This document shows positions 1-64,000 of a DNA stretch of 64,000 nucleotides, piece by piece. Position numbers and translations under genes: made by a program. The notes under the pieces are model-generated. The model did no database searches. It saw nothing but the letters and a program-made list of their open reading frames with translations, and was not told the DNA's origin. How positions within the stretch are numbered: position 1 is the stretch's first letter; each line of letters begins with the position of its first letter. Source of the DNA: a virus; IMG/VR virus record IMGVR_UViG_3300021479_000013, positions 1 through 64,000 of that record, one strand, 5' to 3'.

Positions 1-605
1 ATATCTCCGGCGGCGCGGGCGGAGGCGGCGTCGGCGGCACTGGCGGCGGCGTAGGCGGCGGCGCGGGCGGCGGCGGCGGCGTAGGCGGCGGCGTCGGCGG
101 AGGCGGCGGCGTGGGCGGAGGCGTAGGCGGCGGCGCGGGCGGCGTAGGCGGCGTCGGCGGCGGCGGCGCGGGCGGCGTCGGCGGCGTCGTCGTATTTCGA
201 GCCCTCTTCTTCGCATCTGGCTGCTGCTTCGAGACACGTTTTATTATTTTTGAAGACATCACGGAAGAGTTTAGGGATTAGGACGCGGACAGTCTTTTCT
301 GCAAGCCGTTTGGAAAATTCTACATCGTCCACCACGCCCAAGGAGCCGAGCTGGGCTATGCCAAGAGCGCGCAGTCCGTTAGCTCTAGCGGCTGGAGAGG
401 ACCATCTAGAATCATTAAGAGTAATTTTGAAAGATCGCACGGCAGCAGATACGCAACCGGGTTCATCACCGTGAGGGAGTCCGAGAGTCTCACAAATAGC
501 GGCCTCGATACAAACTTGGGAACCTTGCTGGCCGATTCCCGAACACAGTCCTCGGCCCAGAATCGAATCAAACTTTTGAACGTTGAACTCTTTAAGATTG
601 AACAT
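1..605 (-). CDS. Conserved phage protein with long alanine-rich repeat tail (partial, runs off left edge)
   Basis: The reading frame opens with ATG at 605 behind a good ribosome site (TAGGAGAA) and stays open to the left edge. Residues 1-140 are a normal globular sequence starting MFNLKEFNVQKFD and containing CIEAAICETLGLPHG and KRLAEKTVRVLIPKL, which I recall as a recurring phage family of unknown function. It then passes into a tail built almost only of alanine with D, Y, R, S and H every two or three residues. In DNA this is a GGC-dominated low-complexity tract over roughly positions 1-190. A sigma70-like promoter lies just upstream at 632-660. Function unknown; the C-terminus is missing from the window. 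Confidence 0.8.
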   Translation of the reverse strand, partial: MFNLKEFNVQKFDSILGRGLCSGIGQQGSQVCIEAAICETLGLPHGDEPGCVSAAVRSFKITLNDSRWSSPAARANGLRALGIAQLGSLGVVDDVEFSKRLAEKTVRVLIPKLFRDVFKNNKTCLEAAARCEEEGSKYDDAADAARAAAADAAYAARAAAYASAHAAASADAAAYAAAAARAAAYAAASAADAASARAAGD

Positions 606-631
606 ATTTTCTCCTATTCAGTAACGAAGTT

Positions 632-660
632 AACTTACCACAATACAGCTGGATTGTCAA
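632..660 (-). promoter_or_regulatory. Sigma70-like promoter of the alanine-repeat gene
   Basis: On the minus strand TTGACA is followed after 17 bases by TAAGTT, with TGTGG directly before the -10. The start codon at 605 is about 20 bases beyond the expected transcription start. It shares its layout with the promoters at 5544, 10974, 23249, 45246 and 48597. Confidence 0.65.
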
Positions 661-724
661 GAACAAAACTCCTGGGTCGCTACCGACCAGCAGCCGGAAA
701 AGGTTCGGGATGATACCGTGTTGA

Positions 725-760
725 GGGCAGAGGAAGATTTCAAACACGCTCTGCCTTTTT
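725..760 (+). terminator. Possible plus-strand terminator
   Basis: GGCAGAG/CTCTGCC with a 16-base loop followed by five T on the plus strand. All genes here run on the minus strand, where no T-run follows, so it may stop antisense transcription or be accidental. Confidence 0.35.
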
Positions 761-880
761 CAACGCGGCTTCCATCTCTCGCCTGTCTTCTTTGTACTGC
801 TGCCACTCGGCGTCGGATAAGGCGTTAACGTCCACTTTTTTGTGAACGCGTATCATGATTTCTATAAGTTTTTTGTTCAT
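740..880 (-). CDS. Small charged protein, 46 aa
   Basis: Its ATG overlaps the stop of the upstream gene (TAATG at 878-882), a normal coupling arrangement here. The product starts MNKKLIEIMIRVHKK and is rich in Lys, Glu and Arg, probably one or two helices. No family is recognised. The 3' end overlaps an inverted repeat (GGCAGAG/CTCTGCC, 726-755) which, read on the plus strand, is followed by five T. Confidence 0.55.
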   Translation of the reverse strand: MNKKLIEIMIRVHKKVDVNALSDAEWQQYKEDRREMEAALKKAERV

Positions 881-1218
881 TAGCGTGGGTACGAGTTCAG
901 CTTTCCGAAAGGATTCTCGGGAGTGTTGGTGTTCTCCAAGACAGTGAGGAGAATCGCGCCGAGCCCGACCGTGAGTCCGGCTTGGGCGACGGGCGGCTTG
1001 CCCGCGTACTCTTTCCGGATGACCTTCTTCAGCACCTTGACGAGCTGGCCGTGAGACAGCGAAGGCAACGTGCGACCGAACGCTTCCACCCTGTCACGCT
1101 CGATCTTGGCTTCCGCCTGGGCCTTCAGCTTCGCGGCCTGGAGGGCTGCAAACTCTTCTGGTGTCAGCGGTGTGGCTGGTTTCTGGGACTGCTTTTTGTA
1201 TGGCTTCTTATCGCTCAT
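880..1218 (-). CDS. Hypothetical protein, 112 aa
   Basis: The N-terminal third is basic and Lys/Gln/Pro-rich. A charged helical stretch and a C-terminal hydrophobic segment (residues about 80-98, with GLTVGLGAILLTVL) follow, which could be one membrane segment. The start overlaps the end of the gene at 1208 by 11 bases. No family recognised. Confidence 0.65.
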   Translation of the reverse strand: MSDKKPYKKQSQKPATPLTPEEFAALQAAKLKAQAEAKIERDRVEAFGRTLPSLSHGQLVKVLKKVIRKEYAGKPPVAQAGLTVGLGAILLTVLENTNTPENPFGKLNSYPR

Positions 1219-1396
1219 TTAATCTCCCGTCTAAGATAAGTTCTTCAAACTTCCCTGCCTTATTCTTCCACTTCCAGACTTCCTCTGAATCAAAAAAGAC
1301 CGCGCGATGCTTGCACACATAGCAGGTGTTGCAGCGGGAGCACAACCATATGTACTCCCCGCCGTTGCCTTGTTGGAGGCAGTTATGATTACGCAT
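1208..1396 (-). CDS. Small zinc-ribbon-like protein, 62 aa
   Basis: Residues 19-29 carry CSRCNTCYVCK, a tight cluster of four cysteines followed by His, typical of a small metal-binding knuckle. Both ends overlap its neighbours (1208-1218 and 1389-1396), so it sits inside a coupled operon. Function unknown. Confidence 0.6.
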   Translation of the reverse strand: MRNHNCLQQGNGGEYIWLCSRCNTCYVCKHRAVFFDSEEVWKWKNKAGKFEELILDGRLNER

Positions 1397-1724
1397 TGTG
1401 ATTCGAGAACCAGGTCGCGGGCATCGTGTCGACCTCGATCTGGTACATGTCCATCCGCTCCAGCACGTTTATCAGCTTATCCGAAGGCGTGTCGTAAGAG
1501 GAGGCGAGTTTCAAACAGTGAGTCCACACCGGACGTCCCGACGGCTTAATCCCCGCCAGGTATACGGGCGACTCCGAGCGGGTGATTACGACCCGGTCAG
1601 AGATATCGGGCGTCAAACCTGTGCCCGGGAGCAGGAGGTCCGGCTGCTCTTCCTGGTAGAAAGAGACCTTGCCGCTTTGGATATCCTGGAGATACTTTTC
1701 CGCTATCGAGTGAACGTCGTGCAT
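1389..1724 (-). CDS. Hypothetical protein, 111 aa
   Basis: Starts MHDVHSIAEKYLQDI two bases after the stop of the secreted protein gene. It is a mixed soluble sequence without membrane segment or cysteine pairs. No family recognised. Confidence 0.6.
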   Translation of the reverse strand: MHDVHSIAEKYLQDIQSGKVSFYQEEQPDLLLPGTGLTPDISDRVVITRSESPVYLAGIKPSGRPVWTHCLKLASSYDTPSDKLINVLERMDMYQIEVDTMPATWFSNHNA

Positions 1725-1725
1725 T

Positions 1726-3006
1726 TTATTCTCCGATCTCTATTTGAACCAGCAGCGTTGAGTTCTGCTCGTCCGCCAGCTTGAGGGTGATGCGGTCCAA
1801 GCTGATCTTGTGTTGTTTCAAGTACGAGATCACTCTACCAGATTCGATAGGACCTGTCAAGAGAATTCTTTCATTATTTTTAGCCGCGCCGATTGCCTCA
1901 TCCAAGACGATATAGCAGCCCGACTCCGGAGTCCCGTTGTGCAGCCTGCAGGTGCCAATGTTGGCGATCTTTACGCTGGCTTTGCAGACCCTCTGGTAGT
2001 GGACCGAGCTAGCGACCGTCCGCAGCTTACAATCGGGCTGCGGTGGCGCTACAACGGCCTGGGGGACGACTTGAGGCTGAAGTGCTGGTTGGGGGGCCTG
2101 GATGATGATAACCTGCGGTGGAGGGGCTGGGAGAGCCACGGGGGCCTCTCGTACGATGACCTGCTGGGTCGGTGCCACGATAGCTAGGCACTCGTCCACG
2201 GTCAGCTTGGCACGCTTGGCGGCGTCGGTGGAGCAGAGGATTCTAGCGGCTGCGGTCTTGTTGCCGAGCGCGAAGAAAATGACAGCGGCCTGGCGGGAGT
2301 CGCAGCCCTTGTCGGTCTTGCTGATGCCTAGGCTTCCTGCCAGTCCCGGCGACGATACGCCGCCCGAGAATCCCTTAACGCACGGTGATGTCGTGAACGC
2401 CGCGTCGGGCGCGTACGCCGGGGGAGTCTGTCGGACCTGGTTGTCGACCGACGAGAAGCTGGTCACGTTACCGGACGAATTATTGGAAGAGGAAGCCGTG
2501 CCGCCTGTTCCACCTTGAGCGGAGTTGCTGTTCGTATTTGAGGAGTTGCCTGAGTTCTTCAAAGTGCTCTGGCTGTTCCCCGACCCCGAGACGGACCCGC
2601 CAGTCGCGTTGCCGCCTTGCGAATTCGAGTTCGACGTGCTGCTCCCGCCTAACGCGTTCGAGCTGGCGATTGCTTTCGAATTCGATGAGGAAGTCGAGGT
2701 CGAATTTGAGACGGCTGAGGAGTTCTGCGTCTGTGATTGATTTTGCGTTTGTGTCTGTGAGTTCGACGAAGTAGGTGGCGGCGTCGGGGGTGTTACCGGT
2801 GGTTTCGGAACTTGACATTGGTATAGTTGTCCTTTTACGCCCTCGGTGCCTGTCCCGAGGAAGAGTTGTCCGTCCCCGTTCCCGAAGGAGCCGGAAGTGC
2901 CGGATGGTACCGGAACACGCGCCGCGAGCGAGTCGCTGCAGTTCCAACCGAACGCTGGAGCGCTACAAAATAGTAAAGCTAAGATGGCTGGGAGAAACTT
3001 TTTCAT
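1726..3006 (-). CDS. Secreted Ser/Asn/Gln-rich protein, 426 aa
   Basis: The first 20 residues are a clear Sec signal peptide (MKKFLPAILALLFCSAPAFG). Residues about 75-190 are low-complexity Ser/Asn/Gln/Thr/Gly sequence, flanked by Pro-rich linkers. A C-terminal region of about 110 residues has several cysteines and ends in a compact segment (LTGPIESGRVISYLKQH) faintly like an OmpA-type peptidoglycan-binding fold; that likeness is weak. A phage-coded exported protein this long is unusual; roles in altering the infected cell surface or in lysis are guesses. Promoter at 3043-3071. Confidence 0.75.
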   Translation of the reverse strand: MKKFLPAILALLFCSAPAFGWNCSDSLAARVPVPSGTSGSFGNGDGQLFLGTGTEGVKGQLYQCQVPKPPVTPPTPPPTSSNSQTQTQNQSQTQNSSAVSNSTSTSSSNSKAIASSNALGGSSTSNSNSQGGNATGGSVSGSGNSQSTLKNSGNSSNTNSNSAQGGTGGTASSSNNSSGNVTSFSSVDNQVRQTPPAYAPDAAFTTSPCVKGFSGGVSSPGLAGSLGISKTDKGCDSRQAAVIFFALGNKTAAARILCSTDAAKRAKLTVDECLAIVAPTQQVIVREAPVALPAPPPQVIIIQAPQPALQPQVVPQAVVAPPQPDCKLRTVASSVHYQRVCKASVKIANIGTCRLHNGTPESGCYIVLDEAIGAAKNNERILLTGPIESGRVISYLKQHKISLDRITLKLADEQNSTLLVQIEIGE

Positions 3007-3042
3007 TTATCCTCTTTTCAATTTGAAGTGACAGCTTCACGC

Positions 3043-3071
3043 ACATTAGCACACTTCATTAGAAAAGTCAA
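3043..3071 (-). promoter_or_regulatory. Sigma70-like promoter of the secreted protein gene
   Basis: Minus-strand TTGACT, 17-base spacer, TAATGT, with TGTGC before the -10. It overlaps the 3' end of the preceding gene (stop at 3046) and lies about 37 bases upstream of the ATG at 3006. Confidence 0.6.
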
Positions 3072-3570
3072 GGACTAATTTTTCATCCCATAAACAGGTC
3101 GGCGGCGATTGGAGTTCATAAAAATACACAGGGGCTCCGCAGATGATGCAAAGCGTATCAGGCGGCGGGGGAGGGACGTACTTCTTGGGGTTGGGGGGCA
3201 TCGGCGGGAGGTCGGACGCTTCGATATAGCCCTTCTCAGGCATCACGACAGCGTTAGAAATCTGGACTTCGATCTTGCGTTTCTTTTTCTGTGACTTGTT
3301 CTGCTGCGCGACCTCGGCCTTGATCTTCGCGTTCCTGGCCTCTAGCTCTGCCAGCGGCGCGTAGTTGGCCTTGGCGTCTGCGGTTATCGTTAAGCCGCTC
3401 GCGGGCCGCTTCTCTCTCAACTTCGCCAGGACCGACGCTTTCGCGGTCCACCAGACCCAGGTACCCGTGGACGTATCGGACTTGAATCCTGCGGCCTTAA
3501 CGGCAGCTAGGTCACCCTGAAAGTCAGAACTGAACTCTGCCTCGAAGCGACCGTTCCAACGGAGGTTCAC
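3046..3570 (-). CDS. Hypothetical protein with short N-terminal W-rich domain, 174 aa
   Basis: Residues 1-55 (AAGFKSDTSTGTWVWWTAK) resemble the small N-terminal module found before some SNF2-type helicases and other phage proteins, a weak similarity. A Lys/Gln-rich helix and a Pro-rich linker follow, and a C-terminal CIICGAPVYFYE motif may bind zinc together with later cysteines. The ATG overlaps the previous stop (ATGA, 3567-3570). Confidence 0.6.
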   Translation of the reverse strand: MNLRWNGRFEAEFSSDFQGDLAAVKAAGFKSDTSTGTWVWWTAKASVLAKLREKRPASGLTITADAKANYAPLAELEARNAKIKAEVAQQNKSQKKKRKIEVQISNAVVMPEKGYIEASDLPPMPPNPKKYVPPPPPDTLCIICGAPVYFYELQSPPTCLWDEKLVLDFSNEVC

Positions 3571-3788
3571 AGTTCCAGCGCGTTTCTCGTGAGCTGCAGC
3601 TTGCGTCGGAGGTCGGTGTTCTCTTTCACAAGGTCATCGATGCCCTCGTCTATCAGACGCCATTGCTCCAAAACTTGTACAGCGATAGTGGTATCGCCGC
3701 CAGACTTTTCCACGTCAGAGGCCGCGTGTTCTAGTTCTGAGCCTAGCCAACCTTGGGCGAATACAATTAGTTTCAAGTCGTGTCTCAT
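3567..3788 (-). CDS. Small coiled-coil protein, 73 aa
   Basis: Starts MRHDLKLIVFAQGWL with AGGAG-like bases upstream. The C-terminal half (DDLVKENTDLRRKLQLTRN) has the heptad spacing of a short coiled coil. Its stop overlaps the next start by ATGA. Function unknown. Confidence 0.6.
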   Translation of the reverse strand: MRHDLKLIVFAQGWLGSELEHAASDVEKSGGDTTIAVQVLEQWRLIDEGIDDLVKENTDLRRKLQLTRNALEL

Positions 3789-3797
3789 ATTTCTCCT

Positions 3798-3884
3798 TTA
3801 TAAATCTCCGAAATCATGCCGTCCCCAAGCCAGGATGCCAATTACTAGTACGACCAGTAAAAACAGCGCTTTCAACAGAATCAT
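3798..3884 (-). CDS. 28-residue membrane peptide
   Basis: The ATG at 3884 overlaps the upstream TGA as ATGA. The product starts MILLKALFLLVVLVIGIL and ends WGRHDFGDL: one hydrophobic helix with a short polar tail. A longer reading from 4019 would lie almost wholly inside the upstream gene, so I take the coupled start. Function unknown. Confidence 0.55.
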   Translation of the reverse strand: MILLKALFLLVVLVIGILAWGRHDFGDL

Positions 3885-4273
3885 AGCCCCATCCTCTTTC
3901 GTTTCTCGGGGTCGTTGAATTCTTTCTTCTCCCGGTCGTCCATATCCTTGAAGTAGTTCCGGTACGCCATCCCGTAGTTCACGTAAAGCGCTTGAAACAT
4001 ATCGAAACAAAGCGTGCAAACAGGGTGACTAATCGCGCCGTATATCTTCTTGCAACCACAGTCGGTGTCCTTGCAGACGAAGACAAGTTCCCTCGCCAGC
4101 TCCGCGTCCCTGGATACGGTCGCGTCGCAGATTTTGCACCGAGCCTTCAAGACCATCCGGACTCGGTCGTACTCGTGACAGTTTTTAAACTGTGTCTTCG
4201 TGGTGGACGGGTGCTTCATCCCCGGTATCCAGGAGATTAGCGCGGCCATCCAGGCCTTGCCCATCGTTATCAC
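3881..4273 (-). CDS. Cysteine-rich hypothetical protein, 130 aa
   Basis: Several metal-ligand-like pairs are visible: CKIC near residue 46, CKDTDCGC near 67 and CTLC near 86. The C-terminus is highly charged. Coupled to the endolysin gene by an overlapping ATGA at 4270-4273. A zinc-binding fold is likely; the function is unknown. Confidence 0.6.
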   Translation of the reverse strand: MITMGKAWMAALISWIPGMKHPSTTKTQFKNCHEYDRVRMVLKARCKICDATVSRDAELARELVFVCKDTDCGCKKIYGAISHPVCTLCFDMFQALYVNYGMAYRNYFKDMDDREKKEFNDPEKRKRMGL

Positions 4274-4743
4274 GAATTAATCCGTTTCACCCACCCAGTA
4301 ACAAATACGCTCGACTCCGGTCGGTTGTTGATAATGCTCATGCAGTGGTTAATCAGAACGGTGCGATACGCGGGGAGGAGGTTAGCGTTCTGGTTCACCG
4401 CCGAAAGGGTGCTGGGACCAAACTGGCCGTCGGTAATAAGGCTGACCTTATTGACCAACGTGATCTGCAGAAGTTTCACGGCAGTTGCGACGCCGAAGAG
4501 CACGCCAGAATCGAATAATTTTTCTGCTATCGGTTGGTCAGTGATTTGGGAATAAAGTGGCTTCCAGTAATTTTCAGAATAATAGGCCACAGCTTGTTCA
4601 GAGGTGATAGTCCTCATATCGACACCAGGCATATCGGCTTGTGTGATACCGAAATTTGTTGCGCCTCCTGGGTCGTGAATATTATCGACGAAGCCGCCCT
4701 CGTGAATTAGCGTTTTTTCCACAGCTTGCTGAAAGTTTGCCAA
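4270..4743 (-). CDS. Endolysin, GH108-type N-acetylmuramidase, 157 aa
   Basis: Glycoside hydrolase family 108 enzymes cut peptidoglycan and release progeny at lysis. The family signature is at the N-terminus: HEGGFVDN with the likely catalytic Glu15, then DPGGATNFGIT. The C-terminal part (GQFGPSTLSAVN) matches the peptidoglycan-binding half usual in this family, and the length is normal. I choose the TTG start at 4743 because GAGAGGAG lies 6 bases upstream; a longer frame to 4833 would sit inside the glycosyltransferase gene. No signal peptide, so it should need a holin. Confidence 0.88.
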   Translation of the reverse strand: MANFQQAVEKTLIHEGGFVDNIHDPGGATNFGITQADMPGVDMRTITSEQAVAYYSENYWKPLYSQITDQPIAEKLFDSGVLFGVATAVKLLQITLVNKVSLITDGQFGPSTLSAVNQNANLLPAYRTVLINHCMSIINNRPESSVFVTGWVKRINS

Positions 4744-5519
4744 AGTGATCTCCTCTCGATTTTGAATTCGGAAGTCGTACGGCCCTTCCAGTTGGTGCCC
4801 ATACCGGCGTCTTCCGACTCCAGATGGTAGCATACAATCTCAGGAACAAATCCGCGCTTGCCGCGAGGCCAGAGCTTGGAGAACAGCATATCGGTTCGGC
4901 CCGCGTCGCCGTGCGCCTTCGGGTAATGGTAAACGCTGCTGACCCAAGGGTGCCACAGCTGAAAGAATCCTATCGGTACCCAGCCGGTGTCGTGCGCCAT
5001 AACGCGCGTGGCGACGTCGAAGTCGTGGTTGTTAAGGTGGATATAAGCCTCGCACTCGTGCTGCAGCTTCGGTGAACGGAGGAACTCGCCCCACGCGCCC
5101 GCTCCCTTAACGTTGAAACGGTCTGCTCCGTAGATCATCGACTTATCGAGGCACGCGCGCTCCAAAAGTCGGCGGGTCTGAGGAGGCAGCCAGATGTCCG
5201 CGTCCAGGTGAAGGACCCACCCGTCTAGTTCCAGATGCTGGAGTCCTTGGTCGATAGCGTCGCCCTTGAACATCCCGGGGTCGCTCAGTTCCGGACATAC
5301 CACGCAGTGCACGTGGTAGAACTCGCACAGCTTCCGAGTCTTACGGTCTTCCTTGCTGGTCACCACGACCAGCTTGTCGAACATCTGCTTATTGTGGGGC
5401 AGCGTGTAAGCGAGAAAGTCCGAGTACTCCCTGCAGACGATAACGCACTCCAGCTTGAAACGGTCTTCTCTCTTCTCTTCCGCGCACTCTTGCTCGTGAT
5501 ACATCCAGCCCCCTAACAT
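4707..5519 (-). CDS. Putative GT-A-type glycosyltransferase, 270 aa
   Basis: The sequence LHLDADIWLPP has the DxD metal/nucleotide-sugar signature of GT-A enzymes, preceded by an N-terminal Rossmann-like strand (KLECVIVCREYSDFL) and GMFKGDAIDQGL. The start may be ATG 5519 or, better spaced to AGGGGG, ATG 5504 (MYHEQ). The 3' end overlaps the endolysin start by 37 bases. It is the last gene of the glycan cassette but has its own promoter at 5544-5572. Donor and acceptor unknown. Confidence 0.72.
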   Translation of the reverse strand: MLGGWMYHEQECAEEKREDRFKLECVIVCREYSDFLAYTLPHNKQMFDKLVVVTSKEDRKTRKLCEFYHVHCVVCPELSDPGMFKGDAIDQGLQHLELDGWVLHLDADIWLPPQTRRLLERACLDKSMIYGADRFNVKGAGAWGEFLRSPKLQHECEAYIHLNNHDFDVATRVMAHDTGWVPIGFFQLWHPWVSSVYHYPKAHGDAGRTDMLFSKLWPRGKRGFVPEIVCYHLESEDAGMGTNWKGRTTSEFKIERRSLWQTFSKLWKKR

Positions 5520-5543
5520 CTTAACGAATTCTTTAACTTCCTT

Positions 5544-5572
5544 ACCATACCACAGTTCTACTGGAATGTCAA
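5544..5572 (-). promoter_or_regulatory. Sigma70-like promoter before the last glycosyltransferase and endolysin
   Basis: Minus-strand TTGACA, 17-base spacer ending TGTGG, then TATGGT. It overlaps the stop of the gmd gene and would drive the 4707-5519 gene and everything downstream, including the endolysin. Confidence 0.65.
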
Positions 5573-6510
5573 GACTTAAGTTCCGCGTCGACCATCAGCC
5601 GGACCAGTTCCTCAAATTTTACCTGCGGGGTCCATCGTAGTACACGCCTGGCCTTGCTTGCGTCCCCGATTAAAATGTTGACCTCGGTCGGACGGAATAA
5701 TCTCTCGTCTATCTCGACGTGCTTCGTCCAGTCGAGGTTGAGATACCCGAACGCGGCGTCAAGAAAATCTCGAACAGAGCGTGCCTCGCCTGTTGCGATC
5801 ACGTAGTCGTCCGGGACTGGCTGCTGCAGCATCAGATACATAGCCTCCACATAATCTTTGGCATATCCCCAATCCCTCTTAGCGTCCAGATTGCCTAAGA
5901 ACAGCTTGTCTTGGAGGCCTCGGGAGATACGAACGGCAGCCTTCGTTATCTTTCTCGTAACGAAAGTTTCGCCGCGCCTAGGTGACTCGTGATTAAACAG
6001 GATGCCGTTGCACGCGAACGTACCGTAAGCCTCCCGGTGGTTCACCGCAGACCAGTACGCGAACAGCTTGGCGATAGCGTAAGGCGAGCGGGGGTGGAAC
6101 GGAGTGTTTTCGTTAGTGGCTGCGGTATAAATTCCGCCGTACAGTTCAGAACTGCTGGCTTGGTAAAACTTGATGCCCTTTTCCTTGATAGCTTCCAAGA
6201 TGATAAGGGCCGCGATTCCTGTAGCCTCGGCGGTAACGACGGGGATGTCGAAGCTGGTGCGAACCTGGCTCTGCGCGGCCAGGTGGTAAATTTCATCTGG
6301 ACCGATTGTCTCGATTATGTTCGTGGTCGAGCTGGCGTCGGTGACGTCGCCGTAGTGCAGCTGCAGGTCATTAAAGATGTGATCTATTCGGCTGGTGTTG
6401 ATCGATGAGGAGCGGCGGACAATCCCGTGAACCTCGTAGCCTTTTTGGAGAAGTAGCTCCGCGAGGTATGAGCCGTCTTGTCCGGAAATTCCAGTGATGA
6501 GAGCCTTCAT
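5569..6510 (-). CDS. gmd: GDP-mannose 4,6-dehydratase, 313 aa
   Basis: Converts GDP-D-mannose to GDP-4-keto-6-deoxy-D-mannose, the branch point for fucose, colitose, perosamine and rhamnose in GDP form. It is an extended [13 protein letters not shown] (residues 7-16) binds [12 protein letters not shown] (118-125) carries the catalytic Ser, and YAIAK gives Tyr144 and Lys148. [13 protein letters not shown] (32-44) is characteristic of Gmd. Slightly shorter than typical bacterial Gmd. It is coupled to the gene at 6507 by ATGA and lies in a cassette with a ColD-like protein and a fucosyltransferase, consistent with deoxyhexose synthesis during infection. Confidence 0.93.
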
Positions 6511-7313
6511 ATTGTTCCCTCCAGGTTGAGTTTTTCAATCAGCCACTTCGTTTTCAGTGTGTGGTACTCGGGCGAGCGATGATTCCAGTTCGACGCGCGT
6601 AGGTAGTGAATCCCGATAGGCTTGTCGTCTATAGAGATATTCTCGTACTCGGACGGATGAAAGTCGGTCGTCGGGTCGTCTGGGACGAAGTATTGCTGGA
6701 TAAGAGTCGGATTCAGTTCCGGGTGCGATTTCAGGTAGAAGAAGCTTTGCCCGCCGATGTCCGTGACTATTCCGTTCACGAAGCTGCCCCACCAGTTGAT
6801 TTGTTCAGGATTTGGAAGTCTAGACATATCGGCCAAGACCAGCGCGTCGTGCATGTGAATCCCACCCAGGTTCGGGCGAGACTGCGGCATAAAGCATAGC
6901 GGCGTCGTTACCAGGTAGTCTGTCAACTTGATAGGCCGGGTGAAGAACATGTCTGGGTGCAGGAGGCAGACGGCCCCCTTCTCTTTCATAATGTGGAACT
7001 CCCACGTATAAAAGCACCCGTAGCAGCCCGCGCAGTTGGGATTGCTCCAAGAGCCCTGGCGGTTGAATACCGTGCAAGACTTCTCGACCGCGTTGCACTT
7101 GTCTTCCAAAGACTGGACCCGCTCGACGTCGAAGACCGAGATTCCCAGCTTCCCGCACATCTCGTCGATCTTGACCTTCTCCGCTGGACGGTCAAACTTG
7201 GCGTTGTTTAATATCGTGAACGTGAAGTCCTCTTGGATGTACTTCTGGAAAGACTTCAGCTGCAGTTCGATCAAGTCCGACCGGTTGCTCGTGAACGCGA
7301 ATATGTTAATCAT
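6507..7313 (-). CDS. Putative glycosyltransferase, 268 aa
   Basis: Opens with [21 protein letters not shown], a strand-helix start as in GT-A folds, and has [14 protein letters not shown], where HPDMFF occupies the place of a DxD strand. A four-cysteine cluster ([11 protein letters not shown]) is unusual. It lies between gmd and another putative transferase in an ATGA-coupled operon. Assignment is from context and fold-like pattern only. Confidence 0.55.
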
Positions 7314-8242
7314 CTGCTCTCCTGGGCCAGCTTGGCTGCGGATAGTAGGCTGTCAATTTTGTTTAAGTAGGTATGCTTTTGGGCGACATCGTCCATCAGC
7401 GCGTGGAGCGTTTCCGACGCGATGCTAGCCAGATGATCTCGCGCGTCAAAAAAGAGTTCGTACGGGTCCGAGTTATAAATCAACCTGCCTCGGAAAGTTT
7501 GGTTAGCACAGAGATTGTTCGTCGCGCACATCTGGCCGTAGGACAAGGCCTTGAAGACCCGGCACGGCAGGTAGCCTACCGTGTTCTGATAAGCTAAGGA
7601 GATTGCTGGCGCGATGTATGAGTCTTGTACCAGCCTAACGTTCTCTTCGATAGATACAGGGGAGCCGCCGAAGCCCCCGATCAGATTGAAGTTGATTCCG
7701 CTCTCTTTGCACGCGGCAGCGAACGGAGCTTGCTCCGGTACCGATGTTCCCACGTAGTTGACGTCCCGGCTCCAGTCTCGGAAGACCTTACTCGGCTTGT
7801 TCGCCATGATCTCGTGAGGCAGAAGGTCTGTGGCCCAACGGAAGACTACAGCATCATACGAGTCCCAGGGCTGAGGGAAGAAGAACGTATCCCTGCTCAG
7901 CTCGATTGCGTTTGAGGGAATATCCATGCTGTCGACGTATAGCCCGTAGTTGATGGTTAAAAAGCCCTTCGTGTACTCCTTAGCGCGGGCTTCCATATTG
8001 TGGACCGCATAGAAGCAGTCCGAGCGGAGGGGCATACCTTTAATCGCGTACTCCATGCTGATGAAGAACGTGTTCGAGAAATCTACCCGGAAGGTGTCGT
8101 CGTGCGCGTCCAGCCAGCTGACCTGGCGCTCCGGGAATCGGGACTTTAGCGCGCGGTAAAAGGCCTCCAGAATGTGACGGAAGGAGTTGTACTGCCCGCT
8201 TTTAAATCCCCAAACGCAGAAGTTGCAGGTCTTTAAGTTCAT
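7310..8242 (-). CDS. Putative GT-B-like glycosyltransferase, 310 aa
   Basis: The C-terminal half has features of GT-B enzymes: a VNYVGTS strand, FNLIGGFGGSP, and GYLPCRVFKALSYGQMCATNN, which matches the position of the donor-binding R-x-F-E/K-A-x-x-x-G element. The N-terminus is less typical. Overlaps both neighbours by 4 bases. Substrate unknown. Confidence 0.6.
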   Translation of the reverse strand: MNLKTCNFCVWGFKSGQYNSFRHILEAFYRALKSRFPERQVSWLDAHDDTFRVDFSNTFFISMEYAIKGMPLRSDCFYAVHNMEARAKEYTKGFLTINYGLYVDSMDIPSNAIELSRDTFFFPQPWDSYDAVVFRWATDLLPHEIMANKPSKVFRDWSRDVNYVGTSVPEQAPFAAACKESGINFNLIGGFGGSPVSIEENVRLVQDSYIAPAISLAYQNTVGYLPCRVFKALSYGQMCATNNLCANQTFRGRLIYNSDPYELFFDARDHLASIASETLHALMDDVAQKHTYLNKIDSLLSAAKLAQESR

Positions 8243-9420
8243 TTGTACCCCAGAAAGTATCCGTGGATAAGTTCGCCTACGTAGTAGATGTCTTCGGCGG
8301 TTAAATTTTGATGAATGCCGATCATAAAACCGCTGCGGGCCAAATTTTGGGAGACAGGATACTGTTCCATCATCCGGGGGAAAAGTTTCCTATATGCAGG
8401 ACTTTCCAGGAGCGGAAACATGTGGCGTGTTTCTACTCCGTGCTCTTCTAAATACATGAGCAGCTTCTCCCTGTCTACGTAGGGCTTGCAGATAATCGGG
8501 AACATCATCCATGAGTGAGTCATGTCATACGGGACGTAGGGAAGTTGAATCTCGTCTATAGAAGAAAGAAGGCTCATCAGCCTGGTTGCGTTATCTCGGC
8601 GTGCTGCCGCGTTTTGCTCAAACCGCTCCAGTTCCGATAAAGCCAGTGCGGCTTCCAGTTCCGTTGCCCGGTAAGAGTATCCGACCCGGTCAAACTTAAA
8701 CCTTCTCTCGACGACGTTTTGAAGTCCAGAGCCTGTAAGACCGTTGGCCGCGTCGATGCTCGAATACACCGAGTCCCGACCGTGTGCCATCAGCGAGCGG
8801 CAGAGTTCGGCCAGCTTGTCGTCGTTCGTCGTGACCAGACCGCCCACGCCGCCGACTACCAGGTGGTTGACGTAAGTGCTGAAGCAGCCCATATCTCCGA
8901 AGCTGCCTACAGGCTTTCCGTCGACCGTGGAGCCGACCGCTTCGCAGCTGTCTTCGATGACTTGCAAGCAGTGCCTCTTAGCGATATACATGATCTCGGT
9001 CATATCAGCGCCCAATCCGAAGAGATGGACAGGAATAATGGCGCGAGTCTTGGCTGTGATCTTGTCTTCGATCTTCCTGTACTCCATATTGTAGGTTCTA
9101 GGATTGACGTCGACGAAGACAGGTACCATGTTATTTTGCAGGACGATGTTACTGGTTGCAATGAAGGTGGTCGAAGGGACAATCACTTCGTCCCCGTCTT
9201 TGTATCCGTGGGTTTCGCGGAGAGCGGCTAGCGCGACTTGGAGTGCGCTCGTTCCGCTGTTCATGAAGACGCCGTGCTTGCAGCCGTGCATACTGGCGAA
9301 CTTCTCTTCGAACTCTCGTGTGTACTTGCCGTATGAGAGTCGGTTCGAGTCGAGGCAGTCGTTAACGTACCGCTTGCCTTGGTCTGAGATTGAAAGTGTT
9401 CCGAGCGTAATTTTTCTCAT
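8239..9420 (-). CDS. DegT/DnrJ/EryC1 family protein with His in place of the PLP lysine (ColD-like sugar 3-dehydratase candidate), 393 aa
   Basis: Fold and motifs are those of sugar aminotransferases: NSGTSALQVAL (54-64), PSTTFIATSN (82-91), EDSCEAVGS (156-164). At the place of the PLP-binding lysine the sequence reads FSTYVNHLVVGGVGG, giving His186. In the family this His is known from GDP-4-keto-6-deoxymannose 3-dehydratase (ColD), which dehydrates instead of transaminating. With Gmd in the same operon a 3,6-dideoxyhexose pathway is a reasonable inference. The start at 9420 has AAAGGA upstream; a longer frame to 9486 would overlap the next gene. Confidence 0.8.
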   Translation of the reverse strand: MRKITLGTLSISDQGKRYVNDCLDSNRLSYGKYTREFEEKFASMHGCKHGVFMNSGTSALQVALAALRETHGYKDGDEVIVPSTTFIATSNIVLQNNMVPVFVDVNPRTYNMEYRKIEDKITAKTRAIIPVHLFGLGADMTEIMYIAKRHCLQVIEDSCEAVGSTVDGKPVGSFGDMGCFSTYVNHLVVGGVGGLVTTNDDKLAELCRSLMAHGRDSVYSSIDAANGLTGSGLQNVVERRFKFDRVGYSYRATELEAALALSELERFEQNAAARRDNATRLMSLLSSIDEIQLPYVPYDMTHSWMMFPIICKPYVDREKLLMYLEEHGVETRHMFPLLESPAYRKLFPRMMEQYPVSQNLARSGFMIGIHQNLTAEDIYYVGELIHGYFLGYK

Positions 9421-9427
9421 ATGTCCT

Positions 9428-9970
9428 TTAGAACCTTTTAACGGTTGGAGCCACCTGATCGCGTGGTGAAATAAATAACGTAGCAAGACCGTTCACAGGC
9501 CACGGTATTCCGATGCTGGGGTCTTCCCAAAAGATAGCCCTGTCTTCTGCTGGGTTGTGGTACGCGTCGCATTTGTACTGGACTTCAGTATTGTCTTCCA
9601 GTGCCAGGAATCCCCTAGCGAAGTCGGACGAGGCCCACACTTGAATCTGATTCTCTTCGGTAGCGATCACCGAGTGGAATTTTAGAAATGTCGGAGAGTC
9701 CCTGTCGAAGTCCACCGAGACCATGTAAGCCGAGCCCCTGGTCACCCGCATAAGCTTGCTCATAGCAGGAGAGGGCTGGTAGTGTAGCCCTCGAACGGTA
9801 TTCCTCACGGAGCGGGAGTGAAGCTCCCTAACAAACTTCGGCAGGCCCAAAGATTCCATCTCGTTTTCAAGAAAGGTAACGGAGACGAACCCGCGCTCGT
9901 CCTTATAGACAGGCGGCGTGATGACTTTCACCCGGCCATCGAAATAGGTATCCATGTGAAAGAGGCTCAT
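9428..9970 (-). CDS. RmlC-like dTDP-4-dehydrorhamnose 3,5-epimerase family protein, 180 aa
   Basis: Cupin-fold epimerase of nucleotide-linked keto-sugars. Visible family marks: DERGFVSVTF (24-33), VRGLHYQ (58-64) with the catalytic His region, RVTRGSAYMVSVD (74-86) and FARGFLALED near 118. The length is that of normal RmlC proteins. No RmlA, B or D is present, so the substrate may be a GDP- or UDP-keto-sugar. ATGA overlap with the SDR gene. Confidence 0.85.
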   Translation of the reverse strand: MSLFHMDTYFDGRVKVITPPVYKDERGFVSVTFLENEMESLGLPKFVRELHSRSVRNTVRGLHYQPSPAMSKLMRVTRGSAYMVSVDFDRDSPTFLKFHSVIATEENQIQVWASSDFARGFLALEDNTEVQYKCDAYHNPAEDRAIFWEDPSIGIPWPVNGLATLFISPRDQVAPTVKRF

Positions 9971-10947
9971 ACGCCACCTCGGTGCCAGTCGATTGTATTT
10001 TTTAATCCTTCTTCCAGGCCCACAAAATGCGTCTTCTTAAACTCTTTCATGACCCGCCAAACATCCATCACGACATTGCCCGAAGCGCCGGACAGTTGAT
10101 TCTGCCCTGGAGCAAGCTTGGAGTCTGACATATAAGCAATCTCGGAAGCGATAAAATCTATTGTGTAAGTGTTTGGAGAGCCGACGTTGTACACGGGCTG
10201 TGTGCCATGCAGTAGGATATTCCACATCATCTCGATGGCGTCTCGTATATAGCAGAACGTGCGGTACTCACTGCCTGAGAATTTCATCTGTATCAGGCCC
10301 TCTCTTAAAGACTGATCGATAAACGAACTGATCGCCCTGGAGTCGCCTCGCCGCGCACCAGGTCCGTATACGAGAGATAGTCTAGCAGACCGTGCGTCGA
10401 CTCCCGATTCACGGAACGCGTTTACGATTGCCTCCCCGCACATCTTACCTTGGATATATCCCGCTCTGCGGTGGTACGGGCTTGTGGTTCCGATCTGAGA
10501 TTCGTCGGCGGTGCTCAGTCCGCTGTAAACTTCGGAAGAGCTGGCGAAGAGAAACTTTCCTCCAGGTTTCAAAGTGCTTAAGAGCTTGGCCGTCATCGCG
10601 GTATTGATTCGAATCGTCTCAAGCTGATTGACGGTAAATTTCGAAGGCTGCGCGTACCCGGCTAGGTGTAAAACCACGTCGGCGGGCGCGAATGGCTCGT
10701 CTATTAAAACAATCCGTCCGTGGCGCGCGATCTCTTTGGTGTAGTCTTCTGGGTCTGAGTGACAGACTCCGAAGACCTTCATATCGTAGCCCATGTTATT
10801 CAAAATAGACAGGCACGTTAAGACGTGCGTCCCGATCAGACCTGTTGCGCCTGTCACCAGAACGGTTTTGCCTTTCAGCCAATCGAAGTCGACCCTCTTC
10901 AATACCTCGGTCGCGTCTGACCATATGATGTCTAGCCTATTTCTCAC
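9967..10947 (-). CDS. NAD-dependent epimerase/dehydratase (extended SDR), 326 aa
   Basis: The nucleotide-binding motif GATGLIGTH lies near residues 37-45. ASSSEVYSG gives the Ser, and YIQGK the YxxxK pair, with GEAI following as in UDP-glucuronate decarboxylase and GDP-sugar epimerases. I choose the GTG start at 10947 because TTTGGAG precedes it at good spacing and it lies about 20 bases after the promoter at 10974-11002. It probably modifies the keto-sugar made by its neighbours; the exact reaction is unknown. Confidence 0.82.
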   Translation of the reverse strand: MRNRLDIIWSDATEVLKRVDFDWLKGKTVLVTGATGLIGTHVLTCLSILNNMGYDMKVFGVCHSDPEDYTKEIARHGRIVLIDEPFAPADVVLHLAGYAQPSKFTVNQLETIRINTAMTAKLLSTLKPGGKFLFASSSEVYSGLSTADESQIGTTSPYHRRAGYIQGKMCGEAIVNAFRESGVDARSARLSLVYGPGARRGDSRAISSFIDQSLREGLIQMKFSGSEYRTFCYIRDAIEMMWNILLHGTQPVYNVGSPNTYTIDFIASEIAYMSDSKLAPGQNQLSGASGNVVMDVWRVMKEFKKTHFVGLEEGLKNTIDWHRGGV

Positions 10948-11476
10948 TATAGTAATCTCCAAACTCAACGCACATAGTAGCACATCCGTCCGTTCTTGTC
11001 AAGGCCTTTTCGTAGGCCGGGAAGACGTCTTCTGGTTCGTCTAGACGGATGACTTCGACGGTGGTAAGCATGAGTTTAAATGCATCTGTGTAATCGTTGA
11101 CGTGCTGGTGAGAAGGGTGCAGCGGGCGTTCGGAGCCGATACCGGTGCGTATGATGACCTTGGGCTGATAACCGCCCTGGCTCATCGCTGAGAGCTTATC
11201 TAGATGCCCCACAAGCTGGTTAACGGCCAGGAGGAGGAAATTCCATCTAGGAAAAATTGTTACGGGCACGAAACCACCCAGTGCCAGTCCAATAGACGCC
11301 CCCATTTGTAACTCTTCTGCGACGGGGAATTCCGTGAGTTTATCTTTAGATACGTTAACGAGGGTCCCAGACATCGCAGTTCCCGGGAACCCGACGGCTT
11401 GTCCCAGAAAAATCGTACGCGGGTCGGCAGCCAAATAAGCCATCGCTCTGGTTAGTTCTTGTTGGTATTTTCCCAT
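10937..11476 (-). CDS. Transketolase-like pyrimidine-binding (beta) subunit of a ThDP enzyme, 179 aa
   Basis: Matches the pyrimidine-binding domain of transketolase and E1-beta proteins: FPVAEELQMGASIGLALGG carries the conserved Glu that activates thiamine diphosphate, followed by PVTIFPRWNFLLLAVNQL and GSERPLHPSHQH. Much shorter than E1-beta because the third domain is absent. The ATG overlaps the TGA of the alpha-like gene by one base, so the two are presumably made and assembled together. Confidence 0.8.
   Translation of the reverse strand: MGKYQQELTRAMAYLAADPRTIFLGQAVGFPGTAMSGTLVNVSKDKLTEFPVAEELQMGASIGLALGGFVPVTIFPRWNFLLLAVNQLVGHLDKLSAMSQGGYQPKVIIRTGIGSERPLHPSHQHVNDYTDAFKLMLTTVEVIRLDEPEDVFPAYEKALTRTDGCATMCVEFGDYYSEK
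10974..11002 (-). promoter_or_regulatory. Sigma70-like promoter inside the glycan cassette
   Basis: Minus-strand TTGACA, 17-base spacer ending TGTGC, then TACTAT, about 27 bases before the GTG start at 10947. It lies in the 3' part of the ThDP beta-like gene, so it could raise expression of the sugar-nucleotide enzymes separately from the transferases upstream. Confidence 0.65.
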
Positions 11477-12105
11477 CAGAAGTTTACTCTTTTCCCTGCC
11501 CCAGCGTGGGGCCACTTCTCGGCTTTGTACCTGAAGTGCGTTACTTTGTCTGAGAATGTTGCCTTGTGTTCTGCATCTGTTGTAAACTCGTCACCGAATT
11601 CATTCTTCAATCCCCACGCCTTGCGAGTGTCTGTGCATACAGAAAGATTATTGTCCTCGACATGAAAAAATACGGGTAGGTCAAAATTTTCTACATACTT
11701 AATGCTTTCGTAAGCTATCCCAGTTTCAGATGTCATGTCGCCTAGAAAAATGTGTACGCTCTCATTACCAAATCTGCGTTTGATAGCCATACCAAGTCCT
11801 ACACCAATGGGTAAAACACCACCAATGATGGCACTAGATAAAATGCGATACTCAGGAAAGCTGAGAGCAATTGAGTATCCAGCCATAATCTTGGCTTTCA
11901 ACTCTGCCGGGGGTACACCTTTTAAAAGGCAGGGGTAATGGCTTCTCCACGAGCAGAGCACCCAATCTTGGGGGCTTATACCTTTGAAGATTTCGATTAG
12001 TTCCTTCTCCCCGCCGCTGTACAAATGGACCGGGGCCTTGATCTTCCCAGCGTTGAACTCGGCTGCGATATCATCTTCGAACGCGATTAATTCTTCCGCA
12101 ATCAT
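11476..12105 (-). CDS. Thiamine-diphosphate enzyme alpha-like subunit, 209 aa
   Basis: The ThDP motif is present as GDMTSETG (122-129) and DNN (151-153), a spacing close to the classical GDG-X-NN motif. SSAIIGGVLPIGVGLGMAIK (90-109) matches the helix before it in E1-alpha proteins. Shorter than bacterial E1-alpha. With the downstream beta-like gene it would form a two-chain decarboxylase/ketolase-type enzyme; in a glycan cassette it may build a branched-chain or acyl-modified sugar. That role is inference. Confidence 0.78.
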   Translation of the reverse strand: MIAEELIAFEDDIAAEFNAGKIKAPVHLYSGGEKELIEIFKGISPQDWVLCSWRSHYPCLLKGVPPAELKAKIMAGYSIALSFPEYRILSSAIIGGVLPIGVGLGMAIKRRFGNESVHIFLGDMTSETGIAYESIKYVENFDLPVFFHVEDNNLSVCTDTRKAWGLKNEFGDEFTTDAEHKATFSDKVTHFRYKAEKWPHAGAGKRVNF

Positions 12106-12106
12106 A

Positions 12107-12901
12107 TTATCTCCAGAGGTCCGGGTGCAGCAGGTGAATCAGTCTTACCAGTCCGCTGTGGGCTTTCGTGGCCTGGGTTATCATAGAAACGGGCTTCACT
12201 CGGTAGTGGAACAAGGGCTCGTTTACCACCCCAACGGTCCAACCACGCTTCAAAATGTCCAGCCACATGTTCCAATCCTCGTAGCCCAAAATCTTTGTGC
12301 TGCCAGCGACGTCTATGAATATAGTCTCGTAGCCGGGGGTCTGCTCAAATGCCGTCCTACGAATCAAAGAGCATACGGGAAGGTCATTGCTGACCATCTC
12401 GCTCGCTAGGGACAGCCCCTTCGGCGGGATGCGGTTGTGCAGCAGTCCCTCGTACTGCATATCCGTCGACACAATTCCGATGCCCTGGTTAACCATCAAC
12501 GGGACGGTGCGTTCCAGATAGTTGGGCTCGATCCAGTCGTCCGAGTCGAGAGGCAGGATAAACTCGCCGTCGCCTGCTCGTATGCCTTCGTTCCTAGATG
12601 TTGAAAGTCCTCGGTTCTCCCGGTCAATAATCTTCAACCTTCCGTTAAAGTTCCAGCACCCAGGGACAGGCTCCATCATCTCGGCTTCCGCGTAACGCTT
12701 GACCATCAGCTCCCGCATCTCTCTGTTCCATCGGTCGACCATCTCGCGCACGACCACCATAGAGTGGTCCGTGGAGCCGTCGTTGACCACGGTTATGTCG
12801 AAGTCCGGGTAAGTCTGCGCCATCGCAGAATTTAAGCACTGCTCGATAAACTCTTCCTGATTGAAGAGCGGTATTACGATATTCACTTTTCCGACTTTCA
12901 T
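12107..12901 (-). CDS. Family 2 glycosyltransferase, 264 aa
   Basis: Classical GT2: VNIVIPLFNQEEFIEQCLNS at the N-terminus, VVNDGSTD, then ENRGLSTSRNEGI, and PLDSDDWIEPN containing the DxD. YEDWNMWLDI is the usual acceptor-side ED motif. An insertion between VVNDGSTD and ENRG is longer than usual. The start at ATG 12901 overlaps the preceding TGA as ATGA. Inverting transfer of an unknown sugar. Confidence 0.88.
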   Translation of the reverse strand: MKVGKVNIVIPLFNQEEFIEQCLNSAMAQTYPDFDITVVNDGSTDHSMVVVREMVDRWNREMRELMVKRYAEAEMMEPVPGCWNFNGRLKIIDRENRGLSTSRNEGIRAGDGEFILPLDSDDWIEPNYLERTVPLMVNQGIGIVSTDMQYEGLLHNRIPPKGLSLASEMVSNDLPVCSLIRRTAFEQTPGYETIFIDVAGSTKILGYEDWNMWLDILKRGWTVGVVNEPLFHYRVKPVSMITQATKAHSGLVRLIHLLHPDLWR

Positions 12902-13617
12902 ATTCTCACCCACGCCTCTGGTACGATTCCCGAGCTATCCAACTCTTGCGTTACAAACCACTGCTTCGGAGCGACAACCAACTTCTGCGGTCCCAGATAA
13001 GCTCCCCACCAGCTATAGCTGCTGTTGGCAATCACGTGGTATTCGCACCTGGACATTGTGTTTAAATCCTCGTACTTGTTGTCGCCTTCCGCGATCTCGA
13101 AGTCCGGGAAGTTTTGCTTGCACCAATTTCGATCATCTGAGAATACCAGAACAGGCACAAGAGAGCCCACCTCTCTACGGATGTGCGCGATTGCCAGGCG
13201 GTAATAATCAAGTCCAGGCATCCCGTGAAAGTGCTCCAGTCCCACGTAGTCTTGGCGACGGACATGGGCCGCGATATAAGTCAACCTAGAGCTTACCGGG
13301 AACTTGAAGGCCTCTCGAATCTTGTATGAGATTCCTTCTAGATATTTGGGAGATTGCCAATAACCGACCAGAGTAGAAGGGTCTTCGGGGGATAGATAAG
13401 TAGGATTATAGGTTAGGCCGTTTTCGTAGACTTCTTTACCTACAGACTTTCCCTCGGCTTTAATTCCGAAGTATCCAAGAGAAAACTCCCGGTGTGTTCC
13501 TTCTATCAGATAAGACCTATCCAGTTGGACCTGATATCCTCTGTGCTGCAAGGACATAGCGAACGCCGACTGCCAGAGCTGATTTCCGAGGCCTCCAAGT
13601 AGTCGTACCGTAATCAT
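12898..13617 (-). CDS. GT11-type alpha-1,2-fucosyltransferase-like protein, 239 aa
   Basis: GT11 enzymes add L-fucose alpha-1,2 to galactose from GDP-fucose. The marks are all here: LLGGLGNQLWQSAFA (6-20), the donor-binding HVRRQDY (118-124), and IANSSYSWWGAYLG near 197-209. The length is somewhat short for the family. Start at 13617 overlaps the upstream stop; a longer frame to 13677 lies inside the GT6-like gene. Gmd at 5569 makes the precursor of GDP-fucose; a clear GDP-fucose synthase is not visible and may be host-supplied or replaced by the cassette SDR. Confidence 0.86.
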   Translation of the reverse strand: MITVRLLGGLGNQLWQSAFAMSLQHRGYQVQLDRSYLIEGTHREFSLGYFGIKAEGKSVGKEVYENGLTYNPTYLSPEDPSTLVGYWQSPKYLEGISYKIREAFKFPVSSRLTYIAAHVRRQDYVGLEHFHGMPGLDYYRLAIAHIRREVGSLVPVLVFSDDRNWCKQNFPDFEIAEGDNKYEDLNTMSRCEYHVIANSSYSWWGAYLGPQKLVVAPKQWFVTQELDSSGIVPEAWVRI

Positions 13618-14309
13618 CGCTTCCCCTTGTCTAGTGCCAGAATCTTCGGCGTGACGTTCAGCCCCGCAGCCTTCCACTTGTTGGTATAATATTCGGATGC
13701 GTTTTCGGGGTAGCAGTAAGAGGGGTCAAGAACCGTACAAGGCGGGTGCTCGTGAAGATAGCGATTCAAGTGCGACTCGTCGTGCCATACTGCGAGCACG
13801 CCGCAAGATTCGTCCACACTGATGTGATAGGCTAGATCGGTAGCCATTCTCAAAAATGTCGAAGTTGCGCCGCCGTTGAATCCTCCACAAAAGTATTTAT
13901 TTACAGAGCCCGGGGTAATAGAGGCCGCTGAGTGTATTCTTCGTTCCGGAGTCCCGCAAGAGCCAACATAGCCTGGGTGTAGGGTGGCGGTTATGCCGTT
14001 GGAGAAGATTTCTTCTCCGACTGGGGCGACGAAGCGCATGTCGGAGTCGATGTAAAAAACTTGGTCGTACTTTTTCAATTGCCAATCTTGCTGCAGAATT
14101 GTGTGGTACCTGTATAGAGTTTCTTTAGGGAAGCCGAGAGCTTCCTTGATTAGTACAAATTTCGCATCGAAGGTGCTGGCCGCTTCCAGAGTATCCGTCC
14201 ACACAATCGCATCGTGTTCAACGAAAAATTCTTGAGCAGACTCCAAAAGCTGGGGAACGAACGCATGGTACTTTTCTCCTGTGGCGATAATTAAAAGCGC
14301 GGTCTTCAC
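13614..14309 (-). CDS. GT6-type (ABO-like) alpha-1,3-glycosyltransferase, 231 aa
   Basis: Family GT6 holds the mammalian histo-blood-group A/B transferases and some bacterial homologues that add Gal or GalNAc alpha-1,3 to galactose. Seen here: VFYIDSDMRF (84-93) with the DxD, LHPGYVG (110-116), YFCGGFNGG (139-147), and WHDESHLNRYL (175-185), a GT6 hallmark with the catalytic Glu, then PSYCYPE. It lies between GT11-like and GT31-like genes, each joined by a 4-base overlap. Confidence 0.85.
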   Translation of the reverse strand: MKTALLIIATGEKYHAFVPQLLESAQEFFVEHDAIVWTDTLEAASTFDAKFVLIKEALGFPKETLYRYHTILQQDWQLKKYDQVFYIDSDMRFVAPVGEEIFSNGITATLHPGYVGSCGTPERRIHSAASITPGSVNKYFCGGFNGGATSTFLRMATDLAYHISVDESCGVLAVWHDESHLNRYLHEHPPCTVLDPSYCYPENASEYYTNKWKAAGLNVTPKILALDKGKR

Positions 14310-14995
14310 GAGTTCACCGTCTTGTTAACCAGGTGAGCCGTTTCCATCCACTTGTACTCAAGTTTGTAGCCCGACTTGTACTTCGAGGACGGGAAGTGCT
14401 GAGAGTAGCTGCCCGCTGGCAGGTCGAGAGCGATCATATCGCCCTTACGCAGTTCCTGTCCAAGGACGGACCCGACCCAGAGGTCTTCTGCCCAACCTTG
14501 TGGGAACGTGTCCGCTATCAGCGCGACCGCGTTCCGAGATAGAAAGTACCCGTACCCGCCTGACGCCCACGGGTGACATTCCTGGATGCTGGTGACCAGC
14601 CCTTCCCGGCTAACCGCGTCGTAAGGAAAGGTCTCGCCTATCGGGCGGCTGATCTTGCCGACGTAGTCGTACCGCTGGTAGCCACAGGTCAGAAGCCTGC
14701 TCACGTTCACGTACGTGTCGGTGTCGCACAGGAAAACGTTATCGATATTCTTCCCGTAAGCCCACTGGCATATCGCCCTGGTCTTGGAAGGCAGGGAGTT
14801 GTAATCGTCCGCCGTATCGACCGCGACCTCGTCAGACTTGTAAACTCGGCTAGTCCGTCCGTCTCGCTCCGCGCCGACGAAGAATTTCAGGTGCGCCTTG
14901 CCCTTAAGTTCCTGGCCCCAGGTCGCGCGAATCACATCGTGGAAGCCGCGATCTAAGTCGGCCTTACAGCTTTTCACCGCTACGAGTAAGCTCAT
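14306..14995 (-). CDS. GT31-like (beta-1,3-galactosyltransferase/Fringe type) glycosyltransferase, 229 aa
   Basis: The order of motifs fits GT31: AIRATWG-like VIRATWGQEL (21-30), FLCDTDTYVNVSRL (88-101) with the DxD, HPWASGGYGYFLSR (about 139-152), and AEDLWVGSVLG (about 168-178). GT31 members add Gal or GlcNAc in beta-1,3 linkage. The protein is a bare catalytic domain without membrane anchor, as expected for cytoplasmic action in an infected bacterium. Confidence 0.78.
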   Translation of the reverse strand: MSLLVAVKSCKADLDRGFHDVIRATWGQELKGKAHLKFFVGAERDGRTSRVYKSDEVAVDTADDYNSLPSKTRAICQWAYGKNIDNVFLCDTDTYVNVSRLLTCGYQRYDYVGKISRPIGETFPYDAVSREGLVTSIQECHPWASGGYGYFLSRNAVALIADTFPQGWAEDLWVGSVLGQELRKGDMIALDLPAGSYSQHFPSSKYKSGYKLEYKWMETAHLVNKTVNS

Positions 14996-15735
14996 TTTAC
15001 CTCTTCGTCGAATCCGTAATATTTCTTGATACCACGCTTCTTCATCATCAGCGCGTGCCCTGTTGTGAGAGCACGGCGGCGGAATGCTTTATATCTCGGG
15101 TCCTGCTTGCTCGCATCGTACTCCATTTGATTGACGTTAACGTTCGGCAGAAACATGACAACCACACCAGCTTCCTTCAAGTCAAGAAAGAAATCCACGT
15201 GTTCGCCGCCAACAGGCCTGATTGCCTCATCCCAAGGAAACGCCCGCAGAACGTAAGTACGAGCGAGAAAATAGTTGGCCGCTATATCTACTCGGACTAA
15301 ACTGCCATGTTGCATCTCCACGCGGTGTTCCTTAATATACTCGCCTGGTACGTATTCAAGGGTCCCTTCGTAAGGCCTGTCGTTGACCCGACCGGCTACT
15401 ACATCGATCTCGTATCCTATGTTTATCTCTGACGCTCCCAGAGCCTTCCTCATCTTGATAATTCCTTCCCTCGCTTCATCGGTTGAGAAGTCGAAATCAT
15501 CGCTGCCTATCAGCGTGTACCGCGTTTGAACTTGCGCGACACCCGCGTTACGCTTTGCTGTCAATCCCGAATCATAGGGCAGGTAAATCTCGTTCGCCGT
15601 TTGAGGAATCACGCCGTCATCCGACACAACTACAACGTCGCACTCGGGTAGGTTCTCCCTAATGCCCGCGAGACAGTCAAACAGATAGCCTCTGCGGTGG
15701 AACGTTGGGATGACAATTGTAATATCACTAAGCAC
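14992..15735 (-). CDS. GT2-type glycosyltransferase, GalNAc-transferase-like, 247 aa
   Basis: DITIVIPTFHRRGYLFDCL and VVSDDGV open a GT2 fold; LTAKRNAGVAQVQTRYTLIG and SDDFDF supply the metal site, and VGGEHVDFFLDLKEAG is close to the acceptor-side motif of beta-1,4-N-acetylgalactosaminyltransferases. It is the first gene of the glycan cassette in transcription order. Donor is a guess from the HVDFFL motif. Confidence 0.78.
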   Translation of the reverse strand: MLSDITIVIPTFHRRGYLFDCLAGIRENLPECDVVVVSDDGVIPQTANEIYLPYDSGLTAKRNAGVAQVQTRYTLIGSDDFDFSTDEAREGIIKMRKALGASEINIGYEIDVVAGRVNDRPYEGTLEYVPGEYIKEHRVEMQHGSLVRVDIAANYFLARTYVLRAFPWDEAIRPVGGEHVDFFLDLKEAGVVVMFLPNVNVNQMEYDASKQDPRYKAFRRRALTTGHALMMKKRGIKKYYGFDEEVK

Positions 15736-15913
15736 GCTTCACCGTGATATCGTATTCGTTAGGGGTGTAATTAAACATCTGAAAATTGTAGCAGTCCCTG
15801 GGATTGTGGCGGATTTCCAGAAATTGCTCGACGCCGTCTGCCATGATGTCGCTGTACTCTTTAATCATGTCCGAGACGTGGAGGTCCTGGACTTTTTGGA
15901 ATTCCCAGTTCAT
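15728..15913 (-). CDS. Hypothetical protein, 61 aa
   Basis: ATG 15913 overlaps the preceding TGA (ATGA). Sequence starts MNWEFQKVQDLHVSDMIKEY; acidic and aromatic, soluble. A longer frame from 16207 would be the shadow of the upstream gene. The 3' end overlaps the first glycosyltransferase by 8 bases, which ties the cassette to the upstream operon. No family recognised. Confidence 0.6.
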   Translation of the reverse strand: MNWEFQKVQDLHVSDMIKEYSDIMADGVEQFLEIRHNPRDCYNFQMFNYTPNEYDITVKRA

Positions 15914-16458
15914 AGCAGTCCCTTGTTGATGCGCTTCGAAACGTCTGCGCGTCGACGGTATTCCCTGTCGCTCTCTTCCCGCTCTCGCCTGATATCGCGA
16001 GCCGCGAGGACTCTGCACCGTTGCAGGTTCTCTTGGAAGTCGGCAGCCTTGTCGTCCAGTGAAAATCCGAGGTAGCTGAAAATCGCCCTGGTCTTCTCGA
16101 TCAGTATCAGCTTGATTCTGGAAGGGTGCGGCTTCAGCCTTTTCTTGGCGAAGGACTGACGGCCCATTACCTGGCCGCGCGTCGCGCGCTCGTCGGGGCG
16201 CATGCACGTACGGTAGTCAGGGACCAGTTCGCCCTTGTCGTTCTCCCTAAAGTACTCGTAGTCGTGAATCGTGTACGTGAAGACCTGCTCGCACTTCTTC
16301 TCGTTCTCGCGATGGCGGGTCCCGCAGACGTAACACTTCTTCATGCGCCCCAGCTCCGGGTGTCTCTCTGAGTAAGACAAGTTTCCGATGCTGGCTAGAG
16401 CCTTGTCGACTGCGATCTGTAATTCTATCGATGCGATGAACGGGTCTTTAGTATCCAT
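15910..16458 (-). CDS. Hypothetical protein with zinc-knuckle, 182 aa
   Basis: ATG 16458 overlaps the stop of the previous gene as TAATG. MKKCYVCGTRHRENEKKCEQV near residues 40-60 looks like a CxxC...C metal site. The C-terminal third is very rich in Arg, Glu and Asp. No family recognised. Confidence 0.6.
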   Translation of the reverse strand: MDTKDPFIASIELQIAVDKALASIGNLSYSERHPELGRMKKCYVCGTRHRENEKKCEQVFTYTIHDYEYFRENDKGELVPDYRTCMRPDERATRGQVMGRQSFAKKRLKPHPSRIKLILIEKTRAIFSYLGFSLDDKAADFQENLQRCRVLAARDIRREREESDREYRRRADVSKRINKGLL

Positions 16459-17096
16459 TAGATGCTCCTTCCGTAATCGAAGTCTCGCCCTTCTCCGCGT
16501 GTCGCGCTGTTGTCCGGCTCCATCCTGATAGGCACGGGAGAATAAGGCGGATAGTCCGCGCTCTCGTACTCGGCCCACGCCGCGTCAAACTCTTCGTTGC
16601 TTAACCCCACTGCCAGCATGCGCAGCTGTTCTTTAACTATCAACATCCCGTACTCCTCTATTCTCATGGCAGCATCTTTGTTGCCGTTCAGATATGCGTT
16701 AGAAATGTGTTCAGACTCAATCGTAGCCACGCGCGGGGTCTTAGGGGCGAGCCACTTCCGCTTCTTCCTCTCGCTCTCGTCGACCGAGTCTGCGGAGGTG
16801 TAAACGATATCGGTGCCCGGGATGTCTTCGACGTAAGACTCTTCCTGCTTCCCCGTCCCGCCGCACTTCGCGCAGTTCTTGACCTCTGTGTCGCCCTTGC
16901 AGAGTCGGCAAGCGACGTCGCGCACGCCACGGTTGCGCTCCTTAACAATCCACTTCGCCTCGCCTCGTTTGACGATAGCGGTAGCCTCGGTGATATTGAT
17001 AATCAGTCGGCAGTTGCATTTCGGCGCTGGCGGTTCTTTCTCTTCTAAGACTACTGCCTCTTGCCCACGGCAGGAGTGTATTTTCGATACGTACAT
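16458..17096 (-). CDS. Hypothetical protein with DnaJ-type CxxC repeats, 212 aa
   Basis: CNCRL near residue 27 and ACRLCKGDTEVKNCAKCGGTG near 62-82 give two CxxC pairs in the style of the DnaJ zinc-finger. A basic stretch ERKKRKWL follows, then a helical C-terminus. Probably a small adaptor or zinc-binding protein; function unknown. Confidence 0.6.
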   Translation of the reverse strand: MYVSKIHSCRGQEAVVLEEKEPPAPKCNCRLIINITEATAIVKRGEAKWIVKERNRGVRDVACRLCKGDTEVKNCAKCGGTGKQEESYVEDIPGTDIVYTSADSVDESERKKRKWLAPKTPRVATIESEHISNAYLNGNKDAAMRIEEYGMLIVKEQLRMLAVGLSNEEFDAAWAEYESADYPPYSPVPIRMEPDNSATRGEGRDFDYGRSI

Positions 17097-17139
17097 AGGG
17101 TCTCCGATGTTGCCTCAGAAGACATAACGACGGGTGGCA

Positions 17140-17559
17140 TTAGTTCACGATATTTGGCCGTCCCGGGCCGCCCTTTCTCGGCGTGTTCGTATCCGAGCGG
17201 AGCCCCTTGGCCGCGCGGCGGATATTGCGGAGCAGAGACCGCAACGTGCCGACCTTGATGCCCAGCTCAGCCGCAGCGTGGTTGTAAGGCATTCCCATGC
17301 GGTACACGAGCATAATAGCGCGGTTCCACCTGGCAGCGGCCTGCCTCTCGCGGTAGTTCGTCTTCAATCTAGGGAACGTCGTCAGGAGCACACGGCGGAC
17401 CTCGACGTCGCTGGCTGACCACGGGGGCGTGTCCTTCTGGCCTATCAGCACGCGGACCTTTTTAATCTGGTGCGCGCTCATGAACCCGTCGTTGCCGTCC
17501 ATCCGTCCGCGCAGCCTCGTCATATCCCTCTTGCGGGTCAGTCTAATATCTCTTGCCAT
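17140..17559 (-). CDS. Helix-turn-helix (sigma region 4-like) DNA-binding protein, 139 aa
   Basis: Residues about 85-120 read as a helix-turn-helix: MPYNHAAAELGIKVGTLRSL, with the spacing of the recognition helix in sigma region 4 and small phage regulators. Both termini are strongly basic. It could redirect RNA polymerase or regulate one of the phage promoter classes; no direct evidence links it to a site. Confidence 0.6.
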   Translation of the reverse strand: MARDIRLTRKRDMTRLRGRMDGNDGFMSAHQIKKVRVLIGQKDTPPWSASDVEVRRVLLTTFPRLKTNYRERQAAARWNRAIMLVYRMGMPYNHAAAELGIKVGTLRSLLRNIRRAAKGLRSDTNTPRKGGPGRPNIVN

Positions 17560-18250
17560 CGGCTTCCTCCCTCTTCCATTCCTTCCAGTTCTTTACTAAA
17601 ACAAAGTCATTTTTGCATTCAAGACAGGTCCAAGTTATGTCGCCCATCCAGACGTATTCGTGCTCGACTCGGGCGTCTTTAGAAATATCGTCCGCATAAT
17701 GCGGAGTCTTACTGCATATCTCGAACGGCACTATAAAATCTTCAAGTTCCTCGTGGTAAAACCACTTCATAGAGACGCCGTAGACTGCTAGTTCTTTTTT
17801 CTCCCTAGCTTCGTTTTCCTGATACTGGACACTAAACTTCTCTTGATTCTCATCTTTCGCTGTTTTCATCCAAGAAGGCGGGTCGATGAAGTAAATCCAC
17901 CTAGAAGGATACTGAGTAACAACCTCAACAAATTTCTTTGAGTTAAGAGGGTCTGTCTTCGAATACCTGTGGCCTTTCACTCCGGCGCTGGCTCCTTTTC
18001 CGTTCCACTCATTGAGAATCTCTAAAACTTTATCTCTAGGCATACCTTCGGGGTTATAAGGAATTCCATAAGATTCGAATAAGCACCTTTTAACGATGGA
18101 TTCCTTCTCGATAAAAGGCTTGCCTATTGGGCACTTACATTTGCTTTCGGCACCAAAGGCTATAGCTAAACCCATGTCCATATCACATCCGTGTAAGCAC
18201 TCATCGTAGTGGGTGACAACCCATATCTCTTTTATCAGTTCACTGGCCAT
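17543..18250 (-). CDS. Hypothetical protein, 235 aa
   Basis: Soluble protein with scattered cysteines (CLHGCDMD, CKCPIG near the N-terminus and TCLECKNDF near the C-terminus) that could form one zinc site. Overlaps the downstream HTH gene by 17 bases. No family recognised. Confidence 0.6.
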   Translation of the reverse strand: MASELIKEIWVVTHYDECLHGCDMDMGLAIAFGAESKCKCPIGKPFIEKESIVKRCLFESYGIPYNPEGMPRDKVLEILNEWNGKGASAGVKGHRYSKTDPLNSKKFVEVVTQYPSRWIYFIDPPSWMKTAKDENQEKFSVQYQENEAREKKELAVYGVSMKWFYHEELEDFIVPFEICSKTPHYADDISKDARVEHEYVWMGDITWTCLECKNDFVLVKNWKEWKREEADGKRY

Positions 18251-18395
18251 CGGCTTCCTCCAGTGTCCCGTTGTCGTTCGTTACAGGCTCTTCTTGCAGA
18301 CCGAGCTGGCGCTCTCCCAGCCCGTGACTCTTCAGCACCTCTTCCCAGTACGAACTTTGTTCGCACGTTAAATCCGGTTTCCGTATCACTTTCAT
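18240..18395 (-). CDS. Small acidic hypothetical protein, 51 aa
   Basis: ATG at 18395 overlaps the stop of the nuclease gene (ATGA), and the stop overlaps the next gene start by 11 bases, so the gap is exactly filled. Product starts MKVIRKPDLTCEQSSYWEE and is Glu-rich at the C-terminus. Function unknown. Confidence 0.55.
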   Translation of the reverse strand: MKVIRKPDLTCEQSSYWEEVLKSHGLGERQLGLQEEPVTNDNGTLEEADGQ

Positions 18396-19591
18396 ATCGC
18401 CTCGTTATCCTCTTCCGCGAAGATGTCGATATCCTCGTCGGACTTTGTGAAGTTCGTTTCCTTGTATCCTTGCTCTTTCAACACGAACGCGCGGAAGTAA
18501 GGGTCGCTCCGGTCGTCGTGCGGGTATCGGACGCTAAACGTGTCCGGGTAGCTCTGAGACTTCCACGCGTTTACGATGCTGACGATCTGTCTTCCCGCGA
18601 CCTTGCCAGCGTCTTCCGCCGATTCTACGGTGACGAATCCTGCGTTGAACTGCAGCCGCTGCTTCGTGACCACGCTCTCATCGCAAAAGGTTCCGTTCTC
18701 GTTGAGCCAGACTTGCTTGCGTTCCTTTGCCACCTTGGTCTGCTCCGTCTTTCCGTTCTTCTGGCCCTGGACTCGCTCCATCTCTTCGACCAGGAAGTCG
18801 TTCGCTAACAGCCAGATTCCGTCGTCCTCTACCATCGCGACCACGGCCTCCTGGCCAGCCTTCATGAATCCGGCGTCTTCGAGGAGGGTGACCGAGTATC
18901 CCTTTTGAATCGTCAGTCCCTTCTTAACGAACCAACACATCGCGACATCGCGAATTCCGCTGACCCACGAATACAGTCGTAGCTGTATATCGTACGCCGC
19001 AATCCCGTACTGCTCCGGGAAGTCTGCTCCTGCTGTCTTGATGTCGACGATAATTGGTCGGAAGGCCCCGTACTCGGGCTTCCAGTCAAGCTTTGGCAGC
19101 ATGGGGTGCTGAGGCTCAACGAAGGCGACGACGTCGAGCCTTCCTTCGAATTCGATCTCTCCATAGTTGGCGTCTCCTGGGAATACTTCCTTCCCGTAGA
19201 TTCTTTGGAACACCGACTGCCCGCCGAGCGGGATAGGAAGACTCGGCTGGCGAATCGCGTACAGCTTCAGCCAGTCGGTACCGATGCGTAGACACTGAGC
19301 CCAATCTTTCTCCACGCGAGTATAGATGAGTTCTTTGTTTTCTCTGAATGCTCCCCACTGAGTTTCAAAATACTTCAACGAGCCTACGAGATCACCTCGA
19401 TTTTCGTGATAGTATTGAAAAGATGATTCAAATGCCTTTCCTAGCTCAAATCTAGCTAAGCAGTTCTTCTCACGCCATCCAAGGACTTTCTGAAGATAGT
19501 ATTTATAATTACAGTGGTCCCACGTACTTCCCGCGCTGTAAGAGTGCTTACGATGTGGTTTTCCAGAGGTTCCGATATATAAAAAAGCCAT
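18392..19591 (-). CDS. PD-(D/E)XK superfamily nuclease (RecB/Cas4-like), 399 aa
   Basis: The catalytic core is visible as GRLDVVAFV (about 144-152) followed by IIVDIKTA (about 180-187): the D...(D/E)xK arrangement of RecB-type nucleases. SAGSTWDHCNYKYYLQKV near residues 20-36 is the N-terminal helix typical of the PDDEXK_1 group. It lies next to the UvrD-like helicase, so the pair may act like an AddAB/RecB-type machine on DNA ends in recombination or host DNA breakdown. Confidence 0.82.
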   Translation of the reverse strand: MAFLYIGTSGKPHRKHSYSAGSTWDHCNYKYYLQKVLGWREKNCLARFELGKAFESSFQYYHENRGDLVGSLKYFETQWGAFRENKELIYTRVEKDWAQCLRIGTDWLKLYAIRQPSLPIPLGGQSVFQRIYGKEVFPGDANYGEIEFEGRLDVVAFVEPQHPMLPKLDWKPEYGAFRPIIVDIKTAGADFPEQYGIAAYDIQLRLYSWVSGIRDVAMCWFVKKGLTIQKGYSVTLLEDAGFMKAGQEAVVAMVEDDGIWLLANDFLVEEMERVQGQKNGKTEQTKVAKERKQVWLNENGTFCDESVVTKQRLQFNAGFVTVESAEDAGKVAGRQIVSIVNAWKSQSYPDTFSVRYPHDDRSDPYFRAFVLKEQGYKETNFTKSDEDIDIFAEEDNEAI

Positions 19592-19592
19592 A

Positions 19593-20090
19593 TTATTTTT
19601 CTCCGAGAATAAATCTCATAAACTTTTTCTTTGCCTCTGGTGAAAGAGACTTCAAATGCCCCTCTGCTGCATTGCATGATGGGTGTAAAAAGCCAAACCC
19701 TTCTCCCGTTTCGTGGCTGTGGTGATAGTTTGCTTTTAAAAAATCAAGAAGACTGCCACACGCTGCGCACAAATTATTTTGTTTCTTCCATTGCTCGATC
19801 ATGCATTCTGGTGTTTCTCTTATAGGAGAGTGGTTAAATCTCTCACTATTATGCCTAGCGGAGGTAATCAATTTTCTCATTCTCCCGAGCATCCCTGATT
19901 TTGACCCGTCTCCTGCTCCCCATACTTTGGTACGAGCATAGGCGTATTGTCTTGGTGCCCAGCTTTTTCGGTATTTATTCCAAACAACCAAGTCATTGGT
20001 AACACCATAATCAGGCAAAATGACCTCGATATTTGCGAACTTTTTGGATTTGAAAGTATACAACTCATTAGCTATCTGCAGTCGCTTCAT
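19593..20090 (-). CDS. HNH endonuclease (recombination endonuclease VII-like), 165 aa
   Basis: C-terminal half has CAACGSLLDF, then YHHSHETGEGFGFLHPSCN: the zinc CxxC pairs and HxH/N core of Endo VII-type HNH enzymes. The N-terminal half is basic. The DNA is visibly more AT-rich than its neighbours and it sits between helicase and nuclease genes, which fits a homing-type insertion. Start overlaps the helicase stop (ATGA). Confidence 0.82.
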   Translation of the reverse strand: MKRLQIANELYTFKSKKFANIEVILPDYGVTNDLVVWNKYRKSWAPRQYAYARTKVWGAGDGSKSGMLGRMRKLITSARHNSERFNHSPIRETPECMIEQWKKQNNLCAACGSLLDFLKANYHHSHETGEGFGFLHPSCNAAEGHLKSLSPEAKKKFMRFILGEK

Positions 20091-21712
20091 TCAATTTCTC
20101 CAAAAATCTCGATATTGTCCAAAAATTCATTCAAAAATTGGCTGCGATTTTTCGAGAAGCTTATCTGTAGCTCATCAGCCGCTCTGCTCGCGGCCACGAA
20201 AAAGATGCGGCTCTCTTCCATCAGCTCGCCGTCTTTGTGTGGCATAGTTCCCTGGTTGCAGCCGACGATAAATACGTGCTTGAATTCCCTGCCCTTCGCC
20301 TGATGGACCGTACTGAGAGTAAGGATAGGCTCAGTCTTGCTGCGGCGCATGAAGGTGATCTTGCGGAGCCAGTCTAAGAACTGCGGGACGGTTAGCGGCA
20401 GGCCTGTTTCCTTGCTCTTCCTTCCACCCATCCGGACGATATCGTTCAAGTTTTCAACTGGGTCCTTGTCCATAGCTCCCTTGGTATTGGTGTAACGGTA
20501 GACCAGGTTGTGTTCCTTGATTAGAGCTGTCATTACCACGGCGGCTGGCCTCGGGTCGCCTGCCTTTTCCTTGGTCAGGTCGATCAGGTGCTTGACCTCG
20601 TTCTCCTGCCAGACGTTCTTCTTGCCGAGAATTTCGGCCTTGATGTTTCTAGACATCGCGCGCCGTTGGATGAGCTGCAGCTGGCGGTTGGTGCGGGCCA
20701 GGACGGCTGACTCGTCGGTAATTCCGCGCTCGTTTATCTCGCTTAATACCTCGTTGGCCTCTTCGTCCTCGGAGCCGTAGCTGATAAATCGTAGCTCGTC
20801 TCGGATGTCGGCGGCTGACGGGCGCATCGAGACCATGTGACTCGCTAGGCCGTTGTCGACCGGCAGAATCTTCTTCAAGAAGTCTACCAGTCTAATAGTT
20901 GAGCGATAATTTTGGCCAAGATAAAGCGTTCTTGCTCCCGGGAATGACTTTGCAAAGTTAGAGAGATTTCCAGACTGCGCTGATCGCCATTCGTAGATAA
21001 GCTGATTTTCATCTCCGACCACGAAGATGTTTCCTCCGTAGAGGAGATTGAGGAGCCGGAACTGGGTCGTATCAGTGTCTTGACACTCGTCGACGGCGAT
21101 ATACTTCCTAGTGTTTCTTGATCGAACTGCATCGTTATCCTCCAAAAGTTTTACGGTCTCTTTAATAAGCGAATCGAAGTCGAGCCAGCCTTGGAGCCGA
21201 CTTTTAATTTCATAGTCTCGGTAGGCCAGCGCGTAAAAGTAAGTTATCCCGCCGCTGAATTCCTGTTCCATAGCCTGCTCCGGACTGACGTTCCCGGCCT
21301 TCCACTCGCTGATGCGGTCAGAGAGCGCGCGGTACGAGGTGATAGGAGGGTAGACCTTTAAAAGTTCCTTAATTAATAAAAAAGATTCGCCTCTAACAGG
21401 TATGATACTTTGGCAGGTTGAGAACGGAAGAAACTGCCTCTCTCTCTTGAGCAAATCTAAACAGAAACTGTGGAAAGTTCTAAAAACGTCGGCGGAATTA
21501 AAAAGACCTACCCTATCGATCATCTCTTTTGCGGCTCCGCTAGTAAAAGTTAAATTCAGTATATCCTTATCGGGTATACCCCGATCTCGCATCCTTCTAT
21601 ACCGCTCTACCATGACACGCGTTTTTCCGCTCCCAGGCCCACTTATGACAACGAAGTCGCCGTCAATTGAGTCAACCGCTGTCCGTTGTTCTAAATTGAG
21701 AGTTAAGGTCAC
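20087..21712 (-). CDS. UvrD/Rep-family superfamily 1 DNA helicase, 541 aa
   Basis: 3'-5' DNA unwinding. Walker A SGPGSGKTRVM (24-34), motif II AVDECQDTD (near 200), motif III GDENQLIYEWR (near 227), motif IV QNYRST (near 262), motif V TVHQAKGREF and motif VI VAASRAADEL near the C-terminus are all present. Shorter than cellular UvrD, as often in phages. The adjacent PD-(D/E)XK nuclease suggests a helicase-nuclease partnership. Confidence 0.92.
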   Translation of the reverse strand: MTLTLNLEQRTAVDSIDGDFVVISGPGSGKTRVMVERYRRMRDRGIPDKDILNLTFTSGAAKEMIDRVGLFNSADVFRTFHSFCLDLLKRERQFLPFSTCQSIIPVRGESFLLIKELLKVYPPITSYRALSDRISEWKAGNVSPEQAMEQEFSGGITYFYALAYRDYEIKSRLQGWLDFDSLIKETVKLLEDNDAVRSRNTRKYIAVDECQDTDTTQFRLLNLLYGGNIFVVGDENQLIYEWRSAQSGNLSNFAKSFPGARTLYLGQNYRSTIRLVDFLKKILPVDNGLASHMVSMRPSAADIRDELRFISYGSEDEEANEVLSEINERGITDESAVLARTNRQLQLIQRRAMSRNIKAEILGKKNVWQENEVKHLIDLTKEKAGDPRPAAVVMTALIKEHNLVYRYTNTKGAMDKDPVENLNDIVRMGGRKSKETGLPLTVPQFLDWLRKITFMRRSKTEPILTLSTVHQAKGREFKHVFIVGCNQGTMPHKDGELMEESRIFFVAASRAADELQISFSKNRSQFLNEFLDNIEIFGEIE

Positions 21713-21719
21713 AGGTATT

Positions 21720-21968
21720 TTACATCCTCTCCCAGGCTAGCCTTCGGCTCGTCTGCGGGGTGAAGTTTTCCCGCCTCCCCGCCTCACGGTCTGTGTAGTA
21801 ATCCGCGTCTTCCACAGCGGTGACGATGATCTCGTCGGTGCACGGGTACTTCGGATGCGCGATGTCGCGCTTCACTAGAGTGCACCGAGTGAACTCGCAT
21901 TCTTCCTTGCGGTCCAGCTTAGAAATTAGAGAGAGCAGATTGCGTCTGGTTAGGTATACGTGTTGCAT
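21720..21968 (-). CDS. Hypothetical protein, 82 aa
   Basis: Starts MQHVYLTRRNLLSLISKLDR, with EECEFTRCTLVKRD and ADYYTDREAGRRENF. The last part resembles small phage proteins placed near replication genes, but I cannot name a family. The start abuts the end of the 21968-23230 gene. Confidence 0.6.
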   Translation of the reverse strand: MQHVYLTRRNLLSLISKLDRKEECEFTRCTLVKRDIAHPKYPCTDEIIVTAVEDADYYTDREAGRRENFTPQTSRRLAWERM

Positions 21969-23230
21969 TACTTCACCCCCAGGCTGTCATTGATGTACTT
22001 GACCAGGCCCTTAACTGTGTTCTGACTTACGAATCCGTCGAACCAGGAGAGAGTATCTTCCCACTGGTCTGTGGACATGAACTGAGGCGCTATGCCAGAT
22101 GTCTTGGTGATGAACGCGCGCATCTTTTGAACGCTTCCAAGATTCTCGCTAGAAGGAAGCTGCGAGGTAAACACCGAAACCCGCTTCCGGTAATCGGCCA
22201 TCTGTGCGTCGGTAGGCTTTCCTGGGAACTCTGTACCCATTAAGGCCGCTGGGGTAGCTACTGGCGGCACAGGGGCGGGCTGAGGCGCGACATCTGGGGC
22301 TTGTGGCGGTGCAGCAACAACCGCTTGCGTTGGCACGGTAGGAAAGAGAAACTTGTTGACGGCACCTTGGCGGACCTCTTGCGGGTCGGGTGTCGAGACA
22401 GTCTCGGGCTCCACGTCCATGCTCACGGTATTCTTTTGACGACGGGCGCGGCGGGGGCGCGTAGGTTCCTCTGGAGTGCTCTCAAATGCCTCTGGCTGCT
22501 CCACAGCGGCCTGTACAGCGCCTTCGTCCCTAGCGTTGAGGAAAGCGGCTGCATTCTTGCGAAGGGCCTCCTGCTGGGCTACAAATTCGTTCTGGGCGGC
22601 TTGTACAGACGTCACAGTCGCGAAATCTCTCAATTCTGGTGCGAACCTGTCCTCGTGCGTCACTTTGCCTGTCTCTACGAGTTTCCCCGGCGCATTATTT
22701 GCGACCGCAGGAGTCGGAGGGATGACCATCGGACTGCCAGAAAGTGTCGCCTGGGACGCGGGGTTCGAAAGGTCGCCCACTGTCGCGCGGACTTCGCTTT
22801 CATCCAAGATTCCGAGAGAGGTGAACTGCATGGTGAGTCGACGGGTCGACCGCGTGGAGGCAGTCATAATGCCGTCATCAAGTGATTTACCTGAAAGGTT
22901 ATCGATGAACTTGGAGCCTGTCGCGATCTCCTGACGCCCTTCTTTATTCTTGCCTGTGGCGGTGAAGACGATACTGCCCTTGACCATCTTGTCTGTTAGG
23001 GAGTCGACGTTAATGCCCAAATTTTTTCGAAGGATTTCGGCGGTGCCACGGCGCGCGTAAATGACCAGCGACTTGCCGGGTCCGGATTCGTTGTCCATCC
23101 AGATTGTGTCCAGCGCCGACAAGTCTGGGTCTAGGCCGATGAACTCGCTGACGTCGCGGAGGTACTGCGTGAGCTGTTCCGCGCTCATCTTGGAAAGGTC
23201 GTGCTGAATGACAAGTTTCTGTTTGCTCAT
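21968..23230 (-). CDS. Large hypothetical protein with Pro/Ala-rich linkers, 420 aa
   Basis: Start ATG 23230 has GAGGAAAAT upstream and lies just after a strong promoter (23249-23277). An N-terminal domain (LSKMSAEQLTQYLRDVSEFI) is followed by a middle that is rich in Pro, Ala, Val and Gln, and then a C-terminal domain ending with YINDSLGVK. The arrangement (folded ends, disordered middle) suggests a protein-protein scaffold in replication or recombination; function unknown. Confidence 0.65.
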   Translation of the reverse strand: MSKQKLVIQHDLSKMSAEQLTQYLRDVSEFIGLDPDLSALDTIWMDNESGPGKSLVIYARRGTAEILRKNLGINVDSLTDKMVKGSIVFTATGKNKEGRQEIATGSKFIDNLSGKSLDDGIMTASTRSTRRLTMQFTSLGILDESEVRATVGDLSNPASQATLSGSPMVIPPTPAVANNAPGKLVETGKVTHEDRFAPELRDFATVTSVQAAQNEFVAQQEALRKNAAAFLNARDEGAVQAAVEQPEAFESTPEEPTRPRRARRQKNTVSMDVEPETVSTPDPQEVRQGAVNKFLFPTVPTQAVVAAPPQAPDVAPQPAPVPPVATPAALMGTEFPGKPTDAQMADYRKRVSVFTSQLPSSENLGSVQKMRAFITKTSGIAPQFMSTDQWEDTLSWFDGFVSQNTVKGLVKYINDSLGVK

Positions 23231-23248
23231 ATTTTCCTCACTTTCGAG

Positions 23249-23277
23249 ATAATAGCACAATAATTCTAAATTGTCAA
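23249..23277 (-). promoter_or_regulatory. Strong sigma70-like promoter
   Basis: Minus-strand TTGACA, 17-base spacer ending TGTGC, TATTAT: the closest match to consensus among the minus-arm promoters. The start codon at 23230 follows a leader of only about a dozen bases that contains the ribosome site. Confidence 0.75.
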
Positions 23278-23522
23278 GGTATTTGTAACGTGTCTTCCAC
23301 GATCTCTACCAGAAGCTGGTCCAGAGACTTCGAGGACATCCTAATGTTAAGCTTGGCGCTCGCTTGGACCCTTCCGCCGATCTTTTGAAGACACGCGAAT
23401 CCTGACCGGTAGGCGAATTCGAGCGCGTCCTCTATCGTTTCCGCTTCCGATAGGAAGGTGAACTCGGTCGTGTAAACCATATCCTTCTTGCGACTCCAAC
23501 ACCTCAGCGTCCACCGTCTCAT
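23274..23522 (-). CDS. Hypothetical protein, 82 aa
   Basis: ATG 23522 overlaps the previous stop (ATGA). After a short basic N-terminus comes YTTEFTFLSEAETIEDALEF, a beta-alpha pattern like small DUF-type folds; an internal start at the Met of MVYTTEF is possible. No family recognised. Confidence 0.55.
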   Translation of the reverse strand: MRRWTLRCWSRKKDMVYTTEFTFLSEAETIEDALEFAYRSGFACLQKIGGRVQASAKLNIRMSSKSLDQLLVEIVEDTLQIP

Positions 23523-23824
23523 TGCGGGGTGTCCAAGTGGTTGTGCGGCGCTGTGGTAACGCTGATATCTGAGTTATCGTTGCCGAGGCCGAGGAGGATG
23601 AGCACACGTGCGTCCGGCGCGCGGACTACCTGCCAGTCGTGCGTTCCGGCGATGTCTCGAAGAATAGACTGCGTTTCCGCCCAAGTCTTACCTGGCTGGT
23701 AGCCGTGGGACAAAAGTGCGGATTGAATCTGCTTGACGCGTTTGGCGTCCGGCTGCGTTTGGGCCGCGTGTAACATGCCCGTGATAATTAACACGGCCAA
23801 GGTAGCTAAAATTGCTCGTCTCAT
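23519..23824 (-). CDS. Secreted protein with peptidoglycan-binding-like domain, 101 aa
   Basis: Residues 1-20 (MRRAILATLAVLIITGMLHA) are a signal peptide. The mature part, KRVKQIQSALLSHGYQPGKTW and then DWQVVRAPDARVLILLGLGN, looks like a helical repeat module with a PDARxLIxLGLG ending that I associate with exported proteins of Acidobacteriota. This is the best host clue in the window, from memory and not a search. It is coupled to the transglycosylase gene, so both likely act in the periplasm. Confidence 0.68.
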   Translation of the reverse strand: MRRAILATLAVLIITGMLHAAQTQPDAKRVKQIQSALLSHGYQPGKTWAETQSILRDIAGTHDWQVVRAPDARVLILLGLGNDNSDISVTTAPHNHLDTPQ

Positions 23825-24366
23825 TGGTACCTCGCTGCCGTCAGAACTTTAGTCGAGTACGTATTGGTGTGATCTCCGAAACCGTTGTACGCGTGAAGGC
23901 CTTCTTCCACGCCGTACCGCTTGATATAGCCTTTCAAGATTCCGCATCCGACCGCCAGGTTCACAGCCGGGTCTAGAAGCTGTCGTTTGGAGTACCGCTT
24001 GTAAAGCGGGTAGTGTACCTGCATCAGTCCGATATCCTTCGTGCTGGACTCCGCGTCCGGCTTGCAGGACGATTCCACGAAGATGAGTGCGGCGAGAATC
24101 CTGGGAGAGATTCCCATCTCGACCGCAAACTTCCCCGTCAGAAGAGAGTAGTTGTCGCCGCACCCGTTGTAACGGTAGATGTCGCGCGCGATCACCGCCG
24201 CCCTGGCGTACCGCTTCTCTAACAGCTCTTGCTTAAAGGATTCCTTCGCCTGGTCAACCGTGAGCGGTCTTGCCAGGACAGGTTTAACGTCCGGAGTTCC
24301 GTACTTGTCGTAGAATAAACAACCGAACATGCCTGTTATAAACATCAGAGACAGTAGTTTGTTCAT
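23821..24366 (-). CDS. Exported lytic transglycosylase (SLT type), 181 aa
   Basis: Start MNKLLSLMFITGMFG is a signal peptide or lipoprotein-like anchor (Cys16). FVESSCKPDAESSTKDIGLM has the catalytic Glu98 and the S-x-x-x-G-L-M-Q-V motif of goose-lysozyme/SLT transglycosylases, followed by LAVGCGILKGYIKRYG and HAYNGFG. It cuts peptidoglycan from the periplasmic side; possible roles are envelope remodelling, superinfection effects or lysis. The promoter -10 ends only about 7 bases before the ATG, leaving almost no leader. Confidence 0.82.
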   Translation of the reverse strand: MNKLLSLMFITGMFGCLFYDKYGTPDVKPVLARPLTVDQAKESFKQELLEKRYARAAVIARDIYRYNGCGDNYSLLTGKFAVEMGISPRILAALIFVESSCKPDAESSTKDIGLMQVHYPLYKRYSKRQLLDPAVNLAVGCGILKGYIKRYGVEEGLHAYNGFGDHTNTYSTKVLTAARYQ

Positions 24367-24372
24367 GGTCAA

Positions 24373-24402
24373 ATCGTATCACATCCCGTCTTTGTTTGTC
24401 AA
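24373..24402 (-). promoter_or_regulatory. Sigma70-like promoter before the transglycosylase gene
   Basis: Minus-strand TTGACA, 18-base spacer containing TGTGA, TACGAT. The expected transcription start coincides with the ATG at 24366, which would give a leaderless message. Confidence 0.55.
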
Positions 24403-24576
24403 GTCCTTTTTACATCGGCATGTCTTGATAGGGACCCGGTCGCCCGCCTTTAAATTGCAGGGCATGCAGTCAGAAATACCGAAGGCGCTGTGCGTCAGTT
24501 TTTCTATTTCCCAGTTGTATTCTTTGCCGCATACGCAGACCCAGATGAACATCGGAACAAATTTAATTTCTTCCAT
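24379..24576 (-). CDS. Small cysteine-rich protein, 65 aa
   Basis: Start ATG 24576 with AGAGGACAT upstream. Cysteine pairs CVCG (near 14), CMPC (near 37) and CRCKK (near 54) suggest one zinc site. Its last codons overlap the promoter at 24373-24402. Function unknown. Confidence 0.6.
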   Translation of the reverse strand: MEEIKFVPMFIWVCVCGKEYNWEIEKLTHSAFGISDCMPCNLKAGDRVPIKTCRCKKDLTNKDGM

Positions 24577-24656
24577 TATGTCCTCTCAGATAAAAATAAG
24601 CCCTTCGTATCAGTTTTATAGAATCCTTCAACAAGCCCAACGTGTTCGCTAATCAT
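24576..24656 (-). CDS. 26-residue peptide gene
   Basis: A short frame with strong ribosome site (GAGGAAAA before ATG 24656) whose stop overlaps the next start as TAATG. Product starts MISEHVGLVEGFYKTDTKG. It fills the gap between the polymerase and the Cys-rich gene exactly. Function unknown; it could act only as a coupling leader. Confidence 0.5.
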   Translation of the reverse strand: MISEHVGLVEGFYKTDTKGLFLSERT

Positions 24657-24662
24657 TTTTCC

Positions 24663-25808
24663 TCATTTGTGGTAATAGGGGTCGGAATAGCCATCTGCAC
24701 CCAGAAGAAGGCCATCTGCCCAAGATATTGGTTGACTCATTATAGAAATCATGGTCTCCACTGCCGGGCTTAGAATATCATTCTCAACTACACATATCTG
24801 CTCATCGTGGACATGACCTATCGTGCTACCCGGCTCAAGGGCCTCTATCTCGATTAATTTGCAGGCCAAAATATCTCTGGCGATTCCCTGGACCAAGTTC
24901 TCGAATAGTTTTCCGCCGTGTGTGCTTATGTGGGGGTGCCACTTCTTTGTCTTCTGATTCGTCCCCCCGTAGATTAGAGAGTCGCGATACACGTCAATCT
25001 CGTTACCGTCGTCGTCCTGAGTTTTCCACGGCATCAGCGTCGGCTCTAGTCTGGCGTCTAGATAGTGGAGCATCCGTCCGCTAGGAAGCCTCATACGCAT
25101 CATTGGCTCTCGTTCTTTATTGCCTTGTGCGTCTATGAAGTTCACGCGGTCGATTACGACGCACCCGTTCGGGCCTATCTTACGAATTGTGGCCGGGTGG
25201 TCTGGATGCATCACATCCGCTACCGCTAGCTCTAGCATCTTCCAGATACCATTTTTGGGGTCGCATATTTCTGGATAAGAGTTACGGAAGACATCGCTGG
25301 CTTCGCCTGCCTGCTCTTGGGACATCTCTACGTTCATCGCATCCCCGTATCCCCACAAACCGGTCTTGATGCGGTCGCGAATCTCTTCGCAGTGACAGTA
25401 CTTCTTACCGACCTTCTTTACCTTGCCGTTCTGCTGAGTGTAAGTGTCCTTTGCGTTGCAATCGTCCCCGTGGTTTTTGTATGAGTCTGGGGACTTTCCC
25501 CATCCGCCGCCTGCCATTCTATAAATAGAGGCCAGCACAGGAACCTTCGCAATTTGACGCCTACGCTTAGCTATGCCTTGGCGCTCTTTGCCGTTCTTGC
25601 CTTTATAGTCCGCGTAAATATTGTCGTATTCTAGGCCCCATATCTTGCATGAGAACGAGAGATACGGGCATCGTCCAACCGGATGATATTCTCCAAACTG
25701 ATCTGTGTACGGTTCGAAGACTTTCATCAGGTCTACGCAGTTTGCTAGCCATGCTCCGACCCTGGTTTCGATGGCATTTAGGTCTACCACTTGAAGGCGC
25801 TGGCTCAT
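24663..25808 (-). CDS. polA: DNA polymerase A, C-terminal (palm/fingers) half, 381 aa
   Basis: Carries motif A (VVDLNAIETR, residues 7-16), the fingers helix with KRRRQIAKVPVLASIYRMA (about 81-99) in the place of motif B, and motif C GHVHDEQI (about 329-336). It lacks motif 1 and the exonuclease, which are in the overlapping upstream gene. The ATG overlaps the upstream TGA (ATGA at 25805-25808), so equimolar synthesis is likely. A CxC-containing insert (NAKDTYTQ to KKYCHCEE) sits in the fingers. Together the two proteins should form one family A polymerase. Confidence 0.88.
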   Translation of the reverse strand: MSQRLQVVDLNAIETRVGAWLANCVDLMKVFEPYTDQFGEYHPVGRCPYLSFSCKIWGLEYDNIYADYKGKNGKERQGIAKRRRQIAKVPVLASIYRMAGGGWGKSPDSYKNHGDDCNAKDTYTQQNGKVKKVGKKYCHCEEIRDRIKTGLWGYGDAMNVEMSQEQAGEASDVFRNSYPEICDPKNGIWKMLELAVADVMHPDHPATIRKIGPNGCVVIDRVNFIDAQGNKEREPMMRMRLPSGRMLHYLDARLEPTLMPWKTQDDDGNEIDVYRDSLIYGGTNQKTKKWHPHISTHGGKLFENLVQGIARDILACKLIEIEALEPGSTIGHVHDEQICVVENDILSPAVETMISIMSQPISWADGLLLGADGYSDPYYHK

Positions 25809-27001
25809 ATAGAGAACACCGTTCGAATCAGAGATTTTATCGTAAGCAAAACGCTTCCATACTTCGACTTGATTCCCTCGTAATCTTCCGCGTAAATCAT
25901 CGCACGAGCCTCTTTCACGGTGCTCTGATCTTCGAAGTCGAACCCGTTTAATTTATCTGGAGGCAGCGGCCTGGCCATATTTTGAAGCTGAACCGAGCTA
26001 CCGCTCCAACGACCACAGCGACTAGCTCCCATAAATATAAACTGACCGCGCAATCTTCCGTCAGGCGATACGCACTCGATAATCTTGCCCAGCTTCTGAT
26101 AGCTAGTGCTGGCTGCCTCTGCGCGCATCTTCAAAGCCGTCCTGCAAGCGTCGGTCAGCTTGATGTCTGGGTCCTTCAAGACCGATGTGACTGTGTCCTT
26201 ACGCAAGGTGCCGTAAGGGTAGCCTTGGGTCTTGGCCCACTTCTTGACATGGTCCGGTGAGTTGGCGTTCAATACGCCTGTCATCTTCTCGAAGTTTAGC
26301 TTGGCCTCTTCCTTCGCGCGGACGGCCAGCTTGTACATCTTGCGTACGAATTCTACGTCGACGGGCATCCCTCTGTCGTTAATTTTCTGGTCCAGTATCC
26401 ACAGCTTCTGCTCAAACTCTGGCAGCGGGAGGGCCTTCAAGATTCGTATCCGACGGAGTAGCTCGCCTTCAGCGACAACGTCTTGCCTGCCGTAAGCGAG
26501 GAATTCTTCCCACTCCTTCGGGTGTGAATTCCAGTCGTTGTAATATTCCTTCGCGGGATTTTTCTTGGTGGCCTTGGTGATGACCTTGTCGCAGAACAGC
26601 TTAATCAGCGCGTCGCCGCGCGGGTCCTTAGATAGGTGCGGGGGGACTCCCAGGACTTCGCACTGCACGTCCAAGCTGGCGGGTAGAGACAGATAACGCC
26701 CGCCGACCTGGGGGTCGATGAACCGGCTGGCGGGGATGTCGTATCCCAGCTTTTTAAGACCGTACCTCTCGAACGCGGAATTGAATGCCACTAAATACAC
26801 GTCCGGATGATTGATAGCTTGCCATAGTTCGTTGTGAATTTGCTCGCCTTCCCAGATGCGCCAGCATTTATATTCGCCGCTTCCGATCTTGAACCACAGG
26901 AATAAAAGCTCCGTGTCCGGGTGAAAGATGTAATTGTGTAGCCCTCGGTCACTGGGACCGAAGGTGCTGCGGCTCTCGAAGTCGATGTGAAGTTCGATCA
27001 C
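25805..27001 (-). CDS. polA: DNA polymerase A, N-terminal (3'-5' exonuclease and thumb) half, 398 aa
   Basis: Exonuclease motifs: HIDFESRS (5-12), LVAFNSAFERYG (about 70-81) and YGRQDVVAE (about 169-177). The thumb follows, then motif 1 as ASRCGRWSGSSVQLQNMARP (about 325-344). The frame ends with IRTVFSI and a TGA just where palm motif A should begin; motif A starts a few residues into the next gene. Length and order are otherwise those of a normal phage PolA, so this is a split gene and not a partial copy. Confidence 0.88.
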   Translation of the reverse strand: MIELHIDFESRSTFGPSDRGLHNYIFHPDTELLFLWFKIGSGEYKCWRIWEGEQIHNELWQAINHPDVYLVAFNSAFERYGLKKLGYDIPASRFIDPQVGGRYLSLPASLDVQCEVLGVPPHLSKDPRGDALIKLFCDKVITKATKKNPAKEYYNDWNSHPKEWEEFLAYGRQDVVAEGELLRRIRILKALPLPEFEQKLWILDQKINDRGMPVDVEFVRKMYKLAVRAKEEAKLNFEKMTGVLNANSPDHVKKWAKTQGYPYGTLRKDTVTSVLKDPDIKLTDACRTALKMRAEAASTSYQKLGKIIECVSPDGRLRGQFIFMGASRCGRWSGSSVQLQNMARPLPPDKLNGFDFEDQSTVKEARAMIYAEDYEGIKSKYGSVLLTIKSLIRTVFSI

Positions 27002-29040
27002 TCATCACCTCCGAAGTTCATATCTCGGAGCATCCTAACCATCTTCGGGTCGCCCTTGCAGCCCCGGCCCTCTTCTACGATGTAGTGCTCTTGCACCAGT
27101 GAGTAAAAAGACTTCCGCCAAACCGTCAGACCGAATTTCCAGGCGTTCAGCGCGCGCTCCACGTCTCGTTTTTCCATCGTGCCGCCGTTCTTTCTGAGCA
27201 GCCGGATGACGCCTTGTTGAATAGCGGACTCGTCGTTCTTGGCCTCGAAGGTCATGAGGTAGTCTTTGACAGACTCCTCGTACTTGACCATCTCGATGCC
27301 GCGAGCTACACAGTCTTCGTCTATTTCTTCAAGACCCAAATCAATGCTAAAATACAAACTCCATTTTTCCGCTCGCGCTGCGGTACGGTTGCCGTAGACT
27401 TCCAAGATACGTTGTAGCGGGGTCTTGTCGAAGAACTGGTACGTGCCCTTCGTAACCGCCGCGTCGATCACCTTGCGGGTCGCCAGAGCTGCCTCTTGGT
27501 AGTTTACAGCGTGCTCCAGCTTCAGCGGCGGAAGTGTCTTCGGTTCCAGAACCCAGGTGAATCGGTCGTTCAGTCCTGTGTCTTCCCCGGCCAGCTGAGA
27601 CCACAGTTCCGAAAACTTCTTATCAGTGGTCGCTGTAATGAGAGACGCGCAGTAAGTATTCGGGTCGATATTGAACGTGTCCTTCTTGCTCTTGATGGAG
27701 TTTGCGAAGTTGCCCGAGTCGTACAGCTTCAGCAACGCGCTGCTCATCCCGCTGCCCTCGATGCGGGCCTTCCCGACCAGGGATGACAGCTCATCGTAAA
27801 AGAGGACCGCGTTCTTGCAGTTGGTCCGCATCATGTCCGTACCCAAACCTTCCGGACTGCCCGCCTCCCACACGAGAGACTTACCGTCCGCGTTCTTAAT
27901 GTTCTTGGAGTACATCGAGAGCACGCTGGCGTAATCGAGAAACTTCATCGCGTCCTTGATCGAAGACGACTTGTTCGCGCGGCCCTTCTTGCCGATCATT
28001 ACCAGATAGAAGCTGGGCTTCCAAGACGCGTAAGGGACGTTGACCTTGGTAGCAAGGTAGTTCATCATCATCACCGCTGTCGGCATCCACATAAAGTAGT
28101 CGATGCGCGAGTTGCTCTCGCAGTAAGGCTTCACAAAACCCTCATATATGCTTGTTCCAAAAAGAACGTGACGAGGGAAAACTGGATATTCAATCGGGTC
28201 GAAGTTTAACGTCTCCTCGGGCTCTACTACTTCCAGCGGTGCTTGTTCCTGATTCAGCACAAGGCTCTTGTCTTCACCTGGGGGGAAGCTGGTGCAGATA
28301 GACTTAGACATCTGAATAACTTTGCTGTCGTCAATCGGCTCTTCGCACTGCTCGTGAACTATGCGTAACAGCGCGACCTTGATCTCTTCTTGTGTTAAAC
28401 CTGCGTGCCGCAGCCGTCCGGCCTGGGATAGCATGAATCCGTGTATGCCGCCGTGCGCTACCTTGCCGCGCTCGTTGCGTGGTGCGTCTATTACCGTGGC
28501 CGTGCTCTGCTTTTGAATCTTCTGTGATATCAGCCACTGCACCAGCCACTCGGGGGCCTCAGCAATCGGCGTGTTCCAGTTCATCGCGGTGTAAGGCTGC
28601 CCGGTGTCCGGATGAATAGAGCCAGGGCCGACTACGTATTCTCTGTTTGTGCGGACAGACCAGTCCTGACCTATAACATACGTTTGAGAAAGATTGGGTA
28701 AATTCTTTGACGCATTGTTGTGTCTGAAATAATAATGACCCCGGCCAGGTCGGGAGCGCACACTGAAAGTTAGGGGCATTGTCTGCCCTGTATCTTTCTG
28801 CATTCGAGGGAGTACGTCCTTGGAGTCTGTTTCGAAGAACCAGATACCGTTCTCTTCTGCGCGCGCAACGCAAGCGACGTTGCAGTTGGGGTGTTGGTGG
28901 TCCCAGACGGCGATTTGATCTAAGTCGGTTGTTGCTGTGGTAGGAAAGTCTGGTAAGAATGCTGCCTTTGTTCCGGGGCGCACTGGTGTGACGGGTACAC
29001 CAAGCTTTGCAAGCGGTTCGGCTATCTCTCTAAAACCCAT
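26998..29040 (-). CDS. Primase-polymerase (AEP) fused to an ATPase/helicase-like domain, 680 aa
   Basis: N-terminal bifunctional primase-polymerase domain: LGVPVTPVRPGTKAAF, then IWFFETDSKD at the metal site, FSVRSRPGRGHYYFRHN and YVVGPGSIHPDTGQPY, in the normal order. The metal motif reads ETD where D-x-D is usual. The middle holds a P-loop-like MIGKKGRANKSSS (about 344-356) and VLFYDELSSLVGK, as in the DUF3987/VirE-like ATPases linked to Prim-Pol domains. It should prime and perhaps unwind at the fork; next to PolA and an SSB candidate it forms the replisome block. Confidence 0.82.
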   Translation of the reverse strand: MGFREIAEPLAKLGVPVTPVRPGTKAAFLPDFPTTATTDLDQIAVWDHQHPNCNVACVARAEENGIWFFETDSKDVLPRMQKDTGQTMPLTFSVRSRPGRGHYYFRHNNASKNLPNLSQTYVIGQDWSVRTNREYVVGPGSIHPDTGQPYTAMNWNTPIAEAPEWLVQWLISQKIQKQSTATVIDAPRNERGKVAHGGIHGFMLSQAGRLRHAGLTQEEIKVALLRIVHEQCEEPIDDSKVIQMSKSICTSFPPGEDKSLVLNQEQAPLEVVEPEETLNFDPIEYPVFPRHVLFGTSIYEGFVKPYCESNSRIDYFMWMPTAVMMMNYLATKVNVPYASWKPSFYLVMIGKKGRANKSSSIKDAMKFLDYASVLSMYSKNIKNADGKSLVWEAGSPEGLGTDMMRTNCKNAVLFYDELSSLVGKARIEGSGMSSALLKLYDSGNFANSIKSKKDTFNIDPNTYCASLITATTDKKFSELWSQLAGEDTGLNDRFTWVLEPKTLPPLKLEHAVNYQEAALATRKVIDAAVTKGTYQFFDKTPLQRILEVYGNRTAARAEKWSLYFSIDLGLEEIDEDCVARGIEMVKYEESVKDYLMTFEAKNDESAIQQGVIRLLRKNGGTMEKRDVERALNAWKFGLTVWRKSFYSLVQEHYIVEEGRGCKGDPKMVRMLRDMNFGGDE

Positions 29041-29057
29041 GTGCCCTCGATTCGAAT

Positions 29058-29088
29058 ATTATACCACGCGCTCTGGCGTGGGCGTCAA
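29058..29088 (-). promoter_or_regulatory. Promoter of the primase/polymerase operon
   Basis: A perfect TATAAT with TGG directly before it, and TTGACG 19 bases upstream. The ATG at 29040 follows with GAGGG as ribosome site. The long spacer may be offset by the extended -10. Confidence 0.6.
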
Positions 29089-29131
29089 GCCTTATTTTCG
29101 GTTGGCTTTCACCGTTTCGAGGAGGAAACTC

Positions 29132-29761
29132 TTAGAACGCTTCGTTAGAAGCGGGCGGCTGGTTGAAAGACACGGTATTCGGCTGTCCAGGCTGTTGCTG
29201 CTGCTGAGGCTGGAACTGTTGGGGCTGTTGGGGAATCGCGTACGTCTGTACGGGGCGGCCCTGGGGTCCAGCTTGGGTCTTTACTCGGTCCTTGGCGCGA
29301 ACGAAGCCCTGAGGCGTTCCTGGCGCGATCTGGCCTGGTGCTAGCGGCATCAGCCCGACGACGTTAGAGAAGAAGTCGCCCGGTTTGGCTGGGTTCGGTT
29401 CTTTGGTGAGGAGCAGCCCGTTGGAGCGGCCCATCAGAAGCTTTTCCAAGTCCTGTGTGGACGAGATGAGCGGCGGTGCGCCGTTCAACACGCTGTATAC
29501 GATCTTGAACAGATTGCGAAAGAGAGGCTGAGAAGACTTCTCGCTCATCGATGCCGTCGGGAATACCGTGGCTTCGAGCTGCTTTCCTTCCGGGTCCAAC
29601 GCGGGCGCGCCGTTCGGGAGGTTGAGAGCCCAGACGATGCGAACCTTGTCCTTGGGACCGAATGAGGTTTGGACCTTCGGCATGTCAACGACGTCGATAA
29701 TCGTGCCGATGTACATACCCGGTTCCGGTTTGAAAAATACCCTGCCTTGCGTGATTTCCAT
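29132..29761 (-). CDS. Candidate single-stranded DNA-binding protein, 209 aa
   Basis: N-terminal 140 residues have an OB-like alternation (PGMYIGTIIDVVDMPKVQTS, KVRIVWALN, LEATVFPTAS), followed by a disordered tail rich in Gln, Pro and Asn that ends with acidic/aromatic residues, as SSB proteins do. It lies between primase and proofreading-type exonuclease genes. No direct family match recognised, so the role is inferred from shape and context. Confidence 0.55.
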   Translation of the reverse strand: MEITQGRVFFKPEPGMYIGTIIDVVDMPKVQTSFGPKDKVRIVWALNLPNGAPALDPEGKQLEATVFPTASMSEKSSQPLFRNLFKIVYSVLNGAPPLISSTQDLEKLLMGRSNGLLLTKEPNPAKPGDFFSNVVGLMPLAPGQIAPGTPQGFVRAKDRVKTQAGPQGRPVQTYAIPQQPQQFQPQQQQQPGQPNTVSFNQPPASNEAF

Positions 29762-29792
29762 GTTCCATCCTTGTGCGCTGTGCGCGTCTATT

Positions 29793-30515
29793 TTACTGCT
29801 GGTCTTCCAGTTCCTCCGGTAGGAGGTCTAGAACTTGTAATGAAAACTCGTTGTTGACCTTGGTCGCCAGGTCGTTAAGGTCGATCTCTTTTACGGCCTT
29901 CCACCAGATGCGATGGTCGTTGTTCCAGCGAAACTTGTGCCTCTTAGCCGCCTTGTTATTGCTGAAGTCTTGTTTCGATTGTACAACAAGCATCGGGCTC
30001 TTCGCGCGCTCTAATACTACTTCGAAGGAAAACTTTGCCACCAGCCGAAGCATTGCGCCGACGTCCGCGCCTGCCTCGTGCGCGTCATAATAAATCCCGA
30101 GCTTTGCACACATCGTAATTAATTCTTGGCCTTTCATAGGCACGTCGGTGAAGGGATCGATAAGCAGCTTATCTGGAAAATCTTTCTTGACTCGTTTGGC
30201 CCAAGCCTGGCACATAGGCACGTCAAAACGGTGGCCGTTGAAGGCTACGATAGCCTCTGCCTTGTCCATGAAGTACATCATCTCGTCGAACGCTTCGCTG
30301 GGCTCGTATCCGAAGTTGTCGACCATGCTCTGGGTGATGCCTGTAATTTCTGTAATCTCATCTGTAACGGGGACGCCGTCGGACTTGATTAAGAGAGCGC
30401 GGGTATCTAGACTGCGGTTATATTTTGTCGTCCACAAGGCGATGCCGACTTCTATTGGGCGGTCTTGCACCTTGTCGAGTCCCGTGCTCTCTATGTCGAA
30501 ACCTGCTAGAATCAT
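29793..30515 (-). CDS. DnaQ-like DEDDh 3'-5' exonuclease, 240 aa
   Basis: Exo I FDIESTGL with Asp7 and Glu9, Exo II FNGHRFDVPM (near 93-102), Exo III HEAGADVGAM (near 147-156). ITGITQSMVDNFG is typical of DnaQ. The C-terminal 60 residues (KRHKFRWNNDHRIWWK) form a short extra module also seen after phage exonucleases. Possible roles are proofreading or RNA/DNA end trimming. Confidence 0.88.
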   Translation of the reverse strand: MILAGFDIESTGLDKVQDRPIEVGIALWTTKYNRSLDTRALLIKSDGVPVTDEITEITGITQSMVDNFGYEPSEAFDEMMYFMDKAEAIVAFNGHRFDVPMCQAWAKRVKKDFPDKLLIDPFTDVPMKGQELITMCAKLGIYYDAHEAGADVGAMLRLVAKFSFEVVLERAKSPMLVVQSKQDFSNNKAAKRHKFRWNNDHRIWWKAVKEIDLNDLATKVNNEFSLQVLDLLPEELEDQQ

Positions 30516-30550
30516 TTTGTCCCTTTCATTGGCTCACCGAGCAGTGGCAT

Positions 30551-30901
30551 CTATTGTTTCACCGGCTCGTCGCCGTTTTCCAAGCGCTCGACGCCGTCTG
30601 TGTCGGGCATGGTCATCTCGCCTGTCATCGGAAAAATCGAGACGTCCATCTTGACAATCCACTTCATCGGAACGATCATGCGGTCGGCTGGCATCTTCAT
30701 TATATCGATCAAAGCGCCCTGGTCCCGCTGGCATATCATCGCCTGCATTCTCACGAACGCGCCAGCTTGGGCCTCGATAGCCTCGTCGTACATCTTGGCG
30801 TCGTAGCCTTTCATTAAGAGGAAGGCGTAAATCACCGGGGGCAGGCCGTTCGCCTGCCCGTCCGTTGATATGTGTCCGTTGAACCTGATTGCGTGGTCCA
30901 T
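30551..30901 (-). CDS. Hypothetical protein, 116 aa
   Basis: ATG overlaps the upstream stop as TAATG at 30899-30903. Sequence starts MDHAIRFNGHISTDGQ and is rich in Met, Asp and Ile; soluble. No family recognised. Confidence 0.6.
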   Translation of the reverse strand: MDHAIRFNGHISTDGQANGLPPVIYAFLLMKGYDAKMYDEAIEAQAGAFVRMQAMICQRDQGALIDIMKMPADRMIVPMKWIVKMDVSIFPMTGEMTMPDTDGVERLENGDEPVKQ

Positions 30902-31251
30902 TAGCTCAGTTGGACTTTCGCGGGATGCCCGCTCTTGATTGCTTCGTTAGTCTGGCGCGCGTGCGCGGCTGCTTGTGCGGCCTGGGCGATAGCTGCCTGG
31001 TTGCCTGCTACGAGCTTGGGCTGTTCCAGAATGTTGTGAACGCCCGTGCTGATTGCCTTGACTTCGCATACGTCCGAGCAGTACACCAAATTTCGTCCGT
31101 CGGCAGTCTGTGTCACGCGGGTCGCGCGCAGCCAGACGTTCTCGGGTAGCTCAAACGTTTCCTTCTCTGCCTTACGGTCGTACATGATTCCTTTGGTGCA
31201 CTCGGGGCCGTCACAAGAGATTGCCCTGATCTGACTGTCTACGATTCCCAT
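30901..31251 (-). CDS. Hypothetical zinc-binding protein, 116 aa
   Basis: Two cysteine pairs, CDGPECTKG (13-21) and YCSDVCEV (57-64), suggest a zinc ribbon. The C-terminal third is an Ala/Gln-rich helix. A good ribosome site (AGGAGAAATAAAA) precedes the ATG at 31251. Function unknown. Confidence 0.62.
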   Translation of the reverse strand: MGIVDSQIRAISCDGPECTKGIMYDRKAEKETFELPENVWLRATRVTQTADGRNLVYCSDVCEVKAISTGVHNILEQPKLVAGNQAAIAQAAQAAAHARQTNEAIKSGHPAKVQLS

Positions 31252-31264
31252 TTTTATTTCTCCT

Positions 31265-31816
31265 TTAAAGCTGCTGCCCGCCGTCGAAAAGTATGTCGTA
31301 GAATCTTTCTAGGAACAATTGCTTGTTCACCCGGAAGGATGTCTCCACGATATTTACGTCGGCTGCTAGCTTGTCCTTGCTCCACGAATTCTTCCACTCG
31401 GTCGTCGGCATGATCTGCGCTTTCTCAGCGTAAAGCATTTGATTGTCGATCTCGTGGATTATCTCCGGGTCCTTCTCGTCCAACCCGAATCTGTTATAAA
31501 TCATCCCTTGAATTGGGGCCTCGATCTTTCGGTACTCGACGCCTGCGGGGGTGAAGTGTTTCAAAGGCCTATTTACATCTCCTATGTATGTTTCGCTCGC
31601 GTCATGAAGGAGGAATCGGAGAGCGTACCACTTCGGCACGAGGTAGCTGCCGAGTCGGCTGTGCTGCGATACCGGGTACGGAAAGCGGCAGTGGCCTGTA
31701 AACCTGTTGCACTGGCTAGACGAGTGCGCGATATCCTCGATGCACACCATCTCCGGAGTCGGCTCCAGTATGTCGAAGTACAATCCGGTCGAGGTGACTA
31801 TCGTCGCTTGGCTCAA
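31265..31816 (-). CDS. HD-domain phosphohydrolase (YfbR-like nucleotidase family), 183 aa
   Basis: The H...HD...D layout is visible: His31, His52, His71-Asp72 in LLHDASETYIGDVNRPLK with Asp80. Phage members of this family are thought to remove phosphate from (d)NMPs or related nucleotides. The start is TTG at 31816 with GAGGACGG upstream, one base after the previous stop. The first 74 codons are nearly identical, in DNA too, to the start of the chimera at 32042-32635. Confidence 0.85.
   Translation of the reverse strand: MSQATIVTSTGLYFDILEPTPEMVCIEDIAHSSSQCNRFTGHCRFPYPVSQHSRLGSYLVPKWYALRFLLHDASETYIGDVNRPLKHFTPAGVEYRKIEAPIQGMIYNRFGLDEKDPEIIHEIDNQMLYAEKAQIMPTTEWKNSWSKDKLAADVNIVETSFRVNKQLFLERFYDILFDGGQQL
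31597..31816. repeat. Direct repeat, copy 1 (HD 5' region)
   Basis: About 220 bases, almost identical to 32414-32635 in the same orientation, covering the first 74 codons of two genes. The few differences include the start codon (TTG here, GTG in copy 2). Confidence 0.9.
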
Positions 31817-31817
31817 C

Positions 31818-32030
31818 TTACCGTCCTCGTTCCTTTGCGTTTAATGGACGAAGTTCACCCGCGTAAAAGAACGGAGACAAAAACTCATCTCTCTTATTCT
31901 TGCCCGGCAAGTATCCGTCAGTGAAATAGTATTCTATGGTATGAATACGCCTTACGGCGCTGATGTACCGATAGTCTTTGTTGCCAGTTTTTCTAAGGGC
32001 TACAACTTGTCCTACCTTGAATGTCGTCAT
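31818..32030 (-). CDS. Small basic protein, 70 aa
   Basis: Starts MTTFKVGQVVALRKTG, a KOW/SH3-like beta opening, then YYFTDGYLPG and a basic C-terminus. It lies between the HD gene and the HD/kinase chimera. Function unknown. Confidence 0.6.
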   Translation of the reverse strand: MTTFKVGQVVALRKTGNKDYRYISAVRRIHTIEYYFTDGYLPGKNKRDEFLSPFFYAGELRPLNAKERGR

Positions 32031-32041
32031 TATTTATCCTT

Positions 32042-32635
32042 TTAATTCTCTGAGTTTAACTTCCCTGCGTACTCCAAACTTACCAGGTCCCAGTAAAGAG
32101 ATAGCGTTTTAATTTTCAATTGCTCCAAAGTTCCATTGTTGTCGATAACGTAGTTCGCCATCTCTTTCGTTACAGAGCATGACGTTGAAGGCTCCGGTGA
32201 TACGTGCTTGCTGCGGTCGACCCATATGCTGTAGTCGAATAGGCGCTCGTCGCGCACTGCGTTTAGTTCCACCTCGCTGCGCATGCCGACGTAGATGTCG
32301 TTATCCGCGTAAATCTCCCTGGCGAGCCGAGCCGCGTCCGGCGTATTGAAGGCCTTGATCTGCTCGTACCAGTCTTGACGGTGGTTAACACGGTCGGCGT
32401 AGCACTCGTCCAGGCTCGCGTCGTGCAGGAGGAAGCGGAGAGCGTACTTCATCGGCACGAGAAAGCTTCCGAGTCGGCTGTGCTGCGATACAGGGTACGG
32501 AAAGCGGCAGTGGCCCGTAAATCTGTTGCACTGGCTAGACGAGTGCGCGATATCCTCGATGCACACCATCTCCGGAGTCGGCTCCAGTATGTCGAAGTAC
32601 AATCCGGTCGAGGTGACTATCGTCGCTTGGCTCAC
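32042..32635 (-). CDS. Chimeric protein: truncated HD phosphohydrolase fused to the C-terminal part of a deoxynucleotide kinase, 197 aa
   Basis: Residues 1-74 repeat the HD protein at 31265 up to HDAS. From residue 75 (LDECYADRVNHRQDWYE) the sequence changes to the C-terminal half of phage dNMP kinases: DIYVGMRSEVELNAVRD, YSIWVDRSKH and YVIDNNGTLEQL are typical. The HD part lacks the later Asp of its metal site, and the kinase part lacks its P-loop. The frame is open and keeps its GTG start overlapping the upstream TGA. It is either a decaying fusion or a protein with a new role. Confidence 0.8.
   Translation of the reverse strand: MSQATIVTSTGLYFDILEPTPEMVCIEDIAHSSSQCNRFTGHCRFPYPVSQHSRLGSFLVPMKYALRFLLHDASLDECYADRVNHRQDWYEQIKAFNTPDAARLAREIYADNDIYVGMRSEVELNAVRDERLFDYSIWVDRSKHVSPEPSTSCSVTKEMANYVIDNNGTLEQLKIKTLSLYWDLVSLEYAGKLNSEN
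32414..32635. repeat. Direct repeat, copy 2 (HD 5' region)
   Basis: Second copy of the 220-base repeat. Identity ends where the kinase-like sequence begins, marking the fusion joint. Confidence 0.9.
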
Positions 32636-33201
32636 TTGGTTCCCATAGTTTTCAGGTAGTGGACCAACGTAATCGCTTGCTCTTCGAAGAGCGCTACGTG
32701 CCCGTGCATGTTGCAGAGGATGGAGTCGAACGCGTAACTGTCTAGCTCGATCTCGCTTTGATGATTGCTAGGACGGTCTGACGCTATAAGCCGTCTGCCG
32801 AGTTCGTCGTATCTTTTAATGTCCACGATGTGCGCGCCTAGTTTCTTCAGTCCGTCAGCCTCGTTGAGGTAGCGAACGTCGGAGAATATTACAACGCCTG
32901 CAGTTGGGTCGATCTTTTTAATGCCCTGGTCGAACCAAAAGTTTTCGCCGTTCTGATACCGCTTGGTAGCGCCGACGTCCTGCAGAAGAGGCGCGTCCTT
33001 CCCTATCATGCCATATTCCTTCCTGCACACATCATACAGAGAGTCCGCGAAGCCTATGCCTTGCACTGTAGGCGAAGCGGTCTTGAGACCGTGTTTACGC
33101 TGCATCTCTCTCATCGCGTCGTAGTAGTTCTTAACCGCGTCGACGAACGTTCCCTTGCCCTGACGTGCCTTGTGGCCGAGTCCGATTATGATCTGTGTCA
33201 T
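32632..33201 (-). CDS. Deoxynucleoside monophosphate kinase-like P-loop protein, 189 aa
   Basis: Walker A is GHKARQGKGT (9-18). SDVRYLNEADGLKKLGAHIVD (about 108-128) and IASDRPSNHQSEIELD (about 140-155) match phage T4 gp1-like dNMP kinases, including the RPSNHxSE motif. It phosphorylates dNMPs for replication. Adjacent to HD genes and overlapping the chimera by GTGA. Confidence 0.82.
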   Translation of the reverse strand: MTQIIIGLGHKARQGKGTFVDAVKNYYDAMREMQRKHGLKTASPTVQGIGFADSLYDVCRKEYGMIGKDAPLLQDVGATKRYQNGENFWFDQGIKKIDPTAGVVIFSDVRYLNEADGLKKLGAHIVDIKRYDELGRRLIASDRPSNHQSEIELDSYAFDSILCNMHGHVALFEEQAITLVHYLKTMGTK

Positions 33202-33202
33202 G

Positions 33203-33460
33203 TTATTCTCCCGATTCCATTTCCTGCCGACGTTTCAGTCTGGCGTGGTAGAACAAGTCTAACATATGTGTGCCGACTTCGATAGCCTTATTTTCTTTCA
33301 TCTGGTGCTGCTTCGCTAGGTGCCCGATCAGCGAGAGCGCGAAGCCTGTGCCTAAATACTTGTGGCAGTCCTTGCAATCGATCACGCCGTACTCGGGCAG
33401 CTCGATCTGAATAGGCTGGACCTTGGGTCCGAATATCCAGCGGTGAACCATTGATAGCAT
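33203..33460 (-). CDS. Hypothetical zinc-finger-like protein, 85 aa
   Basis: CKDCHKYLGTGFALSLIGHLAKQH has the C-x2-C...H-x4-H spacing of a C2H2 finger. Start ATG 33460 overlaps the previous stop by one base. Function unknown. Confidence 0.62.
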   Translation of the reverse strand: MLSMVHRWIFGPKVQPIQIELPEYGVIDCKDCHKYLGTGFALSLIGHLAKQHQMKENKAIEVGTHMLDLFYHARLKRRQEMESGE

Positions 33461-33648
33461 TAAAGCGCCTCCACTGCCTGGTAGATTACAACGTACCGTT
33501 CCGATATCCAGTTGCCTTGTGCCATTACTGCCATCTGTACAGTCACATTTATTACTTCAAAATGCTGTTCGCTGCCGTGTTGATAAACAAACGCGTTCAC
33601 CTGCTCCGCGCTGTTAAAAACCTTGGCGTAAGTTGCTGGGTTCTTCAT
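33460..33648 (-). CDS. Hypothetical protein, 62 aa
   Basis: Start ATG 33648 with GAGGGGAGC upstream and an ATGA overlap with the previous gene; a longer frame to 33765 would only be a shadow of that gene. Starts MKNPATYAKVFNSAEQVN, an alpha-beta pattern. No family recognised. Confidence 0.6.
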   Translation of the reverse strand: MKNPATYAKVFNSAEQVNAFVYQHGSEQHFEVINVTVQMAVMAQGNWISERYVVIYQAVEAL

Positions 33649-33833
33649 GCTCCCCTCTTTGTTGCTTCCCTGATATCGTTCGGCTCCGAGCAGATGGAGC
33701 ACGGTACTACCTTGCGCTCCGGGTTCAGGTCTGTGACCATCCAGAAGCCTGAGCACCGTTGACATCCCAGCTTGCCGTTGAAGTAGATCACGTTCTTCGG
33801 CTTCATATCTCGTTTCGGTTTACGTTCTTCCAT
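33645..33833 (-). CDS. Small zinc-ribbon protein, 62 aa
   Basis: CQRCSGFWMV (24-33) and CSICSEPND (45-53) form a standard CxxC-CxxC ribbon with a basic N-terminus. One-base overlap with the metallophosphoesterase stop. Function unknown. Confidence 0.62.
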   Translation of the reverse strand: MEERKPKRDMKPKNVIYFNGKLGCQRCSGFWMVTDLNPERKVVPCSICSEPNDIREATKRGA

Positions 33834-34699
33834 TACAGCCTCTTTCCACGCGCGTGCACGTTGACATCAATACGCCCGTCTTCTTGCAAGATTGCTACGC
33901 TGATTCCACGGTTGCCTGGTCCCATGCGCATCTTCGCCGCGTATCCGCCGAAGTACCTCAAGTACGAGGGGCTGATAATGGCTACGGTGTTGCGCTCGTA
34001 TGCGGAGCCGTCCGGCGCATACTCGATCTGATAGATGATGTCGACCATAGGCTGGTGAAGGTGCCCGGTCCAGAGGAGGTCTGCGCGCGCCCAGGTCAGT
34101 TCTTTCCTGGCGCTGTTACGCTGCGCGCCCGGTGTCTGCGCGCCGCCTGCGCCGTGGTGCGCGACCAAGCGAAACCGATTGCCGCGCCACTTAAGCTGAG
34201 CGAAGCAGTAGTCGGAGAAGTACGGCACTTGCAGATTATCTGCTAGCCGGTGGCCGCTGGAAACGCCGCACGCCTTGCTGCTTCGGTCTTCGTGATTACC
34301 CGGAAGGGAGAAAAGCATCTTGTGCTGGATTGGCGCGAGCATCTTCGTTGCGGAGAGAATCTGCTCCTCATTCGACATAGGCGTGTGGCCCATCTTCGGG
34401 TCTGTCACGTTCTCGATCATGTCGCCGCCGTTCCACGTTAGAACGTTCGGAGTCTTGGCAATCCAATCTCGGTGCTTCAAGAAGAGCTTCTCGTCGAATT
34501 CCCTGCTACCGATATGGACGTCGTAGAGGGGCGCGAGCTGAACGCAGTCCCAGCTATCCGGGATGTTGACAACCAATTCGGGAAACTCGCTTTCCGGTCG
34601 GACGATTCGGAAGGGGCGCTTGCCGAAGGTCTCTTGAATCTCCTCAATCTCGGTGAGGTAGTCCTTCTCGATAATCTCAACTGTCTTGGTTGCCTTCAT
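33833..34699 (-). CDS. Calcineurin-like metallophosphoesterase, 288 aa
   Basis: All metal motifs are in order: LYDVHIGS (Asp60, His62), WNGGDMIEN, LPGNHEDRS, VAHHGAGG and WTGHLHQP. Phage members act as nucleotide or nucleic-acid phosphoesterases; the exact substrate cannot be read. The ATG has AGGAGAAAAG upstream and follows a Cys-rich homing-type gene. Confidence 0.88.
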   Translation of the reverse strand: MKATKTVEIIEKDYLTEIEEIQETFGKRPFRIVRPESEFPELVVNIPDSWDCVQLAPLYDVHIGSREFDEKLFLKHRDWIAKTPNVLTWNGGDMIENVTDPKMGHTPMSNEEQILSATKMLAPIQHKMLFSLPGNHEDRSSKACGVSSGHRLADNLQVPYFSDYCFAQLKWRGNRFRLVAHHGAGGAQTPGAQRNSARKELTWARADLLWTGHLHQPMVDIIYQIEYAPDGSAYERNTVAIISPSYLRYFGGYAAKMRMGPGNRGISVAILQEDGRIDVNVHARGKRL

Positions 34700-34707
34700 C
34701 TTTTCTC

Positions 34708-35124
34708 CTATCTGATTCCAAGTCTCATTCTTAAAATTTCTGAAATGCTCTTTCGTCGGGTCGGGTTCTTGGCGTAACGGGCCATTCTCTTCCTATCCCT
34801 GACTTTTTCTCCGTATTTATGATAACTTCTTCTGGTCGACGGACTTACGGCTCCATCGGACCTTCTATTACAGCAAGAAGAGCATTTCTTAGCGCCACCG
34901 TATACATAAGCGCTGCGGTTACACCGACGACCAGGGTGGAAAGTACAACAAATAATTTCTTTGTCCCATCTTAGTGATCTTCTCTTTTTTGATTTTGGGC
35001 CCTTGTGATACCCAGTACAACATGTGGAGCACATAGTTGTACGATTTCCTGCCCGCCACCTGCTTGGCACAATAGGCTTCCCGTGAATTCTGCAAGGCCT
35101 TTTTTCTGGTGGTGGAATATCCAT
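34708..35124 (-). CDS. Cysteine-rich basic protein with two zinc-finger repeats, 138 aa
   Basis: Two related units are visible: CRIHGKP...TTMCSTCC and CTFHPGRRCNRSAY...KKCSSCC. The rest is very basic. Such C-x-FH-x...CxxC modules occur in phage homing-associated or HNH-related proteins; no HNH core is seen. The DNA is AT-richer than its surroundings. ATG 35124 has AGGAAGTTA upstream and a promoter at 35151-35179. Confidence 0.6.
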   Translation of the reverse strand: MDIPPPEKRPCRIHGKPIVPSRWRAGNRTTMCSTCCTGYHKGPKSKKRRSLRWDKEIICCTFHPGRRCNRSAYVYGGAKKCSSCCNRRSDGAVSPSTRRSYHKYGEKVRDRKRMARYAKNPTRRKSISEILRMRLGIR

Positions 35125-35150
35125 TAACTTCCTTTCCTGAATTCTTAAGA

Positions 35151-35179
35151 AGCCTACCATGTTCGCCTTGTTTTGTCAA
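35151..35179 (-). promoter_or_regulatory. Sigma70-like promoter
   Basis: Minus-strand TTGACA, 17-base spacer ending CATGG, TAGGCT. It lies between the spanin-like gene and the Cys-rich gene and would serve the metallophosphoesterase and nucleotide-metabolism genes. Confidence 0.6.
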
Positions 35180-35187
35180 GACTTATT

Positions 35188-35880
35188 TTACGGCTTCAAA
35201 AGTGTGCGACCGATAAACCCTACGACCACGCCCGCGCCAAACCATTTAAGCTTGCTCTTGCGGCACTCGTCCTTCGCTGCCTTCAGTACCTCGCCGTCTG
35301 TCTTGATTTGTCCCGCGAGTACGACCGCGTCTTGCTTAATGATTCCAGCCTGGTCCGCGATAGTTCCGGCCTGGTTCTTAATCACTCCAGCTTGCTGAAC
35401 AACCGTCTGCGAATCCGCGAGGCCTTGGTCCAATTTTGCAACGATCTCTTGCCCGAGCGGCAGAGGTACAATCAAATCCTGCGACGCGTCGAGGGTGATA
35501 GCGCCTTGCTTGAATCCTGTCAGCGTCTCGATGCGGTGGCCCAGGTCAGGTGCTGGCAGAGCCTGGTCGTGGACGATCTGAACCTTAGTCTGTGATTGAA
35601 TCTGCGCGATGGACGCGAGGAATGTCGCGTTCTCTTTCTGGCGCTCGATCTCGTTTGCGGCATAAGCTGCTGCCAGCTGTGACGAGTGGTCTTTCTCGAC
35701 CGCGAGCGCTTGCTCAGCTGCCGTGGCCCGCGCCTCTTGGATAGACGCGACCTTTCCTTCGATCTCGTAGATACCGAAACCGAGAGCGCACGCCAGAGCT
35801 ACGTAGAGCACGATATGATGTGCCGTCAAAAAGACAACCGCGTTAGACTCGAAAGATTTAATTTCACCTGGAACTGTCAT
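35188..35880 (-). CDS. Membrane protein with long coiled coil (spanin-like), 230 aa
   Basis: A hydrophobic segment at residues 18-40 (VVFLTAHHIVLYVALACALG) is followed by about 140 residues of Ala/Gln/Glu helix, with QQAGVIKNQAGTIADQAGII forming seven-residue repeats, and a second hydrophobic stretch near the end (WFGAGVVVGFIGRTLL). An anchored periplasmic coiled coil fits an inner-membrane spanin, but two membrane segments are unusual. Overlaps the HNH gene by 17 bases. Confidence 0.55.
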   Translation of the reverse strand: MTVPGEIKSFESNAVVFLTAHHIVLYVALACALGFGIYEIEGKVASIQEARATAAEQALAVEKDHSSQLAAAYAANEIERQKENATFLASIAQIQSQTKVQIVHDQALPAPDLGHRIETLTGFKQGAITLDASQDLIVPLPLGQEIVAKLDQGLADSQTVVQQAGVIKNQAGTIADQAGIIKQDAVVLAGQIKTDGEVLKAAKDECRKSKLKWFGAGVVVGFIGRTLLKP

Positions 35881-36325
35881 TTTCCCTCGCTTCCTTCTTC
35901 AATCTCTTCCTGTGCGCCTTCGTTCCTGTCCTGCCTGGGTATCCGATGTGTGTGAAACCTAAGGCTAGCCAGGCTGGTGATAAATTCAAGTACTGCCCTA
36001 TTCTGCACACGAACTTCGCCACAGTCAGCGTTGTAACCTTGCCGAGCCCGTAACGCTTATACGCGTTCTCGATCTTCCCGAGTAACGGGTTGCAACGACT
36101 GCACAGAAGGCCACGAATTTCTCCCGTGGTGTGGTCGTGGTCTACGGATAGCCGACGACCTTTCACAGGTTCTGGCTGACCGCACGCGTAACAAACGCCG
36201 TCTTGAAAAGCCCAGATAATGTCGTACATCTCGGGCGTCAGCTTGTAACAATCCATCAGCCGCTTGGCCCTAGCTTTCGCCTTTGTTTTATCTTCCACAA
36301 AGGCAATACCACGGGTGGCATCCAA
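35864..36325 (-). CDS. HNH endonuclease (recombination endonuclease VII family), 153 aa
   Basis: CYACGQPEPVKGRRLSVDHD, then TGEIRGLLCSRCNPLLG: the two zinc CxxC pairs and the D-H-D-H / N core of Endo VII. It could resolve branched DNA, or be a homing enzyme. No intron boundary is evident. Confidence 0.85.
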   Translation of the reverse strand: MDATRGIAFVEDKTKAKARAKRLMDCYKLTPEMYDIIWAFQDGVCYACGQPEPVKGRRLSVDHDHTTGEIRGLLCSRCNPLLGKIENAYKRYGLGKVTTLTVAKFVCRIGQYLNLSPAWLALGFTHIGYPGRTGTKAHRKRLKKEARENDSSR

Positions 36326-36380
36326 TTACCCAATACTCCCTCCCCCGATTGTCCTGCCTCGTTGAAAATTAGTAAAACTT

Positions 36381-36689
36381 TTACAAATCCTGTAAGATTT
36401 CCGGCCTGATCTCTGCGCCGGTGACGTCGCTGTAAAACTGGCTGACAGAACGGGTCGGGTCTTGCTCTACGAGTTTGGCAGAGCATTCCGCGCAATAAGG
36501 CGGGGTGTCAATCTGCAGCATGATTGCCTCGATATTCATGGACGGTACCAGCTCGTGGTACCAGCATTCTGGCGCGCGCGTCTCGCCTGTCGACGCTACC
36601 GTGTAATCTTCTGTGCCTCCCGCGCCAGTGTGTCCGCATCCTGTGCATGTCAAAGTTAGGGCGGGGCCGACAATAAGTGTCATTTTCAC
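36381..36689 (-). CDS. Hypothetical zinc-binding protein, 102 aa
   Basis: CTGCGHTGAG (15-24) and YCAECSAKLVE (near 66-76) give two CxxC pairs. A 4-base overlap joins it to the next upstream gene. Function unknown. Confidence 0.6.
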   Translation of the reverse strand: MKMTLIVGPALTLTCTGCGHTGAGGTEDYTVASTGETRAPECWYHELVPSMNIEAIMLQIDTPPYCAECSAKLVEQDPTRSVSQFYSDVTGAEIRPEILQDL

Positions 36690-36967
36690 AGTGCTGCCTC
36701 CGAGTACGCGTAATCTTCGTTATTTCCGAAGTCAATACGGTCCAGGGGGTCATCGTCTGTTCTCTCGTATGACAGAAGACAGATGGAGTGAAATACGGAA
36801 ATAGTTCTAATTATGCCCGATTCGGGACCGTCGTCTGTCGGGTCGTAAAACGAGTTAGGGCGTTCGCAGTAGTCGAAGTGTACGCTTGTTCCCGTCTCAG
36901 CGGCATCAAGCTCGAGGTTGATCAGCGTAATGTACCTGTCCAAGTCTTGTCTCTGTCTAGCGTCCAC
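36686..36967 (-). CDS. Acidic hypothetical protein, 93 aa
   Basis: Very rich in Asp and Glu (DPTDDGPESG, ERTDDDPLDRIDF). No membrane segment or cysteine pair. Phage acidic proteins sometimes mimic DNA, but nothing here proves it. Confidence 0.58.
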   Translation of the reverse strand: MDARQRQDLDRYITLINLELDAAETGTSVHFDYCERPNSFYDPTDDGPESGIIRTISVFHSICLLSYERTDDDPLDRIDFGNNEDYAYSEAAL

Positions 36968-37097
36968 TTGTGGCCTCCTGGGGGGCTGTCAGGGCTTCGC
37001 GAATCTCGTGCTTAGCCTCGGACATCCGGATGCGGTTTAACGCGTCCTGGGGCGTCCTGTCTTCTCTCTTGGGCTGCTCTTTCCATGTCTTGCTCAT
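36957..37097 (-). CDS. Small charged protein, 46 aa
   Basis: ATG 37097 overlaps the upstream stop (ATGA), and its end overlaps the next start by 11 bases. Starts MSKTWKEQPKREDRTPQDA; one probable helix. Function unknown. Confidence 0.55.
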   Translation of the reverse strand: MSKTWKEQPKREDRTPQDALNRIRMSEAKHEIREALTAPQEATSGR

Positions 37098-37255
37098 GAT
37101 ACGATATCCTCCCTGTTGATTACCATCTGCTGGCCGTCGATCTCGACTAAAACCTCTCCGTTGCCCAGGATGCCGAGCACGATAGCGTTAGCGTACGTGT
37201 TGCGCTCTCTTACAATTCGAATGACTTGATACTTTTTGAATTCGTCTCTAAACAT
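37094..37255 (-). CDS. Small beta-rich protein, 53 aa
   Basis: Start ATG 37255 with GAGGAAGCCG upstream, overlapping the previous gene by 8 bases. Sequence MFRDEFKKYQVIRIVRERN then VLVEIDGQQMVI reads as a small beta barrel. Function unknown. Confidence 0.55.
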   Translation of the reverse strand: MFRDEFKKYQVIRIVRERNTYANAIVLGILGNGEVLVEIDGQQMVINREDIVS

Positions 37256-37442
37256 CGGCTTCCTCTTTCTTGAAGACTACTTCCTTGGCACACTTCTCGC
37301 ACGCGTCGAAAACTTGCCCTCGCTCGATGCGCCCGAATCCTGCAACATTGCGAGAGTCTTGTGTAGGGTGAGTCTTCTCACTCTTGCCGCAGAATCCGCA
37401 CTTATCGCGGTCGTACGGGCCGACAAACTGTAGTTCGCTCAT
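37248..37442 (-). CDS. Small zinc-ribbon protein, 64 aa
   Basis: CGFCGKSEKTH (15-25) and CEKCAKEV (near 49-56) form a CxxC-CxxC ribbon. ATG 37442 has ACAGGAACG upstream; a longer frame to 37520 would shadow the membrane peptide gene. Function unknown. Confidence 0.6.
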   Translation of the reverse strand: MSELQFVGPYDRDKCGFCGKSEKTHPTQDSRNVAGFGRIERGQVFDACEKCAKEVVFKKEEADV

Positions 37443-37528
37443 TCGTTCCTGTCTCTCTTTCGGCCCATGTCGATCATGTTTATGGCTATAAGGCCGATGA
37501 TAATGTAAACTACAATCCAACCGCCCAT
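37439..37528 (-). CDS. 29-residue membrane peptide
   Basis: Strong ribosome site (CAGGAGGATAC) before ATG 37528; ATGA overlap with the next gene. One hydrophobic helix (WIVVYIIIGLIAINM) and a charged tail (RKRDRNE). First coding frame after the structured RNA at 37549-37665. Function unknown. Confidence 0.6.
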   Translation of the reverse strand: MGGWIVVYIIIGLIAINMIDMGRKRDRNE

Positions 37529-37548
37529 GTATCCTCCTGATGTGCCTA

Positions 37549-37665
37549 GCAGAAGGGCCTTGGACCTTTGGCCGTTCCCGGGTGTAGCCTAGTTACGATA
37601 CCCGTCTTGATGGGTCGGGGTGTCCCCTTACATCGACGGACGTAGCATTGGTCGTGCCCTTCTGC
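37549..37665 (-). ncRNA. Structured RNA closed by a perfect 10-bp stem
   Basis: GCAGAAGGGC and GCCCTTCTGC form the closing stem. Inside are further hairpins, including GGGG/CCCC and a TACGTC/GATGTA-like pair. There is no start codon with a ribosome site and no plausible frame across it. It lies downstream of promoter 37726-37754, whose product would be this RNA plus another stem (GAGAAAC/GTTTCTC, 37667-37700). A leader structure or a small phage RNA are both possible. Confidence 0.5.
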
Positions 37666-37725
37666 GAGAAACATCTAACCTGGGTGAGGCGGGTTTCTCA
37701 GGTCCGCCTCTCTCTCACTGAAAAC

Positions 37726-37754
37726 ATCTTACCACCGATCCAGTTTTCTGTCCA
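37726..37754 (-). promoter_or_regulatory. Operator-controlled promoter, copy 1
   Basis: Minus-strand TGGACA, 17-base spacer, TAAGAT. The operator AGTAC-GGAA-GTACT at 37756-37769 abuts the -35, and a second TAGTACTA lies at 37778-37785. It drives the structured RNA and the small genes downstream. Confidence 0.7.
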
Positions 37755-37755
37755 T

Positions 37756-37769
37756 AGTACGGAAGTACT
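37756..37769. promoter_or_regulatory. GTAC operator, copy 1
   Basis: Perfect dyad AGTAC-N4-GTACT with an extra TAGTACTA palindrome at 37778-37785, which overlaps the stop of the SWIM-like gene. Confidence 0.65.
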
Positions 37770-37782
37770 TTTCTGACTAGTA

Positions 37783-38232
37783 CTACCGCGCGACCGAAGC
37801 GCCGTAACGTCCGACCTGGGCCCGCACGAAGTGCAAATGTTTGCAGTTCAGTTTCTTGGCGAACTTGCTGAGGAGGAAGTTTTCGCAGGAGCAAATCCAG
37901 CCGCGAAAGTTAGGACGGCGGAAGTACGCGAACTTGTAAACCTTTCCCGACTCGCCCAAGACTTCGCCGTACACCTTCAAACTCGTGTCGGCGTTCTTGG
38001 GACGGGTCACTTTCAAAATTTCCATCACGCTGTCGGTGACGGTGGAGTGTTGAACCTCGTCGAGGGTAAAAGCGCCTTGATGGCCTTTCGCAGCGCCTGT
38101 TAGCATTTTCACGCTTACGGCTTCTCCGAAGTTCTCGTCAGCTTCAAAAACTTGGTCAACTGTCCCAGTGCCAGTCCAGTAGCTATTCGCAGAAGCAGGG
38201 ATAAAAACCTTCTCTCCAATTGTATATGCCAT
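37783..38232 (-). CDS. SWIM zinc-finger-like protein, 149 aa
   Basis: The C-terminal third has WICSCENFLLSKFAKKLNCKH, matching the CxC...CxH order of SWIM fingers, which bind DNA or protein partners. N-terminal part starts MAYTIGEKVFIPASA, a beta-barrel-like opening. The leader contains two hairpins (38246-38287). Function unknown. Confidence 0.68.
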   Translation of the reverse strand: MAYTIGEKVFIPASANSYWTGTGTVDQVFEADENFGEAVSVKMLTGAAKGHQGAFTLDEVQHSTVTDSVMEILKVTRPKNADTSLKVYGEVLGESGKVYKFAYFRRPNFRGWICSCENFLLSKFAKKLNCKHLHFVRAQVGRYGASVAR

Positions 38233-38245
38233 ATTAACTTCCTCC

Positions 38246-38287
38246 TTCGACCTAGAGTCGAACTAGAGAGGCAAGCCCTCGCTTGCC
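38246..38287 (-). promoter_or_regulatory. Tandem hairpins in the leader of the SWIM-like gene
   Basis: GGCAAGC/GCTTGCC with a 4-base loop is followed by TTCGAC/GTCGAA with a 5-base loop, right before the ribosome site of the gene at 38232. No T-run follows, so they look like leader structures or processing sites and not terminators. Confidence 0.45.
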
Positions 38288-38308
38288 CCCTTGATTCGCT
38301 TCTAAGAG

Positions 38309-38503
38309 TCACGATCTTGTAATTTCAAAATCTCGTACAAGATAAACACCATCAGGTGTAACAGTGGAATCGTCCAGGTGAACGGTGATAAGTAATTCGT
38401 TGCGGTCATCGTATGTAATGCTCCGAATGCATCCGATATAATTTCCGAGAATTATTCGAACACGATCTCCGACCACCCAAAATTTATCATCCCAGATTGA
38501 CAT
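38309..38503 (-). CDS. Small KOW/SH3-like protein, 64 aa
   Basis: FWVVGDRVRIILGNYIGCIRSI, then LLITVHLDDSTVTPDGVYLV: strand-rich sequence with the Gly/Asp pattern of KOW-type barrels. ATG 38503 has GAGGTAAC upstream. Function unknown. Confidence 0.6.
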   Translation of the reverse strand: MSIWDDKFWVVGDRVRIILGNYIGCIRSITYDDRNELLITVHLDDSTVTPDGVYLVRDFEITRS

Positions 38504-38530
38504 GTTACCTCCTCTAGAAAGATTCTCGTC

Positions 38531-38809
38531 TTACTCGTAATACGTGCCGCCGAGAGCACCTTTAACTCGAACCAGCCCGCAGTCCAACATCATCCGGTGA
38601 CGTTCACGGCGTGATGAATTAACTTTTTCGAGTTTCTTAGCCTGGTAAAAAACGGAAACTGCGTTGTTGTAACCGACCGAATAAGGATTGCCCTCGGAAA
38701 AGTGTACAAAGTTTTCTCCAACGGGAACACCGTCGAAGGCGCACATCAGGGACCAAAGAAGCTTGACTTCCTTCCGGGCTGCTATAACTGCCTGCTGGCT
38801 CTTTGTCAT
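38531..38809 (-). CDS. Hypothetical protein, paralogue of the gene at 40854, 92 aa
   Basis: First gene after operator promoter copy 2. ATG 38809 has GTGGAGGAAACACCG upstream. LLWSLMCAFDGVPVGENFV and the following NPYSVGYNNAV align with NLWNKMCAHDKIDPRSNFV and NPWTVDYNNAM of the other gene. Function unknown. Confidence 0.65.
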   Translation of the reverse strand: MTKSQQAVIAARKEVKLLWSLMCAFDGVPVGENFVHFSEGNPYSVGYNNAVSVFYQAKKLEKVNSSRRERHRMMLDCGLVRVKGALGGTYYE

Positions 38810-38831
38810 CGGTGTTTCCTCCACTGAATGA

Positions 38832-38860
38832 AGTGTCTCATACTTCTCGAAATACGTCAA
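38832..38860 (-). promoter_or_regulatory. Operator-controlled promoter, copy 2
   Basis: Minus-strand TTGACG, 17-base spacer, GACACT. Operator AGTAC-TTTG-GTACC at 38862-38875 abuts the -35. The leader contains CAGTGGAGGAA before ATG 38809. Confidence 0.7.
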
Positions 38861-38861
38861 T

Positions 38862-38875
38862 GGTACCAAAGTACT
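38862..38875. promoter_or_regulatory. GTAC operator, copy 2
   Basis: AGTAC-N4-GTACC dyad (one base off perfect symmetry), overlapping the start of transcription control for the gene at 38531-38809. Confidence 0.65.
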
Positions 38876-39086
38876 ACTTTAATCTGTTTCGATAGCGTCG
38901 CCTTAGACGAACTGGTAACACCGAAGTGGACTCTGAATTACCACCGATGCATTCTGCGATGGCATCTGCGATTGTTGAATCGTCGTCGAGAATTAGAGCG
39001 TGCCCAGATAGAGCATGCTGGTTGCCTTCGTTGTAAAAATTGTTGATCGCTTCCAGGATTTCAATCGCCCTTGCGAGTTTGCTCAT
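38874..39086 (-). CDS. Hypothetical protein, 70 aa
   Basis: Starts MSKLARAIEILEAINNFY, two helices with an acidic middle (DDDSTIADAIAE) and a basic end (RLRRRYRNRLK). The 3' end overlaps operator copy 2. Overlaps the upstream gene end by 26 bases. No family recognised. Confidence 0.58.
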   Translation of the reverse strand: MSKLARAIEILEAINNFYNEGNQHALSGHALILDDDSTIADAIAECIGGNSESTSVLPVRLRRRYRNRLK

Positions 39087-39246
39087 TTTCTGCCTCCGTC
39101 TTCCTAATCTGTGTGTACGTGATATCGAGAATTCGTTTTAAGGTCCCGTTGCCGCGAGCGCGAGCCCGCCTGTCGGGCTTTGTAGAGCAGTGTCCAGTGC
39201 AATATTTCTGGCCGCACGGTAATCGTGGAGTGCAAAAGTCGCTCAT
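39061..39246 (-). CDS. Small Cys/Arg-rich protein, 61 aa
   Basis: ATG 39246 with GGAGGAGACC upstream and ATGA overlap. CTPRLPCGQKYCTGHCS near the N-terminus has four cysteines and a His, a metal-binding candidate; the rest is basic. Function unknown. Confidence 0.58.
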   Translation of the reverse strand: MSDFCTPRLPCGQKYCTGHCSTKPDRRARARGNGTLKRILDITYTQIRKTEAENEQTRKGD

Positions 39247-39467
39247 GGTCTCCTCCAGGTGTAAGTGTGTGATGGCAGAGAGAGCAACATACTGCCGAGA
39301 TAACTTTGCTTGCAGTATCCCCACAAAGTGACATGTCCTGTCCTGATGGCTTCTAGCGTTTGATATCTCCTGAGGCCGAGCCCGAATAGATACCACGCGT
39401 TGCCTGCAGCTTGCGTTGGGTTGGCGCTGGCAATCTCCCTGACTTCGAACGGCGCTTTAATTTTCAT
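39243..39467 (-). CDS. Hypothetical protein, 74 aa
   Basis: ATG 39467 with GGTGGAGAGA upstream; the ATG overlaps the stop of the previous gene. Starts MKIKAPFEVREIASANP; soluble with an aromatic C-terminus. No family recognised. Confidence 0.58.
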   Translation of the reverse strand: MKIKAPFEVREIASANPTQAAGNAWYLFGLGLRRYQTLEAIRTGHVTLWGYCKQSYLGSMLLSLPSHTYTWRRP

Positions 39468-39604
39468 TCTCTCCACCCGTGTTCTTTCATTCGCTCGATA
39501 CACTGGTCGTATCTGGCCATCCTCGCGGCGTGCTTGCGGTCGGTGTGCTGTTGCCTTACGATGTAGGCCAGGAGGGCTACAATCGCGGTGAGTAAGTATA
39601 TCAC
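39464..39604 (-). CDS. Small membrane protein, 46 aa
   Basis: GTG start at 39604 with CAGGAGGCAGTC upstream. One hydrophobic helix at the N-terminus (MIYLLTAIVALLAYIV) and a basic cytoplasmic tail (RQQHTDRKHAARMARY). Overlaps both neighbours by 4 bases. Function unknown. Confidence 0.58.
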   Translation of the reverse strand: MIYLLTAIVALLAYIVRQQHTDRKHAARMARYDQCIERMKEHGWRE

Positions 39605-39786
39605 GACTGCCTCCTGGTTGCTTTCCAGGTGTAGAAAATTTTTGCGTGGGACTCGTATCCGTCCGGGTAGTTATCGGCGTACCAGACGGCGTACAACGTG
39701 GCGTTGCCTTCTGACAGCCCCTGCCTATCCACCGCGTATGCCGCCGCGTGCCGTAGAATAAATTCGCGAAGGTCTCTCTTACTCAC
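39601..39786 (-). CDS. Hypothetical protein, 61 aa
   Basis: Starts MSKRDLREFILRHAAAYAVDR; an amphipathic helix then a Tyr-rich part (LYAVWYADNYPDGY). ATG overlaps the previous stop region. No family recognised. Confidence 0.55.
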   Translation of the reverse strand: MSKRDLREFILRHAAAYAVDRQGLSEGNATLYAVWYADNYPDGYESHAKIFYTWKATRRQS

Positions 39787-39950
39787 GACTTCTCCAATAT
39801 AGCGTTTGTGTTAATCGGCGTTGTGGGCGGCAAAAGAATAAGGCCTTTGTTTATAGAGAACGCGATAGCATAGCGCTGCTCTTGAGTTAATCCCGCATCC
39901 CCTAAGTTGAGAAGTTCGTCCAGGATTCTAATTGCTTTCTCTTTGTACAT
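39783..39950 (-). CDS. Hypothetical protein, 55 aa
   Basis: First gene after operator promoter copy 3; ATG 39950 has GTGGAGGAAGAC upstream. Starts MYKEKAIRILDELLNLGDAG, helical N-terminus. ATGA overlap with the next gene. Function unknown. Confidence 0.6.
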   Translation of the reverse strand: MYKEKAIRILDELLNLGDAGLTQEQRYAIAFSINKGLILLPPTTPINTNAILEKS

Positions 39951-39969
39951 GTCTTCCTCCACTGTTAGA

Positions 39970-39998
39970 AGTGTACCGCGAACCCGAGTTTAATGCAA
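39970..39998 (-). promoter_or_regulatory. Operator-controlled promoter, copy 3
   Basis: Minus-strand TTGCAT, 17-base spacer, TACACT, with operator at 40000-40013 directly upstream of the -35 and TAGTACTA at 40023-40030. Confidence 0.7.
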
Positions 39999-39999
39999 T

Positions 40000-40013
40000 A
40001 GTACGGAAGTACC
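40000..40013. promoter_or_regulatory. GTAC operator, copy 3
   Basis: AGTAC-GGAA-GTACC on the plus strand; the second palindrome TAGTACTA at 40023-40030 overlaps the stop codon region of the papain-like gene. Confidence 0.65.
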
Positions 40014-40027
40014 GATCTTTGATAGTA

Positions 40028-40576
40028 CTAAAGCTGCGCCAGCTTGGCTGCGACCGCGCGCCTCTGGTATTCCTCCGCGTCAAACCTAGGACGGGTCTCG
40101 GCTGGCGCGACTACAGGTGTCCACACGTTGGGCGGCGGCATCAAGGACGCGGCTGGGACCTGTTTAGACGTCATCTTGACCTGGATAGCCACCCGCATCC
40201 TGGCGCGCGTCTTACTGCCTTGTACGTTGTCGTACACCACACCGTCAGTTAAGGCAAACGCGTGAGTCGTGCAGCAGAGGAAGAAACGGCCTTCCTTAGG
40301 TAGTCTATACATAAAGTGTTGGACCGTGGGACGCATATGCGAGTTTGTGAAAACCGATTTGTATTCTGAGACGATGCCCTCGGCCTTCAGGTCAGAGAGA
40401 ACCTGGTCGATCAGGATTATCTTAGTACCCTTACGGGAACGACGGCCTTTCGCCTTAAGTCTGGAGTGAATGTCCGCATAAGGCAGGCCGGTGGTATTGG
40501 CCAGTGCGATGACCGCGCAGTCGTTCGTCTCGCCTAGTATGCGGTCCTTGGTGACGCCGAGAGATGTCTTGAACAC
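40028..40576 (-). CDS. Papain-like cysteine peptidase-fold protein, 182 aa
   Basis: ETNDCAVIALANTTGLPYAD (Cys20) followed far downstream by CCTTHAFALTDGVVYDN (His105, Asp116) gives the Cys-His-Asp/Asn order of C39/papain-like folds. I choose the GTG start at 40576: it lies behind GTGGAGGAACACCAA and after promoter copy 4, while a frame opened at 40627 would start inside the -35 box. It may be a protease or an inactive relative. Confidence 0.65.
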   Translation of the reverse strand: MFKTSLGVTKDRILGETNDCAVIALANTTGLPYADIHSRLKAKGRRSRKGTKIILIDQVLSDLKAEGIVSEYKSVFTNSHMRPTVQHFMYRLPKEGRFFLCCTTHAFALTDGVVYDNVQGSKTRARMRVAIQVKMTSKQVPAASLMPPPNVWTPVVAPAETRPRFDAEEYQRRAVAAKLAQL

Positions 40577-40598
40577 TTGGTGTTCCTCCACTGGATAC

Positions 40599-40627
40599 AT
40601 GGTCTCATGGAACCGAAATTGGTGCAA
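40599..40627 (-). promoter_or_regulatory. Operator-controlled promoter, copy 4
   Basis: Minus-strand TTGCAC, 17-base spacer ending CATGA, GACCAT. Operator here is degenerate: TACTAGTACC at 40629-40638. The CAGTGGAGGAA leader is conserved. Confidence 0.65.
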
Positions 40628-40628
40628 T

Positions 40629-40638
40629 GGTACTAGTA
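40629..40638. promoter_or_regulatory. Degenerate GTAC operator, copy 4
   Basis: Plus-strand GGTACTAGTA; only one full GTAC half-site with an overlapping ACTAGT palindrome. Confidence 0.45.
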
Positions 40639-40662
40639 GACAATTCTTTGGCGACCGAATTG

Positions 40663-40854
40663 CTAGCGCCCTCGTGCCAGTGTAATCAGTCCGGCCTGGT
40701 CTAACATCTTGGCCGCGAAGTGCGGGTTAGCGCCCTGGGGATTCTCGACGCCGTCTATCTCGCCGTTCTCGCACGCGTCTGAGAACCAGCCTAGAATATT
40801 GTCGGCTGAGACCACGCGGTTATCGGGGTACAGGATGTGGAATGTCTCGGACAT
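40663..40854 (-). CDS. Hypothetical protein, 63 aa
   Basis: Starts MSETFHILYPDNRVVSADN and has GWFSDACENGEIDGV; acidic alpha-beta mix. One-base overlap with the upstream stop. No family recognised. Confidence 0.58.
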   Translation of the reverse strand: MSETFHILYPDNRVVSADNILGWFSDACENGEIDGVENPQGANPHFAAKMLDQAGLITLARGR

Positions 40855-41159
40855 TACCGACCTCCTGCTAGCTTAGCCATCGCGTTGTTGTAGTCTACGG
40901 TCCAAGGATTCGAGTCGGAGAAGACCACGAAATTACTCCTGGGGTCTATCTTGTCGTGGGCGCACATCTTGTTCCAGAGATTCTTTACCACGAATTTCTG
41001 GGGGTTGGCCAATTCTGCCTTGCCAGTCTCAGGGTTAACGGGGAGAATTGATGTCTCGCCGTTTGACGCGCGCAAGACTCGAAACTCAACGCCCACGTAT
41101 GTCTTGGCCATATTGTTTAGGTGCCGCCTGATTACCTGCTGCGATGCTCGTGCTCCCAT
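40854..41159 (-). CDS. Hypothetical protein, paralogue of the gene at 38531, 101 aa
   Basis: First gene after operator promoter copy 5; ATG 41159 has GTGGAGGAAACGACA upstream. The C-terminal half (NLWNKMCAHDKIDPRSNFVV, then NPWTVDYNNAMAKL) aligns with the 38531 protein. The N-terminal half is different. Function unknown. Confidence 0.65.
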   Translation of the reverse strand: MGARASQQVIRRHLNNMAKTYVGVEFRVLRASNGETSILPVNPETGKAELANPQKFVVKNLWNKMCAHDKIDPRSNFVVFSDSNPWTVDYNNAMAKLAGGR

Positions 41160-41181
41160 TGTCGTTTCCTCCACTGGATGC

Positions 41182-41210
41182 ATTCTCTCACAACCCCGGA
41201 AAGCGTGCAA
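41182..41210 (-). promoter_or_regulatory. Operator-controlled promoter, copy 5
   Basis: Minus-strand TTGCAC, 17-base spacer ending TTGTGA, GAGAAT. Operator 41212-41225 abuts the -35; TAGTACTA at 41235-41242. Confidence 0.7.
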
Positions 41211-41211
41211 T

Positions 41212-41225
41212 AGTACTTTGGTACC
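41212..41225. promoter_or_regulatory. GTAC operator, copy 5
   Basis: AGTAC-TTTG-GTACC, with TAGTACTA at 41235-41242 covering the stop of the Cys-rich gene upstream. Confidence 0.65.
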
Positions 41226-41239
41226 TATTTTCGGTAGTA

Positions 41240-41410
41240 CTACTTGCGCTCTTCCTCGACCTGCATTATGCAGCAAGGTCCGTACGTGTATCTTGTGACC
41301 GTGAAGACTTCCTGGCCTTCGATAGGCCTGGTGCAGCGAGCGCAACACTTCGCGAGGACACCTCTCAGGCCTTGGATGGTCTCGTGAACTAGCTTCGTTA
41401 GAGGTTTCAC
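41240..41410 (-). CDS. Small cysteine-rich protein, 56 aa
   Basis: GTG start at 41410 overlaps the previous stop (GTGA). KCCARCTRPIEG (21-32) and YGPCCIMQ (43-50) give two cysteine clusters, a likely zinc site. The stop codon lies in the second operator palindrome of copy 5. Function unknown. Confidence 0.55.
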   Translation of the reverse strand: MKPLTKLVHETIQGLRGVLAKCCARCTRPIEGQEVFTVTRYTYGPCCIMQVEEERK

Positions 41411-41631
41411 AGTCCCAACCCCGCGTTCAAGATTACTATCTCGGGGTCTGATAGGACGCGCGATGTGGGGATGCGGTCGGTTAACTTTTTGATTGCTCGA
41501 CGTGTGCGAATGTCGTGGAACAGCATATTTGATTCTGTGCGCAGCTGGTCGTTCTCGTGCATCCTGCTGAATGCCGCGTGAATCAAATTAACTTCAGCTT
41601 GAGATAGTTCTACGATGAATACGTCATTCAT
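41407..41631 (-). CDS. Hypothetical protein, 74 aa
   Basis: Starts MNDVFIVELSQAEVNLIHAA; helical and charged. Overlaps the upstream gene by 8 bases. No family recognised. Confidence 0.58.
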   Translation of the reverse strand: MNDVFIVELSQAEVNLIHAAFSRMHENDQLRTESNMLFHDIRTRRAIKKLTDRIPTSRVLSDPEIVILNAGLGL

Positions 41632-41833
41632 ATGTCACCGCCGACAGTTCAACATTGTACACCTTGCTGCCGTCGGACAGTGTCTCCTCTACAAGGTTAA
41701 GGCGGACGCTGTCAGAATTAATTGTGACGTAAGTCAAGTACTCGTTAACGGGGTGGTCCCGAAACTCTTTTAACATTCTGATAAGTTCATTAAGATTCAC
41801 AGCTGTTTCGGTATCGAGAATTTTCTTGCTCAT
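41624..41833 (-). CDS. Hypothetical protein, 69 aa
   Basis: ATG 41833 with AAAGGGATAACCAG upstream. Starts MSKKILDTETAVNLNELIRM and continues with strand-rich sequence (YLTYVTINSDSVRLNLVEE). No family recognised. Confidence 0.58.
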   Translation of the reverse strand: MSKKILDTETAVNLNELIRMLKEFRDHPVNEYLTYVTINSDSVRLNLVEETLSDGSKVYNVELSAVTYE

Positions 41834-41892
41834 CTGGTTATCCCTTTCCATATAACGATTGTCGCGAACTTGACCGCGAGTAATACGCACAC
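41830..41892 (-). CDS. Possible 20-residue hydrophobic peptide
   Basis: A GTG-started frame whose stop overlaps the next ATG (ATGA): hydrophobic MCVLLAVKFATIVIW plus a basic end. It fills the gap between two genes, but no good ribosome site is seen, so it may not be translated. Confidence 0.3.
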   Translation of the reverse strand: MCVLLAVKFATIVIWKGITR

Positions 41893-41896
41893 CAGC

Positions 41897-42193
41897 TTAG
41901 CCGTTGACATAAGCCACCACTTCCCAGCGTCCGGACTCCATGCGGTAGAATGATGCGGACAGCCAGAGACCCTCGCCAATCTCCTCGTGCAGGCGAGAAG
42001 TGTGATAATCGACGTAGTGAGTAAAGTGATTCTCGCCGACCTCGAAGCCGTGGTCGTGTAAAATCAGTTCTATGGTGAGCATAGGAACTGCCTGGTGGTA
42101 GATGAGACCGAGCTTGTGCAGGTCGGCGTTGACCGCTTGCTTCCTGGCTCGCAGGCTTGGAATCTTTGACTGGCAGTTGGTGCAGAGTGTCAT
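41897..42193 (-). CDS. Hypothetical zinc-binding protein, 98 aa
   Basis: First gene after operator promoter copy 6; ATG 42193 has GTGAGGACACGAAC upstream. MTLCTNCQSKIPS at the N-terminus has one CxxC. The HGFEVGENHFTHYVD stretch faintly recalls GVPVGENFVHFSE of the 38531 protein. Function unknown. Confidence 0.6.
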   Translation of the reverse strand: MTLCTNCQSKIPSLRARKQAVNADLHKLGLIYHQAVPMLTIELILHDHGFEVGENHFTHYVDYHTSRLHEEIGEGLWLSASFYRMESGRWEVVAYVNG

Positions 42194-42215
42194 GTTCGTG
42201 TCCTCACTGTTTTGG

Positions 42216-42244
42216 ATTCTCTCACAACCTAGGAATATAGTCAA
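42216..42244 (-). promoter_or_regulatory. Operator-controlled promoter, copy 6
   Basis: Minus-strand TTGACT, 17-base spacer ending TTGTGA, GAGAAT. The operator is weak: GGTAC-TTTA-GTTTA at 42246-42259. Confidence 0.65.
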
Positions 42245-42245
42245 T

Positions 42246-42259
42246 GGTACTTTAGTTTA
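42246..42259. promoter_or_regulatory. Degenerate GTAC operator, copy 6
   Basis: Plus-strand GGTAC followed after 4 bases by GTTTA: one good half-site and one decayed half-site, at the same place relative to the -35 as the others. Confidence 0.4.
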
Positions 42260-42718
42260 GCCCCACGCTATCGTCTTGTACCAGGCTGGTTCCGCTCCAG
42301 ACTTGGTCAGGATGCTCTGGTATGAGAGAGCGATATCAAGGACGGAGCGCTTCACGTCTACCGTGTAAGCGAATCGTACCTGGGACCTGGAGTCCATTCC
42401 GGCGAAGGTGCACTTGTCTGTAATGACCTGGGTGCTGCCGTCTTCATTCACGTGGATCGATTGAACTTTGAGCCACGAGTATCCGAAGTTTCCGCCGTTT
42501 GTCATAAGCAGGTCTTTGAACTTGTCACCGACCGCCAGCTGGCTAACTGACTTGCTCAGAAGACGTGTGAATAAACTTTGTGCTGCGGTGCCTCGCTTGG
42601 TTAGCGTTTCCTTCTGGCCGCGACACCGGAAACAGGTAGTGCCGTAAGACTGGCAGTATGAGTACTGGCCGGAACCGTCGCAACGTGAGCAGGTCTCGGA
42701 TTCGAATAGCAGGGACAT
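42257..42718 (-). CDS. DnaJ-type zinc-finger protein, 153 aa
   Basis: CSRCDGSGQYSYCQSYGTTC with CFRCRGQ has the CxxCxGxG-like pattern of a DnaJ zinc centre. The rest is strand-rich (FAYTVDVKRSVLDIA). The start overlaps the upstream stop by one base. It may be an adaptor protein; function unknown. Confidence 0.62.
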   Translation of the reverse strand: MSLLFESETCSRCDGSGQYSYCQSYGTTCFRCRGQKETLTKRGTAAQSLFTRLLSKSVSQLAVGDKFKDLLMTNGGNFGYSWLKVQSIHVNEDGSTQVITDKCTFAGMDSRSQVRFAYTVDVKRSVLDIALSYQSILTKSGAEPAWYKTIAWG

Positions 42719-42930
42719 TACTTGCCTCCATATAAGGATACCAACCCGATTGCAACCATATCGCTGAATACCTGGGTCATCACGTTGACCTTAAGATCTT
42801 GGACGGCCAGGTCCAGCTGGCGCTGCATTTCGTGGATGGACGCGGGGTGGGCGAGGGTACGAATATCCTTCGCGAGTAACTCCGCGTAAAGTGCGACTCG
42901 GACGACGCTGCTGATCTTTGTGTTTTCCAT
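42718..42930 (-). CDS. Helical hypothetical protein, 70 aa
   Basis: First gene after operator promoter copy 7. Starts MENTKISSVVRVALYAELLA; nearly all helix. The -10 box ends only about 6 bases before the ATG, so the message may be leaderless, unlike the other copies. Function unknown. Confidence 0.58.
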   Translation of the reverse strand: MENTKISSVVRVALYAELLAKDIRTLAHPASIHEMQRQLDLAVQDLKVNVMTQVFSDMVAIGLVSLYGGK

Positions 42931-42936
42931 GTTTGT

Positions 42937-42965
42937 ATTCTCTCACCGATCTAGATTTGTGTCCA
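42937..42965 (-). promoter_or_regulatory. Operator-controlled promoter, copy 7
   Basis: Minus-strand TGGACA, 17-base spacer ending GGTGA, GAGAAT. Operator 42967-42980 abuts the -35; a second CTAGTACT at 42989-42996. Confidence 0.7.
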
Positions 42966-42966
42966 T

Positions 42967-42980
42967 AGTACTTCGGTACC
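42967..42980. promoter_or_regulatory. GTAC operator, copy 7
   Basis: AGTAC-TTCG-GTACC; the further CTAGTACT at 42989-42996 covers the stop of the gene at 42989-43237. Confidence 0.65.
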
Positions 42981-42988
42981 GAATTTGT

Positions 42989-43237
42989 CTAGTACTTCGT
43001 TGCCTTCATGAATTCCTCGGCTGAGAGCATCCACGCCTCGCTGCCTGTGTCGTACCGTACGCTGATCGCTGGGACTGTGAAACGGCCCGATGTGACCGTG
43101 CCGGTTTGAAAGCATACGCCTAGGTCTTGGGTGACACGGTGTCGGACGCGGTCGTTTACCTTAATCTTGGTCGAGAGCGTTTGGTTGAACTGCGCGCCCT
43201 GGTTTGGTTCACCGAATAAAAGTGTGAATAGACTCAT
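42989..43237 (-). CDS. Hypothetical protein, 82 aa
   Basis: Starts MSLFTLLFGEPNQGAQFN and then reads as a small beta barrel (KVNDRVRHRVTQDLGVCF, TGTVTSGRFTVPAISVRYD), like the KOW-type proteins nearby. ATGA overlap with the upstream gene. Function unknown. Confidence 0.58.
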   Translation of the reverse strand: MSLFTLLFGEPNQGAQFNQTLSTKIKVNDRVRHRVTQDLGVCFQTGTVTSGRFTVPAISVRYDTGSEAWMLSAEEFMKATKY

Positions 43238-43446
43238 GACTTCCTCGCTTTCATATCTTGTGCTATCTTGCCTTCGTCGAGTCGCTTGCTCACTTCGAGC
43301 CTTAATACCGTTGTGACCAGTTTGCCGTCTTGCCAGCTCTCCTCGAATTCGCGGCAGGTGCGGCCTTGTTTGATCGCGTGTGTGACCAGCTGGGCTCGCA
43401 GTTCGTGGCCTCTAGGGCTGTTGGGGAATGTGAATGAGTCTGTCAT
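43234..43446 (-). CDS. Hypothetical protein, 70 aa
   Basis: Starts MTDSFTFPNSPRGHELRAQL; charged, helical (EFEESWQDGKLVTTVLRLE). ATGA overlaps at both ends. No family recognised. Confidence 0.58.
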   Translation of the reverse strand: MTDSFTFPNSPRGHELRAQLVTHAIKQGRTCREFEESWQDGKLVTTVLRLEVSKRLDEGKIAQDMKARKS

Positions 43447-43658
43447 TCTATCTCTCCTAGATTTACTGGCGTAAAGCTCTTATCGACCTTATAAAATTTC
43501 TCTCCGTTGCAAACCATGTCACGACGGCCTAGAAAACCGAGGTGCTGCCATGTCTTGCGATCACAGCAGGAACATTCAAATAGGCCCTTATAGCTCTTTC
43601 CTACGTAATGGGTCATTCGAACGTTTCGATTGCAGACCGTTGGTTCATGTGGTGTCAT
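43443..43658 (-). CDS. Small zinc-binding protein, 71 aa
   Basis: First gene after operator promoter copy 8. ATG 43658 has GTGAGGAACACC upstream. LFECSCCDRKTWQHLGF carries a cysteine cluster that may bind zinc with Cys9 and a later Cys. Function unknown. Confidence 0.6.
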   Translation of the reverse strand: MTPHEPTVCNRNVRMTHYVGKSYKGLFECSCCDRKTWQHLGFLGRRDMVCNGEKFYKVDKSFTPVNLGEIE

Positions 43659-43677
43659 GGTGTTCCTCACTGGTTGC

Positions 43678-43706
43678 ATCGTCTCATGCCTTGGGATTGG
43701 AGTCAA
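43678..43706 (-). promoter_or_regulatory. Operator-controlled promoter, copy 8
   Basis: Minus-strand TTGACT, 17-base spacer ending GCATGA, GACGAT. It lies within the 3' end of the repressor gene, whose stop is at 43684-43686. Confidence 0.7.
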
Positions 43707-43830
43707 TAGTACGAAAGTACTGTTCTATGATCGAGCGGACGATACAGGCAAGGGAGACCTGGCGCTGGGTTGCTAAGGACTGGAGTCTGACCAGCATGTC
43801 GGGCTTGAATTGGAGAAGGACTCGTTTCAT
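43684..43830 (-). CDS. Ribbon-helix-helix (Arc/CopG-like) repressor, 48 aa
   Basis: MKRVLLQFKPDMLVRLQSLA begins with the beta strand that reads DNA in this fold, followed by two helices (RQVSLACIVRSIIEQYF). I choose ATG 43830 because GAGGTGAG precedes it; a frame to 43872 would start upstream of the promoter -10. Its own promoter contains an AGTGATATCACT palindrome between -35 and -10, so autorepression is likely. Whether it also reads the AGTAC-N4-GTACT operators is unknown. Confidence 0.75.
   Translation of the reverse strand: MKRVLLQFKPDMLVRLQSLATQRQVSLACIVRSIIEQYFRTIDSNPKA
43708..43721. promoter_or_regulatory. GTAC operator, copy 8
   Basis: Perfect AGTAC-GAAA-GTACT dyad next to the -35 of copy 8, inside the repressor coding sequence. 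Confidence 0.65.
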
Positions 43831-43849
43831 AGTTCTCACCTCGGGGAGG

Positions 43850-43879
43850 AGCTTAGCACAGAGTGATATCACTTGTCAA
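43850..43879 (-). promoter_or_regulatory. Repressor promoter with internal operator
   Basis: Minus-strand TTGACA, 18-base spacer, TAAGCT. The spacer contains AGTGATATCACT (43862-43873), so a bound dimer would exclude RNA polymerase. Confidence 0.72.
43862..43873. promoter_or_regulatory. AGTGATATCACT operator, site 1
   Basis: Perfect 12-base palindrome between -35 and -10 of the repressor gene. Confidence 0.7.
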
Positions 43880-43891
43880 GAGCTAATTTGA

Positions 43892-43903
43892 AGTGATATC
43901 AGT
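43892..43903. promoter_or_regulatory. AGTGATATCAGT operator, site 2
   Basis: One base off the perfect palindrome, 30 bases from site 1, about three helical turns. Confidence 0.55.
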
Positions 43904-43913
43904 CCGTTTGACC

Positions 43914-43927
43914 AAGTGATATCACTT
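43914..43927. promoter_or_regulatory. AAGTGATATCACTT operator, site 3
   Basis: Longest perfect copy (14 bases), followed on the plus strand by TTGTCA, which with GATTGT 17 bases on could be a weak rightward promoter. Confidence 0.65.
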
Positions 43928-44065
43928 GTCAGGCCAAGTACGCGATAGGATTGTGTCATAGGTGTCATAAAACAGCCTTTTTCCTCTTAACTTGTTTACT
44001 ATGAACATATTAGAAGCATTTTTAGGCTAAAATCGCAATGCCCTACCTCTGCATCGAGAAATTGA

Positions 44066-44077
44066 AGTGATATCACT
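44066..44077. promoter_or_regulatory. AGTGATATCACT operator, site 4
   Basis: Perfect palindrome in the intergenic region, away from any promoter I can recognise. Confidence 0.6.
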
Positions 44078-44145
44078 CTCGTGTGGGTCAGGCTTCTAGT
44101 ATCTTATTAGACACAAAAAATGGTTCATAGATAGATACAAGAGCA

Positions 44146-44157
44146 AGTGATATCACT
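44146..44157. promoter_or_regulatory. AGTGATATCACT operator, site 5
   Basis: Perfect palindrome, preceded by CA and followed by CTG; 80 bases from site 4. Confidence 0.6.
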
Positions 44158-44742
44158 CTGTTTTCGCGAGCCTGAGGCCGCCCCGCATTTTCGTATGACA
44201 CCATTCTGTTAAGAGCTTTGTTATCTAAGGCCCCAAGCCAAAAAAAGGTGTCATACAGGTAAAATGACACCACCGCGTGACAGCGCTTCGACCAAAGTGT
44301 CCGAAATATACGACACTCTTCGGACATAGACAATAAGTGTCAACTCACTGATGTCCTCGGGCTCGCAATTAGGCCGATGCCACCGCTTGTACATCCAATG
44401 ACCCAAAGTTCGTGACCTCGCCTGGTGACAGTTCAATAAGAACTAACCCAAAACAAACGCCTGGCAGCACCTTCAAGGTCAACAAAGCAAATGATTTACA
44501 AGCACTGCCAACATATGGGCAGTAAGCCGAGATTGTCAGAAAATTCCTTTAAGCTCGATTTTCGCGCGATAAGCGCAATGTTTTCAACGATTTTCAGGTT
44601 CGGCCACACAAAAGCTTGCCCCAGCAAGCAAATGGCCAACATAAAAGGCTGTATTATCAACGAGTTAGCGATTCAAGCGCCACAATAGCGGTTTGGCGGA
44701 TAATAAACTATTAATGGCCACGTTGCAACGAAAGGACTTACA

Positions 44743-45015
44743 ATGTTCAAATGGTGGAATTTGTATTTCGTGCAGGAAGCCTCGACTGGCAACATAAAGA
44801 TCGGCATAGCGCGCAACCTGAAGCAACGATTGTACGAGCTTCAGACAGACAACTCTAACAAACTAAACCTGTTAGGGTCTGCAAGATTCAGCAGCGAGGT
44901 CGCCGTCCGCAAGACCGAGAAGCGATTGCACGCAACGTTTGCAACGCAACGAGTCAGAGGCGAATGGTTCAAGACCAGCGAGAGCCTGACGCTCATCGCG
45001 TGCTCAGCTTGCTAA
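44743..45015 (+). CDS. GIY-YIG-like / T5orf172-type small nuclease-domain protein, 90 aa
   Basis: YFVQEASTGNIKIGIARNLK, then LYELQTDN and KTEKRLHATFATQRVRGEWF: the IKIGIAxNxxxRL and EWF pattern of the T5orf172/MUG113 branch of GIY-YIG domains. AAAGGACTTACA precedes the ATG. The first gene of the plus arm; it could be a homing-type nuclease or a DNA-modifying accessory. The canonical GIY-YIG residues are only partly kept. Confidence 0.75.
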   Translation: MFKWWNLYFVQEASTGNIKIGIARNLKQRLYELQTDNSNKLNLLGSARFSSEVAVRKTEKRLHATFATQRVRGEWFKTSESLTLIACSAC

Positions 45016-45374
45016 CTCGAAGAAAATAAAAGACTTAGGTATTTTCTGTGTGCTGAGCATTTGTAGGACCCCCCGGGGACCTGGCATGCCGCAGTCGCCC
45101 CTAAGCCCCCTCGACTCACCGAATACGTATTCGTGGCAATACCCCGCGTACCATACGGATGTCACATGTTCTTTATACTCAATCACTTACGCCTACCGGG
45201 GGAGTCCGCCAGGGGGCTATCACCAGACCCACCCGTCGATTCTACTTGACATGTGACATGGTATGTGATATGATCTTTGAAGTTTCATAAGTCTAGGAAC
45301 ACTCTGGCCTGATCTCCGGAGTGCGTTGGGCGGTACTCGTAATACCGCCCGACCCCTTTTACGAGGAGGAAGTC
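45016..45374 (+). other. Leader/control region of the plus arm, no gene
   Basis: About 360 bases without a credible frame. It holds C/G-tract elements (CCCCCCGGGG, CCGGGGGAG), an inverted repeat ATGTCACATGT (45159-45169) / ACATGTGACAT (45249-45259), and the promoter at 45246-45274, followed by a roughly 95-base leader ending in GAGGAGG before ATG 45375. Confidence 0.55.
45246..45274 (+). promoter_or_regulatory. Main rightward promoter of the plus arm
   Basis: TTGACA, 17-base spacer containing TATGTGA, TATGAT. The spacer contains one arm of an 11-base inverted repeat and a GTGATAT half-site like those in the switch region, so repressor control is plausible. Confidence 0.75.
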
Positions 45375-45692
45375 ATGAGCATTCAAAAAGCAGGGGCCCC
45401 CGTCAATCCGTTCGACGTGCTGCTCCCAGGCGATATCGGTTACGTGGACCCCACAAAAAGCAGGGGCCCCCTAGTTGATGAAGAGGAGCCCGGCACTAAG
45501 GGGCCCCTTAGTCCAGAACACAAGCGGCGGCACAACGCCCGAGTCAAGATTGAACTAGGGGGCCCCCGTCGAGCCCGACTAGAGAAGCTGGCGAATTACA
45601 AGGGATGCACCCTGACGGCGCTTATACGACTTTGCATCGACGAGCAGATTTCAGTAATGGAGTCTCTCTGGTTTAAAACACAATCCCCGTAG
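45375..45692 (+). CDS. Ribbon-helix-helix-like regulator with disordered N-terminus, 105 aa
   Basis: Residues about 55-98 (ARVKIELGGPRRARLEKLAN, then YKGCTLTALIRLCIDEQI) read as strand-helix-helix of an Arc-like fold. The first 50 residues are low-complexity. ATG 45375 follows GAGGAGGAAGTC. The DNA of the gene contains four GGGGCCCC palindromes, two of them in an 18-base direct repeat, which may be its own binding sites. First gene of the rightward operon. Confidence 0.6.
   Translation: MSIQKAGAPVNPFDVLLPGDIGYVDPTKSRGPLVDEEEPGTKGPLSPEHKRRHNARVKIELGGPRRARLEKLANYKGCTLTALIRLCIDEQISVMESLWFKTQSP
45393..45400. repeat. GGGGCCCC palindrome 1, in CAAAAAGCAGGGGCCCCC repeat
   Basis: Part of an 18-base sequence repeated exactly 70 bases downstream within the same coding sequence. 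Confidence 0.6.
45463..45470. repeat. GGGGCCCC palindrome 2, in CAAAAAGCAGGGGCCCCC repeat
   Basis: Second exact copy of the 18-base direct repeat; the encoded amino acids differ in frame from copy 1, so the repeat is not explained by protein sequence. Confidence 0.6.
45495..45512. repeat. Perfect 18-base palindrome ACTAAGGGGCCCCTTAGT
   Basis: Symmetrical extension of the GGGGCCCC core on both sides, 25 bases after palindrome 2. Confidence 0.65.
45558..45567. repeat. GGGGGCCCCC palindrome 4
   Basis: Fourth palindrome of the series, directly before the ribbon-helix-helix coding part. Confidence 0.55.
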
Positions 45693-45717
45693 AAAGTACG
45701 GGACAAGGACACACCCA

Positions 45718-46431
45718 ATGGAAGTCAAACCACAATCGGTCGAGCAGTTCCTCGTCGAGCAGCTAGAGAAGGTCGCTCCGGGGAAGTATTCGTTCGCGAG
45801 CGCATTACAGTTTTTCAAGACTAGGCTCCGGTTTCCTTGTAACCACATCAAGGGCGGCGGTAGGCGCTCCTCCCTCATATCCGGAGGGAAAGACTACAAC
45901 ATCAGCATCTTCACGTTCCCCACGGGCGTCACCGAGGTGAAGTGCCTTTACAACTGTGGTTTGAAGATTCGCACAGACGAGCCCTTGCTGGTCCACGCGT
46001 ACAACGAGCTATACGACCTCCCGAGCACCAATAGCAAGGCGTCGGCAGAAGTAATTAAGCACACTAAGAACGGAAAAGTTATTCCTGTTGACCCAGGACC
46101 AACGCCTGTGTACACAGATGAGTATCGTAAACGTATAAGGGAATCGAACGACCGTTTCTTAGATTACCTCGACCGAAGCAGACTGCGAGGGCGTATCAAG
46201 CCTGATGAAAAGATTCTCGGAGGAACATTTCCTCATCCGGACCCGGTTGAAGCACCTGACTCGATTATTAAACGAACCGTGCTTCAAGCGTTTAAGAAGG
46301 CGAAAAGAAATCCGCCGATACACACCGCTCTGGCCGTTTTCCAAGACAGCATCCCGGCGCTAGAGCCAGTTAAAGTGAAAACCAAGATTCGCAAGGCCCG
46401 TAAGACCCAATCCCGCAAACGCGGAAAGTAA
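45718..46431 (+). CDS. Hypothetical protein, 237 aa
   Basis: AAGGACACACCC precedes ATG 45718. The N-terminal half has a short Cys-containing strand motif (EVKCLYNCGLKIRTDEPLLV) and a Gly/Arg/Ser loop (GGGRRSSLISGGKDYN); the C-terminus is strongly basic (RKARKTQSRKRGK), suggesting nucleic-acid contact. No family recognised. Confidence 0.62.
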   Translation: MEVKPQSVEQFLVEQLEKVAPGKYSFASALQFFKTRLRFPCNHIKGGGRRSSLISGGKDYNISIFTFPTGVTEVKCLYNCGLKIRTDEPLLVHAYNELYDLPSTNSKASAEVIKHTKNGKVIPVDPGPTPVYTDEYRKRIRESNDRFLDYLDRSRLRGRIKPDEKILGGTFPHPDPVEAPDSIIKRTVLQAFKKAKRNPPIHTALAVFQDSIPALEPVKVKTKIRKARKTQSRKRGK

Positions 46432-46442
46432 AGGACTACCCA

Positions 46443-47219
46443 ATGAAAACGAAAAAGCACACAGATAACATGCCAGGACTGACATCCTCCGAGCAGGCCG
46501 ACTTGAACAGCGACCTCCTGCGCCGTACCGAGAAGTCCTTAGACCTCCTGGCGAATCTCCAAGACAGAATCAGCCTGGTCTCATCCGAAACAGCTGACCT
46601 CGTCGAGAACTCTCGCCTCGAAGCATACGCTAACGTCTCGAACCTCCAAGAGATGACGCAGCAAGCGTTCGCCGCCGTCTCGAAAGACGTCGACACCATT
46701 TCAGAGCGTCTCACCGCATTAGAGAACGCGCCTGTCGCGACCAGCCCGGCCCCCGAGTTCGACCACACATGGGTCAACCGTAAGCTGTCCGGCGTCTACG
46801 AGTACATCGAAGAGTTGGAAGAGAAGATCGCAAGGCTCACCGACCACGTTAACCGCGAAATCGGCGTGGCCCAAGAAGTTCCTTTGTGCCAACGCATAGA
46901 CTTCGATTACGGAATCCAAGACCCTAAGGTTGACAAGGAATTTAAATTTAAATTTCTGAGTGAGCCATCACGGCCTAAGAATCCGCCGACCACCAGCTAC
47001 ATGGGATTCAACGTCCGCTTCAAAGACAACCGCCTGCTGCTAGAGAACGCTGACGAGTTCGAGTTCTTCGTGATCGGAGACCCTTATACCCGTATCACCG
47101 AGCTGGAGAACAAGTGCTTCGGCCTGGTGATATACACGGAAAACAAAGACCAGTACGTCTTGTGCGGCGGCCCCCAGCTTGTCACCATGTTCGTTCAGTT
47201 CTTGGGACCCTGCTCGTGA
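46443..47219 (+). CDS. Coiled-coil hypothetical protein, 258 aa
   Basis: Residues 10-130 are a long charged helix with heptad spacing (EKSLDLLANLQDRISLVSSE, YIEEELEEKIARLTDHV-like stretch), followed by a compact C-terminal domain (FEFFVIGDPYTRITELENK). AAAGGACTACCCA lies upstream. Function unknown. Confidence 0.6.
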   Translation: MKTKKHTDNMPGLTSSEQADLNSDLLRRTEKSLDLLANLQDRISLVSSETADLVENSRLEAYANVSNLQEMTQQAFAAVSKDVDTISERLTALENAPVATSPAPEFDHTWVNRKLSGVYEYIEELEEKIARLTDHVNREIGVAQEVPLCQRIDFDYGIQDPKVDKEFKFKFLSEPSRPKNPPTTSYMGFNVRFKDNRLLLENADEFEFFVIGDPYTRITELENKCFGLVIYTENKDQYVLCGGPQLVTMFVQFLGPCS

Positions 47220-47536
47220 GCCGCAAGTCCGTCACGATTCTCGGCGTCAAGATTCCTTTGGCCAATATCATCTCGACACCAAAGTTGACAGAAGCTTGGA
47301 TAGGGTCGCCCTTTCTTCGCCGTCGCAACGACTGGGTGGCGGTCGCCCCATCCACCCCTTCGAAAGAGTACGGGTCATCGTCTGGCACTTATCTAGGCGG
47401 CTATTATGATTATTGCACCTTCTCCACGTTCGCAGTCGATAACAAGTTCGACGACAGGATTTTAACGGCAGCAAAAGAACAAGCCGATGAATACGTTCGA
47501 CGACTCAACAAGTTAGTTCAGGGCGAGTATGTCTAA
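47216..47536 (+). CDS. Hypothetical protein, 106 aa
   Basis: GTG 47216 overlaps the previous TGA (GTGA). A frame opened at 47114 would lie in the upstream gene. Sequence starts MSRKSVTILGVKIPLANI and contains Gly/Tyr-rich YGSSSGTYLGGYYDYCTF. No family recognised. Confidence 0.58.
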   Translation: MSRKSVTILGVKIPLANIISTPKLTEAWIGSPFLRRRNDWVAVAPSTPSKEYGSSSGTYLGGYYDYCTFSTFAVDNKFDDRILTAAKEQADEYVRRLNKLVQGEYV

Positions 47537-47711
47537 GAAAAATATTACGTCGAAAGAGAAAATCGATAACAACACGATTCACGTGACATTCGAGAACCCA
47601 GACGGCACACGCAAGTATGAATTTCGTGGAGCCTCAATGCGCGCCATCCAGCGCGGCAAAGACCCGGCCACTCTAAGTGGTGGTAGATTAGTGGAGCACA
47701 AAAAGTCATGA
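47529..47711 (+). CDS. Hypothetical protein, 60 aa
   Basis: Starts MSKKNITSKEKIDNNTIHVT; beta-hairpin-like FENPDGTRKYEFRGAS follows. Overlaps both neighbours by 4-8 bases. GGGCGAGT acts as a weak ribosome site. Function unknown. Confidence 0.58.
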   Translation: MSKKNITSKEKIDNNTIHVTFENPDGTRKYEFRGASMRAIQRGKDPATLSGGRLVEHKKS

Positions 47712-48064
47712 GCAAAAGCATAGCCCCAGGCGGCAGCGACACGTTCGAGCACGGTGCGGACGGAGACCCGGAAGACTACACCCCCACGTATTACGGCAAA
47801 AAGAAACTGGAGAAGCACAGCCCCTCGTACTCGGTTTATTACAAGCCAGCGACAGAGGCCGCAGCAGGCGGCTCCGGTGAGAACCAGAACGAAGTAGGCG
47901 GACAGAGCTACCCCGGGCGCAAGACCCCTCAGGCCCAAGCGGTTACTACGGCCACAGAACAGTCCGGCTCCACGGTGCGCCAAGGCCAGAAACAGACCGG
48001 CCTGAACCGTTACCCGATAAACGAACACGAAGAGAAAGCGAAACACACAGGTCCGAACAACTAG
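47708..48064 (+). CDS. Disordered protein with YPGR motif, 118 aa
   Basis: Low in hydrophobic residues, rich in Gly, Gln, Lys and Thr. SYPGRKTPQAQAV recurs as KYPGRATPKAEKV in the protein at 48283. No folded domain is visible. Function unknown. Confidence 0.58.
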   Translation: MSKSIAPGGSDTFEHGADGDPEDYTPTYYGKKKLEKHSPSYSVYYKPATEAAAGGSGENQNEVGGQSYPGRKTPQAQAVTTATEQSGSTVRQGQKQTGLNRYPINEHEEKAKHTGPNN

Positions 48065-48079
48065 TTCAAAGGAATAACA

Positions 48080-48265
48080 ATGTTCACATTCTCCGCAATC
48101 ACAATCGTAGTCTCCGCTCTGCTAGGCTTTGCAGGCGGGCGAGTTCATCACCCAGCAAATTTGAAGGTCGCGGCCATCAAGGCCGAGATCGCAAAGATCG
48201 AAACAGAAGTTAAGGCATACGTGATCGCCAGCGCGATTGTCGTTCGCCTTAAAAAACTCCTTTAA
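48080..48265 (+). CDS. Small membrane protein, 61 aa
   Basis: CAAAGGAATAACA precedes ATG 48080. An N-terminal membrane helix (FTFSAITIVVSALLGFAGG) is followed by a Lys/Glu/Ala helix (AAIKAEIAKIETEVKAYV). Function unknown. Confidence 0.6.
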   Translation: MFTFSAITIVVSALLGFAGGRVHHPANLKVAAIKAEIAKIETEVKAYVIASAIVVRLKKLL

Positions 48266-48282
48266 TTCACGAGGTAACTTTC

Positions 48283-48570
48283 ATGTCGTCAGCAAACACC
48301 ACAGCAGCATCTAGCGCGCACGCGCCAGAGAAGTGCATGTCCAGCGAACAGCCGCACGCCCACAAGTACCCGGGCCGCGCGACACCGAAGGCCGAGAAGG
48401 TCACCGACGCGTCTCACGACGCAGCGGCGCTTAAGACAGGTCGGTCCTTATCGATGGGCGTCTCGGCAGACGGCTCACACAAGGGCATCCCGACGAGCAT
48501 GGAAGAGGTTGGCCGTCACACGACGCAGCCCGCCACGCCCAAGTTCGCGCACAAGTACCCCGGAGTCTAG
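48283..48570 (+). CDS. Disordered His/Ala-rich protein with two HKYPG motifs, 95 aa
   Basis: HAHKYPGRATPKAEKV in the middle and FAHKYPGV at the C-terminus frame a Ser/Ala/His-rich sequence. No hydrophobic core. Ribosome site GAGGTAACTTTC. The shared YPG motif links it to the 47708 protein. Function unknown. Confidence 0.58.
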   Translation: MSSANTTAASSAHAPEKCMSSEQPHAHKYPGRATPKAEKVTDASHDAAALKTGRSLSMGVSADGSHKGIPTSMEEVGRHTTQPATPKFAHKYPGV

Positions 48571-48596
48571 GGCTTAAAAGAGTTTAAAGATTTCCC

Positions 48597-48625
48597 TTGA
48601 CAACAAGGGGAAACTGTGGTAGGAT
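48597..48625 (+). promoter_or_regulatory. Sigma70-like promoter in the plus arm
   Basis: TTGACA, 17-base spacer ending CTGTGG, TAGGAT, about 9 bases before ATG 48635, leaving a very short leader. Confidence 0.65.
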
Positions 48626-48634
48626 GGTATCACG

Positions 48635-48820
48635 ATGAAGACATACGAAAGAGAGATGTGGATTCCGTCTAAAAACGGCGTCGGTATCCCTCCGAAGTTT
48701 TTATCATGTCCAGAGTGCGGGGGCACTATGCGACCACGCCCAGGCCACAGATATGTTTGCCAAGAATGTGAAACAGAAACAACGTTAGACATGACACCGC
48801 TCGATCACAAAAAGAGGTGA
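48635..48820 (+). CDS. Zinc-ribbon protein, 61 aa
   Basis: FLSCPECGGTMRPRP (22-36) and YVCQECETET (40-49) make a classical CPxCG...CxxC ribbon. Starts very close to promoter 48597-48625. Function unknown; similar ribbons occur in transcription regulators. Confidence 0.62.
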   Translation: MKTYEREMWIPSKNGVGIPPKFLSCPECGGTMRPRPGHRYVCQECETETTLDMTPLDHKKR

Positions 48821-48822
48821 CT

Positions 48823-49197
48823 ATGACCACGTATCAGCAATCTAACTTGCCTTTTGTCGGTAACGCAGCACAGAGATACCCCATTAAAGACCTCTCGCAG
48901 TTCGTTTGCAGGGGGCTGTACTTCAACGATGACAACATCGAGTTCTTCATGCAAGGCGCTGGCAAGGTTCTGTTTTCACAAAGCACCCCGGCGCTGGTAG
49001 CTCCCGGAACACTGACTGTCACAGGCTTCACCCTGCCACAGCAGTCGACTCCCGGAACGTTCGCGTTCGACTGGTCTGTTAAGGACTCAGACGGCGTAGT
49101 GCTGGCCACCGGTTCGTGTGCAGGCACCTGGATGCAGTTCGCCTTCGGCGGATACTATCATCCTAAGCTGTTGACGAACTCTTTGACCGTCAACTAA
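48823..49197 (+). CDS. Beta-rich hypothetical protein, probably virion-associated, 124 aa
   Basis: ATG 48823 sits behind GAGGTGACT. The sequence is strand-rich with many Gly, Thr and Phe (VLFSQSTPALVAPGTLTVTG) and no charged helices, as in small decoration or fibre proteins. No family recognised. Confidence 0.55.
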   Translation: MTTYQQSNLPFVGNAAQRYPIKDLSQFVCRGLYFNDDNIEFFMQGAGKVLFSQSTPALVAPGTLTVTGFTLPQQSTPGTFAFDWSVKDSDGVVLATGSCAGTWMQFAFGGYYHPKLLTNSLTVN

Positions 49198-49438
49198 ATC
49201 AATCCCGCCTGTCAGGGCAGTCGTCTAGGACGCAGTACTGACCATCTGCCCCGTATGGCCGTGAGGCGACGGGCGCAAATTTACAGGGCGGCAGGAGCAT
49301 CACTGTGCCGTCCTCAATTTTCTAACCGAGCCGACTTGTCTGTCGGATAAGACACTCGGGGCAGAGCACCCACGGGCCTAGTCGCCGCAAGGCGGGTAAA
49401 GGTTGCTCTTCGAAAGGCCCAAACTTTCTGCCCATCGC
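49198..49438 (+). other. Gene-free stretch with strong RNA secondary structure
   Basis: Unit at 49204-49292: outer stem CCGCCTGT/ACAGGGCGG with a one-base bulge, inner GGGCAG/CTGCCC and CCCGT/ACGGG hairpins. Unit at 49326-49359: CCGAG/CTCGG enclosing CCGAC/GTCGG. No frame with a ribosome site. Probably transcribed with the following tRNA. Confidence 0.45.
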
Positions 49439-49523
49439 TGGGCTGTGGCTCAACTGGTACAGCAGGTGACTGTTAATCACCCAGTGCGAAAGCACATTAC
49501 AGGTTCGAATCCTGTTGGCCCAG
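49439..49523 (+). tRNA. tRNA-Asn (GTT) with long variable arm
   Basis: Acceptor TGGGCTG/TGGCCCA (two wobble pairs), D-loop AACTGGTA, anticodon stem GGTGA/TCACC with loop CTGTTAA (anticodon GTT at 49472-49474), T-arm ACAGG-TTCGAAT-CCTGT. The variable region (49482-49498) is 17 bases with a GTGC-GAAA-GCAC stem, as in class II tRNAs (Ser, Leu, Tyr). The 3' end reads G then CA, so CCA is not encoded. Confidence 0.82.
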
Positions 49524-49939
49524 CAATGAGCAGAACAATTTTAGAGACTGGTGCTGCCGGACTAGAAGGACGTTATCCGGGCGAGTCTCTGAAGGCGTTG
49601 TACAACAGAGAGAACAAAAAATCCCAGGGTAGCTCCCGTGGGCCTGTATCCTCGCTAGGATAAGTTCTCTCGCTCATCAAAAATGAGCCAAGCGCGTAGG
49701 GACCGCGCGCTGATTAAATAGTCCCTCAATTTTGTAGTTTGGGAAGTAGGCGTCAGGTATAAAGGCATAACCCGAGCGCCCTCGACAACCCAAACGTGTC
49801 TACGATTTCGGGGCCAGTGTGCAGCGTAAGCTGGCAGCGTGAGCCGATTAGCGACTCGTAGCCCCGACCTCTTTACCCTTATAGTACCCGTTAACCAGCT
49901 TAACGACCACTATAAGGGTACATAAGTTCAGGAGCAACG
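49524..49939 (+). other. Gene-free stretch with a series of stem-closed RNA-like units
   Basis: 49608-49671: 8-bp closing stem GAGAGAAC/GTTCTCTC holding two hairpins (CCCA/TGGG, TATCC/GGATA), then GCTCAT/ATGAGC to 49688. 49737-49795: GTTTGGG/CCCAAAC. 49800-49866: CGGGGC/GCCCCG and CTACGA/TCGTAG, which interleave. 49874-49920: TACCCTTATAGT/ACTATAAGGGTA with inner GTTAA/TTAAC. None has a tRNA T-loop. A short frame 49526-49663 lacks a ribosome site and is not called. Confidence 0.45.
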
Positions 49940-50026
49940 ATGTCAATCATATTTGAATTGATCGGAGGCGTGCTGTTTTTTATCTTGCTCGCCTCGTGGC
50001 TCTTCAAGTCGCCTAAGGGCGAATAA
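49940..50026 (+). CDS. 28-residue membrane peptide
   Basis: ATG 49940 with AGGAG at the right spacing, right after the 12-bp hairpin at 49874-49920. The product starts MSIIFELIGGVLFFILLASW and ends in a charged tail (FKSPKGE): one membrane helix. Function unknown; size and type fit small holin-like or regulatory peptides. Confidence 0.55.
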   Translation: MSIIFELIGGVLFFILLASWLFKSPKGE

Positions 50027-50050
50027 ATTTTTCACTCCCGGTAAATCTAT

Positions 50051-50111
50051 AAGTCGGAACTGAGAAGCCGAGCCGGGACAATTTTTACCGTTCTCTGGAT
50101 AGTCCCGACTT
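50051..50111 (+). ncRNA. Possible structured RNA
   Basis: AAGTCGG/CCGACTT close a 61-base unit with an inner GAGAA/TTCTC stem; GCCGGGAC could pair alternatively with GTCCCGAC. No tRNA T-loop and no coding frame. It may be part of the same structured series as 49204-49920. Confidence 0.35.
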
Positions 50112-50209
50112 CACAGTCTGCTGGAATACCAGTCATGAGGGAGAACAATTGAACACCCACGGCGGGTCTAGAAAACCTGTTTAACGTGGTGGAGTTCTTT
50201 AAAATTTCT

Positions 50210-50283
50210 GGGCTGTTAGTTAAGCGGGATAACGGTTGCCTTGCACGCATCAGTCAGGAGTTCGATTCTCCTACGGTCCACCA
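50210..50283 (+). tRNA. tRNA-Ala (TGC)
   Basis: Acceptor GGGCTGT/ACGGTCC (wobbles tolerated), anticodon stem GTTGC/GCATC with one T-T mismatch, loop CTTGCAC giving TGC, T-arm AGGAG-TTCGATT-CTCCT, discriminator A and encoded CCA. Confidence 0.85.
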
Positions 50284-50300
50284 ATTTGACTCGGTGACAT

Positions 50301-50543
50301 ATGACGATATCAGACGCAGCCTCAATCGCAGCACTGGTAGTCGATCTAGTCGCCTTGTATTTTCTAATCGGCATTTGGAAGGACGACAGGGCTATGCGGG
50401 TCGCAGCAGAGGAATCCCTGCAAGTACAAAAAGATTATCTAGGAATGCGGCGTAAGTGGTATGAAGGCCGCACAAAGAAAAAGGACGAAAAGAATGTCGC
50501 TCAGCTTAGACCAACGGATGGCGTTGACGCGGACAATCTGTAA
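50301..50543 (+). CDS. Small membrane protein, 80 aa
   Basis: One membrane helix near the N-terminus (ASIAALVVDLVALYFLIGIW), then a charged helix and basic tail (RTKKKDEKN). It follows the tRNA by 17 bases; GGTGACAT is a weak ribosome site. Overlaps the next small frame by 50 bases. Function unknown. Confidence 0.58.
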   Translation: MTISDAASIAALVVDLVALYFLIGIWKDDRAMRVAAEESLQVQKDYLGMRRKWYEGRTKKKDEKNVAQLRPTDGVDADNL

Positions 50544-50598
50544 TATCGTCGGGGTCATCATCTCAATCGTGTACGTGATATGGGTGATGAGCAAGTAA
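50494..50598 (+). CDS. 34-residue membrane peptide
   Basis: ATG 50494 is preceded by AAAGGACGAAAAG and lies out of frame inside the end of the previous gene. Product starts MSLSLDQRMALTRTICN and has a hydrophobic helix (IVGVIISIVYVIWVM). The nested start with a good ribosome site favours a real gene. Function unknown. Confidence 0.5.
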   Translation: MSLSLDQRMALTRTICNIVGVIISIVYVIWVMSK

Positions 50599-50633
50599 AA
50601 TTTAAACGACTTTAAACGAGTTTAGGAGAACAA

Positions 50634-50981
50634 ATGTTTACACCTCCAGCAGGCACATGGACCACGGGACAGACGGCTATCCTGGCAGCACTAGTTCTCA
50701 CCACGCTCGTAGCAGTGTTAGGCGACGCGTATACCACGATGGCAGGATTGGCTAAAGGCCTCGCGGAAGGTAACCCGGTCATGAAGTTTTTCTTCTCTAA
50801 GATCGGTCAGTCGCTGACGGCATTCCTCTCAGCGGTCGCGGTACTGGCATTCGGAACTGTCGTCGCGGCGCACAGCCTCGGCGCGGCTTACGTGTTCTTC
50901 GGCGGCGTCACAATCGCAGAAGGCATCGTAACCCTTCGCAACTATTTGAAGCTGAAGGCAGCAAAGATTTCTTTGAAATAA
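50634..50981 (+). CDS. DUF5658-like integral membrane protein, 115 aa
   Basis: Three hydrophobic helices: AILAALVLTTLVAVLGDAY, SLTAFLSAVAVLAFGTVVAA and AAYVFFGGVTIAEGIVTL. GDAYTTMAGLAKGLAEGNPV matches the D-x-x-x-T...E-x-N-P signature of the DUF5658 type. GGAGAACAA precedes the ATG. Function of the family is unknown. Confidence 0.68.
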   Translation: MFTPPAGTWTTGQTAILAALVLTTLVAVLGDAYTTMAGLAKGLAEGNPVMKFFFSKIGQSLTAFLSAVAVLAFGTVVAAHSLGAAYVFFGGVTIAEGIVTLRNYLKLKAAKISLK

Positions 50982-50990
50982 ATTTTCTAA

Positions 50991-51065
50991 GCCTTGATGA
51001 TCTAGCGGTCATGATGTCGCACTTGTAATGCGAACGCCGAGGTTCGACTCCTCGTCGAGGCCCCA
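50991..51065 (+). tRNA. tRNA-Thr (TGT)
   Basis: Acceptor GCCTTGA/TCGAGGC, anticodon stem TCGCA/TGCGA with loop CTTGTAA (TGT), T-arm CGAGG-TTCGACT-CCTCG, discriminator C and encoded CCA. It starts 9 bases after the stop of the previous gene. Confidence 0.88.
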
Positions 51066-51099
51066 AATATTATACGCACCTTAGATTCACGGAGATTTC

Positions 51100-51495
51100 A
51101 TGTCAGCACCAACACCTACAGCAATGTATTCGACGAACAGTTCGCAGTCCGGTCTAACCGTCGCGGCTGCGTTCCCCCAGAACACGACACAAGGCGTCGG
51201 CGGGCAGAACCTCGACCTCATCCAGATCGTCGGCCTCGGCGGCAGCATCCTCTTGAACGTAGACTTCAACGGCACCGTGCACAACCCGGCTGTCGCAGCT
51301 ACCACTTCTGCAGGCGGAATCGGCCAGACGCGCGTCGGGCAGTTCCAGACCAATCTTTCCAGCACCGCGACGACAGCTCAGCTGTTCGCGAGCGCCTTTG
51401 CTAACCCGTCATTGCTTGACGTACTCCAGATCGTCAATGAAGGTGGTAATATACATTACAACCTGAATTACCTCGGAGTCGCGTCCGGGTCCTAA
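51100..51495 (+). CDS. Beta-rich structural-type protein, 131 aa
   Basis: GGAGATTTC precedes ATG 51100. Rich in Thr, Ser, Gly, Asn and Val with repeated short strands (LDLIQIVGLGGSILLNVDFN, LDVLQIVNEGGNIHYNLNYL), the two strands pairs looking like internal duplicates. Likely a head- or tail-associated protein; no family recognised. Confidence 0.58.
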   Translation: MSAPTPTAMYSTNSSQSGLTVAAAFPQNTTQGVGGQNLDLIQIVGLGGSILLNVDFNGTVHNPAVAATTSAGGIGQTRVGQFQTNLSSTATTAQLFASAFANPSLLDVLQIVNEGGNIHYNLNYLGVASGS

Positions 51496-51512
51496 TTTTT
51501 ATCGGAGGCTTC

Positions 51513-51638
51513 ATGTGGCAGCGTCTATGTTTTGGATGCCGCCGACTTCTTGAAAAGAAGAAGCCAGACGACATCGTAGTTTGCACCTGTGGTTGGATTT
51601 GGCATCTAGGAGATAGTATATGGCAGGTTCTACCATAA
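51513..51638 (+). CDS. Small zinc-knuckle protein, 41 aa
   Basis: ATG 51513 with ATCGGAGGCTTC upstream. CFGCRRLLEKKKPDDIVVCT then CGWIW: two CxxC-like pairs, a rubredoxin-type knuckle. It overlaps the start of the next gene by 19 bases. Function unknown. Confidence 0.55.
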   Translation: MWQRLCFGCRRLLEKKKPDDIVVCTCGWIWHLGDSIWQVLP

Positions 51639-51916
51639 ATGGGAATGTTGGGGGAGCAGCAGCATCAGGTGCGCAAGTACAGTGCCTGAACATCCTGACC
51701 AACGTAACCGTATTCGGCGCTGGCGACGGCTCCGGTAACTACACGATTCCCAGTCTCGCTGCGGGCACTTACGTCATCCGCGCGTTCCTCAATGCCAACG
51801 TTTACTACCACCCGGTCCAAGTGATCGTCGACGGCGCGGCAACATTCGCGGCTATCAACTTGAATCCTGTAGCGTTGACCGCATCGAACGTTCCCGCGTG
51901 GACTAGCAACTTCTAA
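51620..51916 (+). CDS. Ig/carboxypeptidase-regulatory-like domain protein, 98 aa
   Basis: STINGNVGGAAASGAQVQCL, then GDGSGNYTIPSLAAGTYVIR: the G-x-V...A-x-V and D-G-S-G-N-Y-x-I-x-x-L-x-x-G-x-Y pattern of small transthyretin-like/CarboxypepD_reg beta domains, common on virion surfaces. Probably a decoration or adhesion protein. Confidence 0.68.
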   Translation: MAGSTINGNVGGAAASGAQVQCLNILTNVTVFGAGDGSGNYTIPSLAAGTYVIRAFLNANVYYHPVQVIVDGAATFAAINLNPVALTASNVPAWTSNF

Positions 51917-52005
51917 ATTTAACAACATCCCGAGGCTTAGCGGCCTCGGTCTAGACTGGGGAAGAGCCGATACTCTTCCCTGGTCGATCTTTATCGGAGG
52001 ATAAG
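51917..52005 (+). promoter_or_regulatory. Two hairpins before the HNH gene
   Basis: CCGAGGC/GCCTCGG is followed by GGGAAGAG/CTCTTCCC with a 6-base loop; then ATCGGAGGATAAG as ribosome site. No T-run, so perhaps leader structures that limit translation of the HNH gene or mark its insertion border. Confidence 0.4.
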
Positions 52006-52614
52006 ATGGCAAACGGAAAGTGCAAGTGCGGTGTCGACTATACGTTAGAGAATTCGACTTCAACTGTTTTCAAAAGACAGCAAGGATTCTGTCGCTCGTG
52101 TGACGAGACCTATCAGAAGCAGTATTATTTAGACAGGTCTGAAAGAATTAAAGAAAGGTCTTGCAAATGGGCACGAAAGAATAAAAAGAAGCGACTAGTG
52201 ATTGCCATGAAATACTGGGACACTCAGTCAGTTGAGACGCGGGCATCACACAACAAAAAGGTCGTTGCTCAGTATCGCTTAAAGAAATTTGGTATCTCTC
52301 AAGAAGAGTTTGATGCCAAGTTTGAAAGTCAGAAAGGTCTTTGTAGCATATGTGAACAACCTATGCTAGCTGGCGTTCGTAAAAAGATTCCGTGCCAAGA
52401 CCACAATCATGACACTGGTGAACTTCGAGATTTGTTATGCAGCAGTTGTAACCTATTGATAGGTAATTGCTGTGAAGATGAAAAAATTTTGGTAGGTGCT
52501 ATTAAGTACTTACGAAAGCACAAAAGCGGTAGTTCGATCAAAACTGCTCTGTGCGGATTGACAGAACTTAATTCTGTACTCTCCGAAAGCGTTTTGTCAG
52601 CGGCTTCCCGTTGA
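52006..52614 (+). CDS. HNH endonuclease (recombination endonuclease VII-like), 202 aa
   Basis: N-terminal zinc module CKCGVDY...FCRSCDETYQKQYY, a basic linker, then CSICEQPMLAG...PCQDHNHDTGELRDL and LCSSCNLLIG: the Endo VII HNH core. AT-rich and Lys-rich compared with the structural genes around it. Most likely a homing-type insertion in the late operon. Confidence 0.85.
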   Translation: MANGKCKCGVDYTLENSTSTVFKRQQGFCRSCDETYQKQYYLDRSERIKERSCKWARKNKKKRLVIAMKYWDTQSVETRASHNKKVVAQYRLKKFGISQEEFDAKFESQKGLCSICEQPMLAGVRKKIPCQDHNHDTGELRDLLCSSCNLLIGNCCEDEKILVGAIKYLRKHKSGSSIKTALCGLTELNSVLSESVLSAASR

Positions 52615-52639
52615 TAAGGCGTATATTAAGAGGTATAAT
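52611..52639 (+). promoter_or_regulatory. Possible promoter downstream of the HNH gene
   Basis: TTGATA, 17-base spacer, perfect TATAAT. The expected transcription start falls almost on the TTG start codon at 52643, so either the following gene is leaderless from it or the match is accidental; the AGAGG in the spacer also serves as ribosome site. Confidence 0.35.
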
Positions 52640-52642
52640 TCC

Positions 52643-53248
52643 TTGAGCAATGTCTTAGACTTTCAAGTTTCAGGCGCGTTTCCGTCTAAAGTTGGCGGAA
52701 CGGGCACCCTTGTCAAGTACTTTCCCCGTCCTATCGGCCCGTCAATCGGCGTAGCACCATCCACGCCGTCTTCGACGAGCGCAGTGGGCGCACTATTCCT
52801 CCCCGCTCAGAACACTCTGAACGGCCAACAGATTTCTGTTCTCGCAACCGGCTCTTTCGGTTCAGACACAGGCGACCCGTCAGGAACAGTAACCGTGAAA
52901 TTGTACGCGGTAACTGGTACCTTGGTTGCTCCGATTTACACCGCACTGGCTTCCACGACCGCATTCGCGCCGACGTTCAACGCTGCTGAGTCTTGGGCTC
53001 TCGCGGGTAACTTCTACGGAGACACCAACTCTGGTGTGTTCGGCGGCGAGTATTCCGCTTATATCCAGGGCGCACTGAACAACACCACCCCGAAGACCTC
53101 GGATAACATCATCTCCGGTTTGAACTTCAACACCGGCAACCCGGCTTTGTCACAGGGCGCAGTTCTGGGCCTCGTGGTCGGCGTGACGTTCGGAACGAGC
53201 GATTCGAGCAACACCGCATCCATGTTCCAATTCACAATCGAAAGCTAG
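52643..53248 (+). CDS. Beta-rich structural-type protein, 201 aa
   Basis: TTG start with AGAGG 9 bases upstream. Long runs of Gly, Ser, Thr, Ala and strands (GTVTVKLYAVTGTLVAPIYT), no charged helices: virion surface type. Followed directly by a strong terminator, so it ends the small structural operon. No family recognised. Confidence 0.6.
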   Translation: MSNVLDFQVSGAFPSKVGGTGTLVKYFPRPIGPSIGVAPSTPSSTSAVGALFLPAQNTLNGQQISVLATGSFGSDTGDPSGTVTVKLYAVTGTLVAPIYTALASTTAFAPTFNAAESWALAGNFYGDTNSGVFGGEYSAYIQGALNNTTPKTSDNIISGLNFNTGNPALSQGAVLGLVVGVTFGTSDSSNTASMFQFTIES

Positions 53249-53255
53249 AAACATC

Positions 53256-53285
53256 GGGGCGACTAAATATCGCCCCACTTTTTCC
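53256..53285 (+). terminator. Rho-independent terminator
   Basis: GGGGCGA and TCGCCCC with a 7-base loop, followed by ACTTTTTCCC, 8 bases after the stop of the 52643 gene. Confidence 0.82.
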
Positions 53286-53446
53286 CTGTTGGCTGGGACG
53301 CAAACAAAAGAGCGACCACCACGGGCAATGTGTGGAAATCACGGCACAGGTAGTATAGCCTACCTTTATTTCTTGATATACGAGTAATGTTTGATTGCGA
53401 CCCCCAGCTTCCCCTCCCGTATATCAGATGTTTCCAAAGGTGAAAC
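53286..53446 (+). other. Intergenic stretch after the terminator
   Basis: Contains a second weak stem GGTAG/CTACC followed by TTTATTTCTT (about 53351-53372) and a GATATACG/CGTATATC inverted repeat (about 53382-53430). No convincing promoter or frame; the minus-strand frame here has no ribosome site. Confidence 0.4.
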
Positions 53447-53713
53447 ATGTTTGACCCAGCGAGTTTAACACTGGGACAGATTTCTTCTGTCGCCAGAGAT
53501 TTTACGATTGTCGGAGTACTTCTCACGAGCGCTTGGAAAATTAGAGGCGTGTATGAGAACGTCAAGAGTTTCTTTTCAAGATTGACGGCCCACATGGATA
53601 TTATGGAAAATGGGATGAGGACGTTGCTCTCTAATCACCTCCATCATATTGAGAAAGACCTGAAGATACTTTCAGGCCGCAGAGATAACGACGAAACAAA
53701 CTCCACAGAATAA
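53447..53713 (+). CDS. Putative membrane/holin-like protein, 88 aa
   Basis: AAAGGTGAAAC precedes ATG 53447. A moderately hydrophobic N-terminal helix (DFTIVGVLLTSAWKIRGVYE) is followed by a helical, charged C-terminus. The topology with one N-terminal segment and a charged tail fits some phage holin or haemolysin XhlA-like proteins; this is a weak assignment. Confidence 0.5.
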   Translation: MFDPASLTLGQISSVARDFTIVGVLLTSAWKIRGVYENVKSFFSRLTAHMDIMENGMRTLLSNHLHHIEKDLKILSGRRDNDETNSTE

Positions 53714-53733
53714 GAAGGTGTATCATTTCAGCT

Positions 53734-53910
53734 GTGTCGAAAGCGCAAAGAATTGCTATGGCAATCGCTGAGCATCATCCTGAGGACCTGAACAAGAAGA
53801 ACAAAGGCCTGGCTGATATGACGCACAAGCAACTGCACGAGTTCGCTTCGACTCCTGAGAAAGGCCTACCCTCATATAAGCACGCTCGTAAGGCGCGCAG
53901 AGATGAGTAA
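53734..53910 (+). CDS. Small conserved-type protein, 58 aa
   Basis: GTG start giving MSKAQRIAMAIAEHHPED, with KGLADMTHKQLHEFASTPEKG: I recall such short MSKAQRxAMAIA...FASTxEKGLP proteins as frequent in phages. An ATT start closer to AGAAGGTG is an alternative. The stop overlaps the next ATG. Function unknown. Confidence 0.62.
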   Translation: MSKAQRIAMAIAEHHPEDLNKKNKGLADMTHKQLHEFASTPEKGLPSYKHARKARRDE

Positions 53911-54808
53911 GAACTGGCCCGTAATCATAGATGGACTCAACAGCCTAATCTCCCGGGTCGGCCCTATCTGGCCCAAGAGCACCAAGCTGGCCGGGTTCGC
54001 TTCCGACGGCCCGTATCACTGTGCGGACTGTGAGTATCTGAATGAAGCTGGCAATAGGTGCAAACAAGAAGTTATGATGGCCGACCCCGAAGTCCAGCAC
54101 GATGAGAAAGGCCTGGCAATCATCACCGACGCGGCACACCAGTGCTGTGAGTTCGTAGAGCCCGAAGGCGAGACGGAGCATGAACCGCAGGGCGACAAGC
54201 TGGTCGCGATGTTCATGCGCCACGGTCAAACAGAGTTCAACAAAGAGAAGAGATTTCGCGGGCAGATGGAAATTCCCCTTGACCGCACAGGCGTGCAGCA
54301 GGCATTAGACGCGCGCCGATTCCTGGCAGGCTTCTTAGGCGACAAGCCGTTAGGCAAGTCATACCGAAGCAGCAAGGACCGCACCAGGCAAACCGCCGAG
54401 CTAGTCTTAGGCGACCATACTCAGGTCATTAAAAATTTTGACGCGCTTAACGTCGGCAAGTTCTCAGGTCAGTTGAAGAACGACGAGAACATGAAAGAGA
54501 TCATGCACTACCAGAAGTACCCCGACCAGAAGATTCCAGGTGGGGAGCGCATCAATGACTTTCGCTCCCGAGTGAATCCGGAACTCAAAAAAGTTATCGA
54601 GGAAGGCGAGAAGTCGGGCCATCCCACAATTTCATTTGTTCACAGCTCTACAATTCATCAACTGAGTCACTTGCTCCACGGAGACCATAACTTAATTAAG
54701 GTCCAACCGGGCGGCATCGTCGGGGTGTACAAGCGTCCTAGCGGAAGCTATTACGTGAGGCCACTTCTCAGCGAGAGCACAGGCAAGCAAGACAATTTGA
54801 TGAGTTAA
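53903..54808 (+). CDS. Histidine phosphatase (phosphoglycerate-mutase-like) with N-terminal cysteine cluster, 301 aa
   Basis: The C-terminal 200 residues are a histidine-phosphatase domain: MFMRHGQTEFN with the catalytic RHG, SYRSSKDRTRQTAEL, and FVHSSTIHQL with the second His. The N-terminal 95 residues have YHCADCEYLNEAGNRCKQEV and HQCCEFVEP, a four- to five-cysteine cluster like small iron-sulfur or zinc modules of other phage proteins. The fusion inside a late operon is unusual; the substrate is unknown. Confidence 0.8.
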   Translation: MSKNWPVIIDGLNSLISRVGPIWPKSTKLAGFASDGPYHCADCEYLNEAGNRCKQEVMMADPEVQHDEKGLAIITDAAHQCCEFVEPEGETEHEPQGDKLVAMFMRHGQTEFNKEKRFRGQMEIPLDRTGVQQALDARRFLAGFLGDKPLGKSYRSSKDRTRQTAELVLGDHTQVIKNFDALNVGKFSGQLKNDENMKEIMHYQKYPDQKIPGGERINDFRSRVNPELKKVIEEGEKSGHPTISFVHSSTIHQLSHLLHGDHNLIKVQPGGIVGVYKRPSGSYYVRPLLSESTGKQDNLMS

Positions 54809-54817
54809 GGATTAGTC

Positions 54818-55081
54818 ATGAAAAAACATCACAAATTTACCCATACCCACGTTGAGCACCACGCAGACGGTTCTCACACAGTTCATCACGTTCACGTCGA
54901 AGGCCCGCACAAAGATGTTAAAGGTGCGACAGCCGATCACGACGGCATGATGGACCACATGATGGACCACACATCTGCCCCCAATCCAGGAGAAGGCATG
55001 GATGAAGCCAACGCTCCGATGGCAGCACCAGCAGGCGCAGCAGCACCGGGAATCCCGGGCGGCGCACCTCAGGCGGCTTAA
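54818..55081 (+). CDS. Histidine-rich protein, 87 aa
   Basis: Residues 1-55 are densely packed with His (KKHHKFTHTHVEHHADGSHT, VHHVHVEGPH) and HDGMMDHMMDH; the C-terminus is Ala/Pro/Gly-rich. Probably binds metal ions. It follows the phosphatase gene by 9 bases. Function unknown. Confidence 0.6.
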   Translation: MKKHHKFTHTHVEHHADGSHTVHHVHVEGPHKDVKGATADHDGMMDHMMDHTSAPNPGEGMDEANAPMAAPAGAAAPGIPGGAPQAA

Positions 55082-55082
55082 G

Positions 55083-55268
55083 ATGGCGGCCAAGACTTCA
55101 TTCTATCGCTCGATGCACAAACTCAGAAAGGGTGGCCTGCACGAGGCATTGAACATTCCTAAGGACCAAAAAATTCCAGCAGACCGTCTAGCGGCTGCTA
55201 AGAACTCTCCCAACGCTCATGTGAAGAAGATGGCCGTGATGGCTGATAACATGAAGCACTGGGGCTAA
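55083..55268 (+). CDS. Hypothetical protein, 61 aa
   Basis: ATG 55083 directly follows the upstream stop. FYRSMHKLRKGGLHEALNIP, then AAAKNSPNAHVKKMAVMADN: a pattern I recall from small phage proteins encoded near the packaging genes. A longer frame to 55002 shadows the His-rich gene. Function unknown. Confidence 0.62.
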   Translation: MAAKTSFYRSMHKLRKGGLHEALNIPKDQKIPADRLAAAKNSPNAHVKKMAVMADNMKHWG

Positions 55269-55269
55269 G

Positions 55270-55548
55270 ATGAACTTTCGTCCAGCCCTCGGTTATCTCA
55301 AGGCCGCTTTCAGTGACAACGGCACGCCAAGTTCGTCTCGGTTGTTGACGCTGCTTCACAGCAGTGTCGCCACGGGCGTACTGATTTTCTACGTCGCGAA
55401 GACTCACCTGATTCCTGACGGGACAGTACTCGCAGGCCTCGGGGCATTCACGACCGCTCACTATCTCGTCAACCGCGCCACCACAGCGTTCGGTAAAGAC
55501 CAGACCACACCAGCACCGGACCCTGCAGTACCAGACGCAAAAATTTAG
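55270..55548 (+). CDS. Putative holin, 92 aa
   Basis: SSSRLLTLLHSSVATGVLIF and GTVLAGLGAFTTAHYLVNRA are two membrane segments joined by a short loop, with a charged Pro/Asp tail: the usual class II holin layout. It would release the GH108 endolysin. A function in the head is not excluded. Confidence 0.6.
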   Translation: MNFRPALGYLKAAFSDNGTPSSSRLLTLLHSSVATGVLIFYVAKTHLIPDGTVLAGLGAFTTAHYLVNRATTAFGKDQTTPAPDPAVPDAKI

Positions 55549-55609
55549 TAGTCGGCAACAGGGGACAAACAAGGCTCCATTCCTCTCGCCGGATTCCCAG
55601 GTAGCACCC

Positions 55610-56020
55610 ATGAAAATTCTCCAAAAGCTCCCGTACTGGTATCTTCTCGTCGTACCCGTCCTGCTGTTCTGCTTGGGCGTCGTATCAAACCAGGCCGTCT
55701 TGATCGCCAACCACGGGAAGTTCCCCGTGATGTTGAATGCGATTCAGTACGAAAGACACTGCTCCTTGCAGGGGCTAGAGCCAGATGATATCGCTCTTAT
55801 GCCAGCTGACGCGTGTGCGAAGGGCGGTCAGATGATAGACCCAGTTCACAGCGTCATGGGGCCTAATTCGAACCTGAAACTTCTCTCGGACATCTTCCCA
55901 ATCGGGCGCAATATTTATAGCCTCGGAGACGGTCTCCTTTATCTGGGTGATTGGCTGCTCTCTTTCACTCCGTACATGTGGCTGGCACTGGTTATCAGAA
56001 AATTATACGCAACCGAATAA
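55610..56020 (+). CDS. DUF5317-like integral membrane protein, 136 aa
   Basis: Two to three membrane helices (YWYLLVVPVLLFCLGVVSNQ, SLGDGLLYLGDWLLSFTPYM). The HSVMGPNSNLKLLSDIFPIG segment followed by SLGDGLL matches the H-x-x-M...L-x-D-x-x-P...S-x-G-D core of the DUF5317 type. Function of the family is unknown. Confidence 0.62.
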   Translation: MKILQKLPYWYLLVVPVLLFCLGVVSNQAVLIANHGKFPVMLNAIQYERHCSLQGLEPDDIALMPADACAKGGQMIDPVHSVMGPNSNLKLLSDIFPIGRNIYSLGDGLLYLGDWLLSFTPYMWLALVIRKLYATE

Positions 56021-56027
56021 GGACAAT

Positions 56028-56315
56028 ATGGCAACGACACCTAACGGAATCACGATGGCAAACGACGCGCTCGCTAGCGCGAAGAAGGCTCTGGCAGACG
56101 CAGGCAGTTCGAGCGTCGGAACGAGGTCGGGACACTCCGGTCTTACACCGTCGAAGCCCGCGACACCCGCAGCATCACCCAGCGATTACTCTCACGCGAG
56201 AGAAGCTAGAAAGTCAGACGACCGCGAGTTCATGGGCGTCAAGGCCGACTCTGGCGCAGAACTAAAGGCAGCTCAAGAGAACCGGGAAGCAGCCAAAAAA
56301 GTACTCAACCAATAA
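56028..56315 (+). CDS. Disordered Ala/Ser-rich protein, 95 aa
   Basis: ATG 56028 after AAGGACAAT. Low-complexity sequence (LASAKKALADAGSSSVGTRS) with a charged C-terminal helix (AELKAAQENREAAKKVLNQ). It lies directly before terL, where small-terminase genes often sit, but no DNA-binding helix-turn-helix is visible. Confidence 0.55.
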   Translation: MATTPNGITMANDALASAKKALADAGSSSVGTRSGHSGLTPSKPATPAASPSDYSHAREARKSDDREFMGVKADSGAELKAAQENREAAKKVLNQ

Positions 56316-56338
56316 AAACAAAATTTTCGGAGCACCCA

Positions 56339-58564
56339 ATGTCAGAGGAATTTGAACTAGATAAAAAGCCGAAGTCCACCAGCACCGAACGAATGAGAGC
56401 CTTACGCGCCCGCGAAAAGGCGGCAAAGGTCTCAGAGATCGACAAGGCTGATAGGGAGTCGGCGGTCCAAAGGCTCCTCGACGAAGTTGCATCCCTCGAC
56501 AAAGAGGGCAAGAGATTCAAAAGCGAGGCCCGCAGCTACACTCAACTTGTGCGTCTGTATTTCGGCCAGCCCGAAACAGGAGACGCAGATGATGAGGCAG
56601 GCGAGAGCACGGACAAAAAGGGTAAGAAGGACAAACGTCCCAACCCTTCCGAAACTAGGATTCGCATACAGGATTCCAACGTTGACCCCACTAACCGTGG
56701 CAAGGGAAGACGCCGTCGTTCAATCGAAGATATAACCTTCGAGGTCGATGACGTTGTCAGCTTCTGGCGTTGGCTAGACCTCCGAGATCGGTCTCGTAAA
56801 GATTTGTTCTGGCTAGGTCGACTGCTTGGCAAGGGACTATATCGCTCCGTCCACCAGATTACCTGCGACCAGTTCGTAACGAAAAATTTCGGTGGACCGT
56901 GGCTTAACTTAGACGGCACCGTTGACAAGTCTCGTGAGCCTATCGAGTCGATGTATTTTGACGGGTATACACTCGATGACTTTCATGACATGATCGAAGA
57001 CCATCACGCTCACAGAGATCGCGAGATGATGCTTCTTGATAGTCGTGGATTCTACAAGTCAACGATTGACGGGATTGATTCGGTGCAGTGGATGCTCAAC
57101 TGCCCCGACGTTCGCATCCTCATTATCACGGGTGAGTACAAACTCGCCGTAGCGTTCGCACTAGAAATTAAAGGCTACTTCAACCTTTCAGAAGGCCAGG
57201 AGCCAACCGCTTTTCATTTACTGTTTCCAGAATACGTCCTCAGAGGCGTAGACGGAACCTCAAAGGAACCTCTGTTCTGTCCCGCCCGACTTCTAGATCA
57301 GAAGGAGGGTTCGGTCTGGGTTAACTCGATTGTCGCTAACCTCTCAGGTTGGCACTGCGATGTCAAGAAGGGTGATGATATCGTCACCGACGAGAACTCG
57401 AACAGCGAAGAGGCCCGCGAAAAGATTAAGGTCAAGTACGACGGTACCGATGACCTGTTAGACCCTCACGGGTTTATGGACCACATCGGCACCCGGTACT
57501 TCACAGACGATTGGTATGGCACCCGGCTAGCTCCTAACGCGGAGACAGGCGAGGTTGCACCGATAAAGTATCACAAGCGCGGTTGCTGGACTGTTAAGCC
57601 AGAATATGCCGAGGTACCCATCCTCCTATTGAAGGAAGAGATGGTCACCCTGAATTTCCCCCAACGTTGGGGATTCAATAAACTACGCTCACTGCTTCTC
57701 AAAAAGGGCGAACGATTTTTCCGAAACCAGCAGCTCAACGAGCCATCCGATGCCGCAGAAGACAGCGGCTTCAAGATCAGCTTCACCGAGGCCGACCTTC
57801 GCGCGCACATGTACCAGCGCGAGGCAGCGCCAAAGTCAGGCGACATCTATATCGTTTGGGACTGGGCTCTTTCGGACAAGAAGACATCAGACTATTCAGT
57901 AGGAGTAGTAGCACGACTTTACAAGAACGACGCGAACGAGTGGGCCTTCGTTATCCTAGAGATCGTCTACGATAAGTGGAAGTACACAGAACTCGCATTT
58001 CAAATCGTCGCACTATCAAAGCGTTACGGCCCGAAAGTTACGATGATCGAGGCATCAAACGCATACGACCAACTAAGAGATGAGATCACCCGAGTCGGTC
58101 AACGACAGGGCTATCAACCTTACATCTACTGGAAACAGCCGTCGCGAGAAGAGAACGCGAAGCGCAACCGAATCAAGAGCATTGAAATTCTGCTGGCACA
58201 ACACCGCTTGCACTTTATACTTGGCTCTTGGATAGACGAAACCTTTAAGCAGTTCACGCAGTACACAGGCGAGAAAAAGAACAAAGGCCGAAAGGATGAT
58301 ATCCCTGACAGCATTTCTTACCTACTGTACATCCTTCCTTCAGAGGCACGACCGCTAATCGATAAGGTCGACCCAGAAGAAGAAAAGAGATTGGCAGAAG
58401 AGCAGCTGAAACATCAGCGCAAGTCGCAGCAATACGACAGATACTTCGGCCAGCAACTACAGACAAAGACAGAAGCGGGACCGACTATAGTTGAGGTCGC
58501 TCCTCCCAAGCCGCAAGACCCGAGGATGCGAATCTTCGGCAATAAGGGACCGTGGAGATTATGA
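56339..58564 (+). CDS. terL: Terminase large subunit, 741 aa
   Basis: Packages DNA into the prohead. The ATPase P-loop is a variant, LLDSRGFYKSTIDG (about 231-244), followed by VRILIITGEYK. The nuclease domain has DIYIVWDWALSDKKTSDYSV (about 502-520), VTMIEASNAYDQLRDE (about 565-580) and RKDDIPDSISYLLY (about 650-663), giving the three acidic residues of the RNase H-like fold. The N-terminal 130 residues are charged and extra. Stop and portal start overlap as ATGA. Confidence 0.9.
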   Translation: MSEEFELDKKPKSTSTERMRALRAREKAAKVSEIDKADRESAVQRLLDEVASLDKEGKRFKSEARSYTQLVRLYFGQPETGDADDEAGESTDKKGKKDKRPNPSETRIRIQDSNVDPTNRGKGRRRRSIEDITFEVDDVVSFWRWLDLRDRSRKDLFWLGRLLGKGLYRSVHQITCDQFVTKNFGGPWLNLDGTVDKSREPIESMYFDGYTLDDFHDMIEDHHAHRDREMMLLDSRGFYKSTIDGIDSVQWMLNCPDVRILIITGEYKLAVAFALEIKGYFNLSEGQEPTAFHLLFPEYVLRGVDGTSKEPLFCPARLLDQKEGSVWVNSIVANLSGWHCDVKKGDDIVTDENSNSEEAREKIKVKYDGTDDLLDPHGFMDHIGTRYFTDDWYGTRLAPNAETGEVAPIKYHKRGCWTVKPEYAEVPILLLKEEMVTLNFPQRWGFNKLRSLLLKKGERFFRNQQLNEPSDAAEDSGFKISFTEADLRAHMYQREAAPKSGDIYIVWDWALSDKKTSDYSVGVVARLYKNDANEWAFVILEIVYDKWKYTELAFQIVALSKRYGPKVTMIEASNAYDQLRDEITRVGQRQGYQPYIYWKQPSREENAKRNRIKSIEILLAQHRLHFILGSWIDETFKQFTQYTGEKKNKGRKDDIPDSISYLLYILPSEARPLIDKVDPEEEKRLAEEQLKHQRKSQQYDRYFGQQLQTKTEAGPTIVEVAPPKPQDPRMRIFGNKGPWRL

Positions 58565-60666
58565 GCGATATCGATCAGCAGATAGCGGGATTAGAAACGG
58601 AAAAGGCCAACGAGATCACTACGGAAAATACGTACATCGACTCGCAGACTGGGACCGTTCAGTTTAACGACACTGCTGCGATTAACCTCGTTCTCAGTAA
58701 TACGGAACTGGCAGACAATTTCATCAACATCAACCAGTGGGCGAGCGGTTGGACCATGTCCGACCTGTTGTATCAATCGCCCATCTCGACCAGCAACTAC
58801 GACACCGGAACCGACGTAGCAAATTCGGCGGTACCGAAGTTCATGGTCTCAAATCACATCAGCTCCATCGTCCCGAAGCTGATGGGCGGAATCTTCTACG
58901 AAGACCCGTGCTTCCTCCTTCGCGGAAGTCCAGGCACCACGCCTGAGGTCATCCAAGCTAAGACCGCGATGTTCACGTTCCAACTCAAGGCCATGCGCTT
59001 CGAGGAAGAGATCGAACGCGGGCTAGAGCAGATGGCCCTCCTCGGAACGGCTATCTGGAAGTGGGGATACACCGAGTACAATACGAAAGAAAAGAAGTAC
59101 AAGCGTTACGCGCCGAAGGTACCAGCACCGGACGGAATCGAGACGACCCCGATTGACACGCCGGACTCAGACGACTTCGAGATCGAGTTCTACCCCAAGA
59201 CCGTATCACACCCTTGGATTAAGTTTTGCGATATCCGCACGGTCCTTGTGGACCCAGGCTGTCGCTTCGGAGACATCCGTACAGCGAAGTGGGTTGTCTA
59301 TCGCGACTACGCGACCTACCAAGATTTGAACCGTCTTCGAGGCATCGAAGGCTACAACATCCCGAGCGAAGAAGTCCTCCGCAGGATGTTCGAGAAGGCA
59401 ACGTCACCAGGGCCTGACAACATTTCTATGACCATCCCGGAAGGGATGATGGGCTACCTGCAGCACGCGAAGCCCCGTAGCTACAAGACTTCGGCGGACC
59501 CGAACAGGGCACCCCTGGAACTCTTGGAGCATTGGGATGACGAGAAGGTTATCGTTGTCCTGATTTACAACGGCCACAACATTCTAATTCGCAACGAAGC
59601 CAACCCTTACTCGAAGATTCCTTTCTACTCGGCTAACTGGCGCAATATCCCTGACAGCTTTTACGGACAGGGCCTCGGCATGCTAATCGGCAGCGAGCAA
59701 ATCGTGGAGCAGGGTGTAACCAACCTCGCGCTAGATTTGCTGGCTTACTGCTTGCAACCAGTGGCACTACGCAAGAAGGGCTTCAACGCGCTCACACAAA
59801 ATACGCGGTGGGAACAAGGCGGCATCATCGACGTCGAAGAAGACGTTGATAAGGCCTTCAAGTTCCTCCAGATGCCTCCAGTTCCAGCGGAAGCGTTCTC
59901 GTTCATCCAGCAGTCACAGTCCGCTGGCGCGGCAACATCAGGCGCTAACGAGCAGGTGGTTCAGGGCGCGGGTCACGCGGGCATCAGCACAACGGGCATG
60001 AGATCGGGCACGGGCGCGGCGGCGGTTGTCCAAGCCAACGCGAGCCGTCTCGACGGACCAACCGGAAGATTCGTACGCCAAGTATTCGAACCCTGGATGC
60101 ACCAGATGGACGAACTCGACAACGATTTGTTGCCGACGTCGGTCATCAAGGAAGTCCTGGGCGAGAAGATCGGCAACGACTTCAAGATGGACCACATCCT
60201 TTACCGCAACGCGAAGATGGAGTACGAAGTTCTCGCGGGAGCAAATCTAGGCGCTAAGAAAGAAATGGCCCAGGCCCTCCCAATCATGATTCAACTTTTG
60301 AACAACCCCACGTTCGTGGCAAACGCCAACGACGCGGGATATCAGTTCGACGCCGTTGCTATCTTCCAAGCGTTCACCGACGCGGCAGGCTGGAAATTCT
60401 CCCAAGCCTTCCTCCGTATTATGACGCCGGAACAGAAACAGAAGCACGACGCGAACAGCCCTGCAGCAATGCAAGCAGCGCAGCAGAAGAACGCGACTGT
60501 AATGCAGCAGCAGAAGTTCGAACAAGAACAGACGATGGAAAACCAGAAGCAACTCGGCAAGGCTGGCAATGAGGCCTTCCGTTCGTCCATAGAAAAATCA
60601 ACATCGCCTGAACTATCAGGCGGGCCCGAACAGACACAAGGTTTCGGAGCCACAACCGCATTATAA
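58561..60666 (+). CDS. Portal protein, 701 aa
   Basis: Directly follows terL and has the portal pattern: VPKFMVSNHISSIVPKLMGG, PFYSANWRNIPDSFYGQGLG, EQIVEQGVTNLALDLLAY and a C-terminal Gln/Ala-rich coiled tail. This type (long, with a stem helix near NIPDSFYGQG) occurs in podovirus-like and N4-like phages. Dodecameric ring at the packaging vertex. Confidence 0.85.
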   Translation: MSDIDQQIAGLETEKANEITTENTYIDSQTGTVQFNDTAAINLVLSNTELADNFININQWASGWTMSDLLYQSPISTSNYDTGTDVANSAVPKFMVSNHISSIVPKLMGGIFYEDPCFLLRGSPGTTPEVIQAKTAMFTFQLKAMRFEEEIERGLEQMALLGTAIWKWGYTEYNTKEKKYKRYAPKVPAPDGIETTPIDTPDSDDFEIEFYPKTVSHPWIKFCDIRTVLVDPGCRFGDIRTAKWVVYRDYATYQDLNRLRGIEGYNIPSEEVLRRMFEKATSPGPDNISMTIPEGMMGYLQHAKPRSYKTSADPNRAPLELLEHWDDEKVIVVLIYNGHNILIRNEANPYSKIPFYSANWRNIPDSFYGQGLGMLIGSEQIVEQGVTNLALDLLAYCLQPVALRKKGFNALTQNTRWEQGGIIDVEEDVDKAFKFLQMPPVPAEAFSFIQQSQSAGAATSGANEQVVQGAGHAGISTTGMRSGTGAAAVVQANASRLDGPTGRFVRQVFEPWMHQMDELDNDLLPTSVIKEVLGEKIGNDFKMDHILYRNAKMEYEVLAGANLGAKKEMAQALPIMIQLLNNPTFVANANDAGYQFDAVAIFQAFTDAAGWKFSQAFLRIMTPEQKQKHDANSPAAMQAAQQKNATVMQQQKFEQEQTMENQKQLGKAGNEAFRSSIEKSTSPELSGGPEQTQGFGATTAL

Positions 60667-60710
60667 CAATACGGGGCCGGGGAAACTCGGCCACCGACTA
60701 GGATGGCCCA

Positions 60711-61076
60711 ATGTCAGAAGAATCTAGGAAAGTGTTAGGGGAAACCCTGACGTTCGAAGAGCGCTTGTCGCTCGCGCAGCTCGTGAATCAACCCGGATGG
60801 AAAATCTTGGTACGTCTGATGGCAGAGTCTTGTCGAAAGGCGACCGAGGAAGTCATCAGGTTGAACCCGAGCGTTGAACGCTACCCGGAACAACTAGCCG
60901 GGCTGCAGACAACGGCGCGCGCTATGAACAAGTTCTCCGCAGAGGTGCTTGACTCGGTCAAGCTACACCAGCGCACGGCAGTAGCAGAAGCACAGCAAAG
61001 AGAGACGCCGGAACTGTCTATACAGCAGAAGCCGCGATTTCAAATGCCGAAATCTCCCGTAGAGGGAACGAAGTAA
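60711..61076 (+). CDS. Hypothetical head-region protein, 121 aa
   Basis: Helical: FEERLSLAQLVNQPGWKILV, then AESCRKATEEVIRLNPSVER and AGLQTTARAMNKFSAEVLDS. It sits between portal and scaffold candidates; similar small helical proteins are found at this place in other phages but their role is unclear. Confidence 0.6.
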   Translation: MSEESRKVLGETLTFEERLSLAQLVNQPGWKILVRLMAESCRKATEEVIRLNPSVERYPEQLAGLQTTARAMNKFSAEVLDSVKLHQRTAVAEAQQRETPELSIQQKPRFQMPKSPVEGTK

Positions 61077-61097
61077 AATCAATATAAGGAACTCCCA

Positions 61098-62393
61098 ATG
61101 AGTCTTACTAAAGAACAAGTCCTTCTAATGGACTGGAAGTCCGTTCAGGTCGCAGTGAAAGACCCCGCAACCAAAGCAGAGATGCAGCATCTTCTCAGAG
61201 ATCGTCAGGTAGTATCGTACGTCTCTAAACTGATGTTGGAAGCTCAAGAGCGAGAGGTCGCGGTCGACGCGCAGTTGAGCGTTACCGTTCCTCCATCTAC
61301 GGAGCAACTCGCAGCAGAAGCTACCGCGATGGCAGCAGAAGTGCCCGTGGTGCCAGACGTGGTTGTGGCCGAAGTTCCTGTCGTAACAGCACCAGTTATC
61401 TCCCCCTTCGAAGCAGATGACGCGGCGTGGAAGGCAGCAGGCGTGACAGTTGTTCGCGATGCGAACGGCAAAGCAACACGCTACATCGAAGAGTATCAGG
61501 TCAGCAACGAAGACGGAACGACTATCGGTCGCCCGACTCACTTGGAAGCCAGCACGCTACAAGAACTCACCGCCAAGAAGCGGGAAGTTCACACCCAAGC
61601 AACCAGAGCATTTCACCGTTTGAAACAGCAGAAGCTGACGTTCAAAAACGAAAGAACAATCTTATCTCCAGAGGCAATCGCGGAAGCCGCGCGCCAGGCC
61701 CTGGAGTCTAAGGACTCAGCCAAGATCACGGACGTGATCGAAGAAGTTATCGAGTCCAAGTACCAGAAGCGCGAAAATGATTTGAAGCAGAAGGAAGCCT
61801 ACGAAGCGGGCCGCTCGATCTCAAATGAGTTCATGCGCCGCCACCTCCACGACTACAACCCGTGCGAGGCCAACCAGAAAGCAATAGGCGAATACTTCTC
61901 GCAACACAAACTTGAATTTACCCTGGACAACCTCGAAGTCGCTTTTCAAGACCTCTTGGAACAGGGTGACAAAATTGCCAAGGTAGAAACCTCGGCAACA
62001 AGACAAGCCGCTGTAGTCGCTAATCCGACGCCAGAGGCTACTGTGGTAACGCCCGCTCCCCCGGCAATCCCGGTCGCGGAAACGCCAGCCGCAGTAACCG
62101 TACCAGTAGCAGTAGCCCAACCCGTGTCTAGTCAGCCCGCGGTTGAAGCAACGGTAACGATGCCTGCCGCCGCACCCAATGTGCAACCAGCGGCCCGTCG
62201 TCCGGGAGTGAATGGAGGCTTGCCTCCGGGTTCGTTGAGCGCACAACGTCCTGGAACGCCAGACCCAGCACTCGCGAGGAAGGAATTCCTATTGACTGTG
62301 AAGAACATGAAGCCGGAAGTAATGAAGAACAAGTTGAAAACCGACCCTCAGTTCGTTAAGCAGCTTGAGTCTTACGGTATTCGCGTTCGATAA
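61098..62393 (+). CDS. Candidate scaffolding protein, 431 aa
   Basis: Directly upstream of the major capsid gene. Disordered Pro/Val/Ala stretches (about residues 75-105 and 300-375) flank a highly charged helical middle (TAKKREVHTQATRAFHRLKQ; ESKYQKRENDLKQKEAYEAG) and a short structured C-terminus (KTDPQFVKQLESYGIRVR). Composition and position fit a scaffold; there is no protease motif. Confidence 0.65.
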   Translation: MSLTKEQVLLMDWKSVQVAVKDPATKAEMQHLLRDRQVVSYVSKLMLEAQEREVAVDAQLSVTVPPSTEQLAAEATAMAAEVPVVPDVVVAEVPVVTAPVISPFEADDAAWKAAGVTVVRDANGKATRYIEEYQVSNEDGTTIGRPTHLEASTLQELTAKKREVHTQATRAFHRLKQQKLTFKNERTILSPEAIAEAARQALESKDSAKITDVIEEVIESKYQKRENDLKQKEAYEAGRSISNEFMRRHLHDYNPCEANQKAIGEYFSQHKLEFTLDNLEVAFQDLLEQGDKIAKVETSATRQAAVVANPTPEATVVTPAPPAIPVAETPAAVTVPVAVAQPVSSQPAVEATVTMPAAAPNVQPAARRPGVNGGLPPGSLSAQRPGTPDPALARKEFLLTVKNMKPEVMKNKLKTDPQFVKQLESYGIRVR

Positions 62394-62433
62394 CGGTCAC
62401 CCCGTTTACGGGAGTCCAGACCAGAAGTGATAT

Positions 62434-63459
62434 ATGAGTGGACCAAACCCCTCAGCATCAAACGTAGCAAACGTCCTGACGGCACAAGCGATCATTTTCG
62501 ATAAGGAACTGATTCCTAACCTCAAGGGCAACACCAATGCATTCGTCGGCGCAGCAGAACGGCGCGTGCAGGGTCTTCACATGGGCGTCAACCGTACGTT
62601 TTTCCAGTACAACACGCTCAGCGGCGACATCGTCCAAAATTCGGACGGCACCGTTGGAAACCCGGAAGTCATCAGCCAGTTGTCCTCACCCGCACAAATC
62701 GGGGAATGGAACAACTACAGCAACTTCTCTTCGTTCGCCATCGCGGCAGCGATTGATGAGTTGGTTGGCAACTCCGCAGTCGAACTCGGCTATCAAGCCG
62801 GGCAGTCGATCAGCGAACTGTATTCCGCAGTGGCAGACAGCGCAAACGGCGTTGACTCTAACGTCAACCAGTCGGCGTTGCTTGCTTCGCCCTACACCCT
62901 CGACCTCGGCACAATCCGTGAACTGAAACAGCAGCTTGTTTCGAAGAACGTGTTGCCTTGCAAGCGCGGGATGTTCCTCGGCGCAATCAGCCCCAACGTG
63001 TTGGGCGACATCTACAACGCAACGACGGTCAACAACTCCATCGCTGACTTGTGGAAGTACGAGAACATGGACAAGTTCGACGCTATGGCAGGCTCCGACC
63101 AGAACAAGGTCATCGTCCTCCCCGGCACGAACATTGGTTTCATGCAGACTCCGTTCGTCACCACCACCGCGAACTACAACGCATCCGGCAAAATCGGATA
63201 CAGAACGTACGTGTTCGGTAACTACGCAATGATCGGCGTTTGGCTCCAAGTTCCTGGAGACACAGACCTCGACGACGGCGATTGGAAGACGATTGACTGC
63301 CGCGTTGTGACTGACGCCCCGGCATCGAGCTTCGATCCAGTTTCGACAATCGGTGGATGGTGCTCTTACAAATTCCACCAGACTGTGACCCTTCCGCCAG
63401 CCACGGGTTTGAATACCCAGCGTGTGCGGTTCATCGACAGCGTCCCGGCAATTCAGTAG
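62434..63459 (+). CDS. Major capsid protein, N4-gp56-like, 341 aa
   Basis: NVLTAQAIIFDKELIPNLKG at the N-terminus, FFQYNTLSGD, and AIDELVGNSAVELGYQAGQS followed by ELYSAVADSANG match the N4-gp56 type of HK97-fold capsid proteins. CKRGMFLGAISPNVLGDIYN is the usual P-domain helix-strand. Position after scaffold supports it. No N-terminal cleavage domain is evident. Confidence 0.84.
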   Translation: MSGPNPSASNVANVLTAQAIIFDKELIPNLKGNTNAFVGAAERRVQGLHMGVNRTFFQYNTLSGDIVQNSDGTVGNPEVISQLSSPAQIGEWNNYSNFSSFAIAAAIDELVGNSAVELGYQAGQSISELYSAVADSANGVDSNVNQSALLASPYTLDLGTIRELKQQLVSKNVLPCKRGMFLGAISPNVLGDIYNATTVNNSIADLWKYENMDKFDAMAGSDQNKVIVLPGTNIGFMQTPFVTTTANYNASGKIGYRTYVFGNYAMIGVWLQVPGDTDLDDGDWKTIDCRVVTDAPASSFDPVSTIGGWCSYKFHQTVTLPPATGLNTQRVRFIDSVPAIQ

Positions 63460-63474
63460 AATTGTTAAACAATA

Positions 63475-63504
63475 TTCCCACGGACTAATTACCTGTGGTA
63501 TACT
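63475..63504 (+). promoter_or_regulatory. Possible promoter before the HNH gene
   Basis: TTCCCA, 18-base spacer ending CTGTGG, TATACT; followed by a GGGGA/TCCCC stem (about 63510-63532) and then the ribosome site TTGGAG. The -35 is weak. Confidence 0.4.
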
Positions 63505-63555
63505 AATCAGGGGAGTGCCAAGAACATTCCCCAGATTATCTTTCTTGGAGATTAC

Positions 63556-63951
63556 ATGACACAGGCAGAAAGCAACAAAAAGTACTACGATACCAACAGA
63601 TTGAAACTTCTAGAAGAGTTGAAAAAGAAAAGAGCAACCTTCAGCAAAAAGAAGTGGGCGCGCATAAAAGAATTGGGGCGCTTAGCAAATAGAAAAAGGC
63701 TCTATAATTTGAGTGAAGAGCAGTATCAAAAGAAGCTGTCTAATCAGGGAAACAAGTGTGCCATCTGCAGAATTAAGATGAGCAAACCAGGGGTTGACCA
63801 CAACCGAGCTTGTTGCAATAGGGAAGGAAGTTGTGGCAAATGTGTACGCGGCATTCTTTGCTCGAACTGCAATTCAATTCTAGGTTTTGCCAAAGACAGT
63901 ATTAAAAATCTTCGTAATGCAATCGAATATCTCAAAGGATACAAACAATGA
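63556..63951 (+). CDS. HNH endonuclease (recombination endonuclease VII-like), 131 aa
   Basis: GNKCAICRIKMSKPGVDHNR and later CGKCVRGILCSNCNSILG give the zinc pairs and DH...N core of Endo VII. The N-terminal 60 residues are a basic helix. Inserted between the capsid gene and the next head gene, AT-rich, and the stop overlaps the next ATG: typical of a free-standing homing endonuclease. Confidence 0.82.
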   Translation: MTQAESNKKYYDTNRLKLLEELKKKRATFSKKKWARIKELGRLANRKRLYNLSEEQYQKKLSNQGNKCAICRIKMSKPGVDHNRACCNREGSCGKCVRGILCSNCNSILGFAKDSIKNLRNAIEYLKGYKQ

Positions 63952-64000
63952 GCATCATCACACAGCCAGACCAGCCCTTCATCAAGGGGCCAGACGTTGA
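63948..64000 (+). CDS. Start of the next late gene (partial)
   Basis: ATG overlaps the HNH stop (ATGA), with AAAGGA upstream. Only MSIITQPDQPFIKGPDV is inside the window; probably a head-completion or structural gene, but nothing more can be read. Confidence 0.5.
   Translation, partial: MSIITQPDQPFIKGPDV

Follow-up and report, generated by a model that had tools for sequence, protein, structure and literature searches.

An HD-phosphohydrolase/kinase chimera in an environmental phage, probably the scar of a kinase-gene replacement

An open reading frame (ORF) of 197 codons in a phage genome begins as a copy of an HD-phosphohydrolase gene and ends as the back part of a kinase gene, which raises the question of how such a chimera came about and whether it has any role. 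The window analysed, i.e. the whole stretch of 64,000 bases presented, corresponds to bases 1-64000 of a virus record 82.4 kb in length, and the sole source of the phage is a collection of environmental viruses. Along the minus strand, a 62-aa ORF, an 85-aa ORF, an intact kinase gene (kinA), the chimera, a 70-aa ORF, the complete HD gene, two 116-aa ORFs and a 240-aa gene that is exonuclease-like by eye follow one another (Table 1). When 2.1 kb surrounding the locus was compared with the phage collection at the DNA level, no match was returned. Elsewhere in the window, a family of spaced repeats of 44-52 nt, several beginning with TTCCTCCACTG, extends over 5 kb (38816-43713), a GGC-rich array of short-period repeats that is possibly a low-complexity coding stretch occupies 9-228, and three tRNA genes (Asn, Ala and Thr) lie ~700-800 bases apart at 49439-51065.

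Table 1. Features of the chimera locus, with positions in the window
Feature	Position	Strand	Remarks
62-aa ORF	33645-33833	-	Zinc-ribbon look, judged from cysteines
85-aa marker gene upstream of kinA	33203-33460	-	84% identical homologue in relative L001, directly before kinB
kinA, intact kinase A	32632-33201	-	P-loop GHKARQGKGT; phrog_139, E 4e-19
Chimeric ORF, 197 aa	32042-32635	-	HD head (codons 1-74) plus kinase-B tail (123 aa)
Repeat copy, HD head in chimera	32414-32634	-	95% identical to 31595-31815
8-nt microhomology ACGCGAGC at joint	32414-32421	-	Common to HD and the kinB of relative L002
Kinase-B tail	32042-32413	-	From kinase residue ~58 on, P-loop part missing; relatives carry intact kinB
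70-aa ORF between chimera and HD	31818-32030	-	Searches returned zero relatives
Repeat copy in complete HD gene	31595-31815	-	221 nt, pairs with 32414-32634
Complete HD gene, deoxyribonucleoside 5'-monophosphate phosphatase family	31265-31816	-	TTG start; phrog_318, E 1.6e-51

In an initial annotation made from the sequence alone, the ORF had been described as an HD head on a dNMP-kinase tail, and this is confirmed by a direct repeat and by the match of the tail to intact kinases of related phages. The repeat, 221 nt long and 95% identical, spans codons 1-74 of both the HD ORF and the chimera, and is far beyond chance. The joint, placed by that annotation after the residues HDAS, was located at 32414/32413, where HD codons 1-74 run in frame into a tail of 123 residues. 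The retained start codon and open frame were likewise borne out: the GTG start overlaps the kinA stop by 4 nt (GTGA) and internal stops are absent, with five and three stops present in the two other frames of the tail DNA. A degenerate pattern of the joint (HDAS-LDECYA) had no occurrence in viral contigs, and the joint is thus known from the record of the window alone. Three details go beyond the initial annotation, namely the intact kinA directly upstream, the 70-aa ORF and an uneven distribution of the differences between the two repeat copies.

The second half of the HD metal site and the kinase P-loop are both missing from the chimera, as had been noted. Of the 296 positions of the HD profile phrog_318, the chimera covers 96-168 only (with residues 2-74), whereas the complete HD gene covers 96-267. 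The chimera keeps H31, H52, H71 and D72, while the family-invariant E75 and D124 fall in the missing half; the metal-site roles of these residues (H..HD..D and the glutamate after HD) are our assignment by analogy to YfbR. On the kinase side, the Walker A P-loop is present in every intact kinB aligned (GHARHGKDT in L001) and absent from the chimera, as are the first strand of the kinase and its initial helices (E5-9, H15-26 and H33-48 in the model). All kinase-family invariant columns after residue 59 (DR..R..W, IWVD and NNG) are retained in the tail, which matches phrog_38514 at E 1.8e-37. A structure model of the chimera, built from a tail-only alignment that left the head without alignment depth, reached a pLDDT of 37.

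The tail derives from a second kinase gene, kinB, being colinear with kinB from residue 56-58 on at an identity of up to 88.5% (L001). An intact kinase in the corresponding place of relatives, for which the initial annotation had suggested looking, was found: kinB of ~173-187 aa with a P-loop lies directly before HD in L001, L002, L004/L005 and L006, and belongs to the same family as the tail. The N-terminal part of kinB occurs nowhere else in the 82.4-kb record. The L001 kinB was modelled with a pLDDT of 89 and adopts an NMP-kinase fold; the first Foldseek match of this model was T4 dNMP kinase (1DEK; E 1.9e-4), and in a second comparison 1DEK (Z 12.3, rmsd 2.9, 159 aligned) was tied with other small-molecule kinases. 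By family resemblance, kinB is likely a dNMP kinase. The resemblance to the T4 enzyme (Pfam DNMK, PF21448) consists of the shared fold and weak DNMK matches, yet identity is ~20% in the structural alignment and the DNMK match lies below the Pfam cut-off; compared with the T4 enzyme, the chimera retains the C-terminal two-thirds only.

Whole members of the kinase-B family with a P-loop were also seen behind a MazG-like stretch in Roseobacter phage RDJL Phi 1 gp18 (L036:2410-3456), annotated as 'Cof hydrolase', and before a thymidylate synthase in RD-1410W1-01 gp31 (L040:1917-3443); the database names of both proteins miss the kinase. The RDJL Phi 1 match to query residues 22-181 was considered as an HD fusion and rejected, as it is a match to a whole P-loop kinase, in a protein whose remainder looks MazG-like rather than HD-like. 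A further candidate, L003:1-4527, considered as a phage with two kinB-HD copies, was set aside as a likely assembly artefact, because its 4.5 kb form an inverted duplicate in which the frames are broken.

The intact gene upstream of the chimera is of a different type. kinA belongs to the phrog_139 dNMP-kinase family and beyond the P-loop has no clear similarity to kinB. A search with kinA alone gave no relatives; these were found by means of an alignment with the kinase of L043. In the same neighbourhood, a kinA-type gene lies directly before HD in L043, L080, L083 and L066/67, and in L043 kinA and HD share the same GTGA overlap as kinA and the chimera in the window. Since the 85-aa marker upstream is also present in L001, kinA sits exactly where kinB would be expected. 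By sequence, the HD gene has its nearest solved relatives in Atu1052 and, weakly, in YfbR, and genome contigs contributed four distant HD matches. Identity to the HD gene of the window is 78-79% in the kinA phages L080/L083, and 79% (L002) and 75% (L004) in kinB phages; judged by sequence, both kinase arrangements occur beside closely related HD genes. The HD gene of the window, behind the 70-aa ORF, starts with TTG; those of relatives start with GTG or ATG.

By sequence, then, two dNMP-kinase-like genes, A and B, which are very distant relatives, alternate in the slot before HD, whose occupant has been swapped more than once. Three changes of kinase type are needed on the HD tree and three on the tree of a flanking gene, while the well-supported branches alone force one change (HD tree) and two (flanking-gene tree). 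Because kinase type follows neither tree, the slot looks repeatedly swapped.

Against this background, the chimera is probably the scar of a kinase-gene replacement through misaligned exchange between a kinA-HD phage and a kinB-HD phage. The window itself reads as kinA-HD on the upstream side and as kinB-HD on the downstream side. The parents would have been a kinA-HD phage and a related kinB-HD phage in which the 70-aa ORF already lay between kinB and HD, unless this ORF was gained later. A crossover out of register would have linked HD, cut after codon 74, with kinB, entered at about codon 58, at an apparent microhomology of 8 nt; this stretch is short, is matched by kinB of L002 and with one mismatch by that of L001, and may differ in the kinB parent's own sequence. 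Such a single crossover would yield the entire order of kinA, HD-head::kinB-tail, 70-aa ORF and complete HD, and its product would retain an unbroken kinase gene (A) alongside an unbroken phosphatase gene. The loss of kinB would thus be tolerable. Codon 63, which reads AAG in the head of the chimera as in the kinA phages L080/L083 and TGG in the HD gene of the window and in the kinB phage L001, weakly fits this direction of exchange, and apart from codons 62-63 the sites that distinguish the head from the complete HD gene are mixed as to parental lineage. The exact parents, one with kinA of the window's own subtype beside a close HD gene and one with kinB followed by the 70-aa ORF, were not found among the relatives.

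The differences between the two HD copies are distributed unevenly: codons 2-37 are identical, and codons 38-74 hold 12 nt differences (binomial P 0.0005; Fisher P 0.001-0.009 versus comparisons with relatives). Such a split is not expected under a uniform clock and suggests later homogenisation of codons 2-37, so that the first 37 codons of the copies were probably evened out by exchange or gene conversion after the crossover. The differences left over may be older than the fusion, provided that the parents were already divergent. The high identity of the repeat, from which the initial annotation had concluded that the event was recent, is therefore a poor clock, part of it probably stemming from homogenisation, and a young fusion stays as one option of two. 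In the tail, 62 of 366 nt differ from L001, and 45 of these differences are at third positions; as most are silent, the gene was still working while most of the divergence accumulated. With every family-invariant residue preserved in the tail, the fusion would be either young or still constrained. Amino-acid-changing differences in the tail, compared between the window branch and the L001 branch, were 10.3 to 4.0 with L002 as outgroup and 9.0 to 9.3 with L004; zero lies within both intervals, and the comparison gave no sign of either relaxation or constraint after the fusion.

Two other origins were weighed against exchange between phages. Over all 74 codons the two HD copies (94-95% identical) resemble one another more than either resembles any relative found, as would equally be predicted if a phage with kinB, the 70-aa ORF and HD had tandemly duplicated its HD head, or slipped on the template, in front of the kinB tail, with kinA then replacing the front of kinB or being inserted over it; the same microhomology would serve for this joint as well. 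Such an intragenomic route nevertheless takes at least two to three events, in which the HD head is duplicated, the front of kinB is lost and kinA is gained, and kinA must land exactly against the HD start with the very GTGA overlap of natural kinA-HD phages, which makes it unlikely. Exchange between two phages is preferred because one event gives the whole order. Accordingly, in the initial annotation's description of the chimera as made by duplication, the chimera itself, its two sources and the option of a relic stand, but local duplication is not the most economical origin, given that kinA occupies the L001 place of kinB and that kinA-HD relatives exist. Alternatively, coexisting kinA-HD and kinB-HD strains may have been fused computationally or, during library preparation, by template switching. 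The contig is an environmental one, the joint appears in no other record and a 112-nt identical run between the copies could confuse an assembler; yet the joint shares 8 nt only, far below assembly word lengths, which makes a false overlap unlikely, the reading frame continues through the joint, and by reasoning the 112-nt run alone allows only one linear path through both copies. An assembly or library artefact is, on balance, distinctly improbable.

As to function, the chimera is best read from its sequence as a relic, the most likely role being none. It is probably translated through the GTGA coupling to kinA, but neither kinase nor phosphatase activity would be expected of the product, as the P-loop part and E75/D124 are missing. 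The initial annotation had left the choice between a relic and a protein of regulatory or new function; the former is supported, and evidence for the latter was not found. A new protein under selection, for instance a regulator acting through binding to the HD phosphatase or the kinase, could draw on the open frame of 197 codons, the translational coupling, the invariant tail residues and the predominance of silent changes relative to L001. However, the truncation of each domain runs through its active site, a young fusion with most of its divergence predating the joint gives the same pattern, the branch comparison indicated neither constraint nor relaxation, and no second phage found carries the gene, all of which leaves this reading very improbable. 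The narrower proposal, in which selection keeps a small protein as a binding partner or regulator of the intact HD phosphatase or of a kinase, e.g. by pairing through the shared HD head, is a long shot; if true, an exchange scar would have become a regulator of phage nucleotide metabolism.

Several elements of the preferred reading, misaligned exchange between two phages, have known counterparts. Phage mosaicism is accepted to arise from illegitimate as well as homeologous recombination (PMC2327257; PMC3029335), and its joints, like that of the window, share almost no sequence, with a gene type swapped within conserved neighbours; the crossover of the window differs in being out of register and inside two genes, leaving a visible partial gene copy and a fragment. 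Among composite viral genes, nucleotide metabolism is an enriched class (PMC4202312), and the chimera resembles these as an in-frame ORF of nucleotide metabolism assembled from segments of two unrelated families, except that both of its catalytic domains are truncated, so that a functional fusion is not expected. In RDJL Phi 1 gp18 (348 aa) and RD-1410W1-01 gp31 (kinase plus thymidylate synthase, 508 aa) the same kinase family is fused to a nucleotide-metabolism protein, but there the kinase is whole and keeps the P-loop that the chimera has lost. Mosaic joints and composite genes are thus already known, and the chimera is a new and clear instance, from one record, of ordinary phage gene shuffling that is unusually easy to read.

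For annotation, an ORF of this kind risks being named after either of its halves although neither domain is whole. For phage biology, the replacement of a kinase is usually visible only as a finished swap, whereas the window apparently catches what is left over from one, including the genes involved, the site of the break and the shared length. The direct repeat is predicted to allow deletion of the kinB remnant and the 70-aa ORF (819 bp) by homologous recombination, which could restore a clean kinA-HD arrangement as in L080. The locus therefore suggests a two-step route for gene displacement.

Follow-up and report, generated by a model that had tools for sequence, protein, structure and literature searches.

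A cassette of operator and sigma70-type promoter recurs eight times in a viral genome and keeps its register above changing genes in other phages

Introduction

What acts on eight near-identical promoters crowded into one segment of a viral genome, and does it hold them off or turn them on? The question is raised by a 64,000-nt stretch of viral DNA (IMG/VR record IMGVR_UViG_3300021479_000013, positions 1 to 64,000), called the window in the following. A first-pass annotation had described eight copies of a promoter-operator-leader cassette in it, each heading a small gene set, and had read them as a phage-coded regulon under one common repressor. We examined the cassettes, their distribution among other phages and the candidates for the factor that binds them.

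Results

Eight cassettes with one geometry

All eight copies were found where the annotation had placed them, on the minus strand between 37.72 and 43.72 kb of the window, each heading a small transcription unit. They share one plan, in which AGTAC-N4-GTAC[CT]A abuts a -35 element that is followed, after exactly 17 bp in 8/8 copies as had been claimed, by a TG-extended -10 element. Counted upward, the GTAC[CT]A motif of copies 1 to 8 starts at 37760, 38866, 40004, 40633, 41216, 42250, 42971 and 43712 (minus strand). The earlier grading of the operators into perfect, near-perfect and degenerate held as well: AGTAC-N4-GTACT is perfect in copy 1 (AGTACTTCCGTACT, 37756..37769) and copy 8 (AGTACTTTCGTACT, 43708..43721), has one mismatch in copies 2 (38862..38875), 3 (40000..40013), 5 (41212..41225) and 7 (42967..42980), and is reduced to the promoter-proximal half in copies 4 (40629..40642, GTACCA) and 6 (42246..42259). 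The -35 and -10 elements read TGGACA (37754-37749) and TAAGAT (37731-37726) in copy 1, with a predicted start at 37719, TTGACG and GACACT (38837-38832) in copy 2, TTGCAT and TACACT (39975-39970) in copy 3, TTGCAC and GACCAT (40604-40599) in copy 4, TTGCAC and GAGAAT (41187-41182) in copy 5, TTGACT and GAGAAT (42221-42216) in copy 6, TGGACA and GAGAAT (42942-42937) in copy 7, and TTGACT and GACGAT (43683-43678) in copy 8.

The composite cassette, not the operator alone, is decisive for the enrichment. With up to two mismatches allowed, the operator by itself was found 21 times in the window against 16.6 expected, which is no enrichment. A leave-one-out matrix of the whole cassette scored the eight copies at 18-57 bits and reached a maximum of about -2 elsewhere in the 82.4-kb record. 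When the matrix was built from other phages only, leaving out the window genome and its nearest relative G001, it returned exactly these eight from the window record (26-41 bits) and nothing further above 13 bits; the reversed sequence yielded zero cassettes. The spacing GTAC-N4-GTAC occurs eight times in the genome, compared to 0-3 times for other spacings. The copies thus have what is expected of a sigma70-type regulon, namely -35 and -10 elements at 17 bp with a common operator, in numbers above chance.

Persistence of the cassette over changing genes

The cassette was also found in nine relatives (G001-G009). Five of them were reached through the protein encoded at 37783-38232 and more through a pattern with the correct spacing; the pattern with off-by-one spacing, our negative control, hit unrelated contigs only. 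Whole-record scans gave 4 to 8 matches per genome in G001, G002, G003, G005, G006, G007, G008 and G009, some of those in G009, G006 and G007 being weak (13-16 bits), and four cassettes are present in the part of the G004 record that was read. The identity of the major capsid protein to that of the window ranges from 96% down to 24%, and the 44 first genes behind the cassettes belong to 33 families. Cassette sites persist while the genes behind them change. The annotation had named conserved genes with lost AGTAC-N4-GTACT sites as the outcome that would speak against it, and the search of related genomes with a motif model gave the reverse, sites kept and genes replaced.

A tyrosine integrase is encoded in 9/10 records, the exception being the window's own (82 kb compared to about 100), and ParA partition proteins in 0/10. 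Against isolated phages the block gave no DNA match and the cassette queries only weak, scattered ones; a prophage relative carrying the 37783 protein was not found in the genome collection. This protein (37783-38232, minus strand) has a CxC-x(n)-CxH zinc pattern resembling that of a SWIM domain and is highly conserved within the group in its C-terminal half. The protein at 40028-40576 (minus strand) shows an NDC...THAFA pattern reminiscent of papain-like or C39 peptidases and has a relative in phage Tunturi_3.

Anatomy and start codons

We compared 47 sites from nine phages, with the 18-bp-shifted variant not counted in. From 5' to 3' the order is an extra GTAC box (often present, 24 bp upstream of the proximal box), AGTAC-N4-GTAC[CT]A, the -35, 17 bp, the TG-extended -10 (GANNNT or TANNNT in the window group) and CA at the predicted start. 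Relative to the -35, GTAC is found at -6 in 44/47 sites, at -14 in 29/47 and at -30 in 11/47, and the gap between GTACYA and the -35 is zero in 44/47. In three variant sites, two in G005 and one in G002, the -35 is a consensus TTGACA and the boxes are displaced upstream by another 8 or 18 bp.

An ATG lies exactly 6 nt past the -10 in 16/47 sites and a GTG exactly 7 nt past it in 14/47, so that 30/47 cassettes have a start codon at or beside the transcript start, which is itself predicted, in sites that are related and hence not independent. An SD (Shine-Dalgarno)-led ATG, where one follows within ~25 nt downstream, usually shares the frame of the early start codon. Within the window, a GTG occurs 1 nt past the predicted start in copies 2, 3, 4, 5 and 8; it shares its frame with the SD-led ATG in copy 2 and is in frame in copies 3, 5 and 8. 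Copy 6 is SD-led, and in copy 7 the ATG of the gene at 42718-42930 coincides exactly with the predicted start at 42930, which would make the gene leaderless. What had been annotated as a leader in most copies is for the most part a start codon placed where transcription is predicted to begin; copy 7 has a plain, putatively leaderless ATG in place of the CAGTG leader. Leaderless genes have been predicted in a number of phyla, Acidobacteria included (PMC3160421).

A structured RNA behind copy 1

The claim that each cassette heads a small gene set does not extend to copy 1 (37760), which heads a conserved structured RNA, predicted to be transcribed from it, instead of genes. The predicted RNA of ~180 nt (37541-37719, minus strand) comprises a 5' hairpin with a ACCTGAGANACC loop, followed by a branched domain that has GCAG...CTGC and UCU...AGG as its closing helices. 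The z-score of the fold is -2.2 in the window and -4.4 and -5.3 in relatives, and in six phages (the window and loci L028, L062, L024, L027 and L025) the closing helix varies in sequence with pairing kept by compensatory changes. Rfam gave no match to this RNA or elsewhere in the region.

The cassette outside the group

A stricter pattern retrieved 34 stretches in about 25 viral contigs, and only 4 when one spacer base was added. Between the window group and G429, G430, G432 and G433, and also among these four, hardly any proteins are shared, the protein matches being distant and of polymerase, helicase or portal type. Exact sites number four in G429 (50% GC), five in G430 (61% GC) and one in G432, and a single weaker one is present in G433. 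The promoters of these phages are near consensus, TTGACA-17-TGGTATAAT. G434, which does have a few proteins in common with the group, carries one GTAC-N4-GTAC between two divergent extended -10 promoters (L296, about 3024-3029); evidence from G433 and G434 amounts to few sites each. The GTAC block of G429 comes after an array of CCGCAGAACAGCATTT repeats (L284, 4440-4640).

A ribbon-helix-helix protein with probable operators of its own

The head gene of the block (43684..43830, minus strand), whose 3' end overlaps cassette 8, encodes a 48-aa protein. AlphaFold2 predicted its structure with a mean pLDDT of 87, and its leading matches among PDB folds are, with few exceptions, ribbon-helix-helix (RHH) proteins (CopASO, ParG, CdbA, CopG, Arc); these matches agree in kind, but none is individually significant (none at E <0.1). 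Upstream lie five AGTGATATCACT-type palindromes (43862..44158), a probable RHH autoregulatory array, one of them placed between the -35 and -10 of the RHH gene promoter TTGACA-17-TAAGCT. Unlike GTAC, the palindromes before the RHH gene diversify between relatives, from AGTGATATCACT in the window to AACCTATATAGGTT in G001, AACTGATATCAGTT in G002 and the GCGTGCCCGG type in G005. The GTAC box is constant in all carriers, including phages without an RHH gene, which is missing in several GTAC-bearing relatives; going by this distribution, the RHH protein most likely pairs with the variable palindromes and not with GTAC. Two operator systems, GTAC and the RHH palindromes, coexist here, and the RHH protein would probably autoregulate the head promoter through its own fast-diversifying operators. 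TGTCATA-type repeats also occur near the array, which resembles a diversifying immunity region.

Both proteins that had been put forward as binders of the GTAC operator were thus rejected: the 43684 RHH protein is missing in several carriers, and GTAC is constant where its probable operators vary; the 17140 protein is missing in G006 and shows no conservation of its recognition helix. The S24 model and a profile of the acidobacterial LexA DNA-binding domain found nothing above the inclusion threshold in the phage sequences searched.

Comparison with Acidobacteriota

The acidobacterial phage Tunturi_3, a podovirus (PMC11924767), has structural proteins similar to those of the window (portal 35%); we looked for the cassette in it and did not find it. 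No prophage relative with the capsid protein was found in 396 acidobacterial genomes. Many of the acidobacterial lexA promoters examined (loci L188-L203) carry TTCGC-N6-TTCGC, likely the LexA box of Acidobacteriota, and none carries GTAC-N4-GTAC. TAGTAC-N4-GTACTA was found in 2 of 247 acidobacterial genomes, with one site each, fewer than in the reversed control, and the promoter-type search of 396 genomes gave one exact match, which has no -10. We therefore discarded a GTAC regulon in Acidobacteriota, where the motif is not enriched in the sampled genomes, and likewise acidobacterial host LexA, the acidobacterial host itself being unproven in both cases.

Discussion

We consider the eight cassettes to be sigma70-type early promoters of a soil phage of temperate lineage on which one common factor would act, likely as a repressor and more likely supplied by the host; as a whole, this explanation has in our view about an even chance of being right. 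We infer that the cassettes are transcribed. A single DNA-binding factor would read AGTAC-N4-GTACT beside the -35 in all of them and most likely block RNA polymerase, so that a block of small early genes, which are exchangeable, and with it a structured RNA would be kept off and then released together. Repression is the probable mode of action because the same operator abuts consensus-strength promoters in unrelated phages (G429, G430, G432), where no activator would be needed. Three sites of the relatives, with boxes displaced upstream by 8 or 18 bp from a consensus -35, also argue against the idea that the factor turns on weak early promoters as an activator docked next to sigma region 4. 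Such an activator is unlikely, yet several features would suit it: the zero gap in 44/47 sites, the promoters of this phage, which are weaker than consensus (GANNNT, TTGCA, TGGACA), the better conservation of the proximal half-site compared to the distal one, and the precedent of GIL01 gp6, a phage activator that binds at a site overlapping a -35 (PMC6182141). It is hardly credible that the repeats arose by recent duplication and have no role in regulation; nearly identical copies do occur in the close pair G000/G001, but the geometry is exact over different genes across phages whose major capsids are only 24% identical, and also in phages with almost no common proteins.

As to who supplies the repressing factor, the host is the better guess, because phages with almost no common proteins share the operator in the same register. 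The annotated view of a single repressor is supported by the dispersed near-identical promoters, by the one factor they imply and by the integrases; phage coding of that repressor is not, as the carriers share almost no proteins and no LexA/S24 protein was found in them. Immunity systems typically have dispersed operators of identical sequence, and a phage-encoded repressor or immunity protein, of which each lineage has its own version too divergent to detect, would fit both them and the integrases in 9/10 records. We nevertheless hold it to be possible at best, since no DNA-binding protein common to the carriers was found and immunity operators normally diversify, as the RHH operators do and GTAC does not. 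Host LexA, acting in SOS control, is one candidate for the factor. In cyanobacteria the LexA box reads AGTACWNWTGTACT (PMC3091678), which our operator fits, and in GIL01 early promoters are held by host LexA (PMC6182141). The acidobacterial LexA promoters examined use TTCGC-N6-TTCGC instead, which would count for an acidobacterial host, and no LexA domain was found in the phage sequences searched; on balance we regard LexA as doubtful. An undescribed regulator of uncultured soil bacteria, neither LexA nor a phage protein, that several unrelated phage lineages have taken over to switch their early genes in common is a tentative further possibility.

The annotation's statement that it knew no described family with this element has to be qualified for the operator alone, which is the published cyanobacterial LexA box (PMC3091678); that match is one of sequence only, to a consensus that is cyanobacterial and may not be the host's. 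MetJ-type systems have tandem boxes, and the GTAC boxes here similarly recur 8, often 24, bp from the -35-proximal box; a MetJ-like binder was not found, and the RHH proteins go with other operators. In Cluster K mycobacteriophages, SAS/ESAS elements likewise place a repeated motif and an inverted repeat before many small phage genes (PMC3203893). ESAS is an imperfect 17-bp inverted-repeat pair with a 4-13 bp spacer and a phage-dependent consensus, tied to the start-associated sequence (PMC3203893); judged by this description our cassette is of another kind, in that its operator directly adjoins a sigma70 promoter and does not vary among unrelated phages. GIL01, with host LexA, gp7 and gp6 (PMC6182141), resembles it in having a palindromic promoter box and, if our reading is right, a host regulator that holds early promoters, but has three promoters as compared to eight dispersed GTAC-box cassettes here, where we found no LexA homologue and no LexA-like homologue of gp6 in the phages.

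A promoter switch that stays in exact register over changing genes, in phages with hardly any common proteins, offers a way to reach a regulator of uncultured soil bacteria, and the cassette a marker for finding early, host-takeover genes of their phages. It can now be tested if phages have converged on a host regulator and what use they make of putatively leaderless early genes and of a new structured RNA.
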